From Candidatus Hydrothermota bacterium (GTDB lineage: Bacteria; Hydrothermota; Hydrothermia; B15-G9; DRBW01), in NCBI GenBank assembly GCA_021158525.1, contig JAGGUL010000079.1:1-60294 (forward strand): a stretch of 60,294 nt of DNA. Direction: 5' to 3'. This document shows, piece by piece, positions 1 to 60,294 of the stretch; the stretch's first letter is position 1; every line of letters starts with the position of its first letter. The notes under the pieces were generated by a model that saw only the letters and a list, made by a program, of their open reading frames with translations, did not search any database and was not told the origin of the DNA. The translations under genes were made by a program, and so were the position numbers.

Positions 1-113
1 GCAGAGCTTCGGATCTCGGGCTGACAGATTTTCACGCTTCCTCATTGAAATCTGACAATATCTGCATTTTGGCAAATCTGAATTTCACTTTGTACTGATT
101 ACAGATTTCTGCA

Positions 114-142
114 TTGACAATCTGCCGCTATAACTTTAATAT
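114..142 (+). promoter_or_regulatory. Sigma70-type promoter for the TlpA-like gene, predicted leaderless
   Basis: The sequence shows TTGACA, a 17-bp spacer and TAATAT. The -10 ends at 142, so transcription should start near 149-150, exactly at the ATG at 150. No Shine-Dalgarno sequence lies between the -10 and that ATG. The TTG that opens the ORF-track entry at 114 is the -35 box itself, so it cannot be the translation start. Confidence 0.65.
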
Positions 143-149
143 GCACTCC

Positions 150-695
150 ATGATTTTCCGTCATGGGCTTTTTGCGCTTCTCGCCGTCGTCCTTTTTGTC
201 AATCCTTTAGCGGCAGAAAAACACAAGAAAGCTCCCACCTTCGCCCTCGAAGACCTTAAAGGCAATGAAATCGTCCTGGACAGCGTGCTATCCGGCGGCC
301 CCGTCATAATCGATTTCTGGGCGACATGGTGTAAGTCCTGCGATAAAGCTCTTGACATGCTTCAATCGCTTTACGCCACTTATAGAGACAGCGGATTGAG
401 TGTGCTTGCTATCACTGTGGATTCTCCGGACAAGATCTCGCGGATTAAACCTCTCGCCTCTTCCCGGAAGTGGGAATTTCCCATACTCATGGATCCCGAG
501 AAGAAGGTAAAAACTCTATACAGAGTCATGGTGCTCCCCACGCTGTTTGTGCTGAATCGAGATGGCGAAATCGTGTACCACCATGTTGGTTACAATCCGA
601 GAGAACGATCGAAGCTCGAGGAAGTCCTGCTTCCTCTGTTCAGGACCGCTTCGGATTCCTCCGAAGCAGAAAGTAAAGCGAGCGGAAATCCCTGA
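150..695 (+). CDS. TlpA/ResA-like thioredoxin-fold protein, exported
   Basis: This is a thiol-disulfide redox protein of the TlpA/AhpC-TSA-like group, about 181 residues from the ATG at 150. A signal sequence (MIFRHGLFALLAVVLF then a polar 'AAEKHKK') is followed by a thioredoxin fold with 'FWATWCKSCDKAL', which carries the CXXC active site, and 'VLPTLFVLNRDGEIVY', the usual cis-Pro strand. Family members reduce or exchange disulfides in extracytoplasmic proteins, for example in cytochrome maturation; the partner here is not visible. The start was set at 150 rather than TTG 114 because the promoter overlaps 114-142 and the signal peptide begins at 150. It is the first gene of a run on the + strand that includes two more CXXC thioredoxin-fold proteins. 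Confidence 0.85.
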   Translation: MIFRHGLFALLAVVLFVNPLAAEKHKKAPTFALEDLKGNEIVLDSVLSGGPVIIDFWATWCKSCDKALDMLQSLYATYRDSGLSVLAITVDSPDKISRIKPLASSRKWEFPILMDPEKKVKTLYRVMVLPTLFVLNRDGEIVYHHVGYNPRERSKLEEVLLPLFRTASDSSEAESKASGNP

Positions 696-751
696 ATTTC
701 TGTCAATGCCGTCTGGAAAGAAAACCAAATTCAACTGAAAGGAGGTTTTCT

Positions 752-1861
752 ATGAGAAAAGTTTTAGGTATGGTCGTGATTTTGTTGACAATAAACTCTG
801 CCAGACTGATGGCAGCTGACCGGTATGTTCTCGCTGAGATGGTCACAAATACGGGCTGTCCATATTGTCCTCCCGCCGACAATCAGCTCGATTATCTGGG
901 GGAGTATTTTGGGGACAGGCTCGTCGTCATCAGATACCACGCCTGGTGGCCCTCTTCGGGCGATCCCTTTTACAATGCAAATACAAGCGAAAATATTGCG
1001 AGAATCCAGTATTACAACGTGACTTACACGCCTCACTGCTTCTTCGACGGCATTGTGGATGGAACGTCCAATTACAGCACCTGGCAGATGATGATTCAGA
1101 ACAGGATGAACGAGCCGAGCCCCCTCACCATCGACCTCGATGTGGATTACAACCCTCAGTCGAGGGAAGGCTCTGTTATAGCGACCATCTATAATGAAGA
1201 CGACTCCACTCATAACAATGTGAAACTCCGCTTCTGCATAACGGAATCGGATATAGAATACACGGCTCCCAATGGGGAGACGGAACACAACTACGTGATG
1301 AGAGACTTCTTTCCCGACGTCAACGGAATAACCGTCGACATCCCGGCTGGTGAAACTATAGTTGACACGGCCTATTTCACCATTTCGCCATCCTGGGAGG
1401 ACGGTAACTGCCAGGTCGTCGTTTTCGTTCAGAACGATGGGACCAGGGAGATCTATCAGTCAGCCTGGGCGTGGGTCAATCCCAACCCGGCCCTCGCTTT
1501 CAGCAGGTTCAGGGTGGAAGACGATAACAGCGGCGATGGCGATTATCTTCCGGAACCCGGAGAGGAAGTGAATCTCTACGTCGCATTGAAAAACACCGGG
1601 AGGGAGGATGCGACGAGCGCCAACGCGACGATCTATACCGATGACGAGTACTTCACTGTGACGACGGCCTCTGCCAGCTACGGAGCCATTCCAATAGGGG
1701 GCAGCACCGAGCCCACGACTCCATTCAGCATTCAGATCTCAAGCAGCGCTCCCTACGGATATATGGGCTGGATAAACATCGACATGGAGCTCCCCCAACG
1801 GCGTCACTTACACCGACAGTTTCCTCGTCCTGATCGATTCCACTGCAGGCTTTTTCGATGA
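752..1861 (+). CDS. Omp28-like thioredoxin-fold secreted protein, N-terminal part (frameshifted)
   Basis: A strong ribosome binding site (AAAGGAGG) precedes the ATG at 752. A signal peptide is followed by 'EMVTNTGCPYCPPADN', a CXXC thioredoxin-like active site of the Omp28-related type, then beta-rich domains, including a CARDB/NPCBM-like stretch ending near 'GYMGWINIDMEL'. After that the frame changes to nonsense and stops at 1861. In the neighbouring frame the protein continues smoothly as 'NGVTYTDSFLVLID' and runs to 2591. The break is at a run of five C (1792-1796); removing one C restores one protein of about 612 residues. Omp28-like proteins are surface or secreted lipoprotein-like proteins in FCB bacteria; a redox role is inferred from CPYC only. 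Confidence 0.75.
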   Translation: MRKVLGMVVILLTINSARLMAADRYVLAEMVTNTGCPYCPPADNQLDYLGEYFGDRLVVIRYHAWWPSSGDPFYNANTSENIARIQYYNVTYTPHCFFDGIVDGTSNYSTWQMMIQNRMNEPSPLTIDLDVDYNPQSREGSVIATIYNEDDSTHNNVKLRFCITESDIEYTAPNGETEHNYVMRDFFPDVNGITVDIPAGETIVDTAYFTISPSWEDGNCQVVVFVQNDGTREIYQSAWAWVNPNPALAFSRFRVEDDNSGDGDYLPEPGEEVNLYVALKNTGREDATSANATIYTDDEYFTVTTASASYGAIPIGGSTEPTTPFSIQISSSAPYGYMGWINIDMELPQRRHLHRQFPRPDRFHCRLFR

Positions 1862-1925
1862 CTGTGAATCGGGGGAGCAGTTCTGGCAGCACGCAGGCTT
1901 CTCCGATTTCTGGCATCTCACGGAG

Positions 1926-2591
1926 TTGAGGTGCGTATCCCCCACTCACAGCTGGTACAACGGAATAGAGGAATCGAACGTCTACAACAACAACGCTAAC
2001 TGCGCCCTTTATATGCCCGACTACATCCTGATAGGACGGGATGCCCTCCTGACTTTCAATCACTGGTACGCGATACAGGAGAACGCTGATTTCGCCTATC
2101 TCGAGATCGACAACGGACACGGATGGGAGGTCTACGGAACCTGGACCGGAACCAGCGACGGATGGGAGGCAGAGACCCTGGATCTCTCGGGATACGCCGG
2201 CTCACCCCTGAAAATGCGCTTCCACTTCACCTCTGACGGGTACGGTGTCGACGAGGGGTGGTACATCGACGATATCAGTTTTGGAGTGTCCACCTCGGTG
2301 GAGGAGAACCCCGGTGCGGGCAATGATAGAAAGCCAGTAACGGCGACAATAGGGGGGCGTGACCTCACGATCGCCTTTGAGCTCGACAATCCGGCCCTGC
2401 TTGACCTCTCTATCTACGATGTATCGGGAAGGCCAGTCCTCAAGAAACAGCTCCACGGAAAGGAAGGCACGAACAGGCTCCATCTCGGTGAGATGATCAC
2501 GGGGAAAGGGCATTCCGGCGTTTACTTCGTCATTATAAAGAAGGGCAATGAAACCCTGCTGTCCCGGAAACTGATCCTGTTCAACCACTGA
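1926..2591 (+). CDS. C-terminal part of the Omp28-like protein, with type IX-style sorting domain
   Basis: This is the out-of-frame continuation of the gene starting at 752; coding similarity begins right after the C-run at 1792-1796, well before the ATG at 1926. It holds a jelly-roll-like module ('DGWEAETLDLSGYAG', 'GVDEGWYIDDISFG') typical of exported proteins. It ends with a sorting tail ('LDLSIYDVSGRPVLKK', 'GVYFVIIKKGNETLLSRKLIL') of the Por secretion-system/FlgD-like type. Such tails direct cargo through the type IX system and are cleaved at the cell surface. The ATG at 1926 has no obvious ribosome binding site, so an independent start is unlikely. Either the gene is broken, or the frameshift is a sequencing error or slippage site. 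Confidence 0.7.
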   Translation: MRCVSPTHSWYNGIEESNVYNNNANCALYMPDYILIGRDALLTFNHWYAIQENADFAYLEIDNGHGWEVYGTWTGTSDGWEAETLDLSGYAGSPLKMRFHFTSDGYGVDEGWYIDDISFGVSTSVEENPGAGNDRKPVTATIGGRDLTIAFELDNPALLDLSIYDVSGRPVLKKQLHGKEGTNRLHLGEMITGKGHSGVYFVIIKKGNETLLSRKLILFNH

Positions 2592-2594
2592 TCG

Positions 2595-3719
2595 ATGAGA
2601 ATCAAAGCCTTCATTTTTCTCACCTTACTTCTCATAGTGGGGAGTTGCATAAAGAGGCCCGAGGAGGAAGAGATCCTCCCCCAGGGCGGAAATCCAGTCG
2701 TCGCCGAGTGTTTTACCAATATAGGCTGCGTCCACTGCCCTGAGGCTGAGAGCATCCTCGCGTCATACCTTCAGGAAGACACGAACCTCCTGGTCATAAA
2801 CTATCACGTCGGAATACCTCTCGGAAACGATCCCTTTTACCTGGCCGACTCGGCAGAGATTAACCGGATCCTGGAATTCTACTTTCTCGAGGGACTGCAG
2901 GGAACTCCCGGAATCGTCTTCAACGGCACAATTCGATACGAGGGTGTGAGCGCCGCGCCGATCTGGCCGGAGATAATCGACTCGCTGCACGATCTGGAGC
3001 GTGCTGTCACGATGACCGGGGAAGGCGAGTACTCCCCCGATACGCGTTCCGGTTGGATAAAGGTGTATGTCTCGGGCGACATCGAGTCGGGCCTCTATCT
3101 GAAGGGGCTTCTCCTTGAATCCGACATAGAGTATCAGGCTCCAAACGGCGATACTCTCTACGACCACCTCGTGAGAGATATAATCCCCGATCCTACGGGG
3201 ATACCCGTAGATAGCGAGGGGACCTACAGATTTGATTTCTCCCTTAGCGGGGAAATCGAAGCCGAAAACTCTGAGATAGCCGTTATAATTCAGGATGCAT
3301 CGACGAAATTCATCGAGTGGGCGATCCGTTTCCCCATCTCCGAACTCCCCGAGCCCCAACCCGGTTATTCCTTTGAATTCCACGTGAGCGATACCCTCCT
3401 TTACGTCCCCGTCAACCTGCTCACGACGACCAGGCTGTACCTCGAGAACACGGGAACGCTCGATGACATCTATCTGATCGAGGTGATCAGGGACTCACTG
3501 GCAGACCCTCAGTGGTCCGTGAGCCTCTGCCGTGAAGTCTGCCTGCCCTATCTCACTGCCTATGATACTATTCCTGCGGGAGAAAGGGATACGAGCTATA
3601 CCATCGATTTCATCCACTGGAATGAGACCGACCCGCCGGGCTTCGTCATCGTGAGAATCACGTCTCAGGGAGATACATCGCTCGTCGATTCATCAAAAAT
3701 ATGGGTGTATCCGCAATGA
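2595..3719 (+). CDS. Omp28-like thioredoxin-fold lipoprotein
   Basis: A second Omp28-related protein (374 residues) begins 3 nt after the previous stop, consistent with translational coupling since no good ribosome binding site is seen. The N-terminus 'FIFLTLLLIVGSC' is a lipoprotein signal with the lipobox ending at Cys18. The mature part begins with an acidic stretch (KRPEEEE) and a thioredoxin-like site 'FTNIGCVHCPEAES' (CXXC). The central block 'PFYLADSAEINRILEFYF' and 'GTPGIVFNG' matches the arrangement of its upstream neighbour (cis-Pro 'TPG'). It has no sorting tail, so lipid anchoring replaces surface secretion. The likely role is thiol redox chemistry or cargo binding in the periplasm or outer membrane, inferred from the fold. 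Confidence 0.75.
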   Translation: MRIKAFIFLTLLLIVGSCIKRPEEEEILPQGGNPVVAECFTNIGCVHCPEAESILASYLQEDTNLLVINYHVGIPLGNDPFYLADSAEINRILEFYFLEGLQGTPGIVFNGTIRYEGVSAAPIWPEIIDSLHDLERAVTMTGEGEYSPDTRSGWIKVYVSGDIESGLYLKGLLLESDIEYQAPNGDTLYDHLVRDIIPDPTGIPVDSEGTYRFDFSLSGEIEAENSEIAVIIQDASTKFIEWAIRFPISELPEPQPGYSFEFHVSDTLLYVPVNLLTTTRLYLENTGTLDDIYLIEVIRDSLADPQWSVSLCREVCLPYLTAYDTIPAGERDTSYTIDFIHWNETDPPGFVIVRITSQGDTSLVDSSKIWVYPQ

Positions 3720-4939
3720 TAGGCATACTCGCTCTTTTGTTAGCGGCTCAACTGAGCGTAAATGCTTCGAATTTTCTTGAACTGAGGCTCCTCAGAGATG
3801 GCCGGGAAAGGCTAATCGACGAGCTCTCCTTCGACCTCTTCTATGATAACTTCAAGGCAGGCTTCACCTTCGCGACCTATCAGCCCGAGACCCTCCTCGA
3901 GTTCCAGAGGCGCTCTGAGGTATTGAAAAAGTATATTGAATACAGAAGCGGCCCCTTGACGGCCCGGGGCGGATATTTCTATTCCACCTTCGGACACGGC
4001 CTGCTCCTTTATGCCGCCAGAGATGAAGTTCTGCAGATGGACAGGTTTGTCGACGGGGCCGATCTGAGGCTGAAACTCAGGGGAATCAAAGGGGAATTCC
4101 TCGTGGGCAAGCCGAGGGTCTTCGAAGAGTATCGCCTCCGGGAGGACTCTCTTTCACTCCTTCAGGCGGTCGACCTCGCCGCCAGCCCCTTGAGCTTCCT
4201 GAAAGTGGGTGGTTCTTTCCTCCGTGCCTCCGATTCCCTCCGATACCTGAGGAGCGACTTTCTCGCCGGAAGGACAGAACTATCGGTCGGACCTCTGAAC
4301 CTGTATTTCGAATATGCCAAAAGATGGGGATACAACAGGATGCTCAAAAAGAAAAAGAACGGGGCCGCCGACTACCTCTCCCTGAGCTATTCGGGGGCCG
4401 GGCTCGGTCTGACTTTCGAGTTCCGGGATTACTGGCTCTTCGGCAAAGAATATGGAATCCCGCCCTCCCTTTCCAAAAACGGGTTCTACCTGAACTCGGC
4501 GATGGACGAGAGGGGCTTTTCGCTAAAACTCGACCTCGGGTTAATTGAGGGCTTCGACATAAATCTCCACGGATCACACCTGTTTTCCACCGAGCATTTC
4601 GGGCCCAAATCGGATCTCAAGGAACTGGGCGGTAAAGCGGACGGCTATGTAGGCCCACTGGAATACACGCTCTCGTTGTCCTATATGAATTTTGAGGGAG
4701 CAAAAGACGCCCTCGGACTTGACAGGCGCAGGGAAATCGACCCCGAGGCAACCTTGATCCTGAGGCTTTCAGACCTTTATTCTATCAGCCTCTATGGCCG
4801 CAACAGAATGAGAAAAGACGATGACAAAAAATACAGCGATATCGACGCTTATCTGACTTTCTCCCTTTTCTCCATAATTGACCTCACTCTGGCCGGCTCG
4901 AAGCGCACCGGCGACCTCGAGGGAAAGTGGGGGGGATAG
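3716..4939 (+). CDS. Outer-membrane beta-barrel-like protein (DUF6029-like), frameshifted near its end
   Basis: The likely start is the ATG at 3716, which overlaps the upstream stop as ATGA; it gives a clean signal peptide (MIGILALLLAAQLSVNAS). The ORF track starts 15 nt earlier. The protein has many alternating, aromatic-rich strands ('YIEYRSGPLTARGGYFYSTFGHGLLLYAARD') that fit a beta barrel, and resembles the DUF6029 group, a call I hold loosely. It reads into a stop at 4937-4939 right after a run of seven G (4929-4935). With eight G it would continue for 47 residues and end 'AVINF', a classic barrel-terminal Phe, with its TAA overlapping the next ATG. The gene is therefore either phase-shifted or mis-sequenced. 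Confidence 0.65.
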   Translation: MIGILALLLAAQLSVNASNFLELRLLRDGRERLIDELSFDLFYDNFKAGFTFATYQPETLLEFQRRSEVLKKYIEYRSGPLTARGGYFYSTFGHGLLLYAARDEVLQMDRFVDGADLRLKLRGIKGEFLVGKPRVFEEYRLREDSLSLLQAVDLAASPLSFLKVGGSFLRASDSLRYLRSDFLAGRTELSVGPLNLYFEYAKRWGYNRMLKKKKNGAADYLSLSYSGAGLGLTFEFRDYWLFGKEYGIPPSLSKNGFYLNSAMDERGFSLKLDLGLIEGFDINLHGSHLFSTEHFGPKSDLKELGGKADGYVGPLEYTLSLSYMNFEGAKDALGLDRRREIDPEATLILRLSDLYSISLYGRNRMRKDDDKKYSDIDAYLTFSLFSIIDLTLAGSKRTGDLEGKWGG

Positions 4940-5082
4940 AGCTTTTCCTTCATGCGGGCGGAATGCTCGATATGATCCTCACCTATGGCTCGGAGAGAGG
5001 AGATTTCGTCTGCTCGGGCGGAATATGCCGATATGAACCCGAATTCAAGGGGTTCAAGGCACAGGCAGTCATAAACTTCTAA
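4940..5082 (+). pseudogene. Out-of-frame C-terminal tail of the upstream barrel-like gene
   Basis: In the frame displaced by the G-run at 4929-4935 this stretch reads 'IELFLHAGGMLDMILTYGSE', then 'GFKAQAVINF' and a TAA at 5080-5082. The terminal Phe and strand-like pattern are what an outer-membrane barrel needs for insertion. The stop overlaps the next start (TAATG), the same tight coupling seen elsewhere in this operon, so the frame is surely the ancestral one. Confidence 0.6.
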
Positions 5083-6731
5083 TGCTAAAAGAGGAACTGA
5101 AAAAAGAGAGAAAGAGGCGTCTTATTGCCTTCTGGGTTTCGTTCTTCCTGCCAGGTGTGGGCCAGCTCACCAGGAAGAGGATCGGCTCGGGCCTCTTTTT
5201 TATTTTAGTGACCGTCCTTTCGCTTCTATTTCTGAAGCGAATCTGGAAGGGCTGGAGCCCGGCAGTCATAAGCCTCTTCATAGGTTACTCTCTTCTGTGG
5301 GTATTGAACCTCCTGGACGCTTACAAAGGGCCTGTATATCACAAACCGCCCTGCAGGAGGGCCTGCCCTGCAGACATCGACGTTCCCGGCTACACAGAAC
5401 TGATCCGCCGGGACAGATACTCTGAGGCCCTGGAGCTGATAGCTTTGAAGGCTCCTCTGCCAGGTGTCCTCGGCTACGTCTGTCTGGCCCCCTGCGAAGA
5501 GAAATGCTCGAGGACGGGAATGGAGGGCAGCGTCCTGATTCGCCACCTCAAGCTGAAAGCGGCCGTCAAGGGCGAGCTCACCTTCGAAGTCACTCAGCAA
5601 AAGAAGCATCACAGGGTGGCTGTAATCGGGAGCGGACCCGCAGGCCTGACCGCAGCCCATTACCTTGCCGAGAAAGGCTATAAAGTCACTATCTTCGAGA
5701 GACAGGAGAAACTGGGGGGAATGTTGCGTTACGGGATACCATCCTACCGACTTCCCAGGGAGATGCTCGATCTGGAGATCGACAGGATAACGAAGGACAG
5801 GATCGAGGTGAAAACCGGCGTGAAAATCGGGGAGGACATCTCTTACGCCGAGCTGGAAAAGAATTTCGATGCCGTCATAGCGGCTCCCGGCGATGCCCTC
5901 TCCAGGATGCTGAACTTAGAGGGGATAGATCTCAAGGGAGTACACTACGCCCTCGAATTCCTCGAAAAAGCCAATCGCGGCGAGAAAGTTCCGATAGGCG
6001 AGAAGGTGGTCGTCATAGGAGGCGGCAACGTGGCCGTGGACTGCGCCAAAACCTCGTTGAGGCTGGGGGCCCGTTCCGTGAAGATGGTGGCGCTCGAGAC
6101 GCGCGACCTGTCTTCCCCCGACAGGCTACCCGCCAGCGACAGGGAAATAGAGGAAGTGGAAGAAGAGGGAGTCGAGATACTGGGGTCCCTTGGGCCCAGA
6201 AAAATCGTAGGCGAAAACGGCCGGGTAAAGGCCCTCGAGACCATCAAGTGCACCCGCGTTTACGACGAGAAGGGAAGATTTGCGCCTCAGTTCGACGACA
6301 AAGCCGAGACACCTGTCATCGAGGCGGATTCTATAATAATCGCCATTGGTCAGAAACCCGACATCTCCTTCCTGCCGGAGGACGTGAGATTTCTGAAGAA
6401 CTTCAAAACCACGAGAAAAGGCCTCTTTTTCGTTCCAGGGTCCCTGATGGTGGCTGAAGCCATAGGCAGGGGCAGGAAGGCAGCTGAACAGGTCGACAGG
6501 TATTTCAAATCTCCCCTGAGGCGATTTCTGGACCAGCTCTTTTCCTTCGAACTCTACATCAAACCCGCCAGGCTCGGACGACCCGAGCCGGCCGATCCCG
6601 CCGCGGTCAGGAAAGAAAATCCGGAGGAGAGGATCAAAGATTTCAGGACGATAGAAAAGCCTTTAAGTGACGAGGAGGCTAAGAACGAAGCCCGTAGATG
6701 TTTACAGTGTCCTTTCCGATTTCGGGTCTGA
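5082..6731 (+). CDS. Membrane-anchored GltD-family FAD/iron-sulfur NAD(P)H oxidoreductase
   Basis: This 549-residue protein joins a hydrophobic N-terminus to a glutamate-synthase small-subunit-like oxidoreductase. Residues about 13-80 hold two or three membrane segments ('FWVSFFLPGVGQL', 'FFILVTVLSLLFL', 'VISLFIGYSLLWVL'). The Fe-S domain follows, with Cys91 and Cys95 (CRRACPADIDVPGY) and 'GYVCLAPCEEKC'. The FAD site is 'VAVIGSGPAGLTAA' (about residue 178) and the pyridine-nucleotide site is 'VVVIGGGNVAVDCAK' (about residue 309). The tail has 'RRCLQCPF'. GltD-like subunits pass electrons from NAD(P)H through FAD to Fe-S partners. No GltB-like subunit lies nearby, so the partner is something else; the iron-sulfur membrane protein encoded just downstream on the other strand is a candidate. 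The start overlaps the upstream stop (TAATG). Confidence 0.85.
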   Translation: MLKEELKKERKRRLIAFWVSFFLPGVGQLTRKRIGSGLFFILVTVLSLLFLKRIWKGWSPAVISLFIGYSLLWVLNLLDAYKGPVYHKPPCRRACPADIDVPGYTELIRRDRYSEALELIALKAPLPGVLGYVCLAPCEEKCSRTGMEGSVLIRHLKLKAAVKGELTFEVTQQKKHHRVAVIGSGPAGLTAAHYLAEKGYKVTIFERQEKLGGMLRYGIPSYRLPREMLDLEIDRITKDRIEVKTGVKIGEDISYAELEKNFDAVIAAPGDALSRMLNLEGIDLKGVHYALEFLEKANRGEKVPIGEKVVVIGGGNVAVDCAKTSLRLGARSVKMVALETRDLSSPDRLPASDREIEEVEEEGVEILGSLGPRKIVGENGRVKALETIKCTRVYDEKGRFAPQFDDKAETPVIEADSIIIAIGQKPDISFLPEDVRFLKNFKTTRKGLFFVPGSLMVAEAIGRGRKAAEQVDRYFKSPLRRFLDQLFSFELYIKPARLGRPEPADPAAVRKENPEERIKDFRTIEKPLSDEEAKNEARRCLQCPFRFRV

Positions 6732-7551
6732 GCATATCGAGGGGCGTTGAAAACCTTATCGCCCCCTGAGGACAGGCCGACTGGCACTTTCCGCACCTTA
6801 TGCAATCAAGATCCGATGCGTTCTCATAAATCCTGATCTCCATGGGGCACACATTGTAGCAGATATCGCATTTAGTGCACTTGCTCTTGTCCACATACAT
6901 CCTCAACACGCTCAACTTGTTGAAAATAGAGAAGATGGCTCCCACGGGACACGCCACCCTGCAGAAGGGCCTTCTGGTCGAGAGAGAGAGCACGACGAAG
7001 AATATGAGTATGCCGTATTTGACGTAAAAATGGGTCGTGAGGATCTCAAGGAGGGACGAACCGAGCGACTGAACCGGATCCCAGGAGAGAAGCGGTATCC
7101 CGGCCTCGATGGTTCCGGCAGGGCAGAACTTACAGAACCATGGTTCGAGCAAAACGATGGGCAGTATTATGGCCAGGACGAGGACCACGTACTTCAGGTA
7201 GGTGAAGATCCTGGGGATCCTGAACTTATAGGAGGGTATCTTGTAGAGAAGTTCCTGGAAAAGTCCAAAGGGGCAGACCCAGCCGCATGTCGCCCTCCCC
7301 ACCGATGCGCCCACGAGCCCGAAGAAACCGAGGATGTAAAAGGGAATCTGTCGAACTGCGAGGAAATGCTGGAAGCTCCCCATCGGGCAGGCGAACCTGG
7401 AAAGGGGACAGGAATAGCAATTCAACGCCGGCACGACGAATCTCTTGGTGAGGCCCTGATATATCGCCTGGCCGGTGAGAACGCCCTTGTAGTAGCTGTC
7501 AATCGCTAAAAAACTCAGTATCTGAAAAAGTCTTCTTATCCTCGCAGTCAT
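6679..7551 (-). CDS. NapH/YccM-like membrane 4Fe-4S binding protein
   Basis: The 290-residue protein has several membrane helices (for example 'YVVLVLAIILPIVLLEPWF' and 'YGILIFFVVLSLS') carrying Cys clusters of the polyferredoxin/NapH type: 'CYSCPLSRFACPMG', 'CGWVCPFGLFQE', 'CKFCPAGTIE', 'CRVACPVGAI'. Two ferredoxin motifs follow at the C-terminus (CTKCDICYNVCP and CIRCGKCQSACP). Such proteins move electrons across or along the membrane, often from quinol or ferredoxin to extracytoplasmic reductases. It begins immediately after the stop of the small CXXC peptide gene, so the two form an operon. Its 3' end overlaps the convergent GltD-like gene by 53 bp. The physiological acceptor is not evident. 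Confidence 0.85.
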   Translation of the reverse strand: MTARIRRLFQILSFLAIDSYYKGVLTGQAIYQGLTKRFVVPALNCYSCPLSRFACPMGSFQHFLAVRQIPFYILGFFGLVGASVGRATCGWVCPFGLFQELLYKIPSYKFRIPRIFTYLKYVVLVLAIILPIVLLEPWFCKFCPAGTIEAGIPLLSWDPVQSLGSSLLEILTTHFYVKYGILIFFVVLSLSTRRPFCRVACPVGAIFSIFNKLSVLRMYVDKSKCTKCDICYNVCPMEIRIYENASDLDCIRCGKCQSACPQGAIRFSTPLDMLRPEIGKDTVNIYGLRS

Positions 7552-7704
7552 CTATTCGATCCCGACGCAGGAAAGACAGATCATGGAGGCATTCAGCTCT
7601 GTCTCTTCGAAATCGCCGACTTTGGCCCCCTTTATTATGAGGCCAGTCGACAGAGCAACGAGCAGCGCCAGCCCCGCCACAAATAAAAATGACCTGATGC
7701 GCAT
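7552..7704 (-). CDS. Small CXXC-motif membrane protein (CD1871A-like), 50 aa
   Basis: The ORF track gives a 95-residue frame, but the real start is the ATG at 7704. A good promoter places the transcription start next to it, and from there the protein is one membrane helix ('FLFVAGLALLVALSTGLII') followed by 'ASMICLSCVGIE' with a terminal CXXC. This is the layout of the CD1871A family of about 50-residue CXXC proteins, which I recall being found beside 4Fe-4S membrane proteins, as here. The function is unknown; a thiol or cluster-ligand role next to the NapH-like partner is inferred. No ribosome binding site precedes the ATG, in line with a leaderless mRNA. Confidence 0.75.
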   Translation of the reverse strand: MRIRSFLFVAGLALLVALSTGLIIKGAKVGDFEETELNASMICLSCVGIE

Positions 7705-7710
7705 GTTCTG

Positions 7711-7739
7711 ATTTTGAAAGCAATCACCCGCCCTGTCAA
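7711..7739 (-). promoter_or_regulatory. Promoter for the CXXC peptide / iron-sulfur protein operon, predicted leaderless
   Basis: On the minus strand: TTGACA (7739-7734), a 17-bp spacer and CAAAAT (7716-7711), then only 6 nt to the ATG at 7704. There is no Shine-Dalgarno sequence in those 6 nt. Confidence 0.6.
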
Positions 7740-7966
7740 GGGTTTCGCCCAGTCGTGATATAGGGCACGCTTCGGCCTCCATACAATTAAAAGACCAACT
7801 CCGGGATGTAAACAGTGTAAACAAATCATTTTGAATCAAGTTTTGCCATGAAGAATCTAAATTACAACTGCATTAACTTAAATATCATTGCATTACTAAA
7901 TTACTCCCGGGGGTTCTGATTATTGCAAATAGCACCTCTACTGAATCTTCCGCTCTTTAAAGATTT

Positions 7967-10339
7967 TTATCTCTTATGTAATTCATCTGAGAAAAATTTA
8001 AGTTCACAAGGAATAGGAGGAGGACCGCCATAAAAAAGATATTTAGCTAGATATATCAGGTCTGCTATGGTAACATCACAATCACCATTGACATCACCCG
8101 AAAGTAATGGGGTAGGAGCAGGGCCGCCACTATAAAGATACTTAAAAAGATAAACCAAATCTGTATGATTAACCAAATTGTCTCTGTTACAATCGCCTGG
8201 AATTTCAATAAATTCATTCTTAATCCAAATAGTGTCTGTAAAAGTCCCAGTGAATCCAGAATCTACAAGAATTGTTAAATAACCGTTGTTTTGAAGCCAA
8301 TCAGTAAGGATTCTATAACATGAATGCGCAGAATGGGATACTCCTCGATGTAGAAAAACTTCGTCATGCTGAGGATCTGCGATCTCAATTCCCAAATCGT
8401 ATAATTTTTCTTCTCCCCAGTTATCAATTTGAATGCCAACACTTGGAATAATTTCACATAGTGTAGATTCCGCTGAATCAACTTCCAAATTTTTTAGATT
8501 ATACACGATTTCGGTGCCTACATTCGAAACTATTGTGCACAAATGATAGCATTTAGCTTCAACATCAGGATTTATTAAAGCTACCGTTTTCCCATCACCC
8601 TTATAGTGTATTTTTTCTTTCTGCGAACTGTCAACGTCAAAGCGAAAACAGTGAAAAGATGTCCCTTCAGGAGTAAACAAACTAAAATAGAAAGCGCTAT
8701 CTCTTATATGAGTATACTCACATAGCCAATCTTCATCTTGGAGCATGAGCGGGTAGCCAAGAATTGCAATGCAGGAGTCAAGAAAATAGTAATTTAAATA
8801 TGTGGATTGATAGAAAGCTTCCTCCGCGGGATAAGCTATAATTCCGATATTTTGTCCTCCAAGATCTATATACATTTCAGGTGTAGATAAATATTCATCA
8901 ACAGGCTCCATCAAGAAAAGTCCTCTCCCGGTATCCCCTCCCCATATATAGGACCAAGAATTAAGTATTGTATCTACTCTTACACGAATTGGTATATCAG
9001 ATTGCACCGTATCGGGATATCCAGGGCAACAATAAACTGTATCAGTTCCAGGCCAGATATTGTCATATACCCAAATATATTTTATGTGAGAGCTATCAGG
9101 AGAGATATTTGTAGTAATCTTGACAGGATTAACAAAATGTGGAATACTTGGTGGGGAGGGCCATATACACAGTGTTCGGTGAATCTTCTGATCGCTATTC
9201 AGCATTTCAATAATTTTAGTTATCGTTTGATTCGGGGTTACGAGAATATATTGTTCAATCAAGGAGTTGATATGTTGCCATCCAAATCCATGAGTGTAGT
9301 ACATATTGGCTACTTGACGCGCACATGTCATTGGACAAGAATCACCAACTGGAACATCAAAAAGTCTGTAATACCCTGGGAAAAACATCTCTAAATTTAG
9401 CAAATTATCAAAAAATAAATAGCATGAAGTAGCCATACCCAGGCATGAACCCCACCAGTTAGTAGAATCAGGATATTGGGATGGTGGATGGTTTACTAAT
9501 CGGGATAGACACCACCTAAAAACAGCATATGGCCTGTAAATTACCCTTCCCGGAGGGGGATCAAAATAACATTGATCCTCGCCGAAAGCTGCAACCCAAA
9601 GAGTCCAACTTGGGAAATCAGAATTTCTTATGTTAAATATGGATGTTAAACGACGAAATTGCCTGTTGTATTCGCTGTAATTCTCCCAGCACTGATTAGG
9701 CCACATATATATGAAATAAGAATCAGGATCTGCATGAACAAAGTTGTCTAAATAATAATTAGGGAATCCCCAGCCATCTCTATTTATCTGAAACGTATAG
9801 ATTGTAAAAGCACTGTCACTTGTATCTGCTGGTTCCATATCATACGCATCATAGATTCTAATCAAACAACTGTCAGAGTCATAAATCCATGGTACTTCCC
9901 AAGTGTAAGAACAACTGGATGCAGGAACTTCTGCTATAAAATCCCATGTAACACCGCAGTCAACTGAGTACTCTATTCTAACATTCCCGGGGATGTTTAC
10001 AAAATTCCAAATAATATCGTGCTCAGAGCCCATGTACCAATATTCTCCTCCATTCGGCGAAATTAAAGTTAGATCTTCTGGAAGTGGCCTAAATTGTCCT
10101 ATTGGAGATGATTGGCCCAAAGAGAAATTCAGTTTATAGACGCTCTTTAGCAGTTCTCCCCCCTCATCCAGAGTCTGTGTTTTAAAATGATAACCTGAGA
10201 TTCCAGTTCGTGTTGACCGTTCTGAAATTGTATAAATATAACCCCAGTGTCCAATTGTGTTTGCAAAAGTCGTGGTGGAATACACTAGAAAAATGCTGAA
10301 TAAAACATACCTGAGAATTTTAAAGAAATTTATCTTCAT
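7967..10339 (-). CDS. Secreted protein with C-terminal dockerin-like repeats
   Basis: A signal peptide (FFKILRYVLFSIFLVYSTTTFA) is preceded by AGGGAGG. Near residue 90 lies a 'LISPNGGEYWYMGSEHDIIW' module of the kind found in many exported proteins (Kre9/Knh1-like beta sandwich). The middle, about 500 residues with many Trp, Tyr and Cys, I do not recognise. The C-terminus has two Ca-binding dockerin-type repeats ('GDCNRDNLVNHTDLVYLFKY' and 'GDVNGDCDVTIADLIYLAKY'). Dockerins bind cohesins or act as Ca-stabilised tails; no cohesin is visible in this window. Unlike the other large secreted proteins here it lacks the YDVSGR sorting tail. The DNA is clearly AT-richer than the flanks, suggesting separate acquisition. 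It follows the 10373 gene by 33 nt, probably co-transcribed. Confidence 0.75.
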   Translation of the reverse strand: MKINFFKILRYVLFSIFLVYSTTTFANTIGHWGYIYTISERSTRTGISGYHFKTQTLDEGGELLKSVYKLNFSLGQSSPIGQFRPLPEDLTLISPNGGEYWYMGSEHDIIWNFVNIPGNVRIEYSVDCGVTWDFIAEVPASSCSYTWEVPWIYDSDSCLIRIYDAYDMEPADTSDSAFTIYTFQINRDGWGFPNYYLDNFVHADPDSYFIYMWPNQCWENYSEYNRQFRRLTSIFNIRNSDFPSWTLWVAAFGEDQCYFDPPPGRVIYRPYAVFRWCLSRLVNHPPSQYPDSTNWWGSCLGMATSCYLFFDNLLNLEMFFPGYYRLFDVPVGDSCPMTCARQVANMYYTHGFGWQHINSLIEQYILVTPNQTITKIIEMLNSDQKIHRTLCIWPSPPSIPHFVNPVKITTNISPDSSHIKYIWVYDNIWPGTDTVYCCPGYPDTVQSDIPIRVRVDTILNSWSYIWGGDTGRGLFLMEPVDEYLSTPEMYIDLGGQNIGIIAYPAEEAFYQSTYLNYYFLDSCIAILGYPLMLQDEDWLCEYTHIRDSAFYFSLFTPEGTSFHCFRFDVDSSQKEKIHYKGDGKTVALINPDVEAKCYHLCTIVSNVGTEIVYNLKNLEVDSAESTLCEIIPSVGIQIDNWGEEKLYDLGIEIADPQHDEVFLHRGVSHSAHSCYRILTDWLQNNGYLTILVDSGFTGTFTDTIWIKNEFIEIPGDCNRDNLVNHTDLVYLFKYLYSGGPAPTPLLSGDVNGDCDVTIADLIYLAKYLFYGGPPPIPCELKFFSDELHKR

Positions 10340-10372
10340 GAAATTCCTCCCTTAACAACTTACTACGGCCAT

Positions 10373-11215
10373 TCATTGATTTTTAAGAATGCGCACACGA
10401 ACATAATTCCATCGCTTGTGTTCAGGCATAACTACTGCATTGTCATCAGATGCACGATGTACAGTGATTGAACTATCAGTGAGATCATACCACTCAAGAC
10501 CTACCTCATACCATACTAAATTGTATCGAAATGATGCAGTTCCAAAATTAGCTCGATGGATAGGGAAACCATTTTGGTTAGGACTACCTTCGACACAAAC
10601 TATATACTTACTTATATCCCCACCTAAGTTGTGGTGAAGTACTCTTGCCTGCCCTGCAGAGATATGTACCCATCCAGAATTGTAGTCAAACTTAAATTTT
10701 ATGGGGGCATTAACTCGCAAAGTATCGGAAATATAAGCTTTGCCTTCTACATCAAGATCATAGGCTGGTAAATTTTTCCCTATCCCTACCTTACCTCCGG
10801 TGTAATACAGGTCGCCGTTGTTCTTTTTTGTCCAGTCATAATCAGTGAATGCATAGGCTACACTCGTTATCCTTGTTCTGGGGAAAACCTGCCCTGGTGG
10901 TGTATTTATCGTTACTTCAAGCCAGCGATTAGCGCTGTTGAAAGTCACCTCGGGAATCTCGGCAATTGAGCCTAAAAGTACGTTGAACACACCCGAATCA
11001 ACCAGAACTGAATCATGATCCTCAGACCAAAGAAGAGTTCCGTTAGTCGAATCATCGTAGATCTTAAACGTGATATCAAAAGTTCCATGTAGCGGATTCC
11101 CCTCATTGTCCGTTAGATAACCCTGGAAATTGATCATTTGAGGCACAACACTCTGAGCTGCCAATACTGCTTGCAGTGCAAGTATTATTACTCCACACAT
11201 TGCGTAACTCCTCAT
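10373..11215 (-). CDS. Exported protein with tail-fibre-like repeat region
   Basis: The start was placed at the ATG at 11215, which has a strong ribosome binding site (CGAGGAGGTGTCAA); the track's upstream start would put 27 polar residues before the signal peptide. From there: signal peptide (MCGVIILALQAVLAAQ), then 'INFQGYLTDNEGNPLHG' with 'FNVLLGS' and 'RITSVAYAF', a module repeatedly seen in exported proteins of uncultured bacteria. A short 'GKVGIGKNLPAYDLDVEGKA' tail-fibre-like motif (a DLDV-repeat signature) follows, then a C-terminal domain of about 110 residues of unknown function. Surface adhesion or structure is a plausible role but is inference. It shares the AT-rich composition of its downstream dockerin neighbour. 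Confidence 0.65.
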   Translation of the reverse strand: MRSYAMCGVIILALQAVLAAQSVVPQMINFQGYLTDNEGNPLHGTFDITFKIYDDSTNGTLLWSEDHDSVLVDSGVFNVLLGSIAEIPEVTFNSANRWLEVTINTPPGQVFPRTRITSVAYAFTDYDWTKKNNGDLYYTGGKVGIGKNLPAYDLDVEGKAYISDTLRVNAPIKFKFDYNSGWVHISAGQARVLHHNLGGDISKYIVCVEGSPNQNGFPIHRANFGTASFRYNLVWYEVGLEWYDLTDSSITVHRASDDNAVVMPEHKRWNYVRVRILKNQ

Positions 11216-11602
11216 TTGACACCTCCTCGTTTGAGCTTGCAAAACACCAAATGTACATACAAAATGCTTTTTGCGATCTCCATATAACTGTGACACTTCA
11301 ATTTAAAAAGGGAAGCTGCAATCTTATTTCAGGGGAAATTTACAGGTCCTTTTGAGAAATGATAGACCAGAAATGGTGAAAAAGTAACATCCGTGGATAG
11401 CATCATTCCTGATATAGCTACTACAAAGAACCGTTTGAGAGAAATATGAAAGGTAGGAAAATACTGAACGACTGTAAATAGACCCGCGACATCGACATAT
11501 CCCCTGAAATAACAATACTTTACACATTCATGCCCCCTATGATTTCTCTATAAAGCCTCCTTTACATTTTGTCAAGTCAATCACCAGAAAATCATACCCC
11601 CC
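11216..11602 (-). other. Gap of 387 bases between the tail-fibre-like gene and the ZIP gene
   Basis: No convincing gene was found. The 67-residue track ORF (11324..11527) has no ribosome binding site or family features and coincides with an inverted-repeat element. The right end near 11216-11300 must hold the promoter of the 11215 gene, but I see no clear -35/-10 pair. Confidence 0.5.
11323..11512. repeat. Small element bounded by 13-bp inverted repeats, MITE-like
   Basis: TTATTTCAGGGGA at 11324-11336 is matched by its exact reverse complement at 11500-11512, about 163 bp apart. Just outside both ends is CAAT (11319-11322 and 11513-11516), a possible 4-bp target duplication. A second shorter inverted pair, TTTACAG/CTGTAAA, lies inside. 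There is no transposase. This looks like a non-autonomous element or its remnant, but with one copy visible the call is tentative. Confidence 0.35.
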
Positions 11603-12400
11603 TCACCCCAGCATGGAATCGAGGTAGAGCATCACGTAAAATCCGAGGAAAAAGCCAATTGTGATGGGCATCTCGTTCTTTTCGCGGCTGTATATCTCCG
11701 GTATCATCTCCTTGACCGTGACGTAGAGCATGGCGCCGCCGGCGAGCCCCATCCCGTAAGGCAGGAGCCACCCCAGGTTCTTGAAGAAAAGCGCCCCTAC
11801 AACGGCCATGATCATCTCGGCCACGCCGCTCAGGACACCGAGAGCTATGGGCTTCAGCCTCTTTTTCTGGATGGCAGCGAGGGGAAGGGATACCACAGTT
11901 CCCTCCGGTATGTCCTGTATTCCGATGGCGATGGCAGTAATTATCCCCAGTTTGAGATCGAAGACCATGGTGGTCCCCACAGCGAGGCCCTCGGGCAGAT
12001 TGTGGATCATGACGGCGAATATGATGAGCCAGATCATCCGCAGCTTCTCCTTGAGTTCGCGGGGCCCCTCGTAACCCTTTACCAGGTGCTCGTGGGGAAT
12101 GAACCTGTCCATGCCGTGAATGAGGATGATCCCGAGGAGGATCCCGATACCGACAGGCGCAAAACTATGGGCAGCCTCTATTCCGGGGAGTATCAGACTC
12201 GTGAAACTGGCGACGATCATAACTCCCGCCGCGAAGGATATGCTCACGTCGACTCCCCAGGCAGGCATCCTGTGGACGAAGAGGGCAAGCAGTGAGCCGA
12301 GGGAGGTCATCAGCATGACAAAAACCCCCGCATAAAAGGCTGCCAGCAGGAGATGTCCCCCTGAAAGCCTGAAGAGAAATTCACCGAGAAAATCTATCAT
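11603..12400 (-). CDS. ZIP-family metal transporter
   Basis: This 265-residue multi-helix membrane protein carries the ZIP signature in helix 4 ('HNLPEGLAVGTTMVFD') and helix 5 ('GIQDIPEGTVVSLPLA'), whose His, Asn, Glu and Asp residues form the metal path. ZupT-like family members import zinc or other divalent metals into the cytoplasm. It is the last gene of a minus-strand run (A2M, PBP1C, DUF2202, VOC, ZIP) with only 39 nt to the VOC gene upstream, so it is likely co-transcribed. The DUF2202 and VOC folds in the same run can bind metals, which would fit, but the link is speculative. Confidence 0.88.
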   Translation of the reverse strand: MIDFLGEFLFRLSGGHLLLAAFYAGVFVMLMTSLGSLLALFVHRMPAWGVDVSISFAAGVMIVASFTSLILPGIEAAHSFAPVGIGILLGIILIHGMDRFIPHEHLVKGYEGPRELKEKLRMIWLIIFAVMIHNLPEGLAVGTTMVFDLKLGIITAIAIGIQDIPEGTVVSLPLAAIQKKRLKPIALGVLSGVAEMIMAVVGALFFKNLGWLLPYGMGLAGGAMLYVTVKEMIPEIYSREKNEMPITIGFFLGFYVMLYLDSMLG

Positions 12401-12439
12401 CCCATTATCTCGCCGAATCAGTTCTATGAGCCCACGACA

Positions 12440-12820
12440 TCAGCCGGCGCAGGCTCTGAAATATTTTGCCCAGTTGATCTCCGTAGGCTGAATTCGGTTC
12501 CCGTCGGGGTCTGAGATAACGATATAACGCCCTCCCCAGGGCGTATCTTGAGGTCCTTCGAGGATCTCGACGCCCTTTTCCGATAGCTTCCTGCAGGTTT
12601 CTTCCATGTCATCAACTAAAAAATCTATGCAGGGCTCTCCTTCCCTTGGCTCTTCCAGCTTCCCCCAGGTTTTGACGCCTATCTCTACCCCTCCGCAATC
12701 AAAACCGGCATAATCCCGGAATTCATATTTTTCCTGGAGACCAAGTATGTCCCTGTAGAAATGCACTGCCCTCGCAAGGTCCTTCACGGTGAGGGTAATG
12801 TCCCAGATACGTCTTATCAT
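12440..12820 (-). CDS. VOC-family (glyoxalase/bleomycin-resistance fold) protein
   Basis: The start was set at the ATG at 12820, which has a GGGGAGGTGAGAG ribosome binding site; the longer track ORF runs into the upstream gene. The 126-residue protein has paired beta-alpha-beta units typical of the VOC fold: 'WDITLTVKDLARAVHFYRDI' at the start and 'IVISDPDGNRIQPTEI' near the end. The family includes lyases, dioxygenases and antibiotic-binding proteins, most using a divalent metal; the substrate cannot be told from sequence. Its start lies 4 nt from the end of the DUF2202 gene, so the two are co-translated. Confidence 0.8.
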   Translation of the reverse strand: MIRRIWDITLTVKDLARAVHFYRDILGLQEKYEFRDYAGFDCGGVEIGVKTWGKLEEPREGEPCIDFLVDDMEETCRKLSEKGVEILEGPQDTPWGGRYIVISDPDGNRIQPTEINWAKYFRACAG

Positions 12821-12824
12821 TCTC

Positions 12825-13520
12825 TCACCTCCCCTTTCCGCGACCGGAAAATGCCTTAAGAAGGGAATCGAGCTCAGCCTCTTTGAGAAATTGAGCCCGG
12901 TATTCCCCACCTGCTTCCCCGATCCTCTCGACAAACGAACGAAGGTGGTTGATCGATCCTCTCCTGAGATTTTCATAGACCCTGGAAATGTCCGCCTTGT
13001 CAGTCTTCAAAAGCAGCTCATTGAGGTCTCTGATATCCAGTTCCTCGATCGTCGCCCCAACGATCAGGGCATCGAGAAGGGACTTCTTTCCCCTTTTGAT
13101 AAGCTCATCGTGAAGCTTCGTGAACTCTGGATCGGAAAATTCCCCAACAGCTTTAGATTTCACAGGATCATCGAGGCCATAGGCATCGAGAAGCCCTTTG
13201 ACCGCCGCCATGTGCCTTTCCTCGGACGAAGCGATACTCCTGAATATTGGGATCTCCCAAAGCTCGTGGAGTTTCAGGTAAACGTCTCTTGCCAGTTTTT
13301 CCTCTTCTCTCATCTTCAGAAGGCCCCTGGCTTCATCGGCCGTCAGTGTGTCAAGGGGAACTTCCTCAATGTGATCGCCGGGGTCAATTTCTGGAGGAGC
13401 TTCTTCGGTAATTGCCTCGACGTCCTCCTCGAATTCTCCCGGAACGCTCTGACACATCCCTCGATTCCCCTGAAAAAAGGCGAACAACAGGGCAAATAAC
13501 AGGGCTTTTTCCCTCATCAT
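12825..13520 (-). CDS. DUF2202 ferritin-like domain protein, exported
   Basis: The start is the ATG at 13520 behind AAGGAGGAAC. A signal peptide (ALLFALLFAFFQG) and an acidic linker precede a DUF2202 domain: 'EARGLLKMREEEKLARDVY', 'FRSIASSEERHMAAVKGLL' and, near the C-terminus, 'INHLRSFVERI'. The Glu and His positions in these helices are those of a ferritin-like four-helix bundle that may bind metal. The biological role of DUF2202 is not established. It follows the PBP1C fragment by 46 nt and is followed by the VOC gene with 4 nt spacing. Confidence 0.8.
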   Translation of the reverse strand: MMREKALLFALLFAFFQGNRGMCQSVPGEFEEDVEAITEEAPPEIDPGDHIEEVPLDTLTADEARGLLKMREEEKLARDVYLKLHELWEIPIFRSIASSEERHMAAVKGLLDAYGLDDPVKSKAVGEFSDPEFTKLHDELIKRGKKSLLDALIVGATIEELDIRDLNELLLKTDKADISRVYENLRRGSINHLRSFVERIGEAGGEYRAQFLKEAELDSLLKAFSGRGKGR

Positions 13521-13566
13521 GTTCCTCCTTCTTCGGTTAATTATAATGCCTGCACACGTTCCCCCC

Positions 13567-15222
13567 TCAATCGAGAACCCTGAAATGGACCGTGTCGCTT
13601 CTACCAGCCCCCATAAGAACCAGCTCATGCTCTCCCGGCGATAGCTGCCAGCGGATGGTAAAAGGAGCCCTGCTCCTGAAGATGCCCCTGCCGTCGATCA
13701 TCCACTCGACCTCCCTGACGCCGTAAGGAACGAGAGCCCTGAACTCGAGGGCCTGAAAAGACCTCCTTAGAAAGGGATCGATTATGAAAACGTCGCCCTC
13801 GTCGGGATGGATTATCCTGAGGGCAAAGCTCGTATCGACTTCCTTCGCAGCCACCCGCTGTTCCTCGAGGGGTTCTCCCCTATCCGCACCGATGTACTGT
13901 CCCCAGGCCCTGAATTCCGGGGGGTAGCGGATAGCTACCCTGTCACCCTCAGGCCCATGAACCAGATAATGCCAATCACAGGTATCCTTCGGCTCAGTGC
14001 CCTTTATGAACCATTCCAATCTCTTTCCCTCACAGTGAGGTCCTGCGAGCTTACCCGATAAGGTACAGATAGTAGCCCTGACGAGACCACGGGGAACCGG
14101 AAAGGGCCGGGGCGGCTCCTTCCTGTGAAGGTACAACATCACATCTCGAAAAATCGGTCCCGCCCCCGTAATCCCTGAAACCCCGTGCATAGGTTCTCCT
14201 GAGAAATTGCCGACCCAGACTCCCACGGTGTATTTCGTCGTGTATCCCACAGTCCAGTTATCCCTGTAATCCTTTGAAGTCCCCGTTTTGACGGCACAGG
14301 GAAAGGGAAGGTCGAGGGGGCTGTTATCGCCGAAAGCCGGAGCCCTGGCCTCCCCGTCGGAGAGGATATCGGTGAGCAAAAAGGCGATCTGCCGGGAAAA
14401 TACGATCTTAGAGCTATCTTCCTCCTCAGAATCAAGCGAATCACCGTCGTCAAGCAAAAAGCGAAGAGGGGTATAGACGCCTCCCATCGCGAGGGCACGG
14501 TAAGCCCTGACCAGCTCGTAGAGCCTCACCTCTCCCGCTCCAAGGGTCAGGGCGAGGCCATAGTACCCCGGCTCTTTATCGAGCGAACTGAACCCAGCTC
14601 TGTGGAGCCTCTCCAGCAGGACTTCGGGTCCAAATCTCTCGAGCACCCTGACGGCGGGCACGTTATATGAACAGGCGAGGGCCTGCCTCAACCTGACAGG
14701 ACCGTGATAACTCTCGTCGTAGTTTCTCGGGGTGAAATCTCCGTATCCCGTGCTGACAAAGGAAGGATTGTCGGGAATTATAGAGGCGGGAGTCATGCCG
14801 CTCTCTAAGGCAATCCCGTACGTAAAGGGCTTCAACGCAGATCCCGGCTGCCTCAGGGCAAGCACGCCGTCCACCTGTCCATCGTGAAGGGTGTCAAAGG
14901 GGTCGGCCGATCCCACCCAGGCCAGAATTTCTCCGCTCTCGTTGTCCACGACGAGAATCGCCCCGTTGGTCACGTTTTTATCCTCAAGCGACTTCACGTA
15001 TGCCCTCAATATCGACTCACAGGCCTTCTGTATCCTGAGGTCGAGGGTGGTCTTCACTTCTCCCCCGACAGCGACCTCCCTCCGTCGGATCTGTCGCAAT
15101 ACGTATTCGACGAAATGGGGGGCCTCGAAGTTTTTATCAGGGAGAACCAGTTCGATATCCTGGGCCATCGCCCTTCTGAAAGAGCTCTCGTCGATAAATC
15201 CCCTCTCCAGCATGAGCCTCAA
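13567..15222 (-). pseudogene. pbpC: Penicillin-binding protein 1C fragment lacking the glycosyltransferase half
   Basis: The transpeptidase half is intact: 'PGSALKPFTYGIAL' (SxxK), 'ACSYNVPAVRVL' (SxN) and 'KTGTSKDYRDNW' (KTG), followed by a PBP1C-type C-terminal domain ('LRIIHPDEGDVF...'). The N-terminal anchor and GT51 glycosyltransferase domain are missing. PbpC-like coding continues in frame upstream of the TTG at 15222 ('LAGIPRGPSYLNPYFHFDRA') to about 15303. There it meets, without a gap, the middle of an alpha-2-macroglobulin gene read in another frame. PbpC normally lies downstream of that gene. A deletion or an assembly join is the simplest explanation. With no start codon or membrane anchor the product is probably not functional. 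Confidence 0.75.
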
Positions 15223-15269
15223 TATGTGTTCCTGACGCCTTTTTGCCCTGTCAAAATGGAAATAAGGGT

Positions 15270-17216
15270 TTAAATAAGAGGGCCCGCGCGGAATGCCCGC
15301 CAGATCACGCTGTAAAACTTATCAAGGGTTGGATTCCAGTCATAGCGCAGGTGAAAACGATAGGGTTCTATTCCCCAATCCCATTCCGAGGAGAGAAAAG
15401 AAAAATCTCCACCCTTCTTTATGAAAACCCAGAACTCCGGTGGACGCCAGCTGTTGGGCCTGTTTATACCCAGCTTCGCCCAGCCCGGTGCGCGAACGAG
15501 TCCCTCTCCGTCGCTTTCCCCGCTCCACAACGTTCTGTTGGACTTATCCCTGACCTCCACAAAGGCGCCCGAGAGAGGCCTGCCCGTCCTCAGGTCATTG
15601 ACATAAACAACCATATCGGCAGGGGAATACTTCAGAGAGGCGTCCAATCCTGTAACTTGAAGAAGGGCCTTGCGATAACGTTCATTCCACTGCCCGTCCC
15701 TGTAGGGCAATTGCAGGAGCACGATGCCCGCTGAGTCGCCCTGAAGCGCGAGGTCGAGATTTAGTGGGTATCTGTATCTTCTGTTCCGGGGTAGGGAGGG
15801 AGAAATAACCGTATCAACCAGAAAGGTTACTCCGGGCGGGCTGAAGTCATTACGGAAGAAGCTCCCGATCCAGTCAAAGGCCTCCTCGGCACTGAGAAAG
15901 AGGGGTATCACCTCATCGGGATAGATGCGCGCCATCTGCAGCCTGAAAGAATTGATGTTGATGAGCTCGACGGGATATCTATGGGGCTCGTAGGACTCCA
16001 CTATGCCGTGTCCGATCTTGAAAAGAAGGTCCGGCCTGAAATCCCCCGTTCTGAAGGTAAAGATCGCCCTTTTCCCCAGCCTGTTGCCGTAGACGTCGAC
16101 GAGGGTCTCAGGGATCGTCACCCTGTAAAGGGTGTCGGGCAGGAGCTTTAGATCGAAGGACGGATGCGTAGAGCCCCTGTTTCTGTCAGCGGTTCTGTAA
16201 TAATCGGGGATTTCAACGGGAGGATCGAACGTCAAACTCAGGGCAAGCAGGGCGGAATTGACGGGATTGGAGAAAACAAACCTTATCGGCCTGTCGGGGC
16301 TCTGTCTCTCGCCTTCACTTATAAGTTTCCCCGACTGGTCGCGGGTCTCAACCCGCTCAATGCCCCAAAATTCGAATCTGTTATAGGTCCTGAAATAAAA
16401 GGCTGCTCCCGCTCCTGGTAAGTCTCCTTCCGCCCCCTTTATTCCTTTTTTGACCTTCACCTTATAGTAGGTGCTTCTCTTTAAAGGTCTTCCCGGATAA
16501 AGCACGAAGACTCGCTTTCTCAGGTTCTCCTGTATTTCCTCCCTCGTAATTTTCCTGTAATCATGGACAAACCTCGGAAGGTGCCTTCTGGACAGATCCC
16601 ACCAATACGTATATCCTCTCGAAAAATCCTGTATCCATTCCCAGTCCTCTCCCCTGGGATCGGGAGACAGGTAGCGAAGCGTGTACTTAACTGACCTCCT
16701 GCCCGATTCCAGCAGCTTGATATACCTGCCCGCCCTCGCCGAATCCATGGGCTGGTTGAAAAACAGGAAGATCGGCCGTTTTATGCCCACGAGGCTTTCC
16801 TGACCGCAGGGGATCGAGAAGATCAGCTTCGGCGCGGGAGTGCTGAAAGTCCACACATAATCCTCCCTCAACTCGTGCCCCCTCACCGACCTCACACCCG
16901 CAGGCACCCTCACCCTGAACTCCGTCGCATATGGCAATGAATCAGCCGGCTCAAAGGCCAGCATCATCGTCCCCAACCACCTCAACTTTCCCTCTATCGG
17001 CGGCTCTATCTCAAGAGGGAAACTTACCTCCCCAGTAAGGGCACTCAGCGGCACCATAGGCTCGCTGAAAACTACCAGTGCCATGTTCGCCTGCGAGAGG
17101 GACTCGATGCTCCCACGGGGAACCGCATTCAGTATCCTGAGTCCCTCCTCATCGGCTTCTCCAGCATGGAGGAGGACAACAATCCCTGTCAGAAGGAACA
17201 ACAAAAACTTCCTCAT
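15270..17216 (-). CDS. Bacterial alpha-2-macroglobulin, truncated N-terminal part
   Basis: The ATG at 17216 follows GGGAGGTGATT; the track's GTG is 6 nt earlier. A signal peptide (FLLFLLTGIVVLLHAG) is followed by Ig-like and macroglobulin domains ('MALVVFSEPMVPLSAL', 'RVRVPAGVRSVRGHEL', 'FRTGDFRPDLLFKIGHG', 'VYVNDLRTGRPLSGAFVEV'). Full-length bacterial family members are roughly 1,500-1,900 residues and trap proteases in the periplasm with PBP1C. This one stops at about 649 after 'DKFYSVIW', just where the conserved 'DR-YRPG' segment should come. The last residues before its stop are PbpC coding sequence read out of frame. No thioester or bait region remains, so function is doubtful. Confidence 0.75.
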   Translation of the reverse strand: MRKFLLFLLTGIVVLLHAGEADEEGLRILNAVPRGSIESLSQANMALVVFSEPMVPLSALTGEVSFPLEIEPPIEGKLRWLGTMMLAFEPADSLPYATEFRVRVPAGVRSVRGHELREDYVWTFSTPAPKLIFSIPCGQESLVGIKRPIFLFFNQPMDSARAGRYIKLLESGRRSVKYTLRYLSPDPRGEDWEWIQDFSRGYTYWWDLSRRHLPRFVHDYRKITREEIQENLRKRVFVLYPGRPLKRSTYYKVKVKKGIKGAEGDLPGAGAAFYFRTYNRFEFWGIERVETRDQSGKLISEGERQSPDRPIRFVFSNPVNSALLALSLTFDPPVEIPDYYRTADRNRGSTHPSFDLKLLPDTLYRVTIPETLVDVYGNRLGKRAIFTFRTGDFRPDLLFKIGHGIVESYEPHRYPVELININSFRLQMARIYPDEVIPLFLSAEEAFDWIGSFFRNDFSPPGVTFLVDTVISPSLPRNRRYRYPLNLDLALQGDSAGIVLLQLPYRDGQWNERYRKALLQVTGLDASLKYSPADMVVYVNDLRTGRPLSGAFVEVRDKSNRTLWSGESDGEGLVRAPGWAKLGINRPNSWRPPEFWVFIKKGGDFSFLSSEWDWGIEPYRFHLRYDWNPTLDKFYSVIWRAFRAGPLI

Positions 17217-17237
17217 AATCACCTCCCTGCTATTTGA

Positions 17238-17266
17238 ATTATGTCTTCCGGCAAATCCTAATTCAA
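17238..17266 (-). promoter_or_regulatory. Promoter for the alpha-2-macroglobulin operon
   Basis: On the minus strand: TTGAAT (17266-17261), 17-bp spacer, CATAAT (17243-17238). A short leader carries the GGGAGG ribosome binding site before the ATG at 17216. It faces away from the dacB promoter, giving a divergent promoter region of about 100 bp. Confidence 0.5.
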
Positions 17267-17297
17267 GTGACGGAAAGGGACCGTAAGCCCGGCTATA

Positions 17298-17326
17298 TTG
17301 TCTGAGGTTAATTCAAGCGATATAAT
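17298..17326 (+). promoter_or_regulatory. Promoter for dacB, predicted leaderless
   Basis: TTGTCT, 17-bp spacer and a perfect TATAAT ending at 17326; the ATG follows after 6 nt (TTTTTC) with no ribosome binding site, so the mRNA should begin at or next to the A of the ATG at 17333. Confidence 0.65.
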
Positions 17327-17332
17327 TTTTTC

Positions 17333-18730
17333 ATGAGACCTTCAGCATCTGCCCTTTTCGTTCTCACCCTATTTCTGAGCTCCTGCGCCACCCTGAGCAC
17401 CATAAGGCGGAGAAAACCGGAGAAAGCGATCCCCTTAGAAGCCTTGCAGGAGGCACCTGAAGGGGCCACCGTGGGCATTTATGCCGTATCGATGAGGAAC
17501 GGGCGCGAGATAGCGTCCTATAACGCGGATAAGCTCCTCCTTCCAGCGTCTAACCTGAAGCTCCTCGTGCTCTATGCCGCTCTCGATCTCTTAGGCCCTG
17601 CGAAGAACTTCAGGACGGAGTTCCTTCTGGACGATTCGCTGAACCTCTACATGGTGGGTTTCGGGGACCCTTCGCTTCTCGCCTCCGACCTTTACATGAT
17701 AGCCGAGAGGATAAAGGCCTTCGGAATAAACCGGATAATGGACATCCGCGTGTCGGAATCTTTTTACGACACGATCAGGTATGGGCCGGGCTGGATGTGG
17801 GATGAAGGGCCCCATCCCTATGCCGCACCGGTATCCGCATTGTCCCTGAACAGAAACGTGGTAGAAGTGTGGGTACGGAATACAGAAACGGGACCCGTCG
17901 CGGAGGTGGTGCCCGCGACCGATTTCGTGCGGGCCGCGGTCGAGGTGACACCGGCGGAGTCCCTCGATAAGGTCGAAGTGGAGAGGAGCTTCGATACGGT
18001 AAACAACATAACCCTCAGGATTCCCGAAGACGCTCTGGATTTCGAGCCCCACGTTAAGTACGTCAGCATTGAGGAGCCGGCCCTCTTCGCCGGCCACGTG
18101 CTGAAAGGTGCCCTGGAACGCTCCGGTATGGAGGTTGAGGGAAAAGTCCTGAAAGGCGATCCGCCGCCCGATGCTTCCCTCATCTATACATGGCTCTCCC
18201 CTCCCCTTTTCGAGCTCCTCTATGACATGGAAAAGTACAGCCTGAATTTCTACTCCGAGATGATCCTGAAATACATCGGCGCCGAGTTCCGGGGACCGCC
18301 GGGGACCTGGAGCAAAGGACTGTCGGTACTCAAGCAGTTCATTTACGAGAGGGGTCTCGACACGTCGGGGGTCCGCATAGCCGACGGGTCGGGCCTTTCA
18401 CGCTATAACCTGTTGACTCCCCGCTTCATAGTTCAGATACTCGCCTCTGTCTATGAAAATTTCTCCATAATGCCCGAATTCCTTTCCGCGCTTCCCGTGG
18501 CGGGGAGAGATGGGACTCTGGCAATGAGGTTCCTGGACACACCGCTCGAGGATAACCTGCGCGCTAAAACCGGCACCATGACCGGTGTTTCGGCCCTCTC
18601 GGGATATATGTATACGGAAAAGGGAGACCTGCTTGCATTCTCGATCATCATCAATAACTACACCTCGGGGGGCGAGAAAGCGAAGTCCTTCGAGGAAAAG
18701 CTCCTGGAAGCGCTCTACGAGTCTGACTGA
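17333..18730 (+). CDS. dacB: D-alanyl-D-alanine carboxypeptidase/endopeptidase (PBP4, peptidase S13), lipoprotein
   Basis: The 465-residue protein trims or cleaves peptidoglycan cross-links in the periplasm. A lipoprotein signal ('FVLTLFLSSC') precedes the S13 fold. The three catalytic motifs are present: 'LLPASNLKLLVLYAA' (SxxK), 'YSLNFYSEM' (SxN) and 'RAKTGTMTGVSALSGY' (KTG). The long insert typical of PBP4 lies between the first two motifs. The length is normal for the family. A lipoprotein form of PBP4 is less common than the soluble one. The stop overlaps the start of the PrsW gene (TGATG), suggesting co-translation. Confidence 0.9.
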   Translation: MRPSASALFVLTLFLSSCATLSTIRRRKPEKAIPLEALQEAPEGATVGIYAVSMRNGREIASYNADKLLLPASNLKLLVLYAALDLLGPAKNFRTEFLLDDSLNLYMVGFGDPSLLASDLYMIAERIKAFGINRIMDIRVSESFYDTIRYGPGWMWDEGPHPYAAPVSALSLNRNVVEVWVRNTETGPVAEVVPATDFVRAAVEVTPAESLDKVEVERSFDTVNNITLRIPEDALDFEPHVKYVSIEEPALFAGHVLKGALERSGMEVEGKVLKGDPPPDASLIYTWLSPPLFELLYDMEKYSLNFYSEMILKYIGAEFRGPPGTWSKGLSVLKQFIYERGLDTSGVRIADGSGLSRYNLLTPRFIVQILASVYENFSIMPEFLSALPVAGRDGTLAMRFLDTPLEDNLRAKTGTMTGVSALSGYMYTEKGDLLAFSIIINNYTSGGEKAKSFEEKLLEALYESD

Positions 18731-19569
18731 TGCTGATAGATGCCGCCCTCGTGATGTTCCTCATCGCCCTCATTTTCGGGCTCATCGTCTACTTTCTCGA
18801 CCGATACGAAAAAGAACCCATAACGAGCCTCCTCTTCGGCTTCATGGCCGGGATGACAGCGACTTTCCTCCTGATAATTGCAAAGAATTACATATACTTC
18901 GTCACGCCCCCTTTCGTGGGAGAACCTTTTTTCAAGGCCTTCTTCAGAGCGGCCTTCGTCGAGGAGATCCTGAAATTCCTGACCTTTTACATCCTGTTTT
19001 TCAGGGCACGGGTTTTCAACGAACCCCTCGACGGGATCATCTACATCTCCATGGTGGCCCTCGGGTTCGCCTATATGGAGAACATAGGCTACGCTCTGAA
19101 ATACACCCATCCCTATTTCGCCAGGCCGGGCTATGCGAGCTCCCTCCTCTCCATTACCCTGGCACGCTCGATCCCGGGCCACCTGCTCTTCAGCTCTTTC
19201 GCAGGATACTACACGGGTATATACAAGTTCGAACTAAAAAGAAGGAGCTATCTCATTCCCCTGGGTTTAACCCTGGCAGTGATCTTCCACGGCTTTTTCG
19301 ACTATTTTCTGTTTATCGGGAAAAGCGCGTTCGCCTTCTATACAGTCCTCATCAACCTGATCCTCTTCGCTTTTCTGCTGAGAAAATCATGGAAACTCTC
19401 CCGCATAATGTTCGAACTTATGTCCTCGATAGAAGTTCCTCAGGACGAAATTCAGGAGCTCGTGGAAGAGGACACCGGGGCGTCCTTCACATCCCTGCTC
19501 ATAGCAGGCCCGATAATCATCGGCTATGCCCTTTTCCTTAACGCCCTCCTCTTCTTTATTTTGAGGTGA
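18730..19569 (+). CDS. PrsW-family intramembrane metalloprotease
   Basis: This 279-residue polytopic membrane protein has the PrsW signatures: 'AFVEEILKFLTFYI' (EExxK), 'PLDGIIYISMVALGFAYMENIGYA' and 'VIFHGFFDYFL'. PrsW cleaves anti-sigma factors or membrane substrates in some bacteria; no anti-sigma gene is visible here, so the substrate is unknown. The start overlaps the dacB stop (TGATG), so the pair is one transcript, hinting at an envelope-stress or cell-wall context. Its end overlaps the convergent VIT/VWA gene by 14 bp. Confidence 0.85.
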   Translation: MLIDAALVMFLIALIFGLIVYFLDRYEKEPITSLLFGFMAGMTATFLLIIAKNYIYFVTPPFVGEPFFKAFFRAAFVEEILKFLTFYILFFRARVFNEPLDGIIYISMVALGFAYMENIGYALKYTHPYFARPGYASSLLSITLARSIPGHLLFSSFAGYYTGIYKFELKRRSYLIPLGLTLAVIFHGFFDYFLFIGKSAFAFYTVLINLILFAFLLRKSWKLSRIMFELMSSIEVPQDEIQELVEEDTGASFTSLLIAGPIIIGYALFLNALLFFILR

Positions 19570-21622
19570 ATCTGTAAGCCTTACCGTCGAGGACCACGAT
19601 CACTTTGTCCCCGACAGACAGGTAGGGAGCCCACTCCGGATGCTCCTCGATAAACCTGAAGTAATCCTGGCTCCCCGTCTCGATCTCCTCGAATTTCATT
19701 CCTTCTTTGTAATCGGTATCAACGTAAAAACCGTCTTTGAACACGAAGACCTTATCGAGGACCCGTTTGAGGTCCAGTTTTTCCTCCAGCTCTCCCGAGA
19801 CAGAAGCCGAGGCCCTTATCTCCGAGAGAGTCCTGGCGAGCTTGAAGGCCCGCTTTCCCGTCTCGGCCCCCAGCACGTTTCCCTCCAAGTATTCGCTGAC
19901 CTCATCCGGCGCCTCTTTCACGAGAAAAGACGTATAGGGGGTTATTATGCCGTACTTCTTCCCGAGCTCAGTCACCTCATCGACAAGCTCTCTGGTCTCA
20001 CCCTTCAGCCTTATCTCCGAAAGGAGATATCCGACCCAGCGCCGCGCCCACACCCTCGGCAGGAAATCCAGGTCCTGAGCTTCATCGGGGAACTCAAATT
20101 CCCTCTCTATGACCCTCTCTCGTCCCCTCTCCTCTCCGCGCAGAACAAGAGTGAACTTTCCCGGCTTTCTGTAAATACCGGAAACCAGGACCTGCGAGCC
20201 GTAAAAGAGATCGGGCAGGTTCACGGGATAGACTTTCTCCACATCGAGCCCGTCGAAATCCAGCTCGAGATCTGTAAGGGCCGGAAACTGAATCTTATCG
20301 TAGAAATTCGTCAGAACAACCTCCAGGTCCTCGTCAGGCTCGACATACTCCGGCTCAGATCTGCTCATGGCCGCAAGGGCATCGAGAAGGAGGGTGTTTA
20401 CGTCGTAGCCTGTCCCGAAGACAAAAAGCCTCGCGTTTCCGAGGTTCTCCTTCACATCCTCAACGATCCTGCCGGGCATGGTCGTCCCCACAGTGGGACG
20501 GCCATCAGTGAGAAAGACAACATAGAAAGGCCTGTTTCCTTCCTCTCGCAGTGCCAGTGCTTCCCTCAGTGCATCATCGATATTCGTTCCGCCTCTGGCT
20601 TTGAGCGAATCGATAAAAGACAGGGCCCTCGCCCGGTGTACCGAATCGGCCTGAACAAGCTCAGGGCTGAATTTCCTCACATCAGACGAAAAAGCGAGAA
20701 TGTCGAACCTGTCAGCGGGCGAGAGCGATCTGACGAAGTATCTGAGGGCCTTCCTCGCCTGTTCTATCTTCTTCCCGAGCATGCTGCCGGAGACGTCGAG
20801 CAGAAAAACGATGTCTTTAGGAAAGGGCTCTATTTCCTCGGGCTTGGCCCCCGGTGTGATAGTGAGCAAAAAATAACCCTCTTTGCCCTTCCTGTAGGTG
20901 AGGAGGTCCATGCCGAGCTCCTCGCCTGATTCGGAATAAAAGAGCCTGAAATCCTCCCTGGGCCTTATGTTCTGTGCCTCGTAGCTGAGGTGAGCGGTGT
21001 TTCCGCTTACGTCGATCTCCAGGTCATGGGTGGGCGAATAGACGGTCTTTATGGGATTTCTGGCCTCGATGAGCACCTCCAGCGACAGCTCCTTCATGGG
21101 ATCCCTGGTCAGCGCCTCGGGCTTCAGAGGATAGGTAAAAGCGTAAAGTCCACCTTCTCTCTCAAGGACACATTCGTATTGCAGCCTAACCCTCACGTCG
21201 CCCTGAGGCTGAATGGGAAAGATCTTCGCCCTTATCAGGTCCTGGTCGTAATATTCGAGAAGGGCCGGATCTCTCCTTTTCCTCACGAGCTCGTTGTAAA
21301 CCCTGCGCGCCTCTTCCTTTCCCAGGACCTCTCCCTTTATCTCTTTATCGCCGACGAAAATCGAAAATTCCGAAATAGAGGCATCGCGGGGAACAGGGAA
21401 AAGGTATTCCCCCTCGAGCTCATAGGTATATGGATTTGTGAAGACCTGATCCACCGAGACCTGGGCCACATTATCCCTGATCTTTATGAAAACGTGGTGG
21501 TATTTGACGTTCAGGTAAATGGGCCTTGGGGACGGGCCAACAGGCGGATGAGGCGGTATTATTATCCCGTCGGCAAAGAGCAGGGAAGAAAGAATTATTA
21601 ACAATGGCAGCGTCTTTTTCAT
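19556..21622 (-). CDS. VIT and von Willebrand A domain secreted protein
   Basis: The 688-residue protein begins with a signal peptide (MKKTLPLLIILSSLLFA) behind AGAGGAGGG. The VIT domain follows ('VKYHHVFIKIRDNVAQVSVD', 'YLFPVPRDASISEF'), then a VWA domain with the metal-ion-dependent adhesion site: 'IVFLLDVSGSMLGKKI' (DxSxS), 'GGTNIDDALREAL' and 'VVFLTDGRPTVG'. This is the architecture of the inter-alpha-trypsin-inhibitor-like bacterial family, used in protein-protein contacts at the cell surface. It ends with alpha-helical segments and no sorting tail or membrane anchor. The ligand is unknown. It stands alone on its strand. Confidence 0.88.
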   Translation of the reverse strand: MKKTLPLLIILSSLLFADGIIIPPHPPVGPSPRPIYLNVKYHHVFIKIRDNVAQVSVDQVFTNPYTYELEGEYLFPVPRDASISEFSIFVGDKEIKGEVLGKEEARRVYNELVRKRRDPALLEYYDQDLIRAKIFPIQPQGDVRVRLQYECVLEREGGLYAFTYPLKPEALTRDPMKELSLEVLIEARNPIKTVYSPTHDLEIDVSGNTAHLSYEAQNIRPREDFRLFYSESGEELGMDLLTYRKGKEGYFLLTITPGAKPEEIEPFPKDIVFLLDVSGSMLGKKIEQARKALRYFVRSLSPADRFDILAFSSDVRKFSPELVQADSVHRARALSFIDSLKARGGTNIDDALREALALREEGNRPFYVVFLTDGRPTVGTTMPGRIVEDVKENLGNARLFVFGTGYDVNTLLLDALAAMSRSEPEYVEPDEDLEVVLTNFYDKIQFPALTDLELDFDGLDVEKVYPVNLPDLFYGSQVLVSGIYRKPGKFTLVLRGEERGRERVIEREFEFPDEAQDLDFLPRVWARRWVGYLLSEIRLKGETRELVDEVTELGKKYGIITPYTSFLVKEAPDEVSEYLEGNVLGAETGKRAFKLARTLSEIRASASVSGELEEKLDLKRVLDKVFVFKDGFYVDTDYKEGMKFEEIETGSQDYFRFIEEHPEWAPYLSVGDKVIVVLDGKAYRFTSK

Positions 21623-21915
21623 TTTTATCCCTCCTCTTGAGTTTAGCCTATTTTAGGCCATATTCGGCCATTTTTAAAGTGTCCAATGGAAATTCTTCAT
21701 GTTCCCAAACGGTTTACCCGATGGAGTTTCTGAATTTCATTCCCTTAAATATCCCTCCGCCCTGTTAAAGAACCCGGTCTCTCATTCGATCCATGGGAAA
21801 GGAAATCCTCCAACCCCTTAGACACTTGTACGAGACATAATCAAAGATCTACCAGTGCACTCAAGCACATTGGAACCCTCTCATCTGCATAAATTTCAAG
21901 GTAAGTCACACACAC
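21623..21915. other. Intergenic stretch between divergent VIT/VWA and subtilase genes
   Basis: No gene was found. The left end must carry the VIT/VWA promoter; a TTTAAA/TAAAAT pair with 17 bp between exists on the minus strand (about 21650-21680) but the -35 is poor. A GGCC-containing near-repeat, TAGGCCATATTCGGCCAT, lies there too. Nothing else was recognised up to the + strand promoter at 21916. Confidence 0.4.
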
Positions 21916-21944
21916 TTGACAAATTAGGGACTCCAAAGTATGCT
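21916..21944 (+). promoter_or_regulatory. Promoter for the subtilase gene
   Basis: TTGACA, 17-bp spacer, TATGCT. The ATG at 21940 that opens the ORF-track entry is inside the -10 box, so translation must start later. A leader of about 20 nt containing AAGGAGG precedes the ATG at 21973. Confidence 0.75.
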
Positions 21945-21972
21945 CAAAATACAAAGATTCAAGGAGGCTAAA

Positions 21973-24840
21973 ATGTGGGGGATTATCATTCTTTTTACCT
22001 GCATGTCTGCCCTCCCCAGGAAACTATCCCCTGACCTGAGCCGAAAGATAAAATCAACCACAGAAGAACAGGTATTCCATGTCTTTATATTCCCGAAGGA
22101 CCAGCCGGATTATCAGCACCTCAAAAGAGATTTTGGTGATAATAAAAAGGGCATAGCAGATTATCTCCGCGACTTTGCCGAAAGAAGTCAGAGAAACATA
22201 ATCAAATTTTTGCGATCTGAAAGAGCCTGTGAGACATTGAGAAACTACTGGGTTGCGAATGTAATTGAGGCAAGCTTAACCGGGGATATGCTCCTTTCTC
22301 TGGCCGAAAGAGAGGACGTGGGTTACATCGAGGAGGTGCCAGTAGTCAGGCTGACGGATGTTTTCAGCAAAAAGACTTATGGAAAAGAACGTCCAAAAAA
22401 CGTTTCATGGAACATAAGGAAAGTAAATGCGGACACCGTGTGGTCACTGGGCTACACCGGGAATGGGGTTATAGTGGGAACGATGGATACAGGAGTCGAC
22501 GTTGACCATCCTGCACTTTCCGGTAAATGGAGCGGCTACTGGAAAGATTTTATATGGGGACTGTCTGAGCCATACGACGATAATGGACACGGAACCCACG
22601 TGATGGGGATAATTCTCGGGGGCGATGGACCCGGTCCCTTTCCTGACGACATCGGTGTGGCCCCTGGTGCACAGTTTGTCGCTGTGAAAGTTTTTACTAG
22701 TTCTGGAATCGGACTTCACATAATGGCTGGGATGAACTGGTATGCTTCTCTCGTCGCCGATTCTGGAGTTCCCGTCAGGGTCATCAATAACTCGTGGGGC
22801 AGCCCCTGGCCTACCAGTCTGGCTTTCTGGGATGCCATCCTAACATGGAGGAGCCTTGACATAATTCCCGTTTTTGCCATCGGAAACAGCGGGCCTGATA
22901 GCGGCACGACAGAAACTCCCGGTAACTACCCCACCGTGATAGGGGTGGGGGTGATAAATCAGAATGACACCGTTCCAGATTTCTCTTCGAGAGGGCCTGC
23001 ACCGAACATGAGTCCCTGGAACAACTCCAATTTCTGGGAGCGTCCTGATTGGAATCTCACAAAACCTGACATAACCGCTCCCGGCGTTTACATATGGTCT
23101 TCCCTCCCCGGAGGCAATTATGGCGGGCTGAGCGGGACATCAATAGCAGCTCCTCATGTCACCGGAGTGATTGCCCTACTTTTATCCAAAGATCCCTTTG
23201 CCGAATACAATATACTTTACAACACGCTGCTTTACACCTGTTACAGGCCTCCACAGGTGCATAAGTTTCCGAATAACAACTACGGCTGGGGGATTGTAAA
23301 TGCCCTTGACGCCATCAAAATGCTCTCTCCTGGAACTCAGTCTTTCCTCGCTCTCATGCAGGTTTCGGTCGAACATAGCAATTTAAATTCTTTCAATCCT
23401 GGAGATACTGCCGAGATAGTCGTTAGAATCACGAACTACAGCCATAATATAGCAACTAACACGATAGGGGTTCTATCCACTGACTGCGACCAATATGTGA
23501 CCATAATAAACGGAACCTCCAGTTTTGGCGATGTGGAGTGGGGAGACACGGCCATCAGTGCTCCACCTTTCAAGGTCTTCGTGCACGATCATGCGCCCAT
23601 AGGTATCTCTGTGCCCTTCGAGTTGCATCTTTCCTGTAATGTCACTGATACCTTCGTTTTCCACTTCAATATACCCATTGTCTTTGAATACCGGGATTAC
23701 CTGGATATAGCCGCGGGTAACGCCCTTCTCACCGTCACTGACAGAGGCGCAATCGGATTTCTATCGAGCGAGCAGATTGAAGGAAACGGTTTTGTTTATC
23801 CTCTAAACGGAGAAATTTTTCTCCAATACGGGAGTTTTGCAGTTGGTAATTCTGCCGATTATGTTGCAGATGTGTGGTATAAGGATCTTACCGATGATCA
23901 GGATTGGCTTCCCACGGAGGAGCCCGATGGCAGAGTTCACTATCTTCCCGATCCCCCAAGAAATGCTGATATTGCCGCCATCGCATTCTTTGATGACTCC
24001 GGGCATCCCGATTCCCGGGGGATTACCGTGCGTCAGCTTGCTTATGCCTATGATAAACCGAATTTTTCCGATTTTGTCATTCTCGAATACAGAATAAAGA
24101 ATGAAGGCACTACCATTTTTGATAATCTCTACGCTGCTCTTTTCATGTTCTTTAATATCCCCGGCAACAGCCCATACAACTATGCCAGAGTGGATTCCGG
24201 CCATAAAACGGTCTACAACTGGAATTACACAGATCATGGCGGTGTGGCCCTTCTCTATCCTGAAACCCCCGCTAATCTCAGTGTTATCAGCTATGAAGAG
24301 TTTCACTCGGGTGTCTTGTCCGATAGCCTGAAGATCAAGTATATGAACGGGACGTATCACCACGACACCTTTGGCAGTCCCGGCTACTATGCAATGGTTG
24401 TTTCGGCTGGTCCCTTCTTCCTCGCGCCGGGAGATTCTCAGAAAGTTGCCTTTGCCGTTGTTGGAGGCACCAATAGCTATCTTTATATGAGAAATGTTAA
24501 CAGGGCCGACTCGGTTTACCACGACTCGAGCCTCGTGCTCGTGAAGGAGGACAATGGGTCGGAAAATCGCAAACACCTGAAGGTCCGTACTAACATATCC
24601 AAAAGTCAAGTAACTATCTCCTTCTCCCTTCCCCTGAGTGAAAAGATCGAATTGAACATTTACGATGTAACGGGCAGGAAAATAAAAGAGATACTAAATT
24701 CCAAATTGTCGCCGGGGGAATATAAATTTCACTGGGACGTCACCGACGACATGGGAAGGGCTGTGGGTTCAGGTATTTATTTCGTACGGATAAGGAGCAA
24801 ATCCTTCAAAAGTACCGAAAAACTGCTGATATTGAGGTGA
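21973..24840 (+). CDS. Subtilisin-like (S8) secreted serine protease with type IX-style sorting domain
   Basis: Start ATG 21973 behind AAGGAGGCTAAA (955 residues). A signal peptide and an inhibitor-like propeptide precede the catalytic domain with the S8 triad: Asp in 'GTMDTGVDVDHP', His in 'DDNGHGTHVMGI' and Ser in 'GLSGTSIAAPHVTG', plus the oxyanion Asn region 'FAIGNSGPDSG'. A beta-rich segment and the sorting tail follow ('IELNIYDVTGRKIKEI', 'GSGIYFVRIRSKSFKSTEKL'). It is predicted to be exported across the outer membrane and cleaved at the surface, degrading extracellular protein. It is followed by two more tailed proteins. Confidence 0.9.
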   Translation: MWGIIILFTCMSALPRKLSPDLSRKIKSTTEEQVFHVFIFPKDQPDYQHLKRDFGDNKKGIADYLRDFAERSQRNIIKFLRSERACETLRNYWVANVIEASLTGDMLLSLAEREDVGYIEEVPVVRLTDVFSKKTYGKERPKNVSWNIRKVNADTVWSLGYTGNGVIVGTMDTGVDVDHPALSGKWSGYWKDFIWGLSEPYDDNGHGTHVMGIILGGDGPGPFPDDIGVAPGAQFVAVKVFTSSGIGLHIMAGMNWYASLVADSGVPVRVINNSWGSPWPTSLAFWDAILTWRSLDIIPVFAIGNSGPDSGTTETPGNYPTVIGVGVINQNDTVPDFSSRGPAPNMSPWNNSNFWERPDWNLTKPDITAPGVYIWSSLPGGNYGGLSGTSIAAPHVTGVIALLLSKDPFAEYNILYNTLLYTCYRPPQVHKFPNNNYGWGIVNALDAIKMLSPGTQSFLALMQVSVEHSNLNSFNPGDTAEIVVRITNYSHNIATNTIGVLSTDCDQYVTIINGTSSFGDVEWGDTAISAPPFKVFVHDHAPIGISVPFELHLSCNVTDTFVFHFNIPIVFEYRDYLDIAAGNALLTVTDRGAIGFLSSEQIEGNGFVYPLNGEIFLQYGSFAVGNSADYVADVWYKDLTDDQDWLPTEEPDGRVHYLPDPPRNADIAAIAFFDDSGHPDSRGITVRQLAYAYDKPNFSDFVILEYRIKNEGTTIFDNLYAALFMFFNIPGNSPYNYARVDSGHKTVYNWNYTDHGGVALLYPETPANLSVISYEEFHSGVLSDSLKIKYMNGTYHHDTFGSPGYYAMVVSAGPFFLAPGDSQKVAFAVVGGTNSYLYMRNVNRADSVYHDSSLVLVKEDNGSENRKHLKVRTNISKSQVTISFSLPLSEKIELNIYDVTGRKIKEILNSKLSPGEYKFHWDVTDDMGRAVGSGIYFVRIRSKSFKSTEKLLILR

Positions 24841-24911
24841 ACTTCTCAAAAAGAACTAATAACAGAGCAAAACCGATTAAATCGCCCTTTTAAGCTATGA
24901 AATCGCCATCT

Positions 24912-24940
24912 TGACAGATATAAATTTCATCTTTAAATTT
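24912..24940 (+). promoter_or_regulatory. Promoter for the 25063 gene
   Basis: TTGACA, 17-bp spacer, TAAATT (or TTAAAT with 16 bp). The ORF-track start at 24961 follows GGGGAGGGAAAT, but the signal peptide starts at 25063, behind AAAGGAGGGGAAC, giving a leader of about 115 nt. Confidence 0.5.
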
Positions 24941-25062
24941 GCGTCAGAGGGGAGGGAAATATGGATACTGAATGTGAAAGTCCGCTTTTTAATGTTTCCC
25001 ACCACAATTATTTTGGCCCACCTGAGTATCTCTTTGTTTTCCTATCAAAAAAGGAGGGGAAC

Positions 25063-28000
25063 ATGAGAAGGTATGTAGGAGTGGCCCTGCTGATATTGGC
25101 AGGGTCAGGTGCAATGAGGGCGTCTCAGGACGCCCCTGGACTACTATGGAACTACTTGTCGGACCAGGAGAGAAAGCTCTACAGCTCCTATGAGCACTTC
25201 AAAGGCCAGTACGAACTGTCGCAATCGCTTCTCCAGATAAAAGGCTTTATTCCCGGTTCACTGTACACGGTCGGGAGGGGCCCTGGCAACTATAACTTCT
25301 CCGCCATATGGGACGGCGCTGTATACCGCGACACCCTTTTCCTTGGGATTTTCGGTTTTGACCACATAGCAAAATTCACATCCGACGGCCAATTCGTCGC
25401 TTCTCTCGGCGCGAGGCCCACACTTTACTATCTCCACGGAATAGGCGTCAACGACCGGTATATATGGATCTCCCAGGGCGATGGAGGCCATCCTAAAAAG
25501 TGGATAGTTTCCCGCACTTATCCCGCCACCATAATCGATGTGGACGACTCGACGTCTTATCGTTTCATAAGGATAGCCCTGGATTCGACCGACGCTTATT
25601 GTCTTGTTCACGACTACTTCAATTCGGACCGGGGAAATCTCTATATGTTTCCCGACTCTTCCGTTGACCCCGCGGATGTCATATTCACCATCGAACACGA
25701 CTTCAAGGGTGTCGATGTGGATAACCTTTTCCTGTGGCTCGTTGACGCCGACAGCCTTTACAGGTACAGCAAAAATCCCGGTAATCCCCCATCTTTCGAA
25801 GCCTCTGCCTTTATCGCCCATAATCTCATCGATGTGGTTGCCGGATATAACCGTGTCTTCGTGGCGAGAAAGGCCTCCGACGATTCGATGACTGTTTTCA
25901 TAATAGACAAGAACTCCCTTGAACCCGTGAGCAGCTTCAACACAGCCTTCCTACCCGCACAATATATGACCATGGCGTCTCTCGAAATGATAGGCGATAC
26001 CCTTTACGTGATGAAAAGAGTGGACAGGCGGGCCTGCGAGCACAGCTGGGCAGTGGAACGGTTTCTGATTCAAAACGACACCGCCATATCCCTGGACCAG
26101 TTCGGCGACGAGTTCCCGATGGAGACCTACGCCCCTGAGCAGACCATACTGCGTGATGGATACTGGATCTCCTCCAACTCCTACGAGTGGCTCAAGATCA
26201 CGATCAGAAAACCTGACGGCAGTTTCGAAAAGCAGATAGACCTTCCCTACCACAGTGTCGGCATCGAATACGATCCCGAAAGGGGATATTTCTACCTGGG
26301 ATTAACGGTGCCCGACGGATCCGGGAATCTCGCCATAGTCGATACATCTGGAAACATTATCAGCACTGCATTGAACAACAGCTCCTGGATACATAACATA
26401 CACCTCTGGCATGATACGCTGTTTGTAAAGGCGTCCGCCAGCAGCTATATCCACGTGATGAATCCCGAAAATCTCGAGACTTACAGGGTTTTCTTCGTCA
26501 ATCAGGGAGTTGGCTCCCCGGGAATGGACATCGCTGGCGACAGCGGGTTCATATTCGTCACTGCAAAAATAGATGGTCGTTCCGGAGTTAAGGTATTCCG
26601 CAGAGACGGAAGCTATGTCGCAGATATTGCCATTTACAACACTATGGTCCACTACTACGATGTATCAGTGGACGATAGGGTCTTCCCATGGCGTGTGTTC
26701 GTGTCCCCCAACACTTCGGGCGTTTCGCCCCTCCTGATCTGTGAAGTTAACCCGCTGACCTGGGAATGGGAATTCGTTGATTCCGTGGGAGCTCCTCTTT
26801 ATAGAAGTGTCCTCTATCCCCACTGGGAATGGCTTTCTTTCACAGACACCCTCTACCTCCGTAATCCCAAAAACTTTATTATTGCCGTGGGAGAACCTGC
26901 CGGCTCCAAAGTCCTCATGGCTGATATCCACAACAGGAGAACCGTCGTTCACCCCCTCAAAGTAAATCACCGATCGGACACTCCGCTTGCCACAGCTTAC
27001 CAGGGACAGCGACATCTCGTTCGGGTCCCGAATTCCGACTTCCTGCACCTCGTCTATGAGAGCCAGGGCAACATATATTACCACACCTCCCCTGACGGCG
27101 GCGTGACCTGGAATCCTCCCAAAATCATAGAAGGCGGGAAATATCCATCTCTTCTCCGGAATTTTGGAGACGGAAAGGAGACGGGAATTGTCTATGTAAA
27201 AGACGGTCAATTGAGGTATGCCCAGGTGGATCCCTATTATATTGCCTATAACACCGTGACCTTGTGGACAGAAGAGTCTGATATTGCCTTTCCCGTGGTT
27301 ACAAAAGTATGGAGAGAGGACACCAGGTTTATTCATGTGGTCTATGAGGGACGGAAAAACGGAACCCTTTGCCTATCATATGCATCTTACATGATACCGA
27401 TTTACCCCGATAGCCCGGTGACAATTATGCCCGGAAGACATGAACTCATAGCCTATCTGAATGAGCCCGGCTCTCATCCCTCACTCACTTCCGATATGTA
27501 TCTGTTCCATCTCCATGTGGTCTGGCAGAACCAGGGAAAGATATTCTACAGCGAATATAACAATGGGGAGTGGATGCCTCCTGTTGAAATAGAAATCGTC
27601 GTATGGGGTACAGCTGAATCTCCTGATATAACTGCCTATGGCGAAAAAATCTATGTTAATTTCGTTCAGGACAGCACCTCGAATGGCATTTACGAAAGAT
27701 TAGTAAGAAGAATACGCGATCTATCTGACACTCTGCCATATTGGTGGTGGGAATTCCCGGAGGATACTCTAATTTCAAGTGCGGATCTGCGCAACGCCAC
27801 TCTCAGCCTTACCGGTCGCTATTCCTTCTTCGCAATGAACGAAACTCCCTGTACTCCCACACCTACATGGGAAATGTATTACTACGATTGGGCAACAGGA
27901 GATATGAAAAATATCTCTCAATCTCCCTCCATCGATTCAAAATACCCAGCGGCCTCGAGCATGGAACTCAACGACATGAGCAGATGGTATTGCATCTGGA

Positions 28001-28848
28001 CTGAGGGCAATGCCCCGCCCTATGGGGTAATGGGCAAAAATGCAAATAACAAATCCCGCCGCCAGATACGCTCCCTCGCCGGTCCTGTAACGCTGTATCC
28101 TTTACCGGGGCCTTTTCCCCTGACAGTTGACACTTCTCTTTCCTATTATTCCGCTCGTCTCGGCGACACAATCCCTTCGCCTTTCACTCATTACAGGTCT
28201 GGATACATAAATACCTGGGATATACCGGTTGACTACGGAAATGACCATCTTATTTATATCTTTCCCAACATAGACCCGATTTATGACTATTACATCGGCG
28301 TGAAGTTCTACCAGGAGGCTGCCGACGTGAGAAATGCCCGGATTTATGCGGGCAACGAGCTACTCGGGGAGGTTAGCTACAACTACGAAACACCCAGAGT
28401 TGCGTTTTTCAGAGTCCCTCCCCAGACCTATTCAGACAGCAGCATAACGATATCCCTCGAGAATCTCGGGAGCGCCATGGTCACAGCTGCGGAAGTCAGG
28501 CTTTATCGGTTTGAGAGATGGATCTGGACTCCATGGGGCGGTCCTCTTTCATCTGAAGTCACAAGAGCGAACCAGAGTCCCTCATTCTCAATAAAACCCA
28601 GCATCTTCAGGGAGAGAACGGAGATAAGCTTCAGTTTGCCAGAGAATGAAAAAGTAGAGCTCAGCGTTTATGACGAAAGTGGTAGGAAAGTGCGAAACAT
28701 ACACAGCGGATTGATGTTGAAAGGTGATCACACTCTTCTCTGGGACGGAAGGGATTCTCGCGGGAAGAAAGTTGCTGGAGGAATCTATTTCTTCAGATTG
28801 AGAACCAGAAACGATGAAATCGTGGAAAAAGCGCTTTTGTTAAGATAA
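25063..28848 (+). CDS. Large secreted propeller-like protein with type IX-style sorting domain
   Basis: Start ATG 25063 (1,261 residues): signal peptide 'YVGVALLILAGSGAMRAS' with a strong GGAGGGG ribosome binding site; the track's start adds 34 residues with no signal character. The body is made of short beta-propeller-like units ('FDHIAKFTSDGQFVASLGA', 'NLAIVDTSGNIIS', 'YESQGNIYYHTSPDGGVTW'), the last resembling sialidase/BNR-type repeats. The C-terminus has the sorting tail ('VELSVYDESGRKVRNI', 'GGIYFFRLRTRNDEIVEKAL'). No catalytic residues were recognised. The role could be glycan or surface binding, but this is inference. It lies 222 nt after the protease with its own promoter. Confidence 0.75.
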   Translation: MRRYVGVALLILAGSGAMRASQDAPGLLWNYLSDQERKLYSSYEHFKGQYELSQSLLQIKGFIPGSLYTVGRGPGNYNFSAIWDGAVYRDTLFLGIFGFDHIAKFTSDGQFVASLGARPTLYYLHGIGVNDRYIWISQGDGGHPKKWIVSRTYPATIIDVDDSTSYRFIRIALDSTDAYCLVHDYFNSDRGNLYMFPDSSVDPADVIFTIEHDFKGVDVDNLFLWLVDADSLYRYSKNPGNPPSFEASAFIAHNLIDVVAGYNRVFVARKASDDSMTVFIIDKNSLEPVSSFNTAFLPAQYMTMASLEMIGDTLYVMKRVDRRACEHSWAVERFLIQNDTAISLDQFGDEFPMETYAPEQTILRDGYWISSNSYEWLKITIRKPDGSFEKQIDLPYHSVGIEYDPERGYFYLGLTVPDGSGNLAIVDTSGNIISTALNNSSWIHNIHLWHDTLFVKASASSYIHVMNPENLETYRVFFVNQGVGSPGMDIAGDSGFIFVTAKIDGRSGVKVFRRDGSYVADIAIYNTMVHYYDVSVDDRVFPWRVFVSPNTSGVSPLLICEVNPLTWEWEFVDSVGAPLYRSVLYPHWEWLSFTDTLYLRNPKNFIIAVGEPAGSKVLMADIHNRRTVVHPLKVNHRSDTPLATAYQGQRHLVRVPNSDFLHLVYESQGNIYYHTSPDGGVTWNPPKIIEGGKYPSLLRNFGDGKETGIVYVKDGQLRYAQVDPYYIAYNTVTLWTEESDIAFPVVTKVWREDTRFIHVVYEGRKNGTLCLSYASYMIPIYPDSPVTIMPGRHELIAYLNEPGSHPSLTSDMYLFHLHVVWQNQGKIFYSEYNNGEWMPPVEIEIVVWGTAESPDITAYGEKIYVNFVQDSTSNGIYERLVRRIRDLSDTLPYWWWEFPEDTLISSADLRNATLSLTGRYSFFAMNETPCTPTPTWEMYYYDWATGDMKNISQSPSIDSKYPAASSMELNDMSRWYCIWTEGNAPPYGVMGKNANNKSRRQIRSLAGPVTLYPLPGPFPLTVDTSLSYYSARLGDTIPSPFTHYRSGYINTWDIPVDYGNDHLIYIFPNIDPIYDYYIGVKFYQEAADVRNARIYAGNELLGEVSYNYETPRVAFFRVPPQTYSDSSITISLENLGSAMVTAAEVRLYRFERWIWTPWGGPLSSEVTRANQSPSFSIKPSIFRERTEISFSLPENEKVELSVYDESGRKVRNIHSGLMLKGDHTLLWDGRDSRGKKVAGGIYFFRLRTRNDEIVEKALLLR

Positions 28849-28860
28849 CACAGACATTAA

Positions 28861-28884
28861 GGGGAGGGACTTAAGTCCCTCCCC
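28861..28884. repeat. Perfect 24-bp palindrome between two sorted-protein genes
   Basis: GGGGAGGGACTT followed directly by its exact reverse complement; as RNA it would fold into a very strong GC-rich hairpin. It lies 12 nt after the stop of the 25063 gene and 3-5 nt before the GAGGAGG ribosome binding site of the next. There is no T-run on either strand, so a standard intrinsic terminator is unlikely. It could stabilise the upstream mRNA 3' end or modulate translation of the next gene. Confidence 0.7.
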
Positions 28885-28899
28885 CGAGGAGGTTTGTTT

Positions 28900-30720
28900 A
28901 TGAGGTGGACGATTTTGATTCTATGGATCAGTTCCTTCCCCGCTTTTGCCATGCATTTCAACCTGAAATCCCAAATAAACGATGGACCGGGTGCTGGCAA
29001 TCTACTTATTGGTGATACGGACGGAGATGGTAAACCAGAACTGATTTTTTATTCCTGTCTTCAGGAGTGCGGAGTAAATATCTACGAATTCGATGGTGGA
29101 ACATGGGGAAATACCTATAGCATTGGCACAGGATTTTTACCTGTCTATGGCCTCGGGTTACTCGATGGCGATAGCCTCTACGATTTATGGCTCCAACACT
29201 ATGATACCCTCTGCCTCTTTGAAAGCCCTACACCCTACTCTTTCCCTATACAAAAGGTTTGGACATCCCCTTATAACGGCACATATAACTTCCATTACCA
29301 GATGGACATGAAAGATATGGACAACGACGGCAAAATCGACATCGTCGACGCCGGTGAAGGCCCTTTCTCCACATACAACCTTTGTATCTATGAAAACAAT
29401 GGAGATAACTCCTTCGACATCGTCTTCTATGATACAACTTTGATCGTCTGGGGTAGCAGACCCGCCCTCTGTGACTATGATGGTGACGGCAAAATGGAGA
29501 TCGCCATAGGTACCCTTGAGAACCATGCCCTTTTTATCGAAAATACCGGAAATAACTCCTATGAACTCTGCTGGGAGATGCCCCTTTCATCTCTGATCGA
29601 CAGCGTACCTGTGGGTTACCTTCTGGATGTCTTTGCGTGTCCCGATTCTCTCCCCGATATGGACGGTGATGGCAAGAGAGAGGTCGTCTTTCATCCAAAA
29701 TCCACTTCTGCTGTGAATCCATGCCAGTGGCGCGAAGATGTTGTCATCCTGGAAGCTGACGGTGACAATAGCTACAGACTTTCATGGTATGACTCCCTCC
29801 CCGGCTACTCATGGTCTGGTAGCTGGCCACACGGACATAACCTACTGCGTTCAACTATTGCAGATATCGATGGTGATACAACGCCCGAAATACTGCTCTC
29901 TGTTGCTCATAAAGTCTACATCCTCAAAGCCACATCTAACGATAACTACCAGCTTGCTGGCGAAATATACCTCACACCCCTCGTCGGCGCACCTATGGAC
30001 GAATACATGGACGAACTTTATATCACAGCTTGGGATTTAGATAACAACGGCCTCAATGAAATTATCACGGGAATAGTCTATGAAGATAATCAACACTACA
30101 GCCACAAAAAGATTCTCATTTTTGAGAAGGGCATAGACCTCCAGTGGATATACCCCAACTCCACTGACACTCTCACCGCCAACTCACACATCACACTCAA
30201 GTGGAACATCCTCGATCACTCCGCCGTGGACTCATGCTTCATCTTCCTCTCCTCCCCCTATAACCCACATAACAAACAACTCATCTTCTCAGGCTCCCCA
30301 TCCGATACTTCCTTCACCTGGACAGTCCCCGACTCCCTCGGCTGGTTCAAACTCATGCTCCTCGCCACTGGACCTGGTATCCCCCCAAGAAGAGACTCCC
30401 TCTTCTCCTCACCCTTCTTCATACTCACCGACGTCAAGGAAAATCAAAACCTGCCCCTCATCCCCCACGGCCTCTCGGTAAAACCATCCAATCCTGCTTC
30501 TTTGCCCCTTTCCATCTGCTTTTATGTGGACAGGCCTGAAGATGTCAGGTTGTATGTTGTGGATGTGAGTGGGAGGGTGCTGAAGAGGTTCAGGGGGTTG
30601 AGGAGGGGTTACAATGAGGTGAGGTGGAGTGGTGAGGGAGAGGTGTGCAATGGAGTGTATTATGTGGTGCTGGAGGTTGGGGGTGAGAGGCACATCAGGA
30701 GGGTGGTGCTGGTGCAGTGA
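28900..30720 (+). CDS. FG-GAP/VCBS-like secreted protein with type IX-style sorting domain
   Basis: ATG 28900 behind GAGGAGGTTTG (606 residues; the track's TTG start is 6 nt earlier). A signal peptide precedes repeats with Ca-binding loops of the FG-GAP/VCBS type: 'IGDTDGDGKPEL', 'MDNDGKIDIVD', 'CDYDGDGKMEIAIG', 'DMDGDGKREVV', 'DIDGDTTPEI'. This is the seven-bladed integrin-alpha-like propeller, used for surface binding. A sandwich domain and the sorting tail follow ('VRLYVVDVSGRVLKRF'). The tail DNA from about 30530 onward abruptly switches from C-rich to G-rich on the coding strand. The ligand is unknown. Confidence 0.85.
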   Translation: MRWTILILWISSFPAFAMHFNLKSQINDGPGAGNLLIGDTDGDGKPELIFYSCLQECGVNIYEFDGGTWGNTYSIGTGFLPVYGLGLLDGDSLYDLWLQHYDTLCLFESPTPYSFPIQKVWTSPYNGTYNFHYQMDMKDMDNDGKIDIVDAGEGPFSTYNLCIYENNGDNSFDIVFYDTTLIVWGSRPALCDYDGDGKMEIAIGTLENHALFIENTGNNSYELCWEMPLSSLIDSVPVGYLLDVFACPDSLPDMDGDGKREVVFHPKSTSAVNPCQWREDVVILEADGDNSYRLSWYDSLPGYSWSGSWPHGHNLLRSTIADIDGDTTPEILLSVAHKVYILKATSNDNYQLAGEIYLTPLVGAPMDEYMDELYITAWDLDNNGLNEIITGIVYEDNQHYSHKKILIFEKGIDLQWIYPNSTDTLTANSHITLKWNILDHSAVDSCFIFLSSPYNPHNKQLIFSGSPSDTSFTWTVPDSLGWFKLMLLATGPGIPPRRDSLFSSPFFILTDVKENQNLPLIPHGLSVKPSNPASLPLSICFYVDRPEDVRLYVVDVSGRVLKRFRGLRRGYNEVRWSGEGEVCNGVYYVVLEVGGERHIRRVVLVQ

Positions 30721-30749
30721 CAAGGAACAATGAGAGCAGGCGGATATAA

Positions 30750-31454
30750 GTGTGGCAGAAAGATCCCGGAAATTCAAGGAGCCCTGCGAAAAATATAAGA
30801 AAAACTAAATCAGCACTTCGCATAGCGGGGATAGACCTCTCCGGCCCCAAAAACCTGCGAAACACAAGCGTCGCGGTCCTCGAATACGGACATACTCTGG
30901 CGCTTCTGAAGCTTCAAAAGGGATTGAACGACAACCAGATTCTTGAGTTGTTGAAGAAACTGAAAGTCAAGGTAGTCTCGATTGACGCTCCGCTCTCTCT
31001 GCCCAGTGAAGTATGGAGGCCAGAGGACATCTACCTGAGGGAGGTCCTCAAAAACCGCGGCGGCTCTCCCCGCTACGTTATGGCTCCGACGGCTACCTTT
31101 CAGATGAGATCCCTTACGGAAAGGGGAATTAAGCTCAAAAACCTTCTAGAAATGAATCGAATAAAAGTGCTCGAAACACATCCGAGGGCCTCTCTTTTGT
31201 TCCTCACGAAAGACGCCGATCTGGCCCAGAACTACAAAAACAAGGACAGAAAAAAGAGGAAAAGGGCACGGGATAGAATACTGGAGCTTCTGCGAAAACA
31301 CATAGATATCGGGAACTTCGTTCTCCGCGATGATCACGATATAGATGCACTCATCTGCGCCTACGTGTCATTTCTCGCCTCATGTAGTCCTGAGAAACTT
31401 CTTCAAATAAACGAAGGCTTCTATGTGGTGGCGCCGGAGGGAACGTTCTCATGA
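30750..31454 (+). CDS. DUF429 family protein
   Basis: 'RIAGIDLSGPKN', 'VKVVSIDAPLSLP' and 'VLETHPRASLLFL' are the DUF429 landmarks; the fold is RNase-H-like with a conserved GxD and SIDAP. The function is uncharacterised, with suggested nuclease-like use. The start is unclear: GTG at 30750 is the only in-frame conventional start before the domain and has no ribosome binding site. A conserved start 'RIAGIDL' would need the CTT at about 30819, so the ancestral start may be mutated. It overlaps the convergent CDP-glycerol transferase gene by 34 bp. Confidence 0.7.
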   Translation: MWQKDPGNSRSPAKNIRKTKSALRIAGIDLSGPKNLRNTSVAVLEYGHTLALLKLQKGLNDNQILELLKKLKVKVVSIDAPLSLPSEVWRPEDIYLREVLKNRGGSPRYVMAPTATFQMRSLTERGIKLKNLLEMNRIKVLETHPRASLLFLTKDADLAQNYKNKDRKKRKRARDRILELLRKHIDIGNFVLRDDHDIDALICAYVSFLASCSPEKLLQINEGFYVVAPEGTFS

Positions 31455-32542
31455 CCGCCTTCTTCGAGTAGTCGAACTATCAATTCAACTGCCCTTTGAG
31501 AAGCCCTGCCATCAAGCCCGTAAAACAGGTAATTCCTCCACTTCTCCATTTCTTCGAGCATTTCGCTATCGGGGTTAAGGGCATGCTCTATAGCCTCTCT
31601 CAACTGCTCCGGAGACTTCACGTGGGGATAAGCACCTTTTAAAAATTTCTCAGGGTCTTCGTCAAGAATAGGAGTACCGTCGTGATGGCGCAATTTCTGA
31701 TGTGGAAGATCGTATATAACGCCTATTTTCCCGAGGGCAAGGAATTCGAAGATCGTGCTTGAGGCCTCGCTCACAAGAACATCGGCAGCCACAAGAAAAG
31801 GAAGTATATTGTCTTTTTCGGGAGGAACCAGAACGGCATGATCGTACTTCTTGACTGCCTTCTCGTAGATCCTGTGGTGACTGTGGGGCGCATAGCTCCC
31901 GCTCCAGCTATAGGGATGCAATTTAATTATGAGGTTGTAGTCTTTAGTGGCCTCGAGAATGTGCTCCTTCACATATTTGATACAGGAAGGCTTATGGGTC
32001 GGGGCAAAGAGGATAGTCTTCCTGGCGGGGTCAAGCCCCAGTTCTCTCAACACCTCCTCCCTTCTATATTTGCCCTGAAAAACGGGATCGAGCTTTGTAT
32101 ACCCCACCACATATACTTCGGATACTCCGAGCACTCCCTTTTCCAGTATCTTCCGTTTTCTGTATTCCCCCTCGACAAAAATCATGTATTTAGTGTTACT
32201 GCTCTTAGAGAGATTCCGATAGAGAACGTTTTTTATTCCCGTTCCGTGATTGATAAATACTAACAGCGTTCTGCCGTAATCTTCCGGATTTCCGAGCGTG
32301 TCCCCGGTGATGACAGCGTCAAACCCCTTTCTCGTACTGGCTATACGTCTTCCTTCTTTTCGCAACAGATCTTCAGCTTCCCTGCGCCTCGACCTCAGAA
32401 ACAGAAACCTCCTCACTTTCTCATCTTCGCAGGAAAAATAGATGTCGAACCTGTCGTCATCCTTCATAACCTCATAAACAGGATCAAGGGCTGCACGGTG
32501 GTAAAGAAAGCTGAGCCGGAAAAGGACCTTTATCTTCCGCAT
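31421..32542 (-). CDS. CDP-glycerol glycerophosphotransferase-like protein
   Basis: This 373-residue protein resembles the CDP-glycerol:poly(glycerophosphate) transferase (TagF-like) superfamily. The landmarks are 'VFINHGTGIKNVLYRN', 'KTILFAPTHKPS', 'LIIKLHPYSW', 'LLVAADVLVSEASSTIFEFLALGKIG' (the Asp, Ser-rich acceptor loop) and the 'DLPHQ' region. In this family the enzyme adds glycerol phosphate or related groups to a surface polymer. The bacterium has an outer membrane, so the acceptor is probably not wall teichoic acid. No sugar-nucleotide genes lie nearby. Its promoter places the ATG 6 nt after the -10, leaderless. Confidence 0.72.
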   Translation of the reverse strand: MRKIKVLFRLSFLYHRAALDPVYEVMKDDDRFDIYFSCEDEKVRRFLFLRSRRREAEDLLRKEGRRIASTRKGFDAVITGDTLGNPEDYGRTLLVFINHGTGIKNVLYRNLSKSSNTKYMIFVEGEYRKRKILEKGVLGVSEVYVVGYTKLDPVFQGKYRREEVLRELGLDPARKTILFAPTHKPSCIKYVKEHILEATKDYNLIIKLHPYSWSGSYAPHSHHRIYEKAVKKYDHAVLVPPEKDNILPFLVAADVLVSEASSTIFEFLALGKIGVIYDLPHQKLRHHDGTPILDEDPEKFLKGAYPHVKSPEQLREAIEHALNPDSEMLEEMEKWRNYLFYGLDGRASQRAVELIVRLLEEGGHENVPSGATT

Positions 32543-32548
32543 GCCTAT

Positions 32549-32577
32549 ACTATCGGGCGGATCACCTCGTTATTCAA
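32549..32577 (-). promoter_or_regulatory. Promoter for the CDP-glycerol transferase-like gene, predicted leaderless
   Basis: On the minus strand: TTGAAT (32577-32572), 17-bp spacer, GATAGT (32554-32549), then 6 nt to the ATG at 32542 without a ribosome binding site. Confidence 0.5.
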
Positions 32578-32585
32578 GGCAGGTC

Positions 32586-32614
32586 TTGTTATGGGCCTGT
32601 TTCTTCTTTATCAT
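32586..32614 (+). promoter_or_regulatory. Promoter for the YhaO/YhaN-like pair, near-leaderless
   Basis: TTGTTA, 17-bp spacer, TATCAT, then 11 nt to the ATG at 32626, giving at most a 4-5 nt leader; no Shine-Dalgarno. The -35 box is 8 bp from the -35 of the minus-strand promoter, so the two may compete. Confidence 0.45.
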
Positions 32615-32625
32615 AAATCGCTGAA

Positions 32626-33813
32626 ATGGTGAGATTCATACACACGGCTGACTGGCAAATCGGTTTTGAGGCCAGGGAAGCTGCAGAGATCGGCGATGAA
32701 CTGCGGGAAGCTCGATTTGAGACAATAGAGAAAATAGCAGACGTTGCTCTCAGGGAAGGGGTGGATTTTCTGCTCATTGCGGGTGATCTGTTTGAAAGCA
32801 ATCTTATCTCTCCGCAAACCGTCCACCGTGTGTTGAGCACGCTGACCCGTTTGCATCCCATCCCCGTCTTCGTTCTCCCCGGGAATCACGATCCTTATAC
32901 GCCTTCATCCATTTACCAGGGCAAGGCCTGGAACCGAGCTCCTGACCACATAAAACTGCTCCTCGAACCTGTCGAAACTTCCGACTCGGTGATAATCCCC
33001 TCCCCTCTTTATCAGAAAAACTCGAGAGAAGACCCGTCGTCGAGAATCTCCTTTCCCTCCGATAAGGAGAAAATCAAAATCGCAGCTCTGCACGGCTCCC
33101 TGGCCATAGAGGGTATGTACGAGCACGACGACTTCCCCATCTCGCCCGATGTGGCCGAGAGGCTCGGAGCCGATTACGTGGCTCTCGGCCACTGGCACAG
33201 CACTTTCAGGTTAAACGACAGGGTTTATTACCCCGGAACTCCTGAACCCACTTCATTTTCTGAACGACGCAGCGGGAACGTCCTTCTTGTGGAGATAGAG
33301 GGGCCCGGCAAGCTCCCTGAGGTCAAAGAGATAGAAGTCAAAACCCTTACCTGGCAGGAAAAAAGTGCTGAGCTGCGCCCTGGCAGCGAAAAGGACATAC
33401 TCGATGCCCTCCTCAGGGAAATAGAAGATATCCCGCAAAAGCGCCGAACCCTCCTGAGAATCAGGCTCACGGGCTTCGCAGACCCGGAGTTCATCAGAGA
33501 TTCTGAAGTATACCTGGAACAGCTGAGAGAGGATTTCCTTTACCTCGACATCAGAAAAGAAGTGAAATTGGCACCTGAACCACAGAAACTCGAGAAAATC
33601 GCCGCAGGAAGCCTCTTAATCAAGGAGATTATGAAAGAACTGTTGAACCTGAAGGATTCACTGGAAGGACGGCGGGGAAAATCGAGCGACGAAAGCGAAC
33701 GCCTCCTCGAAACGGTCAGGAAAAAGTTCGGTGATCATCCCCTGGACCTCGCGAAGGCGGCCGAGGAGGCGGTGATGCTCCTCGCGGAGCTGACACTATC
33801 CCATGATACTTAG
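32626..33813 (+). CDS. SbcD/YhaO-like DNA-repair metallophosphoesterase
   Basis: The 395-residue nuclease-type calcineurin-like phosphoesterase shows the phosphodiesterase motifs in order: 'FIHTADWQIGFEA' (DxH-like), 'LLIAGDLFESN' (GD), 'VLPGNHDPYTP' (GNHD), 'IAALHGSL' and 'VALGHWHS' (GHxH). SbcD/Mre11 proteins bind two metals and process DNA ends with an SbcC/Rad50 ATPase. The next gene is such an ATPase and overlaps by 11 bp. The partner lacks a zinc hook, which resembles the Firmicutes YhaO/YhaN pair more than classical SbcCD; that comparison is from memory. Confidence 0.82.
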   Translation: MVRFIHTADWQIGFEAREAAEIGDELREARFETIEKIADVALREGVDFLLIAGDLFESNLISPQTVHRVLSTLTRLHPIPVFVLPGNHDPYTPSSIYQGKAWNRAPDHIKLLLEPVETSDSVIIPSPLYQKNSREDPSSRISFPSDKEKIKIAALHGSLAIEGMYEHDDFPISPDVAERLGADYVALGHWHSTFRLNDRVYYPGTPEPTSFSERRSGNVLLVEIEGPGKLPEVKEIEVKTLTWQEKSAELRPGSEKDILDALLREIEDIPQKRRTLLRIRLTGFADPEFIRDSEVYLEQLREDFLYLDIRKEVKLAPEPQKLEKIAAGSLLIKEIMKELLNLKDSLEGRRGKSSDESERLLETVRKKFGDHPLDLAKAAEEAVMLLAELTLSHDT

Positions 33814-36514
33814 AAAGCTAAAAGTCAGCGGAGTAGGGGTTTTCAGAGAATCCTTAGAGCTATCGGGATTCAATGACGGCATAAACCTCATCGTCGGGCC
33901 CAACGAGATAGGAAAATCCACTCTGATCAGGGCCCTGAAATGTGCCCTTTTTTACAAGTACAGCTCCAGGGACAGGGAGATAAAAAGCCTTCAGCCTTGG
34001 GGAACCATGCTTGCTCCCCGAATAGAAGTTGAATTCGAAGCGAAGGGAGCCCTGTACCGTCTGGAGAAAAAGTTCCTTGAGACGCCCTTCTCCGTCCTCT
34101 ACAAATTCGAAAACGGCAAATTCCAGAAATTCGCCGAACTCGACAGAGCCGATGATTTCGTGCAGGAGCTTCTCCTCGTTCCAAGAAGGCCCAAAAAAGA
34201 AACCCGCCTCGGAATCGCGAGGTTGCTCTGGGTGGATCAGGGCGGCGATCACTTAAAACTGGAAAGCCTGCCCCTCGAACTGGAGGAAAAGATAAGGGCG
34301 ATACTCGGAAGCTCAGGAATAACTGAATTTGAGGGCAGGTTCCTCAAAAAATTAAAGGAAACTTACGGTGAGATTTTCACCGAAAGAGGACGCTTTATCA
34401 CGGGGCAGAAAGCCCCGGACGTCATAAAGCTCAGGGATGAAATTGAGCAACTGAGGACCAGACTTAACAACATTAATGCCCTCATCGATTCCGTTGAGCA
34501 AAAGGCCGAAAGGATCGAGTTCGAGAGGAAAAATATCGAAAAATTGCACAGGGACTTGGAGGAAAGGGGCAAAAAAATCAAGAAACTACGAGAAGAATAC
34601 GAGATATACAAAAAACTCAAAAATGATTTTGCCAGAAAGAAAGAAACGGAACAGACACTGAGAATCAAATTTGAAAACCACAACAAAAATCTCAACAGGC
34701 TGAAAGAACTGCGCGAGCTGAAAGAGAAAAAGAAGGAAAAACTTGGGAAACTGAAAAAGCGTCTTGAAGAGCTGGACAAAATCGCCGTCGAATATAACAA
34801 AAAGGCCCATGAGCTTAAGACGCGGCTCGAAGCACTGCAAAAGGAGATCGAAGCAAAAAGGGCAGAACTGGAAAAAACAGAAAAAACTCAGAAAGCAGCG
34901 GAACTTGTCGATAAAATCAGGGCTCTCGAGAAGAAAATCTCGGCTCTGAAGGAGTTAGAAGATAAAATAACCCGCGCGAAAGAAGCTCTGCAATCCATCA
35001 AAGCACCCCCCGAGGACGAATTGAAGAAGGCACGCCGATTGAACACCCAGCTGATAACGCTCAAAAGCAAAGGGAAATCTGCCGGATTTAACTTCAAAAT
35101 CAGAGCCCTGGCTCCTTTCAAGACGGAAATAAACAAGGATTCGGAAAATATAGTTCAGGACATCCTGAGCGGCACTGAGGTGAGCTACGACGTCCTGGAG
35201 AAAATTCAGATGAAAATACCGGGGCTCTTGCAACTCGAGGTGAGAAGCAAGTCACCCGAATCGCGAAAACTGAAGGAATCCATCGAGAAAGCAGAGGCGG
35301 AACTTAAAAAAATATTCGAAAAGTATAGCTGTGAGAGCATAGCTGAACTGGAGGAGAGAAGCAGGGAAAAGCTCGAGAAGGAAAGCGAACTCAGGAGCTT
35401 CTTATCGAACAGGAACTTCCTGGCAGGGGGAGAGAAGATCGAGGACTTCGAAAAGAGGCGCGCCGAAAATGAAAAAAAATTAGAAAAGCTGCTCGAAGAA
35501 TTGGGAATGGAAAAAAGCGAGCTCAAGCCCCCGGCCGCGGCCGAGGCAATAAAAACGGGCCTTTTGAAGCTAAAAGATGAGTTCGAAAAGACGAGGGTTG
35601 AGATCAAAAAGGTTGAAGAATTCATGGAAAAAACCGAGGCAGAAAAAACTGAGCTCAATAAAACTGCAGTGAGACTCCACACTGAACTGAAATCCGCTGA
35701 AAGCGAGACAAAGAGGATCCTGGAGGAATATGGCGACGAAGAAAAACTCAAAAATGCCTGGAGAAACTCCAAAACCGAACTCGAGATGATCGGGGAGGAA
35801 CTTAAAGAACTCGAGACCAGGCTGAAGAAATTTCCTCCCGATATGGATTTGACAATAGAAAGGGAAGAAAAGCAGCTTCAGGCTCTGGATGGAGACATCA
35901 GAAGGAGAGAAACAGAACTCAACAGGCTCGAGGGTTCGCTGGAGGAGCTCCTTTCGGGGGATCTGTATGGTGAAAAAGCAAAGCTCTCCGAAAAGATAAG
36001 AACCCTTGAAAACCTCTACCGAGCCAAACTCAACAGGTCTATCGGCGTCTATCTCCTCTACAGCTTATCGGAAGCTGTGAAAGACCGCATGTTCAACACA
36101 CTGATAACCCCCATAGCTCTGATGGTCAGGGATTTTATAAATCGCGTTACAGGCAGAGATAGAGAGGTCGAGCTGTCCAAAGGCCTTCAGGTAAGCTCAA
36201 TAACGGAAGGAGGACAACCCCACAATGTTGATGAATACTCAACGGGCACTGTGGAACAGCTCTCGCTACTTGTCAGAATAGCGCTGGGACTGCAACTGGC
36301 GAACTGGGAGAGACAGCTTATCGTGCTTGATGATGTGCTTGCTTACACGGACAGCGAGAGGAGGAAAAGGATCTTCAGGATCCTCGAGGAAATCAGTGAG
36401 AAATTGCAGGTTATCATCCTGACAGCACATCCGGAACGGTATTCCGAGCTCGATTACGGAAAAGCCTTTGACCTCTCCGTTCTGTTGACAGCTTCTGACG
36501 GAACGGGTATCTAA
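33803..36514 (+). CDS. SbcC/YhaN-like SMC-type ATPase with a globular tip instead of a zinc hook
   Basis: The 903-residue Rad50/SbcC-type protein has Walker A at the N-terminus ('LIVGPNEIGKSTLIRA'), long coiled coils (about 200-410 and 490-770), and signature plus Walker B at the C-terminus ('EYSTGTVEQLSLLVRIAL', 'RQLIVLDDVLAY'). The coiled coil should turn at a CXXC zinc hook; none is present (Cys occurs only near residue 47 and near 510). A short beta-rich domain sits there (about 417-485: 'FNFKIRALAPFKTE' and 'MKIPGLLQLEV'). The product presumably forms an ATP-driven clamp with the neighbouring phosphoesterase; the tip may dimerise or bind DNA, which is inference. It overlaps the upstream gene by 11 bp. 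Confidence 0.82.
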   Translation: MILRKLKVSGVGVFRESLELSGFNDGINLIVGPNEIGKSTLIRALKCALFYKYSSRDREIKSLQPWGTMLAPRIEVEFEAKGALYRLEKKFLETPFSVLYKFENGKFQKFAELDRADDFVQELLLVPRRPKKETRLGIARLLWVDQGGDHLKLESLPLELEEKIRAILGSSGITEFEGRFLKKLKETYGEIFTERGRFITGQKAPDVIKLRDEIEQLRTRLNNINALIDSVEQKAERIEFERKNIEKLHRDLEERGKKIKKLREEYEIYKKLKNDFARKKETEQTLRIKFENHNKNLNRLKELRELKEKKKEKLGKLKKRLEELDKIAVEYNKKAHELKTRLEALQKEIEAKRAELEKTEKTQKAAELVDKIRALEKKISALKELEDKITRAKEALQSIKAPPEDELKKARRLNTQLITLKSKGKSAGFNFKIRALAPFKTEINKDSENIVQDILSGTEVSYDVLEKIQMKIPGLLQLEVRSKSPESRKLKESIEKAEAELKKIFEKYSCESIAELEERSREKLEKESELRSFLSNRNFLAGGEKIEDFEKRRAENEKKLEKLLEELGMEKSELKPPAAAEAIKTGLLKLKDEFEKTRVEIKKVEEFMEKTEAEKTELNKTAVRLHTELKSAESETKRILEEYGDEEKLKNAWRNSKTELEMIGEELKELETRLKKFPPDMDLTIEREEKQLQALDGDIRRRETELNRLEGSLEELLSGDLYGEKAKLSEKIRTLENLYRAKLNRSIGVYLLYSLSEAVKDRMFNTLITPIALMVRDFINRVTGRDREVELSKGLQVSSITEGGQPHNVDEYSTGTVEQLSLLVRIALGLQLANWERQLIVLDDVLAYTDSERRKRIFRILEEISEKLQVIILTAHPERYSELDYGKAFDLSVLLTASDGTGI
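36485..36513 (+). promoter_or_regulatory. Promoter for udk, inside the upstream gene, near-leaderless
   Basis: TTGACA, 17-bp spacer, TATCTA, all within the last codons of the ATPase gene; 11 nt remain to the ATG at 36525, so the leader is at most about 5 nt. No Shine-Dalgarno sequence. Confidence 0.5.
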
Positions 36515-36524
36515 GTATAAGCTC

Positions 36525-37136
36525 ATGGGTAGACTTGTAATTGGAATAGCAGGCGGATCGGGATCGGGAAAAACCACGGTCGCCAGCAGGATAATCTCGG
36601 CGGTGGGGGAAGAAAGAGTTACTTACATACAGCACGATTCCTATTACAAAGACAGGAGCAACATACCGCTGGAAGAAAGGGAGAAAATCAACTACGACCA
36701 CCCAGATGCCCTCGAAACCTCGCTTCTCGTGAGACATTTGCACAAATTACTTGAGGGGAGCCCGGTAGAAATACCGATATATGATTTCATCACCCACACG
36801 AGAAAACCAGTCGGCAACATAGTATATCCAAGAGACGTCATAATCGTTGAGGGAATTCTCATCTTCGTGGAGAAGGAGCTCAGAGAGCTTTTTGACATAA
36901 AGCTCTATGTGGATACCGATCCAGATATAAGATTCATCCGAAGGTTAAAGCGCGACATAGAGGAGAGGGGAAGAACCATTGATTCCGTTATAAAACAATA
37001 CCTTGAAACTGTCAGGCCGATGCACATCGAGTTCGTCGAACCCACAAAGAGGTTCGCAGACGTCATAATACCCGAAGGTGGATACAACCAGGTTGCCATA
37101 AATATGGTCATCTCAACGATTTTACAAAAGCTTTAA
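36525..37136 (+). CDS. udk: Uridine kinase
   Basis: The 203-residue cytoplasmic kinase of pyrimidine salvage phosphorylates uridine and cytidine with ATP or GTP. The P-loop is 'IGIAGGSGSGKTTVAS', the nucleoside-binding segment is 'DSYYKD...YDHPDAL' and 'PIYDFITHTRKP' is the uridine kinase core; 'IVEGILIF' and 'RRLKRDIEERGR' form the lid. The length and order match the family. It lies 10 nt after the ATPase gene but has its own promoter. No other pyrimidine gene is nearby. Confidence 0.95.
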   Translation: MGRLVIGIAGGSGSGKTTVASRIISAVGEERVTYIQHDSYYKDRSNIPLEEREKINYDHPDALETSLLVRHLHKLLEGSPVEIPIYDFITHTRKPVGNIVYPRDVIIVEGILIFVEKELRELFDIKLYVDTDPDIRFIRRLKRDIEERGRTIDSVIKQYLETVRPMHIEFVEPTKRFADVIIPEGGYNQVAINMVISTILQKL

Positions 37137-37157
37137 ATTTGAGAAACTTTCTCAAAT
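37137..37157. repeat. AT-rich 10-bp-arm palindrome after udk
   Basis: ATTTGAGAAA and its exact reverse complement, separated by one base, begin right after the udk stop codon. It could form a weak hairpin at the mRNA 3' end or be a protein-binding site; no T-run follows. A separate T7 run at about 37218-37224 after a weak CGAA/TTCG stem is the only other terminator-like feature here. Confidence 0.4.
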
Positions 37158-37282
37158 AAATTCTTAACACAAAAAACTGTGAGCAATTGTTACACCTCGA
37201 CGAAGTGAATTTTCGGGTTTTTTTGCTCCAGAAGCCATTTTCCGCGGGGCAAGTCCTTTTACTTCTGAAAGTTACATAAGTA

Positions 37283-37311
37283 TTGACATAATCCCCACAG
37301 TGTTTTATAAA
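37283..37311 (+). promoter_or_regulatory. Promoter for the S9 peptidase
   Basis: TTGACA, 17-bp spacer, TATAAA. A leader of about 38 nt contains GGGGAGG before the ATG at 37356. This is one of the strongest promoters in the window. Confidence 0.75.
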
Positions 37312-37355
37312 GTGAAAGAATTTGAATAACTTAGGATTCCAAAGGGGAGGTTAAT

Positions 37356-39356
37356 ATGCCAAAAAGACTGACATGGAAAGTTAAGCCGGAAGACATATAT
37401 GAATTCAAGCTGGTCTCGGATCCACAGATGTCTCCTGATGGTAAGGAGATAGCCTTCGTTGTCACGGAGGTAAAACCTGCCAAAGAGAAGGGCAAGAAAA
37501 AGTACGAGTCCCATATCTGGCTGATGAACGTCGAAACGAAGGAAGCAAGGCAGTTGACTTTCGGCAAGGGCAGCGATATCAACCCGAGATGGTCACCTGA
37601 CGGCAAACATCTTCTGTTTCTCTCCAACAGGGACGACGAAAAGAAGGGAATGCAGCTCTACGTTATCCCCAGATACGGAGGGGAAGCCCGCAGAATGACC
37701 GACATAGAGGGAGGAGTATCCGATCCCCAATGGGCTCCCAAAGGAAGAAGAGTCCTGTTCCTCGCATCTCCGCCTTCCAAGGAAAAGGAGAAAACAGACG
37801 TTAAGGTCATCAGGAGGATTTTCTACAAGTTAGATGGGGCCGGATTCATACATGAGAAGAGAAGGCACCTTTTCGTCCTCACTTTTGAAGGCGCAAGGCC
37901 TAAACAGCTTACCTCAGGAGACTTCGATGTATCCGATCCGGCATGGTCACCCGACGGCACGGAGATAGCTTTCATAGCGAACATGAGCGAGAACACAGAC
38001 TACGAGGTAAGAAAGGACCTCTACGTGATCTCCAAAATGGGAGGCAAGCCCCGTAAGCTTTACTCAGGCAAAGGTCCTCTCGCCAACCCAACCTATTCTC
38101 CCGACGGTAAATATATCGCTTTCCTCGGCCAAGATATGGAGAAGGGATTTGCCACGAATACTAATGTCTGGCTGATCACGAGCGACACTGGCAGACCCCG
38201 AAACCTGACGAAAAATTACGGGATCAGTGCTGTATCTGTGGTCCTCGGCGATGCAAGGGGACCGGGTGGAAATCCCTATCCTATATGGGGCAGAGCAGGC
38301 AAGTACATATACTTCCTCGCTACGAAGGGCGGCTCGACCCATATTTTCAGGGTCGACAAAAAGGGGAAATCTTTCGCCCAGGTCACCGAAGGCGAGTTCT
38401 CCGTCGACAGTTTCTCCCTTTCGAGAAGGGCATCGAAAATAGTGTATCTGAGAACATCGGCGGTCAATCTACCGGATGTGTATCTGCTGAACGATGAAGG
38501 TGAAGACATTCAGCTTACAAACTTCGGGACCGATCTGACGGATTACAGATATCTGTCCAAACCCGAGAGATTCACCTTCAAAGCTTCTGACGGCAAGGAG
38601 ATCGAGGGCTGGATCATGAAACCTGTCGATTTCAAAAAGGGAGAAAAATATCCGGCTATTCTCGAGATCCACGGAGGTCCGAGAGCGGCTTACGGCTATG
38701 CCTTCATGCACGAGTTCCAGCTTCTTGCTACCCGTGGCTACGTGGTCTTCTACATAAATCCCAGGGGAAGCGCCGGCTACGGCGAGGATTTCGCCTATGC
38801 CATCGTGAAAAACTATGGTGACAGGGATTACAAAGACCTGATGGAAGCCGTTGAGTACGTGAAAACCCACTTTGATTTTGTGGATCCGGACAGGCTCGGG
38901 GTCACTGGCGGATCTTATGGAGGCTACATGACCAACTGGATCGTCACCCACACCGATATATTCAAGGCAGCCGTCACACAGCGATCCATAAGCAATTTCT
39001 ATTCTTTCTTCGGAACTTCAGACATAGGCTACATCTTCGGGAAGGAAGAGCTCGGAGGAGAACCCTGGAAGAGGCCTAGGGCCTTCCTGAAAAAATCTCC
39101 CATCTCTTATGTTGAGAATGTCAAAACCCCGCTGCTGATAATTCACTCGGAGAACGACTACAGATGCCCGATGGAACAGGCAGAACAGTTCTACGTGGCG
39201 CTGAAATATCTCAAGAAGGAGGTTGAATTAGTGCGTTTCCCCGATGAGGGGCACAACTTATCCAGAAACGGGCAGCCTCATCACCGGGTTGAAAGGCTAA
39301 ATCACATACTCAGGTGGTTTGACACTTACCTTAAAGGCAAGGGCTCAAAGAAGTGA
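37356..39356 (+). CDS. S9-family prolyl oligopeptidase / acylaminoacyl-peptidase
   Basis: The 666-residue protein has no signal peptide, so it is probably cytoplasmic. The N-terminal beta-propeller is made of PD40/TolB-like repeats ('NPRWSPDGKHLLFLSN', 'DPAWSPDGTEIAFIAN', 'NPTYSPDGKYIAFLG'). The C-terminal alpha/beta hydrolase has the catalytic Ser in 'GVTGGSYGGYMTN', Asp in 'IHSENDYRCPMEQA' and His in 'FPDEGHNLSR'. Such enzymes cleave short peptides, with the propeller limiting access. It has its own strong promoter and ribosome binding site, so it may be highly expressed. The 3' end overlaps the SDR gene by 12 bp. Confidence 0.92.
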   Translation: MPKRLTWKVKPEDIYEFKLVSDPQMSPDGKEIAFVVTEVKPAKEKGKKKYESHIWLMNVETKEARQLTFGKGSDINPRWSPDGKHLLFLSNRDDEKKGMQLYVIPRYGGEARRMTDIEGGVSDPQWAPKGRRVLFLASPPSKEKEKTDVKVIRRIFYKLDGAGFIHEKRRHLFVLTFEGARPKQLTSGDFDVSDPAWSPDGTEIAFIANMSENTDYEVRKDLYVISKMGGKPRKLYSGKGPLANPTYSPDGKYIAFLGQDMEKGFATNTNVWLITSDTGRPRNLTKNYGISAVSVVLGDARGPGGNPYPIWGRAGKYIYFLATKGGSTHIFRVDKKGKSFAQVTEGEFSVDSFSLSRRASKIVYLRTSAVNLPDVYLLNDEGEDIQLTNFGTDLTDYRYLSKPERFTFKASDGKEIEGWIMKPVDFKKGEKYPAILEIHGGPRAAYGYAFMHEFQLLATRGYVVFYINPRGSAGYGEDFAYAIVKNYGDRDYKDLMEAVEYVKTHFDFVDPDRLGVTGGSYGGYMTNWIVTHTDIFKAAVTQRSISNFYSFFGTSDIGYIFGKEELGGEPWKRPRAFLKKSPISYVENVKTPLLIIHSENDYRCPMEQAEQFYVALKYLKKEVELVRFPDEGHNLSRNGQPHHRVERLNHILRWFDTYLKGKGSKK

Positions 39357-40133
39357 TCTGACGAGCCCTCCATCCACCTGAATCGTCGTACCCGTTATGT
39401 AGCTTGCCCGCTCGGAAGCCAGAAAAGCTACGAGTGCTGCCAGCTCTTCCGGTTCGGCGAGACGCCCGAGGGGTACGTCTGCGGCCATTTCCTTGAGGGC
39501 TTCATCCTCGGATATGCCCTTCTGTGCCGCTCGACTTCTCGCCAGTTGAACCATCCTCTCGGTGCGTGTGAGCCCAGGAGCAACGCAGTTTACGAGAATG
39601 TTATAGGGAGCCAGTTCCCTCGACAGGGTCTTAAAAAGACCCACTACGGCGCTCCTTATCGCGTTGCTGAGTATCAAATTGTCCAGCGGCTGCTTCACCG
39701 AAACGGAAGTCAGGCCGATTATCCTCCCCCACTTCTTTTCTTTCATATGGGATAGAACGCCTTTTATGAAACGCTGAGCCGAGAGGAAGGTCAGATTAAA
39801 GGCCTTAAGCCAGTCCTCATCATTGAAGTCCTCGAAGGTACCCGGAGGTGGTCCGCCGGCATTGGTCACCAGTATGTCGATAGATCCGTAGACATCCAGG
39901 GCCTTCTTGATCAGGTTATCGATGTCCTCTTTTACGGTTAAATCTGCTCTGAAAGCCTGAACTTCAGCGCCGAGAGCACGGATCTCCTCCGCTGCTCTGC
40001 TCAGGTTCTCCGGTTTTCTTGAGGTTATGATAACCCGAGCTCCCTCCCGAGCGAGCTCGAGAGCTATTGCTTTCCCGAGCCCCTTCGAGGAGGCCGCAAC
40101 GAGGGCACTTTTCCCCTTAATTCCCAGGTCCAT
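39345..40133 (-). CDS. Short-chain dehydrogenase/reductase lacking the canonical YxxxK
   Basis: The 262-residue Rossmann-fold SDR has a nucleotide-binding motif of form 'ASSKGLGKAIALELA', 'DILVTNAGGPPPGTF' (NAG) and a C-terminal 'YITGTTIQVDGGLVRS' typical of 3-oxoacyl-ACP-reductase-like enzymes. Where the catalytic Ser-Tyr-Lys is expected ('SVKQPLDNLILSNAIRSAV'), Ser is present but the YxxxK is replaced by 'ILSNAIR'. I recall a subgroup of SDRs with this change, so it is probably ancestral rather than a mutation, but the reaction is uncertain. It overlaps ackA by 17 bp and is the last gene of the buk-ptb-ackA operon. Confidence 0.82.
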   Translation of the reverse strand: MDLGIKGKSALVAASSKGLGKAIALELAREGARVIITSRKPENLSRAAEEIRALGAEVQAFRADLTVKEDIDNLIKKALDVYGSIDILVTNAGGPPPGTFEDFNDEDWLKAFNLTFLSAQRFIKGVLSHMKEKKWGRIIGLTSVSVKQPLDNLILSNAIRSAVVGLFKTLSRELAPYNILVNCVAPGLTRTERMVQLARSRAAQKGISEDEALKEMAADVPLGRLAEPEELAALVAFLASERASYITGTTIQVDGGLVRSLL

Positions 40134-41436
40134 TCCTTCCCTCCATTTCTCTCTTATAGGCTTCCTCCCTCAAAAGGTTTCTGTAAGAAGGGCTCTCGAA
40201 AGTATAGGAAAACCTGGAAGGCACGTCATACCTGCCCTCGATTATAGCGACCACGTCTTCCGTAAAGACCAGCTCCTCATCGGTGGGAATAACGAAAACC
40301 TTCACCGGTGAGTCATCGGTCGAGATCAGGAATTCCTTGTTTCTGCTCACGGCCTTTCTGTTCCTCTCCTTATCGAGACGTATGCCCAGATTTTCCAGGT
40401 TCTCGAGGGCCATCTCCCTGATCTGCCAGGCCATCTCTCCAACTCCGGCCGTAAACACCACTGCATCGACCCTGCCGAGAGCCGCCATATACGCACCTAT
40501 GTACTTCTTGATCCTGTAGCTCTCCATCTTCAGGGCGAGTTTCGCTCGCTCATCGCCTTCCTCAGCGGCTTTTATGACATCTCGCCTGTCTGTGTATTTG
40601 CCGGTGATTCCGAGGACACCGCTCTTCTTGTTGAGCACGTTGACAACCTGCTGAGCAGTTATTCCCTCTCTCTTCATTATGTAAGGTATGATGGCGGGAT
40701 CCAGATCGCCCGATCTTGTCCCCATAATGAGGCCCTCGAGGGGGGTAAACCCCATGCTGTGATCGTAGGACTGGCCGTTCTTTATGGCGGTGATGCTGGC
40801 GCCGTTTCCTATGTGGCAGGTAATGAGGTTGACTTCAGAGGGTTTCTTCCCGAGCAGCGCCGCGGCTCTCCTCGAGACATAAAGGTGAGATGTGCCGTGA
40901 AACCCGTAGCGCCTGACTTTGTGTCTCTCGTACCACTCGTAGGGCACCGCGTAAAGGTAAACGTGGGAGGGCATGGTCTGATGAAAGGCCGTATCCATCA
41001 CCGCGACGTGGGGGATATCGGGCAGAACCTTCATGGCTGCCTCTATTCCCATGACGTTTGCCGGGTTGTGGAGGGGAGCCAGAATGGCGAGCTCCTTGAA
41101 GGTTTCGATGGCTTTCTGATCTATGAGAACCGACTTGGTAAAGACCTCACCGCCGTGAACCACCCTGTGTCCCACCGCCTTTATCTCTCTTATGTCGCTG
41201 AGAACACCATAATCAGGATGAGTGAGTATCTCCAGAACGTGCTGAATCGCCTCAACGTGAGACAGACAATCCCGCTCTATCCTGACCGGTTCCTTTCCCC
41301 TGACTTCGTGGACTATGAAAGAATTCCCTATGGTAACTCTCTCAACGACCCCCTTGGCGAGGGGTACCCTTTTCTCCCAATCATAGACCTGATATTTAAC
41401 GGAAGAACTGCCGCAATTCAGGGTCAGTATTTTCAT
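40117..41436 (-). CDS. ackA: Acetate kinase
   Basis: The 439-residue enzyme interconverts acetyl phosphate plus ADP with acetate plus ATP, the last step of substrate-level ATP synthesis. Motifs seen: 'LTLNCGSSSVKYQVY' (N-terminal phosphate loop), 'GHRVVHGGEVF', 'LAPLHNPANVMGI', 'VAVMDTAFHQTMP', 'YGFHGTSHLYVSRR' and 'TGVLGITGKYTDRR'-like KSGVLGI. The protein is about 40 residues longer than the usual 400 at the C-terminus. It overlaps the ptb gene by 4 bp (ATGA) and the SDR by 17 bp. A butyryl-type kinase is in the same operon, so the two kinases may share the phosphotransacylase. Confidence 0.93.
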   Translation of the reverse strand: MKILTLNCGSSSVKYQVYDWEKRVPLAKGVVERVTIGNSFIVHEVRGKEPVRIERDCLSHVEAIQHVLEILTHPDYGVLSDIREIKAVGHRVVHGGEVFTKSVLIDQKAIETFKELAILAPLHNPANVMGIEAAMKVLPDIPHVAVMDTAFHQTMPSHVYLYAVPYEWYERHKVRRYGFHGTSHLYVSRRAAALLGKKPSEVNLITCHIGNGASITAIKNGQSYDHSMGFTPLEGLIMGTRSGDLDPAIIPYIMKREGITAQQVVNVLNKKSGVLGITGKYTDRRDVIKAAEEGDERAKLALKMESYRIKKYIGAYMAALGRVDAVVFTAGVGEMAWQIREMALENLENLGIRLDKERNRKAVSRNKEFLISTDDSPVKVFVIPTDEELVFTEDVVAIIEGRYDVPSRFSYTFESPSYRNLLREEAYKREMEGRNGPGN

Positions 41437-42347
41437 ACCCAGCCTTTCCCGGCCATTTTGGCAGCCAGAGCGATCGAGTAAAACTTGGAATCCTCCCTGT
41501 CACCCCTCGATGTCAATATGCAGGGGGCCGTCGTGCCAGCCACCACAGCGGCGAGTTCAGCACCGGCAAGCCAGGTAGCAGTCTTGAAGAAAACGTTACC
41601 CGTGACGATGTCCGGGAAAAGGACTATATCGGCGTCGCCAGCAACCTCGCTCTTCACCCCCTTTATTTTTGTGCTCTCCTTTGAAACAGCGAGATCAAAG
41701 GCGAGAGGACCGTCCACAATGGCACCCCTGATCTGTCCTCTCTCAGCCATGACCTTGATTATGGCAGCGTCAACGCTGGAAGGCATCTTGGGATTAACGG
41801 TCTCTATCGCGGAAATTATAGCGGCTTTTGGCATCTCGATGCCGAGTTCGTGGGCAACTTTTATGGTGTACTTGAGGATCTGAACCTTCTGGTTTAGATC
41901 AGGATGGATAATGACCGCCACGTCGGCGGCGATGATGAGCTTCGGGTAGGTGGGGAATTCCACAACTGTGACATGGGACAGAAGGGCGCCCTCGGGCAAG
42001 AGGCCCTGTTGCTTGTCGAGAATTGCCCGCATATAGGTAACTGTCGAAACGAGTCCCTTCATCAGCATGTCGCCTTCACCCTCCCTGACGAGTCTCACCG
42101 CTTCCTTCACTGCTTTCGAGGGATCCGGTTCGTGCGTGATCTCAAAAATTCCGGGGTCCACACCGTGCTCCTTCGCAACCCTGTAAATGTTGTCCCTGTT
42201 TCCCACGAGATGTGCCTTGATCATCCCCTCGTTGACTCCTCTGGCAACCGCCTCGATGGTGTGCGGATCTTCCCCCACAGCAACAATGAGCTTCTTGGTC
42301 TCGGCCCCTTTTACCTCCTCCACCAATTCCGAAAGTCTCCTTATCAT
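41433..42347 (-). CDS. ptb: Phosphate butyryltransferase / phosphotransacylase-like
   Basis: The 304-residue enzyme of the phosphate acetyl/butyryltransferase family converts acyl-CoA plus phosphate into acyl phosphate plus CoA. The seen features are 'KKLIVAVGEDPHTIEAVARGV', 'DMLMKGLVSTVTYMRAIL', 'LSHVTVVEFPTYPKLIIAADVAV' and 'DGPLAFDLAVSKES' followed by 'GDADIVLFPDIVTGN', the family's active-site region. Its length (about 300) fits Ptb better than the longer Pta. It lies between a butyrate kinase (14 nt upstream) and an acetate kinase (4-bp overlap), so it could feed both; acyl-chain preference cannot be read from sequence. Confidence 0.9.
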   Translation of the reverse strand: MIRRLSELVEEVKGAETKKLIVAVGEDPHTIEAVARGVNEGMIKAHLVGNRDNIYRVAKEHGVDPGIFEITHEPDPSKAVKEAVRLVREGEGDMLMKGLVSTVTYMRAILDKQQGLLPEGALLSHVTVVEFPTYPKLIIAADVAVIIHPDLNQKVQILKYTIKVAHELGIEMPKAAIISAIETVNPKMPSSVDAAIIKVMAERGQIRGAIVDGPLAFDLAVSKESTKIKGVKSEVAGDADIVLFPDIVTGNVFFKTATWLAGAELAAVVAGTTAPCILTSRGDREDSKFYSIALAAKMAGKGWV

Positions 42348-42361
42348 CTTCTCATCCTCCT

Positions 42362-43432
42362 CTATCTGTATTCTTTGGCCACTTCCTCACCTTTCAATAC
42401 TCTCAACGCTCCCAGGGCAAGCGCTTTCATCTCATCGCCCCCGGGATACACCATGATCCTGGCGATAAACCCCACTCTTTCCCTGATCATGTTCACAAAT
42501 TCCTCGTCATAGGCGAGGCCACCACTTATCACAATGGCGTCCACCTCTCCCTTTAAAACGGCCGCATCGGCTCCGATTTCCTTGGCGACCTGATAGGCCA
42601 TAGCCTCTTTGATAAGCTTCGCCTTTTCGTCGCCCTCTTCTATGCGCCTGTTAACTTCCCTCATATCATTTGTGCCGAGATAGGCCACCATCCCGCCCTT
42701 TCCGGCGAGCATCTTCTTGAGCTCGTCCCTGGTGTACTTCCCCGAAAGGACCATCTCAATTGTATCCCACACGGGGAGCCCCCCGGCCCTCTCGGGTGCA
42801 AAGGGCCCGTCGCCGTTCAGGGCATTGTTGACATCTACCACCCTGCCCTTTCTGTGGACCCCAACCGATATGCCGCCGCCCATGTGAACCACGATAAAAT
42901 TCACGTCCTCATATTTTCGCCCAAGCTCCTCGGCGGCCGTTCTCGCGACGCACTTCTGGTTCAGGGCGTGGAAAATGCTTCTCCTCGTGATCTGCGGGAG
43001 GCCCGAGATTCTGGCCACAGGCTCCATCTCGTCGACGACGACCGGATCCACTATAAAGGCCGGAATCCCCAGGGGCCTGGCTATGGAATCGGCCAGTATG
43101 CCCCCCAGGTTCGACGCGTGCTCGCCCTGCAAACCTTTCCTGAGATCCTCGAGCATCTGCTCGTTTACCCTGTAAGTTCCGCTTTCTATGGGCTTTAAAA
43201 GCCCACCTCTTCCCACAACAGCATCGAGCTTCTTCAGGTCGTACCCGCGTTTTTCGAGCTCGTCCAGGATTATCTTCTTTCTGAATTCGTACTGATCTGT
43301 GATCCTGTGAAAAGGGGCCAGTTCCTCCGTTGAATGGGGAATGTTCACGGAGAAAACTTCCCTTTTGTCTTCGAAAAGAGCGATCTTCGTTGAAGTTGAA
43401 CCCGGATTTATCACAAGAATGTTGAAGGCCAT
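42362..43432 (-). CDS. buk: Butyrate kinase
   Basis: The start is the ATG at 43432 behind AAAGGAGGTGAC (356 residues, as expected for Buk); the track's longer frame runs over the promoter. The acetokinase fold shows '[17 protein letters not shown]', '[14 protein letters not shown]', '[11 protein letters not shown]', 'FHALNQKC' and '[15 protein letters not shown]'. It makes butyrate (or branched acids) plus ATP from butyryl phosphate. It is the first gene of the operon buk-ptb-ackA-SDR driven by the promoter at 43488-43516. This implies energy generation from acyl-CoAs, for example amino-acid or sugar fermentation. Confidence 0.94.
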
Positions 43433-43487
43433 GTCACCTCCTTTAATTTTATCACAAAAAACGCTTAACGGCTTGATAGACAATCCA

Positions 43488-43516
43488 ATTATATTTAATT
43501 TTGCTAAAATTTGCAA
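43488..43516 (-). promoter_or_regulatory. Promoter for the buk-ptb-ackA-SDR operon
   Basis: On the minus strand: TTGCAA (43516-43511), 17-bp AT-rich spacer, TATAAT (43493-43488). The leader is about 50 nt with a GGAGG. No operator or riboswitch was recognised. Confidence 0.7.
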
Positions 43517-43732
43517 GAAAAGAGAGCCTTTGAGCTCTACCTCCCGTAAGAGCACATATGCAGAAGAGCTCATAAACTCTCGGCCAGAAGCGGTACCCCT
43601 ATCAATTGTATCCGCCTTTTTCCGTATCGCTCTCCATCTGCCTCATCTATAAAATTGGGGCTAAATTCCCCAAAGGAAAATAAAGAGCCAAACGGTATAA
43701 CGGCCGAAAAACACTGGCAGGGCAAGCTCTGA

Positions 43733-43762
43733 TTGACTGATGGAGCATCTCTACTGCAAAAT
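43733..43762 (+). promoter_or_regulatory. Promoter for the rhodanese gene, predicted leaderless
   Basis: TTGACT, 18-bp spacer, CAAAAT, then 6 nt to the ATG at 43769. The TTG that the ORF track uses as start codon (43733) is the -35 box. No Shine-Dalgarno sequence. Confidence 0.6.
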
Positions 43763-43768
43763 AAAAAG

Positions 43769-44137
43769 ATGGAAGCGAGGGAGCATGTCAAAAAATACCT
43801 GGATGAGGTCGATTTTGATTTTCATCTTGTGGACAGAAACTGGCTGAGGGAGAGGCTCGGAAAAGTTTACCTGGCCGATGTGAGAATGCCCAGCGATTTC
43901 TCAGAATGTCACATACCCGGAGCTACTAACATACCTCTAAAAAAGCTTGCAAGATATGTAGAGAAATTTCCCCGGGAAAAAGACATAGTCTTCTATTGCA
44001 CTTCGGGAGCCATGTCAGCTCAGGCCGTAGTCCTGATGAGGCTCATGGGGTACAGGGCTTACGCGCTTCTGGAGGGCATAAAGGGCTGGAAGGCGGCGGG
44101 GTTTCCCGTCGAAGGTGAGAGACGGACTCCGGGGTGA
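43769..44137 (+). CDS. Rhodanese-like sulfurtransferase domain protein
   Basis: About 122 residues from the ATG at 43769. The single rhodanese domain has 'YLADVRMPSDFSECHIPGATNIP' and the active-site loop 'VFYCTSGAMSAQAV' with the catalytic Cys. Such single-domain proteins carry persulfide sulfur for cofactors, tRNA or detoxification; the acceptor is unknown. The promoter supports the shortened start. It is followed after 6 nt by ribD, so they are co-transcribed; a functional link to riboflavin is not obvious. Confidence 0.85.
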   Translation: MEAREHVKKYLDEVDFDFHLVDRNWLRERLGKVYLADVRMPSDFSECHIPGATNIPLKKLARYVEKFPREKDIVFYCTSGAMSAQAVVLMRLMGYRAYALLEGIKGWKAAGFPVEGERRTPG

Positions 44138-44143
44138 GACACG

Positions 44144-45244
44144 ATGGATAACGAGATACAGGGAATCGATCCCGATGAGAGGTTTATGAGGATAGCCCTC
44201 GGACTCGCCGAGCTCGGAAGGGGATTCACGGCTCCCAACCCGATGGTGGGTGCAGTTATAGTCAGGAAGGGCAGGATAGTCGGAGCCGGGTACCACAAAA
44301 AGGCCGGAGAGCCCCACGCTGAGATCCGCGCCATGGAAGATGCCGGGTGGGATGTCAAAGGCGCCACCATGTACGTGACTCTTGAACCCTGCGTGCACTA
44401 TGGCAGGACGCCGCCCTGTACCGACAGGATAATAAAGGAAGGGATAAAAAGGGTCGTCATCGCCGTCCTCGATCCGAATCCCAGGGTTCACGGAGAGGGC
44501 GTGAGAAAACTCCGCGAGGCCGGCATCGAAGTTAAAGTCGGCGTTCTGGAGAGAGAAGCCCGCGCCCTGAACGAAGCCTTTTTCAAATTCATGGAGACTG
44601 GCCTTCCCTTCGTGATCCTCAAACTCGCCGTCACCCTCGACGGGCACATAGCGGACTCATGGGGAAATTCGAAATGGATAAGCTCCGATGCAGCGAGGGC
44701 CTTCGTGCACAAGCTCAGGGGCGAAATGGACGGAATAGCGGTCGGCATAAACACAGTGCTCATGGATGACCCGATGCTCACTCCTCGAGAGGTACATCCC
44801 GCCCGGGTTCCGAGAAGATTTGTACTCGATTCAGGGCTCAAAATTCCGCTCACGTCGAAAGTTCTGGGCGTCCCACCTCCCACCGTGATCGTGTCAGGGA
44901 CTAATCACGATAAAGAAAGAAAAAAAGCGCTCGAGGAAAGAGGAATAGAAGTGTGGGTCCAGGAAAGGGCAGCAGTCGACATCGAAGCTTTCCTCAGAAG
45001 AGCCGGTGAGGAAGGCATACAATCCATAATGTTCGAGGGCGGGGGGAAAGTGGCCACTTCCATAATCGGGACAGGGCTGTTCGACAAGATATACCTGTTT
45101 CTTTCGCCCAAATTGCTGGGAGGCGGCATCCCGTTTTTCAGGAAGGAACCCCCGCTCCCCGTCGATTCTCCCGTCAGCCTCGAAATCGAGACTTTCAAGA
45201 GGTTTTCCTCCGACTTACTCATGGTTTTGAGGAAAAAGGGGTGA
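44144..45244 (+). CDS. ribD: Riboflavin biosynthesis protein RibD (deaminase/reductase)
   Basis: The 366-residue bifunctional enzyme catalyses two steps: deamination of the diaminohydroxyphosphoribosylaminopyrimidine and reduction of its ribosyl group. The N-terminal cytidine-deaminase-like zinc site is seen: 'PHAEIRAMEDAG' (HAE) and 'VTLEPCVHYGRTPPC' (PCxxxxxxPPC). The reductase domain has 'ILKLAVTLDGHIADSWGNSKWIS', 'TVLMDDPMLT' and 'MFEGGGKVATSI'. The length matches the family. No other rib gene is in the window, and no FMN riboswitch precedes it. Confidence 0.95.
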   Translation: MDNEIQGIDPDERFMRIALGLAELGRGFTAPNPMVGAVIVRKGRIVGAGYHKKAGEPHAEIRAMEDAGWDVKGATMYVTLEPCVHYGRTPPCTDRIIKEGIKRVVIAVLDPNPRVHGEGVRKLREAGIEVKVGVLEREARALNEAFFKFMETGLPFVILKLAVTLDGHIADSWGNSKWISSDAARAFVHKLRGEMDGIAVGINTVLMDDPMLTPREVHPARVPRRFVLDSGLKIPLTSKVLGVPPPTVIVSGTNHDKERKKALEERGIEVWVQERAAVDIEAFLRRAGEEGIQSIMFEGGGKVATSIIGTGLFDKIYLFLSPKLLGGGIPFFRKEPPLPVDSPVSLEIETFKRFSSDLLMVLRKKG

Positions 45245-45271
45245 GACTTCTTTCGAACATCGAGTTTGCAT

Positions 45272-45277
45272 TATAAT
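45272..45277 (+). promoter_or_regulatory. -10 box before the small exporter gene, possible leaderless start
   Basis: A perfect TATAAT ends at 45277, 8 nt before the GTG at 45286. The -35 is poor (TTCTTT with 18-bp spacing). If real, the GTG would be at the 5' end of the mRNA. Confidence 0.35.
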
Positions 45278-45285
45278 CCAGAGGC

Positions 45286-45825
45286 GTGGGACATCTCGTT
45301 GAAAATATCAACATCAGGATACCCGAGCTGGCGGTGCTCGTCGTATCCATGCTCCCCGTCTCTGAGCTGAGGGGCGCAATTCCTCTGGCTGTCTTTAAAT
45401 TCCATTTCCCGATCTGGAAAGCATTTCTCCTGTCAGTAGCCGGCAACCTGGTGCCCATAGTGCCCATTCTCCTGTTTCTCAACAGAATCCACAGATTGCT
45501 GTACAGAACTTCCTGGGGCAAAAAACTCTTCGATAAGTTCTCGGCCAGAACGAGGAAAAGAGGGCAGATAGTGGAAAAATACGAGGCTCTCGGCCTCATA
45601 GCTTTCGTCGCAATTCCCCTTCCCGTAACGGGTGCCTGGACCGGAGCTTTCGCCGCTTTTCTCTTCGACATACCCTTCAAAAAGGCCTTTCCTGCGATAG
45701 CAATGGGTGTACTTATCGCCGGTTTTATCGTCTCTGCCTTCGTTATGGCCGGTTACATCGGCGCAGTGGCGGTGGGCGCTATACTGCTTTTCCTGGTCCT
45801 GAAAGAGGCCTATAAACGCCTCTGA
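45286..45825 (+). CDS. Small multidrug-export family membrane protein (PF06695-like)
   Basis: The 179-residue hydrophobic protein has several helices and the pattern 'MLPVSELRGAIPLAVFKFHFP', 'AVAGNLVPIVPILLFL'-like SVAGNLVPIVPILLFL and 'FVAIPLPVTGAWTGAFAAFLF', which match my memory of the small multi-drug export family. The biochemical activity of that family is not well established. GTG start; no Shine-Dalgarno sequence. It follows ribD by 41 nt and may have its own promoter. Confidence 0.75.
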   Translation: MGHLVENINIRIPELAVLVVSMLPVSELRGAIPLAVFKFHFPIWKAFLLSVAGNLVPIVPILLFLNRIHRLLYRTSWGKKLFDKFSARTRKRGQIVEKYEALGLIAFVAIPLPVTGAWTGAFAAFLFDIPFKKAFPAIAMGVLIAGFIVSAFVMAGYIGAVAVGAILLFLVLKEAYKRL

Positions 45826-45852
45826 AGGCCACAATCTGGAAACAGGATTTTA

Positions 45853-45881
45853 TTGACATGGGCAAAAATTAACGGTATTAT
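45853..45881 (+). promoter_or_regulatory. Promoter for the 45961 operon
   Basis: TTGACA, 17-bp spacer, TATTAT. The leader is about 70 nt and ends with AAGGAGGTAATCTT before the ATG at 45961. It should drive the membrane protein and the pilus-like genes behind it. Confidence 0.75.
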
Positions 45882-45960
45882 CAAGGAGTTCACTCAAAAG
45901 GGGATATAAGAGGATTTGCTGTGATGTTTCTGTCGGAACCGGAAAAAAGGAGGTAATCTT

Positions 45961-47172
45961 ATGCCCATGAAGCTTCACTACAATTATAAGGACGTTTTCC
46001 GGGCAGCAAGACTCGGTTTCAGCGCGAAAAAAATTTGGGTACAATTTCTCGGTCTCCTTATAGGAACCGCAGTTTATTCGATTTTCACCTATCTGGGGCT
46101 CATACTCTCGGGATACACGATAAAAGAAGTCTGGACCAAATTTCACTACATTCCCATTCCCTTCGAGGAAAGCTTCACCGTTTACGGGTGGATCTTCCTG
46201 GGAATAGGGCTGTTTTTGTTCGTCGTCATCAACCTGATTTTCGGCGTTGCTGTATCAAAGATAACCTACGAACAGCTCAAAGGCGACGATTTTTACGAGG
46301 TTAAAAAAGCCCTCAGTTTTGCTTTCAAAGAGGGCCGGGCCGTCTATCTGGCCCCCATTGTCCTGATAATCCTGGTCGCCATCATTCTTCTTGGAGGCGT
46401 GATAATAGGCCTTCTGGGTAAAATCCCGTGGTTCGGGGAGCTCGTCCTGCTGCTCCTTTCCATTCCTTCTCTCTTCGCATGCGCCTTTATAGTCTACCTC
46501 TTTTTCGCCTTCGTGGTGGCCATGTATCTCTCTGCGGCCATAGTAGCGACCACGGCATCCGACACCTTCGACACCCTGTTCGAAGTTTTCTCGACGCTTA
46601 ACGACCAGAATTGGAGATTTATCGGCTATGAGGCCCTGCTCTACGGCGTGAAATTCATAGCCTTTTCCATCTTCGCCTGGGCCATAGGGAGGACACTCTG
46701 GATAATACACACGGTGCTGGGTGCCTCCTGGCTCATGGGAGCAAAATACCAGGCGATCGAGAAAGGTGCACTCCACTACTTCACCTATTCCTCCTCTTTC
46801 TATTTCCTCGATCCTTACCTCAGCTTCCTCAAGCTCAGCGCTATCCTCGAGGTTCCACCGGACATGCCGACCATGCCTTTGCCGTCGGCGATTCTCGCTT
46901 TCATATTCGGGATTCTTTTCTACTTCGTGGTCTTCACCGTTCTGTCCTTCTGGGGGGCGATGCACTGGGCAGGCAACACCTTGATTTTCGTGACCCTCGA
47001 GAAGAAAAAGGATGATATAGATCTCCTGGAGATCACGGAGGAAGAAGAGCTGACGGGAGGAGGAGTAACTGCTCCAACGGAGCAGATCGAAGAGGAGAAA
47101 GCAGCCGGTGAGGAAACAAAAGGGGATGTTGAAGGGGAAAGGGAAGAAGGAGAAAAAGAAGGAGAAGGCTGA
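45961..47172 (+). CDS. Unknown polytopic membrane protein with acidic C-terminal tail
   Basis: I do not recognise this 403-residue protein. It has about six hydrophobic segments ('FLGLLIGTAVYSIFTYLGLIL', 'IFLGIGLFLFVVINLIFGVAV', 'IVLIILVAIILLGGVIIGLL', 'IPSLFACAFIVYLFFAFVVAMYL', a region near 225-250, and 'AILAFIFGILFYFVVFTVLSF') and a tail of 55-60 mostly Glu, Gly and Lys residues in the cytoplasm or periplasm. It opens an operon with three pilus-like genes: the PilM-like gene starts right after its stop. That placement suggests it is a membrane component or regulator of the same complex. No enzymatic motif was seen. Confidence 0.7.
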   Translation: MPMKLHYNYKDVFRAARLGFSAKKIWVQFLGLLIGTAVYSIFTYLGLILSGYTIKEVWTKFHYIPIPFEESFTVYGWIFLGIGLFLFVVINLIFGVAVSKITYEQLKGDDFYEVKKALSFAFKEGRAVYLAPIVLIILVAIILLGGVIIGLLGKIPWFGELVLLLLSIPSLFACAFIVYLFFAFVVAMYLSAAIVATTASDTFDTLFEVFSTLNDQNWRFIGYEALLYGVKFIAFSIFAWAIGRTLWIIHTVLGASWLMGAKYQAIEKGALHYFTYSSSFYFLDPYLSFLKLSAILEVPPDMPTMPLPSAILAFIFGILFYFVVFTVLSFWGAMHWAGNTLIFVTLEKKKDDIDLLEITEEEELTGGGVTAPTEQIEEEKAAGEETKGDVEGEREEGEKEGEG

Positions 47173-47970
47173 TTGTCATCCTTAGGGGTTGAGATAGGGG
47201 CAAAAGAACTCAGGTTTATCCTGATCGAGGGAAACTGGATAGTAAAATCCGGAAGACGTCGTTTTACAGAGGGCGTGAGATTCCGGGATTTCCTCCTGAA
47301 TCTCCAGGCCGAGCTCGGGGAAGGCGGTGCATGGGTCGTTCCCCTTCGAGGGGTTTACGGGAGACTCATGGAACCCTGGGAAGGCGAGATCTTCGCTCGG
47401 CTTCTAAAGGAAACCCTGGGCAATCTATCGTCAGACCTCATATTCAGCTATCAGCCCGTGGGCAAAAAGGTCTTCCTCGGAACAGCGTTGAAAGACGACC
47501 TCATGGGGTACTATAACCTGATAAAGGGGGCTGGTTTCCAGGTGAATTCGGTTGAGGTGCCGGTTTTCGCCGCTTTCAATGCACTCTGGTATAATTATCC
47601 CGAAAAGAGAGGCGAGTCCCTGACGATGTTCCATACAGAGGGGGACCTCCTTTACGTGCTCCAGATAGACGAGGGAACACCTGTCCTCGCCGTATCGAGG
47701 CAGATTGGCGGAGATGACAACAGGCTGCTCGAATACCTGATCGAATTGAAGGAAACTTTCCTCGAGAACAACTCCGACATCGTCGTAAGCGGAGAACTCA
47801 GCACGAAGCCATCGGTTTTCGAGGCAATTGAGGCGGAACTCGAGATACCCGTTATCGTCCTTGACCCTCTCAGGGTCTTCGAGGGGATCGACAAAGAAGA
47901 AGGCCTCGAGAGCAATACGTTGTTTGCCGCCGCTCTCGGGGCGGCGCTGAAGGGTGCACGTTATGCTTGA
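47173..47970 (+). CDS. PilM-like protein (actin-like ATPase fold), type IV pilus-related
   Basis: This 265-residue protein starts at TTG 47173 immediately after the upstream stop, with AAGGAGAAGG in the preceding gene's end. The N-terminus 'LGVEIGAKELRFILIE' has the PilM-like phosphate-binding start, followed by a middle with 'ALKDDLMGYYNLIKGAGFQVNSVEVPVFAAFNAL' and 'VVSGELSTKPSVFEAI', the layout of the PilM/GspL cytoplasmic actin-like domain. PilM forms a ring bound to the N-terminus of PilN. It is shorter than usual (about 350), so the call is moderate. The adjoining genes resemble the next members of the pilMNOPQ operon. Confidence 0.6.
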   Translation: MSSLGVEIGAKELRFILIEGNWIVKSGRRRFTEGVRFRDFLLNLQAELGEGGAWVVPLRGVYGRLMEPWEGEIFARLLKETLGNLSSDLIFSYQPVGKKVFLGTALKDDLMGYYNLIKGAGFQVNSVEVPVFAAFNALWYNYPEKRGESLTMFHTEGDLLYVLQIDEGTPVLAVSRQIGGDDNRLLEYLIELKETFLENNSDIVVSGELSTKPSVFEAIEAELEIPVIVLDPLRVFEGIDKEEGLESNTLFAAALGAALKGARYA

Positions 47971-48397
47971 CCTCAATTTCAAACCAGACCTGGAGAGAAA
48001 GAAAAAGGGATTTTTGAACTATGTTCCCAGCCTGGTGCTGTCGGTTTTACTGGTCATACTGCTGATCCTCTACTTCAAACAGAAAAGCGAGCTGAAATCG
48101 CTAAAGCAGGCAACCCCGATAATAACCGAGGAAGCTCCTGACACCGGGAGCACCGCCGAGAAGGAATTTAATCCTGCTCAGCTTATCCTGAGGGGCATCG
48201 TCGGCAAGGATTCTACTTTCCTCGTTCTCATGGAAGACCTTAACTCCTCCGGCTATATCTTACGGGAGGGAGACGTCCTCTCTGACTGGATCGTCCGCTA
48301 TCCCGGGGGCGATTCGGTCACTCTTATCTCAATAAAGGGCAACAGGAAGTACATCTTTAAATTGGGAGGAGGCATCCGTGAAGAGACTCTTCGTTAG
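47963..48397 (+). CDS. Combined PilN/PilP-like protein
   Basis: The ATG at 47963 overlaps the upstream gene by 8 bp (144 residues; the track begins with GTG 47954). The start 'MLDLNFKPDLERKKKGF' plus one membrane helix ('VPSLVLSVLLVILLILYF') is the PilN type, the short motif being the PilM-binding peptide. The periplasmic part 'LILRGIVGKDSTFLVLMED' and 'GYILREGDVLSDWIVRYPGGDSVTL' resembles the PilP beta domain that binds the secretin. A fused PilN/PilP with no PilO would be a reduced inner-membrane platform. This reading is inferred from pattern and gene order. Confidence 0.55.
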   Translation: MLDLNFKPDLERKKKGFLNYVPSLVLSVLLVILLILYFKQKSELKSLKQATPIITEEAPDTGSTAEKEFNPAQLILRGIVGKDSTFLVLMEDLNSSGYILREGDVLSDWIVRYPGGDSVTLISIKGNRKYIFKLGGGIREETLR

Positions 48398-49040
48398 CTC
48401 TCTTGTCTTTCTCCTCATCTCGGGCGGCATCCTTCGCGCCGCTATCGAGGAGATCGTGGCCGAAAGGGAGGAAAACATCGTCAGGATATTTGTGAAGGGT
48501 GACTTCGATTACGAGGTGCTGAAATTACCTCCTCCTGATAAAGGGCTCGTCGTCTACATAAAAAGCCCCCTTCCTGAGAAATACAGGGGCAAAAGCTATA
48601 CCTTCGGGGGTGTTAGGATCAGGGCCGAATCTACCGACGGGGAAACGAGGATCTATATGCGTTCACCCATGGATTTCGAGCCCGATCACTACAGGGCTGG
48701 CAGCTACCTCGTCGTTTCCATGACCCTGAAAGCACCCCCAAAGGCTCCGACCCCTCCGAAACCGGAGACGACGAAGACCGCACCGAAAAAGGAGGCCCAA
48801 AAACCCCTTTCGGCGAGATCTGCCACCGCTGGTACTGCCGCCAGGCCTTCCCGTAAGAGCAGGAAAGGTCCAGGGCTCTATTCGCTCAGGATAAGGGGCG
48901 CCAAGGAGGAGCTCGTCCTTCAGGCTCTCTCCATACTTGAAGGAAGACCCCTCTTCCCCAGAAATCGGGAAAGAAGGGTCTATGCAACCGCCTTAGGGCT
49001 GACTTTTGATGACGCCCTGAACCTTATAATCGGACGGTAA
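48378..49040 (+). CDS. AMIN + STN-like protein (PilQ N-terminus without secretin pore)
   Basis: GTG at 48378 overlaps the upstream gene by 20 bp (220 residues). A signal peptide (FVSSLVFLLISGGILRA) is followed by an AMIN-like domain ('EENIVRIFVKGDFDYEVLKL', 'GVRIRAESTDGETRIYM'), a Pro/Lys-rich linker and a short STN-like domain ('ALSILEGRPLF', 'LGLTFDDALNLIIGR'). PilQ secretins have AMIN, STN/N1 and then a large pore domain, which is absent here. Either the gene is a shortened partner of a secretin elsewhere or it has been truncated. Its 3' end overlaps the aldehyde dehydrogenase gene by 17 bp. Confidence 0.6.
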   Translation: MKRLFVSSLVFLLISGGILRAAIEEIVAEREENIVRIFVKGDFDYEVLKLPPPDKGLVVYIKSPLPEKYRGKSYTFGGVRIRAESTDGETRIYMRSPMDFEPDHYRAGSYLVVSMTLKAPPKAPTPPKPETTKTAPKKEAQKPLSARSATAGTAARPSRKSRKGPGLYSLRIRGAKEELVLQALSILEGRPLFPRNRERRVYATALGLTFDDALNLIIGR

Positions 49041-50442
49041 AGGCCACCAGCTTCGTCTCGGTCATAACCTCCATCGCGAACTTCAGGCCTTCTCTGAACA
49101 TACCTGACTTCTTATATCCGCCGAAGGGCATGTAGTCCACGCGGAAATCGGTGGAGTCGTTGATCATGACCCCCCCGAACCTCAGCTCTTTCGCGGCGTA
49201 ATAGGCCTTGTCGAGGTCCTGAGTAAAAATAGCGGCGTGAAGGCCGTAATCGGAATCGTTGGCTTCCCTGACCGCTTCCTCGAGATCGCTGAACGGGAAA
49301 ACGACCACGACGGGACCGAAGACCTCGCCCTTCACGACCTTTGCTTCCTTGGGGACGTTCTCCAGTATGGTCGGCCAGATGAAATTGCCCTCTCTCTTTC
49401 CCCCGGTAACGAGCTTCCCTCCCATCTCCACTGCTTCCTTTATCCAGCTCTCGACCCTGTCGGCTTCGCTCGAGGTTATCATGGGACCCATGTCGGTCTT
49501 CTCGTCCATCTTGTCACCGACCTTATAGGCCTCGGTCTGCTTCACAAATTCTGACATGAACTTATCGTAGATCTTCCTGTGCACGTAGAGCCTCTGAACG
49601 CCTATGCAGTTTTGCCCTGCCGCCCAGAAAGACCCCGACACGATAGAGGGCACCGCCAGCTCCAGGTCGGCATCGTCCATGACGATGACCGCCGAGGAGG
49701 AACCGAGCTCCATCATTATCTTCTTGAGCCCCGCCTTACGGGTGATCTCCTCTCCGGCCTCCACCCCGCCCGTGAAGGTGATCACGCGAGGACGGGAATC
49801 AGTTACGAGTGCATCGCCGATGTCGCCTGATTTTCCAGTTATTATGGAAAGCGCCTCCTCGGGAATCCCTGCCTCGAGAAGAAGCTCTCCGACCTTGAGG
49901 GCAGAAAGAGGCGTCAGGTATGTGGGCTTCAGAACCACGGCATTCCCCGCTGCGATAGCCGGGCCGACCTTATGTGCCACCATGTTGAGTGGATCGTTGT
50001 AAGGTGTGATGGCCAGAACTATGCCGACAGGCTCCTTGATCCAGTAGCCCATCCTCCTGTCTCGTCTGAAATCGGCGTCAAACCTGACTATCTCGCCGCC
50101 GAGCCTTTTCGCTTCTTCGGCAGCGTAGGTCAGGGTGTTCACGGCCCTCGCCGCCTCTTTTCTCGCCTCGTTGATGGTCTTAACGCCTTCCCTCGCGATA
50201 AGGCGGGAATACTCCTCAAGGCGATCGGACAGCAATTGCGCCGTCTTCAAGAGGATCTCATAACGGTCATAAGTTGCGAGCTTCCGCATCTTCTCGGCGC
50301 CCTTTTCGGCTATGTCAAAAGCAAGCTTCACGTCCTCGGGTTTTCCCCTGGGGACCGTATCGATCACGCTGTCATCCTGGGGATCAAGAACCTCAATTAC
50401 CTCGTCCTTTTCAACCCACTTTCCTCCGATCAGCATTTTCAT
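49024..50442 (-). CDS. Aldehyde dehydrogenase (lactaldehyde/GapN-like)
   Basis: The 472-residue NAD(P)-dependent enzyme oxidises an aldehyde to its acid. The catalytic Cys is in 'FWAAGQNCIGVQRLYV', the general-base Glu in 'KIMMELGSSSAVIV', and the cofactor region includes 'VVLKPTYLTPLSALK' and 'VITFTGGVEAGEEI'. The overall pattern suggests the lactaldehyde dehydrogenase / non-phosphorylating glyceraldehyde-3-phosphate dehydrogenase group. It begins 5 nt after the homoserine dehydrogenase gene, so the pair is one transcript; homoserine or threonine metabolism of a semialdehyde is an attractive but unproven link. Confidence 0.9.
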   Translation of the reverse strand: MKMLIGGKWVEKDEVIEVLDPQDDSVIDTVPRGKPEDVKLAFDIAEKGAEKMRKLATYDRYEILLKTAQLLSDRLEEYSRLIAREGVKTINEARKEAARAVNTLTYAAEEAKRLGGEIVRFDADFRRDRRMGYWIKEPVGIVLAITPYNDPLNMVAHKVGPAIAAGNAVVLKPTYLTPLSALKVGELLLEAGIPEEALSIITGKSGDIGDALVTDSRPRVITFTGGVEAGEEITRKAGLKKIMMELGSSSAVIVMDDADLELAVPSIVSGSFWAAGQNCIGVQRLYVHRKIYDKFMSEFVKQTEAYKVGDKMDEKTDMGPMITSSEADRVESWIKEAVEMGGKLVTGGKREGNFIWPTILENVPKEAKVVKGEVFGPVVVVFPFSDLEEAVREANDSDYGLHAAIFTQDLDKAYYAAKELRFGGVMINDSTDFRVDYMPFGGYKKSGMFREGLKFAMEVMTETKLVAFTVRL

Positions 50443-50447
50443 CCTCT

Positions 50448-51482
50448 CTACCTCCCCTTTAGTTTCCTGTGAATGTCAAGCATATCGGTCAAAAGGGCGT
50501 AGCCGGCCTCTTTGCTGCCGGCACCTCTGCCCACCACGGTGACATCACCTATGATGTCCGTTGAAAAAACAACTGCATTCAACACGCCCTGAACGTGATA
50601 AAGGAAATCATCGGGATCTACTTCCATGGGGGCAACTTCGGCCTTCACCTTTCCACCTTCTCTCCAGGCCCTGCCCACAAGTTTCCACTTTTTGCCAGCC
50701 TTCCTGGCATTCTCCACATCCTCAATGGTGAGCCCGGTGATGCCGGTCCTGGGCACATCGTCCCTGCTGATATCGCCGCCCATAACAACGTTGGCCATGA
50801 TAATTATCTTGGCCATGGCATCCCAGCCCTCCACATCGGCATCGGGCTTCGCCTCAGCGTATCCGAGCCTCTGGGCTTCCTTTAGAGCTTCTTCGTAGGA
50901 TTTGCCCTTTTCCATCTCCGTGAGGATAAAGTTCGTCGTTCCGTTCAGTATGCCCCTTATCTCGCTGAACTCACAGCCAGCAAGATCTTTAAGGGCCATA
51001 TTGATGACCGGAGTTCCGGAAAGCACTGTTCCTTCGAATCTGAGTTCCGCATTGTTCTGAACGGCGAGTTCCGATAGCTCGCGGTAGTACAGTGCTATCG
51101 GCCCTTTGTTTGTGGTTGCGACGTGCTTGCCCCTTTTCAGGGCTTCTTTGATGTGGGAGTATCCCGGATCGCCGGTTTCCATGTTCGTGGGGGTTATCTC
51201 GAGAAGGATGTCATAATCGGTCTCTCTGATCATGGCAAGGGAATCCGGCAGCACCTTGCCAAGGGGATCGAGCTTTTCCTTTTTGCTAACCAGGTCCAGT
51301 GCTTTTCCCAGATCTATCCCGCCTGGATCGTATACGGTGCCCCAGATCAGATCTGAAATCCCGACAACATCGAAGTCGAAATCGTAACGGGACTTCAGGA
51401 ATTCCCTTTTGTCATGGAGGATCGATCCTATCCCCCTTCCGACGACTCCAAAGCCTACAATAGCTATTCTGTACTTCGTCAT
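50448..51482 (-). CDS. hom: Homoserine dehydrogenase
   Basis: The 344-residue enzyme reduces aspartate semialdehyde to homoserine in threonine, methionine and isoleucine synthesis. The nucleotide site is 'IAIVGFGVVGRGIGSIL'; the catalytic region includes 'TVLSGTPVINMALKDLAG', 'GILNGTTNFILTEME', 'ADVEGWDAMAKIIIMANV' and 'GITGLTIEDV'. The ACT regulatory domain is absent, as in short (archaeal-like) enzymes, so allosteric threonine inhibition by ACT is not expected. It has a ribosome binding site (GGGAGGTCAAAG) and lies 27 nt after a strong terminator. Confidence 0.93.
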   Translation of the reverse strand: MTKYRIAIVGFGVVGRGIGSILHDKREFLKSRYDFDFDVVGISDLIWGTVYDPGGIDLGKALDLVSKKEKLDPLGKVLPDSLAMIRETDYDILLEITPTNMETGDPGYSHIKEALKRGKHVATTNKGPIALYYRELSELAVQNNAELRFEGTVLSGTPVINMALKDLAGCEFSEIRGILNGTTNFILTEMEKGKSYEEALKEAQRLGYAEAKPDADVEGWDAMAKIIIMANVVMGGDISRDDVPRTGITGLTIEDVENARKAGKKWKLVGRAWREGGKVKAEVAPMEVDPDDFLYHVQGVLNAVVFSTDIIGDVTVVGRGAGSKEAGYALLTDMLDIHRKLKGR

Positions 51483-51498
51483 CGCTTTGACCTCCCTT

Positions 51499-51540
51499 TA
51501 AAAAAATAAGGGGGTGGCATCGCGCAGCGATGCCACCCCC
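51499..51540 (-). terminator. Strong intrinsic terminator after the porin-like gene
   Basis: On the minus strand a 13-bp stem (GGGGGTGGCATCG paired with its complement) with a TGCG-like loop is followed by a TTATTTTTTT tract. It lies between the porin-like gene and hom, so it ends the porin transcript and could act as an attenuator in the hom leader. Confidence 0.85.
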
Positions 51541-51566
51541 AATGCCTTTGGCTGGTATTTCCTACC

Positions 51567-52865
51567 TTAGAATCCCTTGGCGAAGAATACGCTCCCGCCG
51601 AGCATGGCGCTGGCATTATCGTCGCCGACGAATTCTTTCTGCACGTCGCCGGGCATCCAGTAACCAACGGTGAAGCCGACAGTGAGGGCATCCCTGTAGT
51701 TGTAGCTGGCAAGGAGCCCTATTTCGTTGCCGAGTGCGCTCTTCTCGTTCTCTCCGACCTTATTCCTGGCATACATGAAGAAGTCACCCCTCAGGCTCAG
51801 AGCTCCTGCATTGATGCCGAGATGGGCATTGATCACGTTGAGGTTGATCATCATAGGATCCCAATCAGCGACGCAGGCAAAACCGTAAGGAGTAGCCATT
51901 GTGTGGGCAGGACCGAAGCCGGGCCAGCTCTTGTAGAATCCGAAGGCATAGGGAGCGTCGGTGGCGGCCACATAAACCTTGTTGTCGGTATCAGTGGGAT
52001 CGTCATCGCCGGAGAACATCACATAGGCGCCTCCGAAACTCACGGGCAAGCTGGCAGGCGCGTAGTCGAGGCCGACCATGGCATGCATTCCCTTGTAATT
52101 CATATCCGTCGCTTCTTCTGTGGTGTAGTCTTTTTTGCCTCCCATCATCGTTACTTCAGCCTTGAAATTGAGGCCCTCAACCGGAGCACCCTCGGTCCTG
52201 GCACCAAACCACATGGGCTTATCCTCGGCTTCGCTGTTGTTTTGCATCCTCATGAAAAGGTATCCCTGGAGGTTCATCTTGCCTTCCATGAGGCCGAGAG
52301 TGAGGTAAGTTCCCATGAGATTGAGGTCACCGGGAATGGAATCGGCCCCGGTAGCCACAAGTTCAATACCTCCAGACTCCGCAAGCCTGTAGTAGAAGAA
52401 GTCCCAGCTTATGGGATCGAAGGCAAGATTCACCTTCGTGCCCAGGAACCCATCTTCGCCACCGTCGAACATCACAGCGCCGTCGCCGTAAAGGACGTTC
52501 TGCTTTCCGACCTTAACCGAAATGGGATAATCGAAAAGATTGTCAATCTTGAGATAGGCCTCGAGGAGCCCCACGCGAGGATCCATGTTTCCGTCGATGT
52601 CGGTTCCCCACACAGGGTGCATGCCATATTCGCCCCATGCTCCGACCTTCACGAAGGCCGACACCCCTTCTCCGAAATCGGCAAGTGCATGGATGTCCCC
52701 GTGCATATAAGTGTAGTTGTCGCCGTCGGCTATATTCTTGTTGAAGTCAGCGTTCTGCCAGAAGAAGGTGTAAGAGTAGAACAATCCTCCCCATTCCACC
52801 TCTGGCTGGGCCTGAAGGAGCGCGGCCAAGCCCAACACCAACACTACCGCCATCATTTTCTTCAT
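51567..52865 (-). CDS. Porin-like outer-membrane beta-barrel protein
   Basis: The 432-residue protein has a signal peptide (MAVVLVLGLAALLQA) and then a long run of short amphipathic strands: 'EVEWGGLFYSYTFFWQN', 'ALADFGEGVSAFVKVGAWGE', 'AYLKIDNLFDYPISVKVGKQNVLYGDG' (the last resembles alginate-export/porin strands), ending in Phe. A barrel in the outer membrane carrying solutes is inferred from pattern; the substrate cannot be told. It has a strong ribosome binding site (AAGGAGG), a long leader and a strong terminator, so it is likely abundant. Confidence 0.8.
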   Translation of the reverse strand: MKKMMAVVLVLGLAALLQAQPEVEWGGLFYSYTFFWQNADFNKNIADGDNYTYMHGDIHALADFGEGVSAFVKVGAWGEYGMHPVWGTDIDGNMDPRVGLLEAYLKIDNLFDYPISVKVGKQNVLYGDGAVMFDGGEDGFLGTKVNLAFDPISWDFFYYRLAESGGIELVATGADSIPGDLNLMGTYLTLGLMEGKMNLQGYLFMRMQNNSEAEDKPMWFGARTEGAPVEGLNFKAEVTMMGGKKDYTTEEATDMNYKGMHAMVGLDYAPASLPVSFGGAYVMFSGDDDPTDTDNKVYVAATDAPYAFGFYKSWPGFGPAHTMATPYGFACVADWDPMMINLNVINAHLGINAGALSLRGDFFMYARNKVGENEKSALGNEIGLLASYNYRDALTVGFTVGYWMPGDVQKEFVGDDNASAMLGGSVFFAKGF

Positions 52866-53054
52866 ATCTCATCCTCCTTTTTGTTTTCCAATTTATTCGC
52901 ACGGCGTTGAGCCGCTCGATCCCTCCCGCATCCAAAACGCGCCTTTCCCAACTCCATGTCCTGCACGCTGAGGAAGAAAACGCAAAATATATCTAGCCCC
53001 CGACATGTCATTCTCTCGCTCTTTTTCAAAGCCCCACTTGGCAATCTTCAAAAT
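52866..53054 (-). other. Leader of the porin-like mRNA (about 180 nt)
   Basis: No gene or recognisable riboswitch; it contains the AAGGAGGATG-type ribosome binding site just before the ATG. An unusually long leader by this window's standards, so post-transcriptional control is possible. Confidence 0.4.
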
Positions 53055-53083
53055 TTTAAGAGCCTCTTTCAGCTTTTGTCAAC
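53055..53083 (-). promoter_or_regulatory. Promoter for the porin-like gene
   Basis: On the minus strand: TTGACA (53083-53078), 17-bp spacer, TTAAAA (53060-53055), about 190 nt upstream of the ATG. The rest of the gap up to the tRNA promoter (53084-53258) shows no gene. Confidence 0.6.
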
Positions 53084-53258
53084 ACCCTGAAAGGGCTTTA
53101 ACGTCCTGAAGTAAAGGGCTACCGAAAAGCGAGTCCGCCATAACGCTTTGATTTTCAAGAACTTATTTCCCCCAACCCTTGTAAATGTAATTTTAACGGC
53201 TAATAAATTCAATAGCGGCCAGATTTCACTGATTCAGCAGAGGGGCGGAAATAATACG

Positions 53259-53287
53259 TTGACAAAGGGCAAACTTCCAGCGATAAT
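53259..53287 (+). promoter_or_regulatory. Promoter for the tRNA-Leu-glmS transcript
   Basis: TTGACA, 17-bp spacer, GATAAT, ending 12 nt before the first base of the tRNA. As no other promoter lies between the tRNA and glmS, it should drive both. Confidence 0.7.
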
Positions 53288-53299
53288 ATTCACATAAAC

Positions 53300-53383
53300 G
53301 CCGGAGTGGCGGAACTGGCAGACGCGGCGGATTCAAAATCCGCTGGGGGTTTCCCTGTGTGGGTTCGAGTCCCTCCTCCGGCA
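53300..53383 (+). tRNA. tRNA-Leu (anticodon CAA)
   Basis: 84 nt with a 7-bp acceptor stem (GCCGGAG with CTCCGGC, then A), a D-arm, an anticodon stem GCGGA/TCCGC with loop TTCAAAA giving CAA, a long variable arm as in class II tRNAs and a T-loop TTCGAGT. The T stem has one T-T mismatch. CCA is not encoded. It reads UUG leucine codons. The 3' end is 13 nt from the glmS start codon. Confidence 0.92.
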
Positions 53384-53396
53384 TAGGAGAGCGAAG

Positions 53397-55220
53397 ATGT
53401 GTGGAATTGTCGGTTATCTTGGCGATAAAGATGTGGATTCCGTTATCCTTGTGGGCCTCGAGAAGCTGGAATACAGGGGTTATGATTCAGCGGGAATCTC
53501 GGCTATCCATCGGGGGAAACTCATCACTCGAAAAAAGATGGGTAAACTGCGGGATCTCTATTCCCTGATGGATGGCAAACCCATAAAAGGCAATCTCGGC
53601 ATAGGACACACGAGATGGGCAACTCACGGGAAACCGAGCGATAACAACGCTCACCCCCACACAGATTGCAAGGACGAAATAGCAGTCGCTCACAATGGCA
53701 TAATCGAGAATTTTCAGGAACTTCGCAAAGAGCTTATAGAAAAAGGACACAAATTTTCCTCGGAAACTGACAGCGAAGTCATTCCCCATCTTATCGAGGA
53801 ATACTACGAGGGCTCACTTCTCGAAGCAGTTCTGAAAGCAATTAAAAGGCTCAAGGGCTCCTTTGCCCTCGCCATCATATCCTCAAAAGAACCAGACAAA
53901 TTAATCGGGGTCAGGAAAGACAGCCCGCTCATCCTGGGCATCGGCGATGGGGAGATGTTGCTGGCCTCCGATATACCTGCATTGCTTTCCCATACGAAGA
54001 GAATCGTCACGCTGGAAAACGGGGAGATAGCCGTCCTCACTAAAAACAGCTGGGAAATTTACGACTTTGACGGGAACAAAATCGAGAAAAAGCCCAAAGT
54101 AGTCGAGTGGGACGCTGGAATGATCGAGAAGGGCGGTTATCCCCATTTCATGCTGAAGGAGATCCACGAACAGCCCAAAGTAATCGAGGCCAATCTCTCG
54201 AAATATCTGAGGGCAAATGAATTTCTTCTTCTGAAGGACACGAACCTGAGAAGACTCCTCCTCAATAAGGGGCATATCATCATTCAGGCTGCGGGGACAT
54301 CGCTTCACGCCGGCATGGTCGGCAAATATCTCCTGGAGAGACTCGCAAAGGTCAGGACTGAGACCGATTACTCCTCTGAATTTCGCTATAGAGAACCCGT
54401 TATGGACAGCGACACCCTGGTTATAGCAATCAGCCAATCGGGGGAGACTGCCGATACCCTCGCTGGCCTCCGACTCGCCAAACAGGCCGGCCTTGACGTC
54501 CTTTCGATTGTCAATGTCGTCGACAGCTCCATAGCGAGGGAGTCGGACTACGTGATATACATAAACGCCGGACCTGAAATAGGTGTGGCTTCAACGAAAG
54601 CGTACACAGCGCAGCTTTTGATACTGATACTCCTGTCGCTGGAGCTGGCCTCACTCAAAGGTTATCTGCCCGAGGACGAGGAAGAAAACATCATCAACGA
54701 GCTCAGATTTCTCCCGAGCAGGATGCGGCAGGTGCTGAAGGACGAAAGAATGATCATAGATATCGCCGAAAACTATTTCACTTCGAACAATTTTATGTTC
54801 CTCGGGAGGGGAATAAATTATCCCACTGCCCTTGAGGGCGCACTCAAGCTAAAAGAGATCTCCTATATACACGCCACGGGATATGCTGCCGGCGAGATGA
54901 AACACGGTCCGATTGCACTGGTGGACAAAGACCTTCCCGTGGTAATAGTCAACCCCAGAACCTCGGTCTACGAGAAGACTCTCAGCAACATGATGGAGGT
55001 TAAAGCCCGCGGAGGAAGGCTCATCTCTCTTATCACCGAAGGCGACAAGGAGATGCTCGAGTTCTCCGACAAGGTGATCACGATTCCACAGGTCCACGAA
55101 ATCCTCACCCCCATATTATCGGTCATCCCCTTGCAGCTTCTCGCCTATCACATAGCCGTCCTCAGGGGCTGCGATGTCGATAAACCTCGTAATCTCGCAA
55201 AAAGCGTAACGGTGGAGTAA
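53397..55220 (+). CDS. glmS: Glutamine-fructose-6-phosphate aminotransferase (isomerizing)
   Basis: The 607-residue enzyme makes glucosamine-6-phosphate for peptidoglycan and LPS. The mature N-terminus begins with the nucleophile Cys2 ('MCGIVGYLGDKD'), with 'LEYRGYDSAGIS' and 'GIGHTRWATHG' in the glutaminase domain. Two SIS domains follow ('ISQSGETADTLAGLRLAK', 'LGRGINYPTALEGALKLKE', 'GEMKHGPIALVD') and the tail 'KPRNLAKSVTVE'. The leader to the tRNA is 13 nt with GGAGAG as a weak Shine-Dalgarno; no glmS ribozyme fits in that space. It is the first gene of glmS-yicC-gmk. Confidence 0.96.
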   Translation: MCGIVGYLGDKDVDSVILVGLEKLEYRGYDSAGISAIHRGKLITRKKMGKLRDLYSLMDGKPIKGNLGIGHTRWATHGKPSDNNAHPHTDCKDEIAVAHNGIIENFQELRKELIEKGHKFSSETDSEVIPHLIEEYYEGSLLEAVLKAIKRLKGSFALAIISSKEPDKLIGVRKDSPLILGIGDGEMLLASDIPALLSHTKRIVTLENGEIAVLTKNSWEIYDFDGNKIEKKPKVVEWDAGMIEKGGYPHFMLKEIHEQPKVIEANLSKYLRANEFLLLKDTNLRRLLLNKGHIIIQAAGTSLHAGMVGKYLLERLAKVRTETDYSSEFRYREPVMDSDTLVIAISQSGETADTLAGLRLAKQAGLDVLSIVNVVDSSIARESDYVIYINAGPEIGVASTKAYTAQLLILILLSLELASLKGYLPEDEEENIINELRFLPSRMRQVLKDERMIIDIAENYFTSNNFMFLGRGINYPTALEGALKLKEISYIHATGYAAGEMKHGPIALVDKDLPVVIVNPRTSVYEKTLSNMMEVKARGGRLISLITEGDKEMLEFSDKVITIPQVHEILTPILSVIPLQLLAYHIAVLRGCDVDKPRNLAKSVTVE

Positions 55221-55227
55221 GGAAAAG

Positions 55228-56106
55228 ATGCTCCTCAGCATGACCGGCTTCGGGAAATCTCAGGGGTCTCTTGGATCTTCTAGAGTAGACGTTGAGATAA
55301 ATTCCCTTAATAGTCGCTTTCTTGACCTTTTTTTCTCCCTGCCAGAGCCCCTCGAACCCTTTGAAATCCGAATAAGGGAGAAGATCCGGAACAGGATAAA
55401 AAGGGGCAGGGTTCGTGTCAGGATATGGATGGAGAGCCTACCCTTCAGGGAAGATGATATAAGGCTTAACCTGCCTCTTCTCAAGAAACTCGTCAGCGAA
55501 CTGGAAAAAGTGGAATCCGCGAAAGTAAGCCTTCACATCGATCTCGCTCAGCTCCTCAGAACGCCCGGCATCTTCGAGGGCTTCATGGCCTATACCTTTG
55601 ATGAATCCGCCTGGGATCAGCTCGAACCCATCATCGACAAGGCCATCGAGGAACTGCTGAAATCGCAGAAAAAAGAGGGTAAAAAACTGGAGAAAGAGAT
55701 AACGTCGAGGCTCAGCAATATCGAATCTCTCGTCGGTAAAATCGAAAAATTGAAGGACGTAGAGATCGAGAAACAGAAGGAAAAAGCCAAAGAGATCCTT
55801 GTGGAAACAGTGGAAAGCGATCCCGAGACCGATCAGAGGATATCACAGGAACTGGCCTACTGGGCCATGAAACTCGACGTCGCCGAGGAAATCGCCAGGA
55901 TACGGGCGCACCTTCAGCAGTTCTGGGAGATTGTAAAGTCAAGGGAGACCCTGAAGGGTAGAAAGCTCGAGTTTCTCTGCCAGGAACTCCACAGGGAGGC
56001 TACAACTCTCTCTCAAAAAAGCTTTTCTCCCGAAGTGGTCTCTCTCACAATTGAAATGCGGGAAGAGATAGAGAGAATCCGTGAACAGGTGAGGAACGTC
56101 GTATGA
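55228..56106 (+). CDS. YicC/YloC-family endoribonuclease
   Basis: The 292-residue protein has the YicC landmarks: 'MTGFGKSQGSLGSSRVDVEINSLNSRFLD' at the N-terminus and 'GRKLEFLCQELHREATTLSQKS' near the C-terminus. The family was described as an endoribonuclease acting on RNA degradation. It lies 7 nt after glmS and overlaps gmk by 4 bp, the usual yicC-gmk pairing. Confidence 0.9.
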   Translation: MLLSMTGFGKSQGSLGSSRVDVEINSLNSRFLDLFFSLPEPLEPFEIRIREKIRNRIKRGRVRVRIWMESLPFREDDIRLNLPLLKKLVSELEKVESAKVSLHIDLAQLLRTPGIFEGFMAYTFDESAWDQLEPIIDKAIEELLKSQKKEGKKLEKEITSRLSNIESLVGKIEKLKDVEIEKQKEKAKEILVETVESDPETDQRISQELAYWAMKLDVAEEIARIRAHLQQFWEIVKSRETLKGRKLEFLCQELHREATTLSQKSFSPEVVSLTIEMREEIERIREQVRNVV

Positions 56107-56720
56107 ATCACGAGCCCTTCCTGATCGTGGTCTCAGCCCCCTCAGGAACCGGCAAGACCACCGTGCTGAGGAAATTCATGGAGATATGCGACGGCCTTTT
56201 TTATTCTGTCTCGGCCACAACCCGAAAGATGAGGCCCGACGAGGTTAACGGCCGCGACTACATTTTTCTCGATAGGGAAGTTTTCGAATACTGGATAAAG
56301 GAGGGCAAGCTGCTCGAGTGGGCCGAAGTATACGGAGAGTACTACGGCACGCCCAGAGATCCGGTCACTGAAAACATGGAACTGGGCAGGGACGTCATAA
56401 TGGACCTCGATGTGGAGGGCAAGAGAAGGCTGGAAGCGCAGTTTCCCGATCGCCTGGTCTCCGTATTTCTTTATCCTCCTGACAGGGAGACGTTACGAAA
56501 ACGACTCCTGTCGAGGGGAGCCGAGGACGAGGAAAAGCTGAAAATCCGCCTGAGCAAAGCGGAGGAGGAGCTCCGCTGGGCATTTGAATACGAGTACTGG
56601 GTCGTTAACGAAGACATAGAAAAGGCCGCTTTAAGGCTGAAAAGCATCACCGAGGCCGAGAGGATGAAACGTAAGAGAGCCAGAAATATCTGGCTCCTCG
56701 ACCTCATTCGGGACGATTGA
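56103..56720 (+). CDS. gmk: Guanylate kinase
   Basis: The 205-residue kinase converts GMP (or dGMP) plus ATP to GDP, in the cytoplasm. P-loop 'VVSAPSGTGKTTVLRK'; GMP-binding segment 'SVSATTRKMRPDEVNGRDYIF'; lid and core 'DVIMDLDVEGKRRLEAQFP' and 'RLLSRGAEDEEKLKIRLSKAEEEL'. The length fits the family. It overlaps yicC by 4 bp (ATGA) and, at its 3' end, the convergent rlmB by 17 bp. Confidence 0.95.
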   Translation: MNHEPFLIVVSAPSGTGKTTVLRKFMEICDGLFYSVSATTRKMRPDEVNGRDYIFLDREVFEYWIKEGKLLEWAEVYGEYYGTPRDPVTENMELGRDVIMDLDVEGKRRLEAQFPDRLVSVFLYPPDRETLRKRLLSRGAEDEEKLKIRLSKAEEELRWAFEYEYWVVNEDIEKAALRLKSITEAERMKRKRARNIWLLDLIRDD

Positions 56721-57429
56721 TTCCCCCCTTTTTACCAAGGACGTAAAGAGCTATCGCCGTGCTGGAGCTCACGTTTAGCGAGCTAACTTTCCCGTACATG
56801 GGTATAGTGAGCACGAAATCTGCTATTTTGAGCAAACTCTTCCTCACCCCGCTGCCCTCAGACCCGGCTATTAGGGCCAGAGGAAAGGCGACATCCACGC
56901 TTTCTATGTCGTCTCCGCCGGTTTCAAGGGCGGCGATCCACAGACCTTTTTCCCTGTATTTAAGGAGAAATGAGGCGAGGCCATCCCTCCTGGCTATGGG
57001 AATGTGAAAGGCTGCTCCTGCCGAGGCCCTCACCACCGCCTCGCTCAAAGGGACGCTTCTCGACTTGCTCATGATGATACCAGTGACGCCAAAAGCTTCT
57101 GCCGTCCTTATTATGTTGCCCGCGTTCTGAGGGTCCTGGATCCCGTCGAGAACCAGGACCAGGCCCCTTTCCCTCAGCGCCCTCTCGACTATACTCTCCG
57201 CCGAAACCAGCGGGACCTCTGGAATTACGGCTATAATCCCCTGGTGGTGCAGGCCACCGGAGAGGGCATCGAGCTTCGCCCTGGGCACCACCTGAACTTT
57301 AACTCCTTTCTCCTCGATCAGCTCTGCAAGCCTCCGGGGGAGGTGGGTGTTTTTCGCAACAAGTATCTTTTCCACCTCGAGGTCGCCTCTGAGGGCCTCC
57401 TCCACGCTATGTCTGCCCACCGCGAGCAA
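56704..57429 (-). CDS. rlmB: 23S rRNA 2'-O-methyltransferase RlmB (TrmH/SpoU family)
   Basis: The 241-residue knotted methyltransferase methylates a ribose of 23S rRNA (G2251 by E. coli numbering). A substrate-binding N-terminal part ('AVGRHSVEEAL') precedes the SpoU motifs: 'VLDGIQDPQNAGNIIRTAEAFG' (motif 1), 'ALIAGSEGSGV' (motif 2) and 'IPMYGKVSSLNVSSSTAIALY' (motif 3). Family rRNA/tRNA target is inferred. It lies 2 nt after the macro-domain gene and is the last gene of the operon rlmI-fabD-macro-rlmB. Confidence 0.9.
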   Translation of the reverse strand: MLAVGRHSVEEALRGDLEVEKILVAKNTHLPRRLAELIEEKGVKVQVVPRAKLDALSGGLHHQGIIAVIPEVPLVSAESIVERALRERGLVLVLDGIQDPQNAGNIIRTAEAFGVTGIIMSKSRSVPLSEAVVRASAGAAFHIPIARRDGLASFLLKYREKGLWIAALETGGDDIESVDVAFPLALIAGSEGSGVRKSLLKIADFVLTIPMYGKVSSLNVSSSTAIALYVLGKKGGINRPE

Positions 57430-57431
57430 CG

Positions 57432-57953
57432 CTAAAGTCCCTCTTCGAATTCTGCCCCGGCTTTAAGAAGTCCCTTTTTAAACTCTTTATAGGCAGCCTG
57501 ATCGTACAGGACGAAGATAACCTCCTCAGGGTATTCCTGATCGTTAAATTTCGACACCTCTTCATACATTATTTCGGCAGCCCTTTGATAGGGAAATCCA
57601 CCCACACCGGTGCCCAGGGCGGGGAAAGCAACGCTTTTCATTTTCATCTCCACAGCTCGCTTCATGGCGTTCCGCGTGGCTTTTCTTATCTTATCCTCGT
57701 CGGTCCTGAAGTCCATCCCCATAGTAGCCCCGTGAATCACATACTTCGCCTTGAGCTTTCCCGCTCCCGTGACGACGGCCTCTCCGATTTCTATGGGCCC
57801 CTTCTCCATCGCCTCCTTTTCTATCTCACGCCCACCCTTACGCCTTATGGCTCCCGCAACACCGCCCCCCATGATGAGCCTGTTGTTGGCGGCGTTGACG
57901 ATCGCATCTACATCGAGCTCGGTTATATCGCCCTTTATCAGCCTGATCTTCAT
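57432..57953 (-). CDS. Macro-domain (O-acetyl-ADP-ribose deacetylase-like) protein
   Basis: The 173-residue single macro domain has 'IVNAANNRLIMGGGVAGAIRRKGG' (the ADP-ribose-binding loop), 'YVIHGATMGMD' and 'SVAFPALGTGVGGFPYQRAA'. The family binds or hydrolyses ADP-ribose derivatives. The role in bacteria is uncertain: detoxification or removal of ADP-ribose marks. It lies between fabD and rlmB with 2-4 nt gaps. Confidence 0.9.
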   Translation of the reverse strand: MKIRLIKGDITELDVDAIVNAANNRLIMGGGVAGAIRRKGGREIEKEAMEKGPIEIGEAVVTGAGKLKAKYVIHGATMGMDFRTDEDKIRKATRNAMKRAVEMKMKSVAFPALGTGVGGFPYQRAAEIMYEEVSKFNDQEYPEEVIFVLYDQAAYKEFKKGLLKAGAEFEEGL

Positions 57954-57957
57954 CCTC

Positions 57958-58884
57958 TCACCTCCCCTTGAGAGCCGACATAAGGTTCTCTCTATCGGAC
58001 GGTTTTTCGAAGGGATAAAAATTCGCTCCCGGCAGGGTCTTCCTCACGAGCCCACACAACACCTTGCCGGGGCCAATCTCAATAAATCCGGTAACTCCAA
58101 GTTCCCTTGCCGAGTTGAGGGTATCGACGAACAGCACGGGACTGAGAAGCTGCTTCTTTAAATTTTCCCTGATCACATCGACATCATCGGTGGGCTTTCC
58201 CAGTGCATTGGGGATCACCGGTACGCGTGGGGAATTGAATCTGACGCCGTCCAGCACCTTCTCGAACTCCGCAGCGGCCTCTTTCATCAGCGGGGAATGG
58301 AAGGCTGCCGACACTTTGAGCATCACGGCTTTTCTCGCGCCCATCTCTTTTGCGAGGCGAACAGCTTCCTCGAGCTCGTCCTTAGCACCCGACAGCACCA
58401 CCTGCTCCGGCGAGTTGATGTTCGCGAGAACGACGTTGTCGAATTTTTCCGCGATTTCTTTCAGTTTACCGATCTCCAGGCCTATTATAGCGGCCATAGC
58501 CCCCGGCCACTTCTCGCCAGCTTTCGCCATGAGCTCACCCCTCGCCTTGACTAGCTTGAGAGCATCCTCGAACGTGAAGACAGAAGCGGCGTAAAGGGCG
58601 CTGAACTCGCCCAGGCTGTGCCCGAAAACCACGCCGGGCTCCAGATCTTTCAAAGCTTCGAGGGCCATGGCCTCGACCACGAAAAGGGCCGGCTGGGTAT
58701 ACCTGGTGTCGGTGAGCTTCTCCATGGGACCCTCGAAGCAGAGCTCGCGAAGGGGCAGACCTGTTATTTCTTCCGCCTTTAACATGAGCTCCCGCGCGGC
58801 CTCAAGCTCATCGTATAATTCTCTGCCCATCCCCACTTTCTGGGAGCCCTGTCCCGGAAACATAAAAGCGATCTTGCTCATCAT
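57958..58884 (-). CDS. fabD: Malonyl-CoA:ACP transacylase
   Basis: The 308-residue enzyme loads malonyl onto acyl carrier protein for fatty-acid synthesis. Motifs: 'FMFPGQGSQKVGMGRELYD' (N-terminus), 'VVFGHSLGEFSALYAAS' (catalytic Ser in GHSLG) and 'AAFHSPLMKEAA' (catalytic His). Length and motifs fit the family. Other fab genes are not in the window. It has a GGAGGACATG ribosome binding site, 4 nt before the macro gene and 9 nt after rlmI. Confidence 0.94.
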   Translation of the reverse strand: MMSKIAFMFPGQGSQKVGMGRELYDELEAARELMLKAEEITGLPLRELCFEGPMEKLTDTRYTQPALFVVEAMALEALKDLEPGVVFGHSLGEFSALYAASVFTFEDALKLVKARGELMAKAGEKWPGAMAAIIGLEIGKLKEIAEKFDNVVLANINSPEQVVLSGAKDELEEAVRLAKEMGARKAVMLKVSAAFHSPLMKEAAAEFEKVLDGVRFNSPRVPVIPNALGKPTDDVDVIRENLKKQLLSPVLFVDTLNSARELGVTGFIEIGPGKVLCGLVRKTLPGANFYPFEKPSDRENLMSALKGR

Positions 58885-58893
58885 GTCCTCCTT

Positions 58894-60060
58894 TTATGTC
58901 GTTTCCTTGAGAACAAATCCTTTTAGATACTCGCTCTCCCTGAACCCCAGGAGAACAGGATGATCCTTTGCCTGACCCAGCCTCTCGAGGAGGACAAAAT
59001 GTCTCCTGAGGTTCATGGCGGGTACCGTGAAACTCTCCAGGAGAGCCTCCCCGGTGATATAATGGGAACAGCTGAAGGTAACTATGTACCCGCCTGGTTC
59101 GAGGAGCCTGATTGCCCTGTCATGGAGGACCTTAAATCCGTTGATCGCCTCCTCCACCTGTCCTTTTTTCCTCGCGAAGGAAGGTGGATCCAGAACGATC
59201 ACATCAAACTTCATCCCTGAGAGCAACATCTCGTCTAAAAACTGAAAGGCCTCCTTTTCTATGGGCACGACTCTCTCCCTTTCGAAGGAATTGAGCGCTA
59301 CGTTCTTCATGAGCAGGGAGAGAGCGCTTTTTGACCTGTCAACTGCGTAAACCCTGGAAAAACCCGCTTTCAGGAGGTGAAGGGTAAATCCTCCAGTGTA
59401 AGAAAAGATGTCCAGTGCTTTAGTTCCCTTCACAAGGGAGACAACTCTTTCCCTATTTTCCCTCTGATCGAAGTAAAAGCCGGTTTTCTGCCCGCCGGCT
59501 ATGTCCACGAGATATTTGAGTCCGCTCACCTCGATCTCGAGGCTCTCGGGGATCTCGCCGTGGTGAAGGCGGTCAGCCAGAGGCAATCCCTCCTCGGCAC
59601 GGAGCGAACTGTCGCCCTTCTCAAAAATAAAGGACGGGGAGAAAAGGTCCTGCAAGGCGTAGATCACGTCTTTTTTGTGGCGCTCCACGCCATAGGAAAG
59701 CACCTGAATCACAAGTCCGTCCCCGTATTTATCGACTACAAGGCCCGGAACCCCGTCGGACTCTCCGAAAAGAACGCGGAAGGAATTCTCTCCGGTATAC
59801 AGAGATCGCCGCCACTCCAGCGCTTTCTCAAGCTTATTCCGCACAAAGTGATAGTCGAACTCGCGTTTCTCCCTGGAATAGAAGCGGAGGACGATCTTCG
59901 AATGGGGATTGAAAAAGGCCGATCCGAGAAACTGCCCACGTGTGGTATAGACCCCGACGCACTCGCCGGGCGAAGCTTCGCCGTCATCGACGAGGCTTTT
60001 GGCGTAGATCCAGGGGTGGAAATAGTACCATTTCTTCCCCTTTACCGTAACCCGTTTCAT
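58894..60060 (-). CDS. RlmI-like 23S rRNA cytosine methyltransferase
   Basis: The 388-residue class I SAM-dependent methyltransferase has an N-terminal PUA-like domain ('VTVKGKKWYYFHPWIYAKSL'), an S-adenosylmethionine region ('KALDIFSYTGGFTLHLLKAGF') and the catalytic site 'VIVLDPPSFARKKG' and 'FSCSHYI' (the latter with the Cys of m5C enzymes). E. coli RlmI makes m5C1962 of 23S rRNA; the site here is inferred. It opens the operon rlmI-fabD-macro-rlmB and is predicted leaderless. Confidence 0.88.
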   Translation of the reverse strand: MKRVTVKGKKWYYFHPWIYAKSLVDDGEASPGECVGVYTTRGQFLGSAFFNPHSKIVLRFYSREKREFDYHFVRNKLEKALEWRRSLYTGENSFRVLFGESDGVPGLVVDKYGDGLVIQVLSYGVERHKKDVIYALQDLFSPSFIFEKGDSSLRAEEGLPLADRLHHGEIPESLEIEVSGLKYLVDIAGGQKTGFYFDQRENRERVVSLVKGTKALDIFSYTGGFTLHLLKAGFSRVYAVDRSKSALSLLMKNVALNSFERERVVPIEKEAFQFLDEMLLSGMKFDVIVLDPPSFARKKGQVEEAINGFKVLHDRAIRLLEPGGYIVTFSCSHYITGEALLESFTVPAMNLRRHFVLLERLGQAKDHPVLLGFRESEYLKGFVLKETT

Positions 60061-60067
60061 CGGGTGA

Positions 60068-60097
60068 ATTCTACCGCCAGGGCACGGCCAAATTCAA
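60068..60097 (-). promoter_or_regulatory. Promoter for the rlmI-fabD operon, predicted leaderless
   Basis: On the minus strand: TTGAAT (60097-60092), 18-bp spacer, TAGAAT (60073-60068), then 7 nt to the ATG at 60060. No Shine-Dalgarno sequence is present. Confidence 0.55.
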
Positions 60098-60102
60098 CCC
60101 GA

Positions 60103-60124
60103 GGGCGTATCGGCAGGTACGCCC
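60103..60124. terminator. Short hairpin between the two minus-strand genes
   Basis: GGGCGTA and its complement TACGCCC are separated by 8 nt; a TTT follows on the + strand. It is too weak to call a strong terminator on the minus strand, but lies just beyond the stop of the partial gene and before the rlmI promoter. Confidence 0.35.
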
Positions 60125-60166
60125 TTTCAAAGTGCCACTGCTTTCTCTTACAAGTTGAATCTGCCT

Positions 60167-60294
60167 TCAACCGGAAATTCTTTTCCCCATCGATAGCACT
60201 ATGGCTTTCATGAAAGGGAAATAGGACCTGTCAAAACAGAAATCCCTTTCTATCTCCCACGCTTCAAAAGCAAAAGTTTCCTCGTCTCCCTGAC
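60167..60294 (-). CDS. C-terminal end of an unidentified protein (partial, runs off the window)
   Basis: The last 41 codons of a minus-strand reading frame enter from the right edge: 'GDEETFAFEAWEIERDFCFD' and 'MKAIVLSMGKRISG', ending in TGA at 60167-60169. No start is visible and I do not recognise the family. The composition is ordinary coding and the following hairpin and promoter are consistent with it being a real gene end. Confidence 0.5.
   Translation of the reverse strand, partial: QGDEETFAFEAWEIERDFCFDRSYFPFMKAIVLSMGKRISG

Follow-up and report, generated by a model that had tools for sequence, protein, structure and literature searches.

An out-of-frame join between truncated A2M and pbpC genes in a WOR-3-type genome suggests a recent deletion

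Within a 60,294-nucleotide stretch of DNA (hereafter, the window) from the draft genome of an uncultured WOR-3-type bacterium, the front of a bacterial alpha-2-macroglobulin (A2M) gene runs directly into the back of a pbpC gene in another reading frame. This raises the question of whether the lineage has lost most of both genes or whether the assembly has lost the DNA between them. The genome comprises 1,996,111 bases in 129 contigs and is 97.1% complete. The pairing of a2m with pbpC and a proposed role in periplasmic defence have been published: A2M is proposed to inhibit proteases entering the periplasm, and PBP1C to repair peptidoglycan (PMC5764988). A reading made from the letters alone (the sequence-only reading) had offered a real deletion and a misassembly as alternatives. 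The evidence now leans toward a real and recent deletion, with an artefact kept as its rival.

The A2M frame occupies positions 15270–17222 on the minus strand and, according to the list of open reading frames (ORFs), encodes 650 amino acids ending in ...DKFYSVIW-RAFRAGPLI*. Based on Pfam, this piece includes Big_5 (1.8e-21) and bMG3 (5.3e-13) domains; its N-terminus is hydrophobic and signal-peptide-like, and its residues 1–593 share 93% identity with contig C59 of the sister assembly (G001). No bait region or thioester (CxEQ, TED domain) was found, either in the A2M ORF by Pfam or in the window by motif scan. From about 15303 downward, the other frame reads LAGIPRGPSYLNPYFHFDRA..., which is the end of GT51, and PbpC then runs to 13567. 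The PbpC piece (96% amino acid identity to the sister contig L002) matches the transpeptidase (4.7e-22) and BiPBP_C (2.1e-10) families in Pfam and keeps the SALKPF, SYN and KTGTS transpeptidase motifs intact, and its GT51 remnant covers only positions 147–177 of the 178-position profile. Hydropathy analysis of this fragment revealed no hydrophobic stretch that could act as a membrane anchor, an export signal is likewise missing, and there is no clear ribosome-binding site ahead of its first ATGs. The features are listed in Table 1. A Peptidase_S13 gene (D-Ala-D-Ala carboxypeptidase by Pfam; 17333–18730), divergently transcribed, adjoins the remnants, making this a cell-wall gene neighbourhood.

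Table 1. Coordinates of the A2M and pbpC remnants and their junction in the window.
Feature	Position	Strand	Evidence
5' fragment of a bacterial A2M gene, ~640 native residues (Big_5, bMG3)	15303..17222	-	ORF, Pfam, identity to G001:C59, hydropathy
Junction, where A2M-derived bases end and pbpC-derived ones begin; TCT probably shared	15302..15305	-	L002 identity starts at 15304; W in an F/Y column
Frameshift-derived junk tail of the A2M ORF (WRAFRAGPLI, TAA stop)	15270..15302	-	ORF list and sequence
3' fragment of pbpC (PBP1C): last ~31 GT51 positions, complete transpeptidase, BiPBP_C; anchorless	13567..15304	-	Pfam, motifs, hydropathy, L002 identity

Both pieces can be matched to known proteins. 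Like the type I bacterial A2Ms (Escherichia coli YfhM and Salmonella Sa-A2M), the A2M fragment carries N-terminal Big_5 and bMG3 and lies upstream of pbpC on the same strand, but it lacks everything past residue ~640, including the bait region and the thioester domain. The downstream fragment resembles PBP1C (PbpC, a class A penicillin-binding protein) in its SxxK, SYN and KTG transpeptidase, its BiPBP_C domain and its position after A2M, but is without the anchor and nearly all of GT51. Taken together, the two truncated neighbours and their out-of-frame, near-blunt join resemble a deletion pseudogene pair, here a putative one seen in assembled sequence. An A2M-PbpC fusion protein was considered and rejected because the two frames differ.

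The ORFs, Pfam matches and sister alignment all confirm that the A2M frame is joined out of frame to the GT51 end of PbpC, as the sequence-only reading had proposed. Its span for the feature (15222–15321) was right, and its junction, put at about 15300–15306, was correctly placed and is narrowed by the sister alignment to 15302–15305. Sequence derived from pbpC is traceable to 15304 (TCTGGC...), with one difference from L002, at the third base of a codon. On the A2M side, the alignment column that reads W in the window has F or Y in every one of the 23 relatives, so the final W of DKFYSVIW was probably made by the junction itself. The join would thus consist of A2M ...ATCT and pbpC ...GGCGGGC with TCT common to both, an overlap of ~3 bp that makes it nearly blunt. 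Two other anatomies were set aside: deletion through a long direct repeat, which lacks support because L002 and the A2M relatives leave only about 3 shared bases at the breakpoints, and a microhomology of 8–9 bases (CTGGCGGG), because the A2M alignment expects F/Y plus T/S/A at this point rather than W plus R.

What an intact version of the locus looks like can be seen in other public genomes, where A2M followed by pbpC, directly adjacent and on the same strand, occurs at 21 loci; at two further fetched loci the two genes are arranged otherwise. These 21 full-length pairs are the kind of comparison that the sequence-only reading had called for, and they agree with its view that A2M then pbpC is the usual order. 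Full-length A2M relatives also have MG2, bMG5, bMG6, the bait region, A2M, TED and bMG10, with a CLEQ thioester sequence, and full-length PbpC relatives have a GT51 domain. Projecting both fragment ends of the window onto the 21 tandem loci gives a median of 4393 bp of missing DNA (4252–4537 bp, plus one locus at 5290 bp); the original estimate of 3–4 kb therefore fell short of the ~4.4 kb obtained here. What is missing had been named correctly, since the remainder of A2M and the first part of PbpC are intact in the 21 loci and absent from the rest of the window's own genome.

This absence was seen in several searches of that genome. The A2M middle of one fetched locus (L014) yielded no match to the missing half as a query, nor did the Pfam A2M family, for which control genomes, including E. 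coli, were positive. A profile built for the missing region (eight rows) matches G003, G005, G009 and G041 and likewise found nothing in the window's genome. The Pfam GT51 profile revealed no second partial GT51 there, and the only complete GT51 belongs to another class A penicillin-binding protein on contig C98. The missing parts are thus absent elsewhere in the 97%-complete bin, and the intact GT51-bearing protein on C98 makes the loss of pbpC look tolerable.

The nearest relative at this locus is the candidate division WOR-3 isolate HyVt-237 (L002, identical to contig C207 of G001). Approached from the pbpC side, L002 and the window agree as far as 15304, beyond which L002 runs on as intact GT51 to its contig edge; the change is thus confined to this genome or its assembly. 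With the pbpC side intact in HyVt-237, the broken state is derived, in the window's lineage or in its assembly. The A2M contig of the sister ends short of the join, at residue 593 (window position 15442); in G001, the corresponding stretch falls between two contig ends, and the A2M middle is unassembled there. A related genome with an identical junction had been named in the sequence-only reading as a sign of a stable structure; none of 40 relatives or 41 fetched loci has it, and the exact junction pattern had no match in viral contigs, an unlikely place for it.

Relative to G001, dN/dS is 0.156 for the A2M fragment and 0.112 for the PbpC fragment at a dS of about 0.20, and both values lie inside the range of neighbour genes of similar divergence (0.02–0.23). 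Neither fragment contains further stops or frameshifts, and relaxed selection was not seen in either. A simple mixture estimate with a baseline dN/dS of about 0.09 would confine neutral decay to roughly the last tenth of the branch. Based on the lack of extra lesions and the neighbour-like dN/dS, a real deletion would have to be young, and an artefact predicts the same. Relaxed selection is a supporting rather than a defining mark of a deletion pseudogene pair, as a fresh deletion would show no relaxation yet.

Our preferred explanation, to which we assign a probability of about 0.7, is that the lineage of this metagenome-assembled genome recently lost ~4.4 kb in an out-of-frame deletion that destroyed both A2M and pbpC. 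Such a deletion, presumably present in the cells themselves, would have left ~640 codons from the start of a type I-like A2M gene abutting the final ~578 codons of pbpC, removing MG2, MG5, MG6, the bait region, A2M, thioester/TED and MG10 from the former and the anchor and catalytic GT51 region from the latter. The near-blunt join suggests illegitimate, end-joining-like recombination as the mechanism. Both products are predicted to be dead: the A2M stub would be unable to trap a protease, as it has neither bait region nor thioester, and the transpeptidase of the PBP1C stub would remain cytoplasmic without an anchor or export signal. The 21 tandem loci, the intact GT51 in the sister and a bin that contains none of the missing parts support a deletion, and a clean gene-breaking indel in the sister (461 bp, in a DUF2202 gene) supports deletion as a type of event. 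Counted against it are the lack of a second genome with the join, the chance that an unbinned contig carries the intact 4.4 kb, the A2M middle that goes unseen in the closest relative owing to the contig gap in G001, and the lesion-free fragments with ordinary dN/dS, unless the deletion is very recent.

The same locus could have been produced by an assembly or library artefact, in which the intact middle was skipped through a wrong join or a chimeric molecule and now sits in an unbinned or discarded contig. We consider this unlikely, though well short of negligible: the source is a draft assembly of 129 contigs, contigs of the sister assembly likewise end on either side of the corresponding region, the remnants appear to be under normal constraint, and the join is common to no relative. 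However, assemblers that work by read overlaps or k-mer graphs usually demand far more than ~3 shared bases, and one of them would have produced this join only from real molecules that contained it; a near-blunt join speaks against a computed overlap and is compatible with either a chimeric molecule or an end-joining-like deletion. The missing 4.4 kb is also not in the 97%-complete bin, the contig extends 15 kb and 45 kb to either side of the join, and collinear 93% sister matches on both sides come close to the join or right up to it. That the locus is instead a stable rearrangement, with a shortened A2M and a soluble transpeptidase fragment that still function, seems to us highly improbable. 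Both frames are open with ordinary dN/dS, and the transpeptidase motifs are intact, but the join is out of frame and found in no relative, the A2M fragment is without bait and thioester domains, and the PbpC fragment has no anchor, export signal or clear ribosome-binding site before its first ATGs.

A deletion of this kind would be a biologically ordinary event with little significance beyond annotation, where the ORFs should appear as truncated remnants and not under the names of a short A2M or soluble penicillin-binding protein. A real deletion would add one more natural loss of A2M-PBP1C and bear on the dispensability of the pair where another bifunctional penicillin-binding protein is kept. 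A more speculative idea, which we think rather improbable, is that a WOR-3 population has been caught shortly after the one-step loss of its A2M-PBP1C periplasmic defence pair, a loss that may be polymorphic. If true, polymorphic loss would allow a test of whether the genes are lost together because they work only together.

The window and the sister assembly also differ elsewhere. The DUF2202 gene next to the remnants is intact in the window and broken in G001, where ~461 bp of it (window positions 12852–13311) is missing at a near-blunt junction (L002 2154–2156). Another clean size difference between the window's genome and G001, of 279 bp, was found in ~154 kb of aligned sequence. Clean size differences between the two assemblies are thus not rare, and such events or errors form a background. 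Identity to G001 is uneven: it is 92–97% (dS 0.07–0.33) at window positions 1–22000 and 57400–60294, 83–87% (dS mostly 0.6–1.2) at 30500–56600, and ~82% over most of the sampled genome. This pattern points either to blocks exchanged recently or to two populations mixed in the G001 bin. At 7779–11599, the window has 3.8 kb with two ORFs (790 and 307 amino acids) where contig C204 of G001 has 109 bp.
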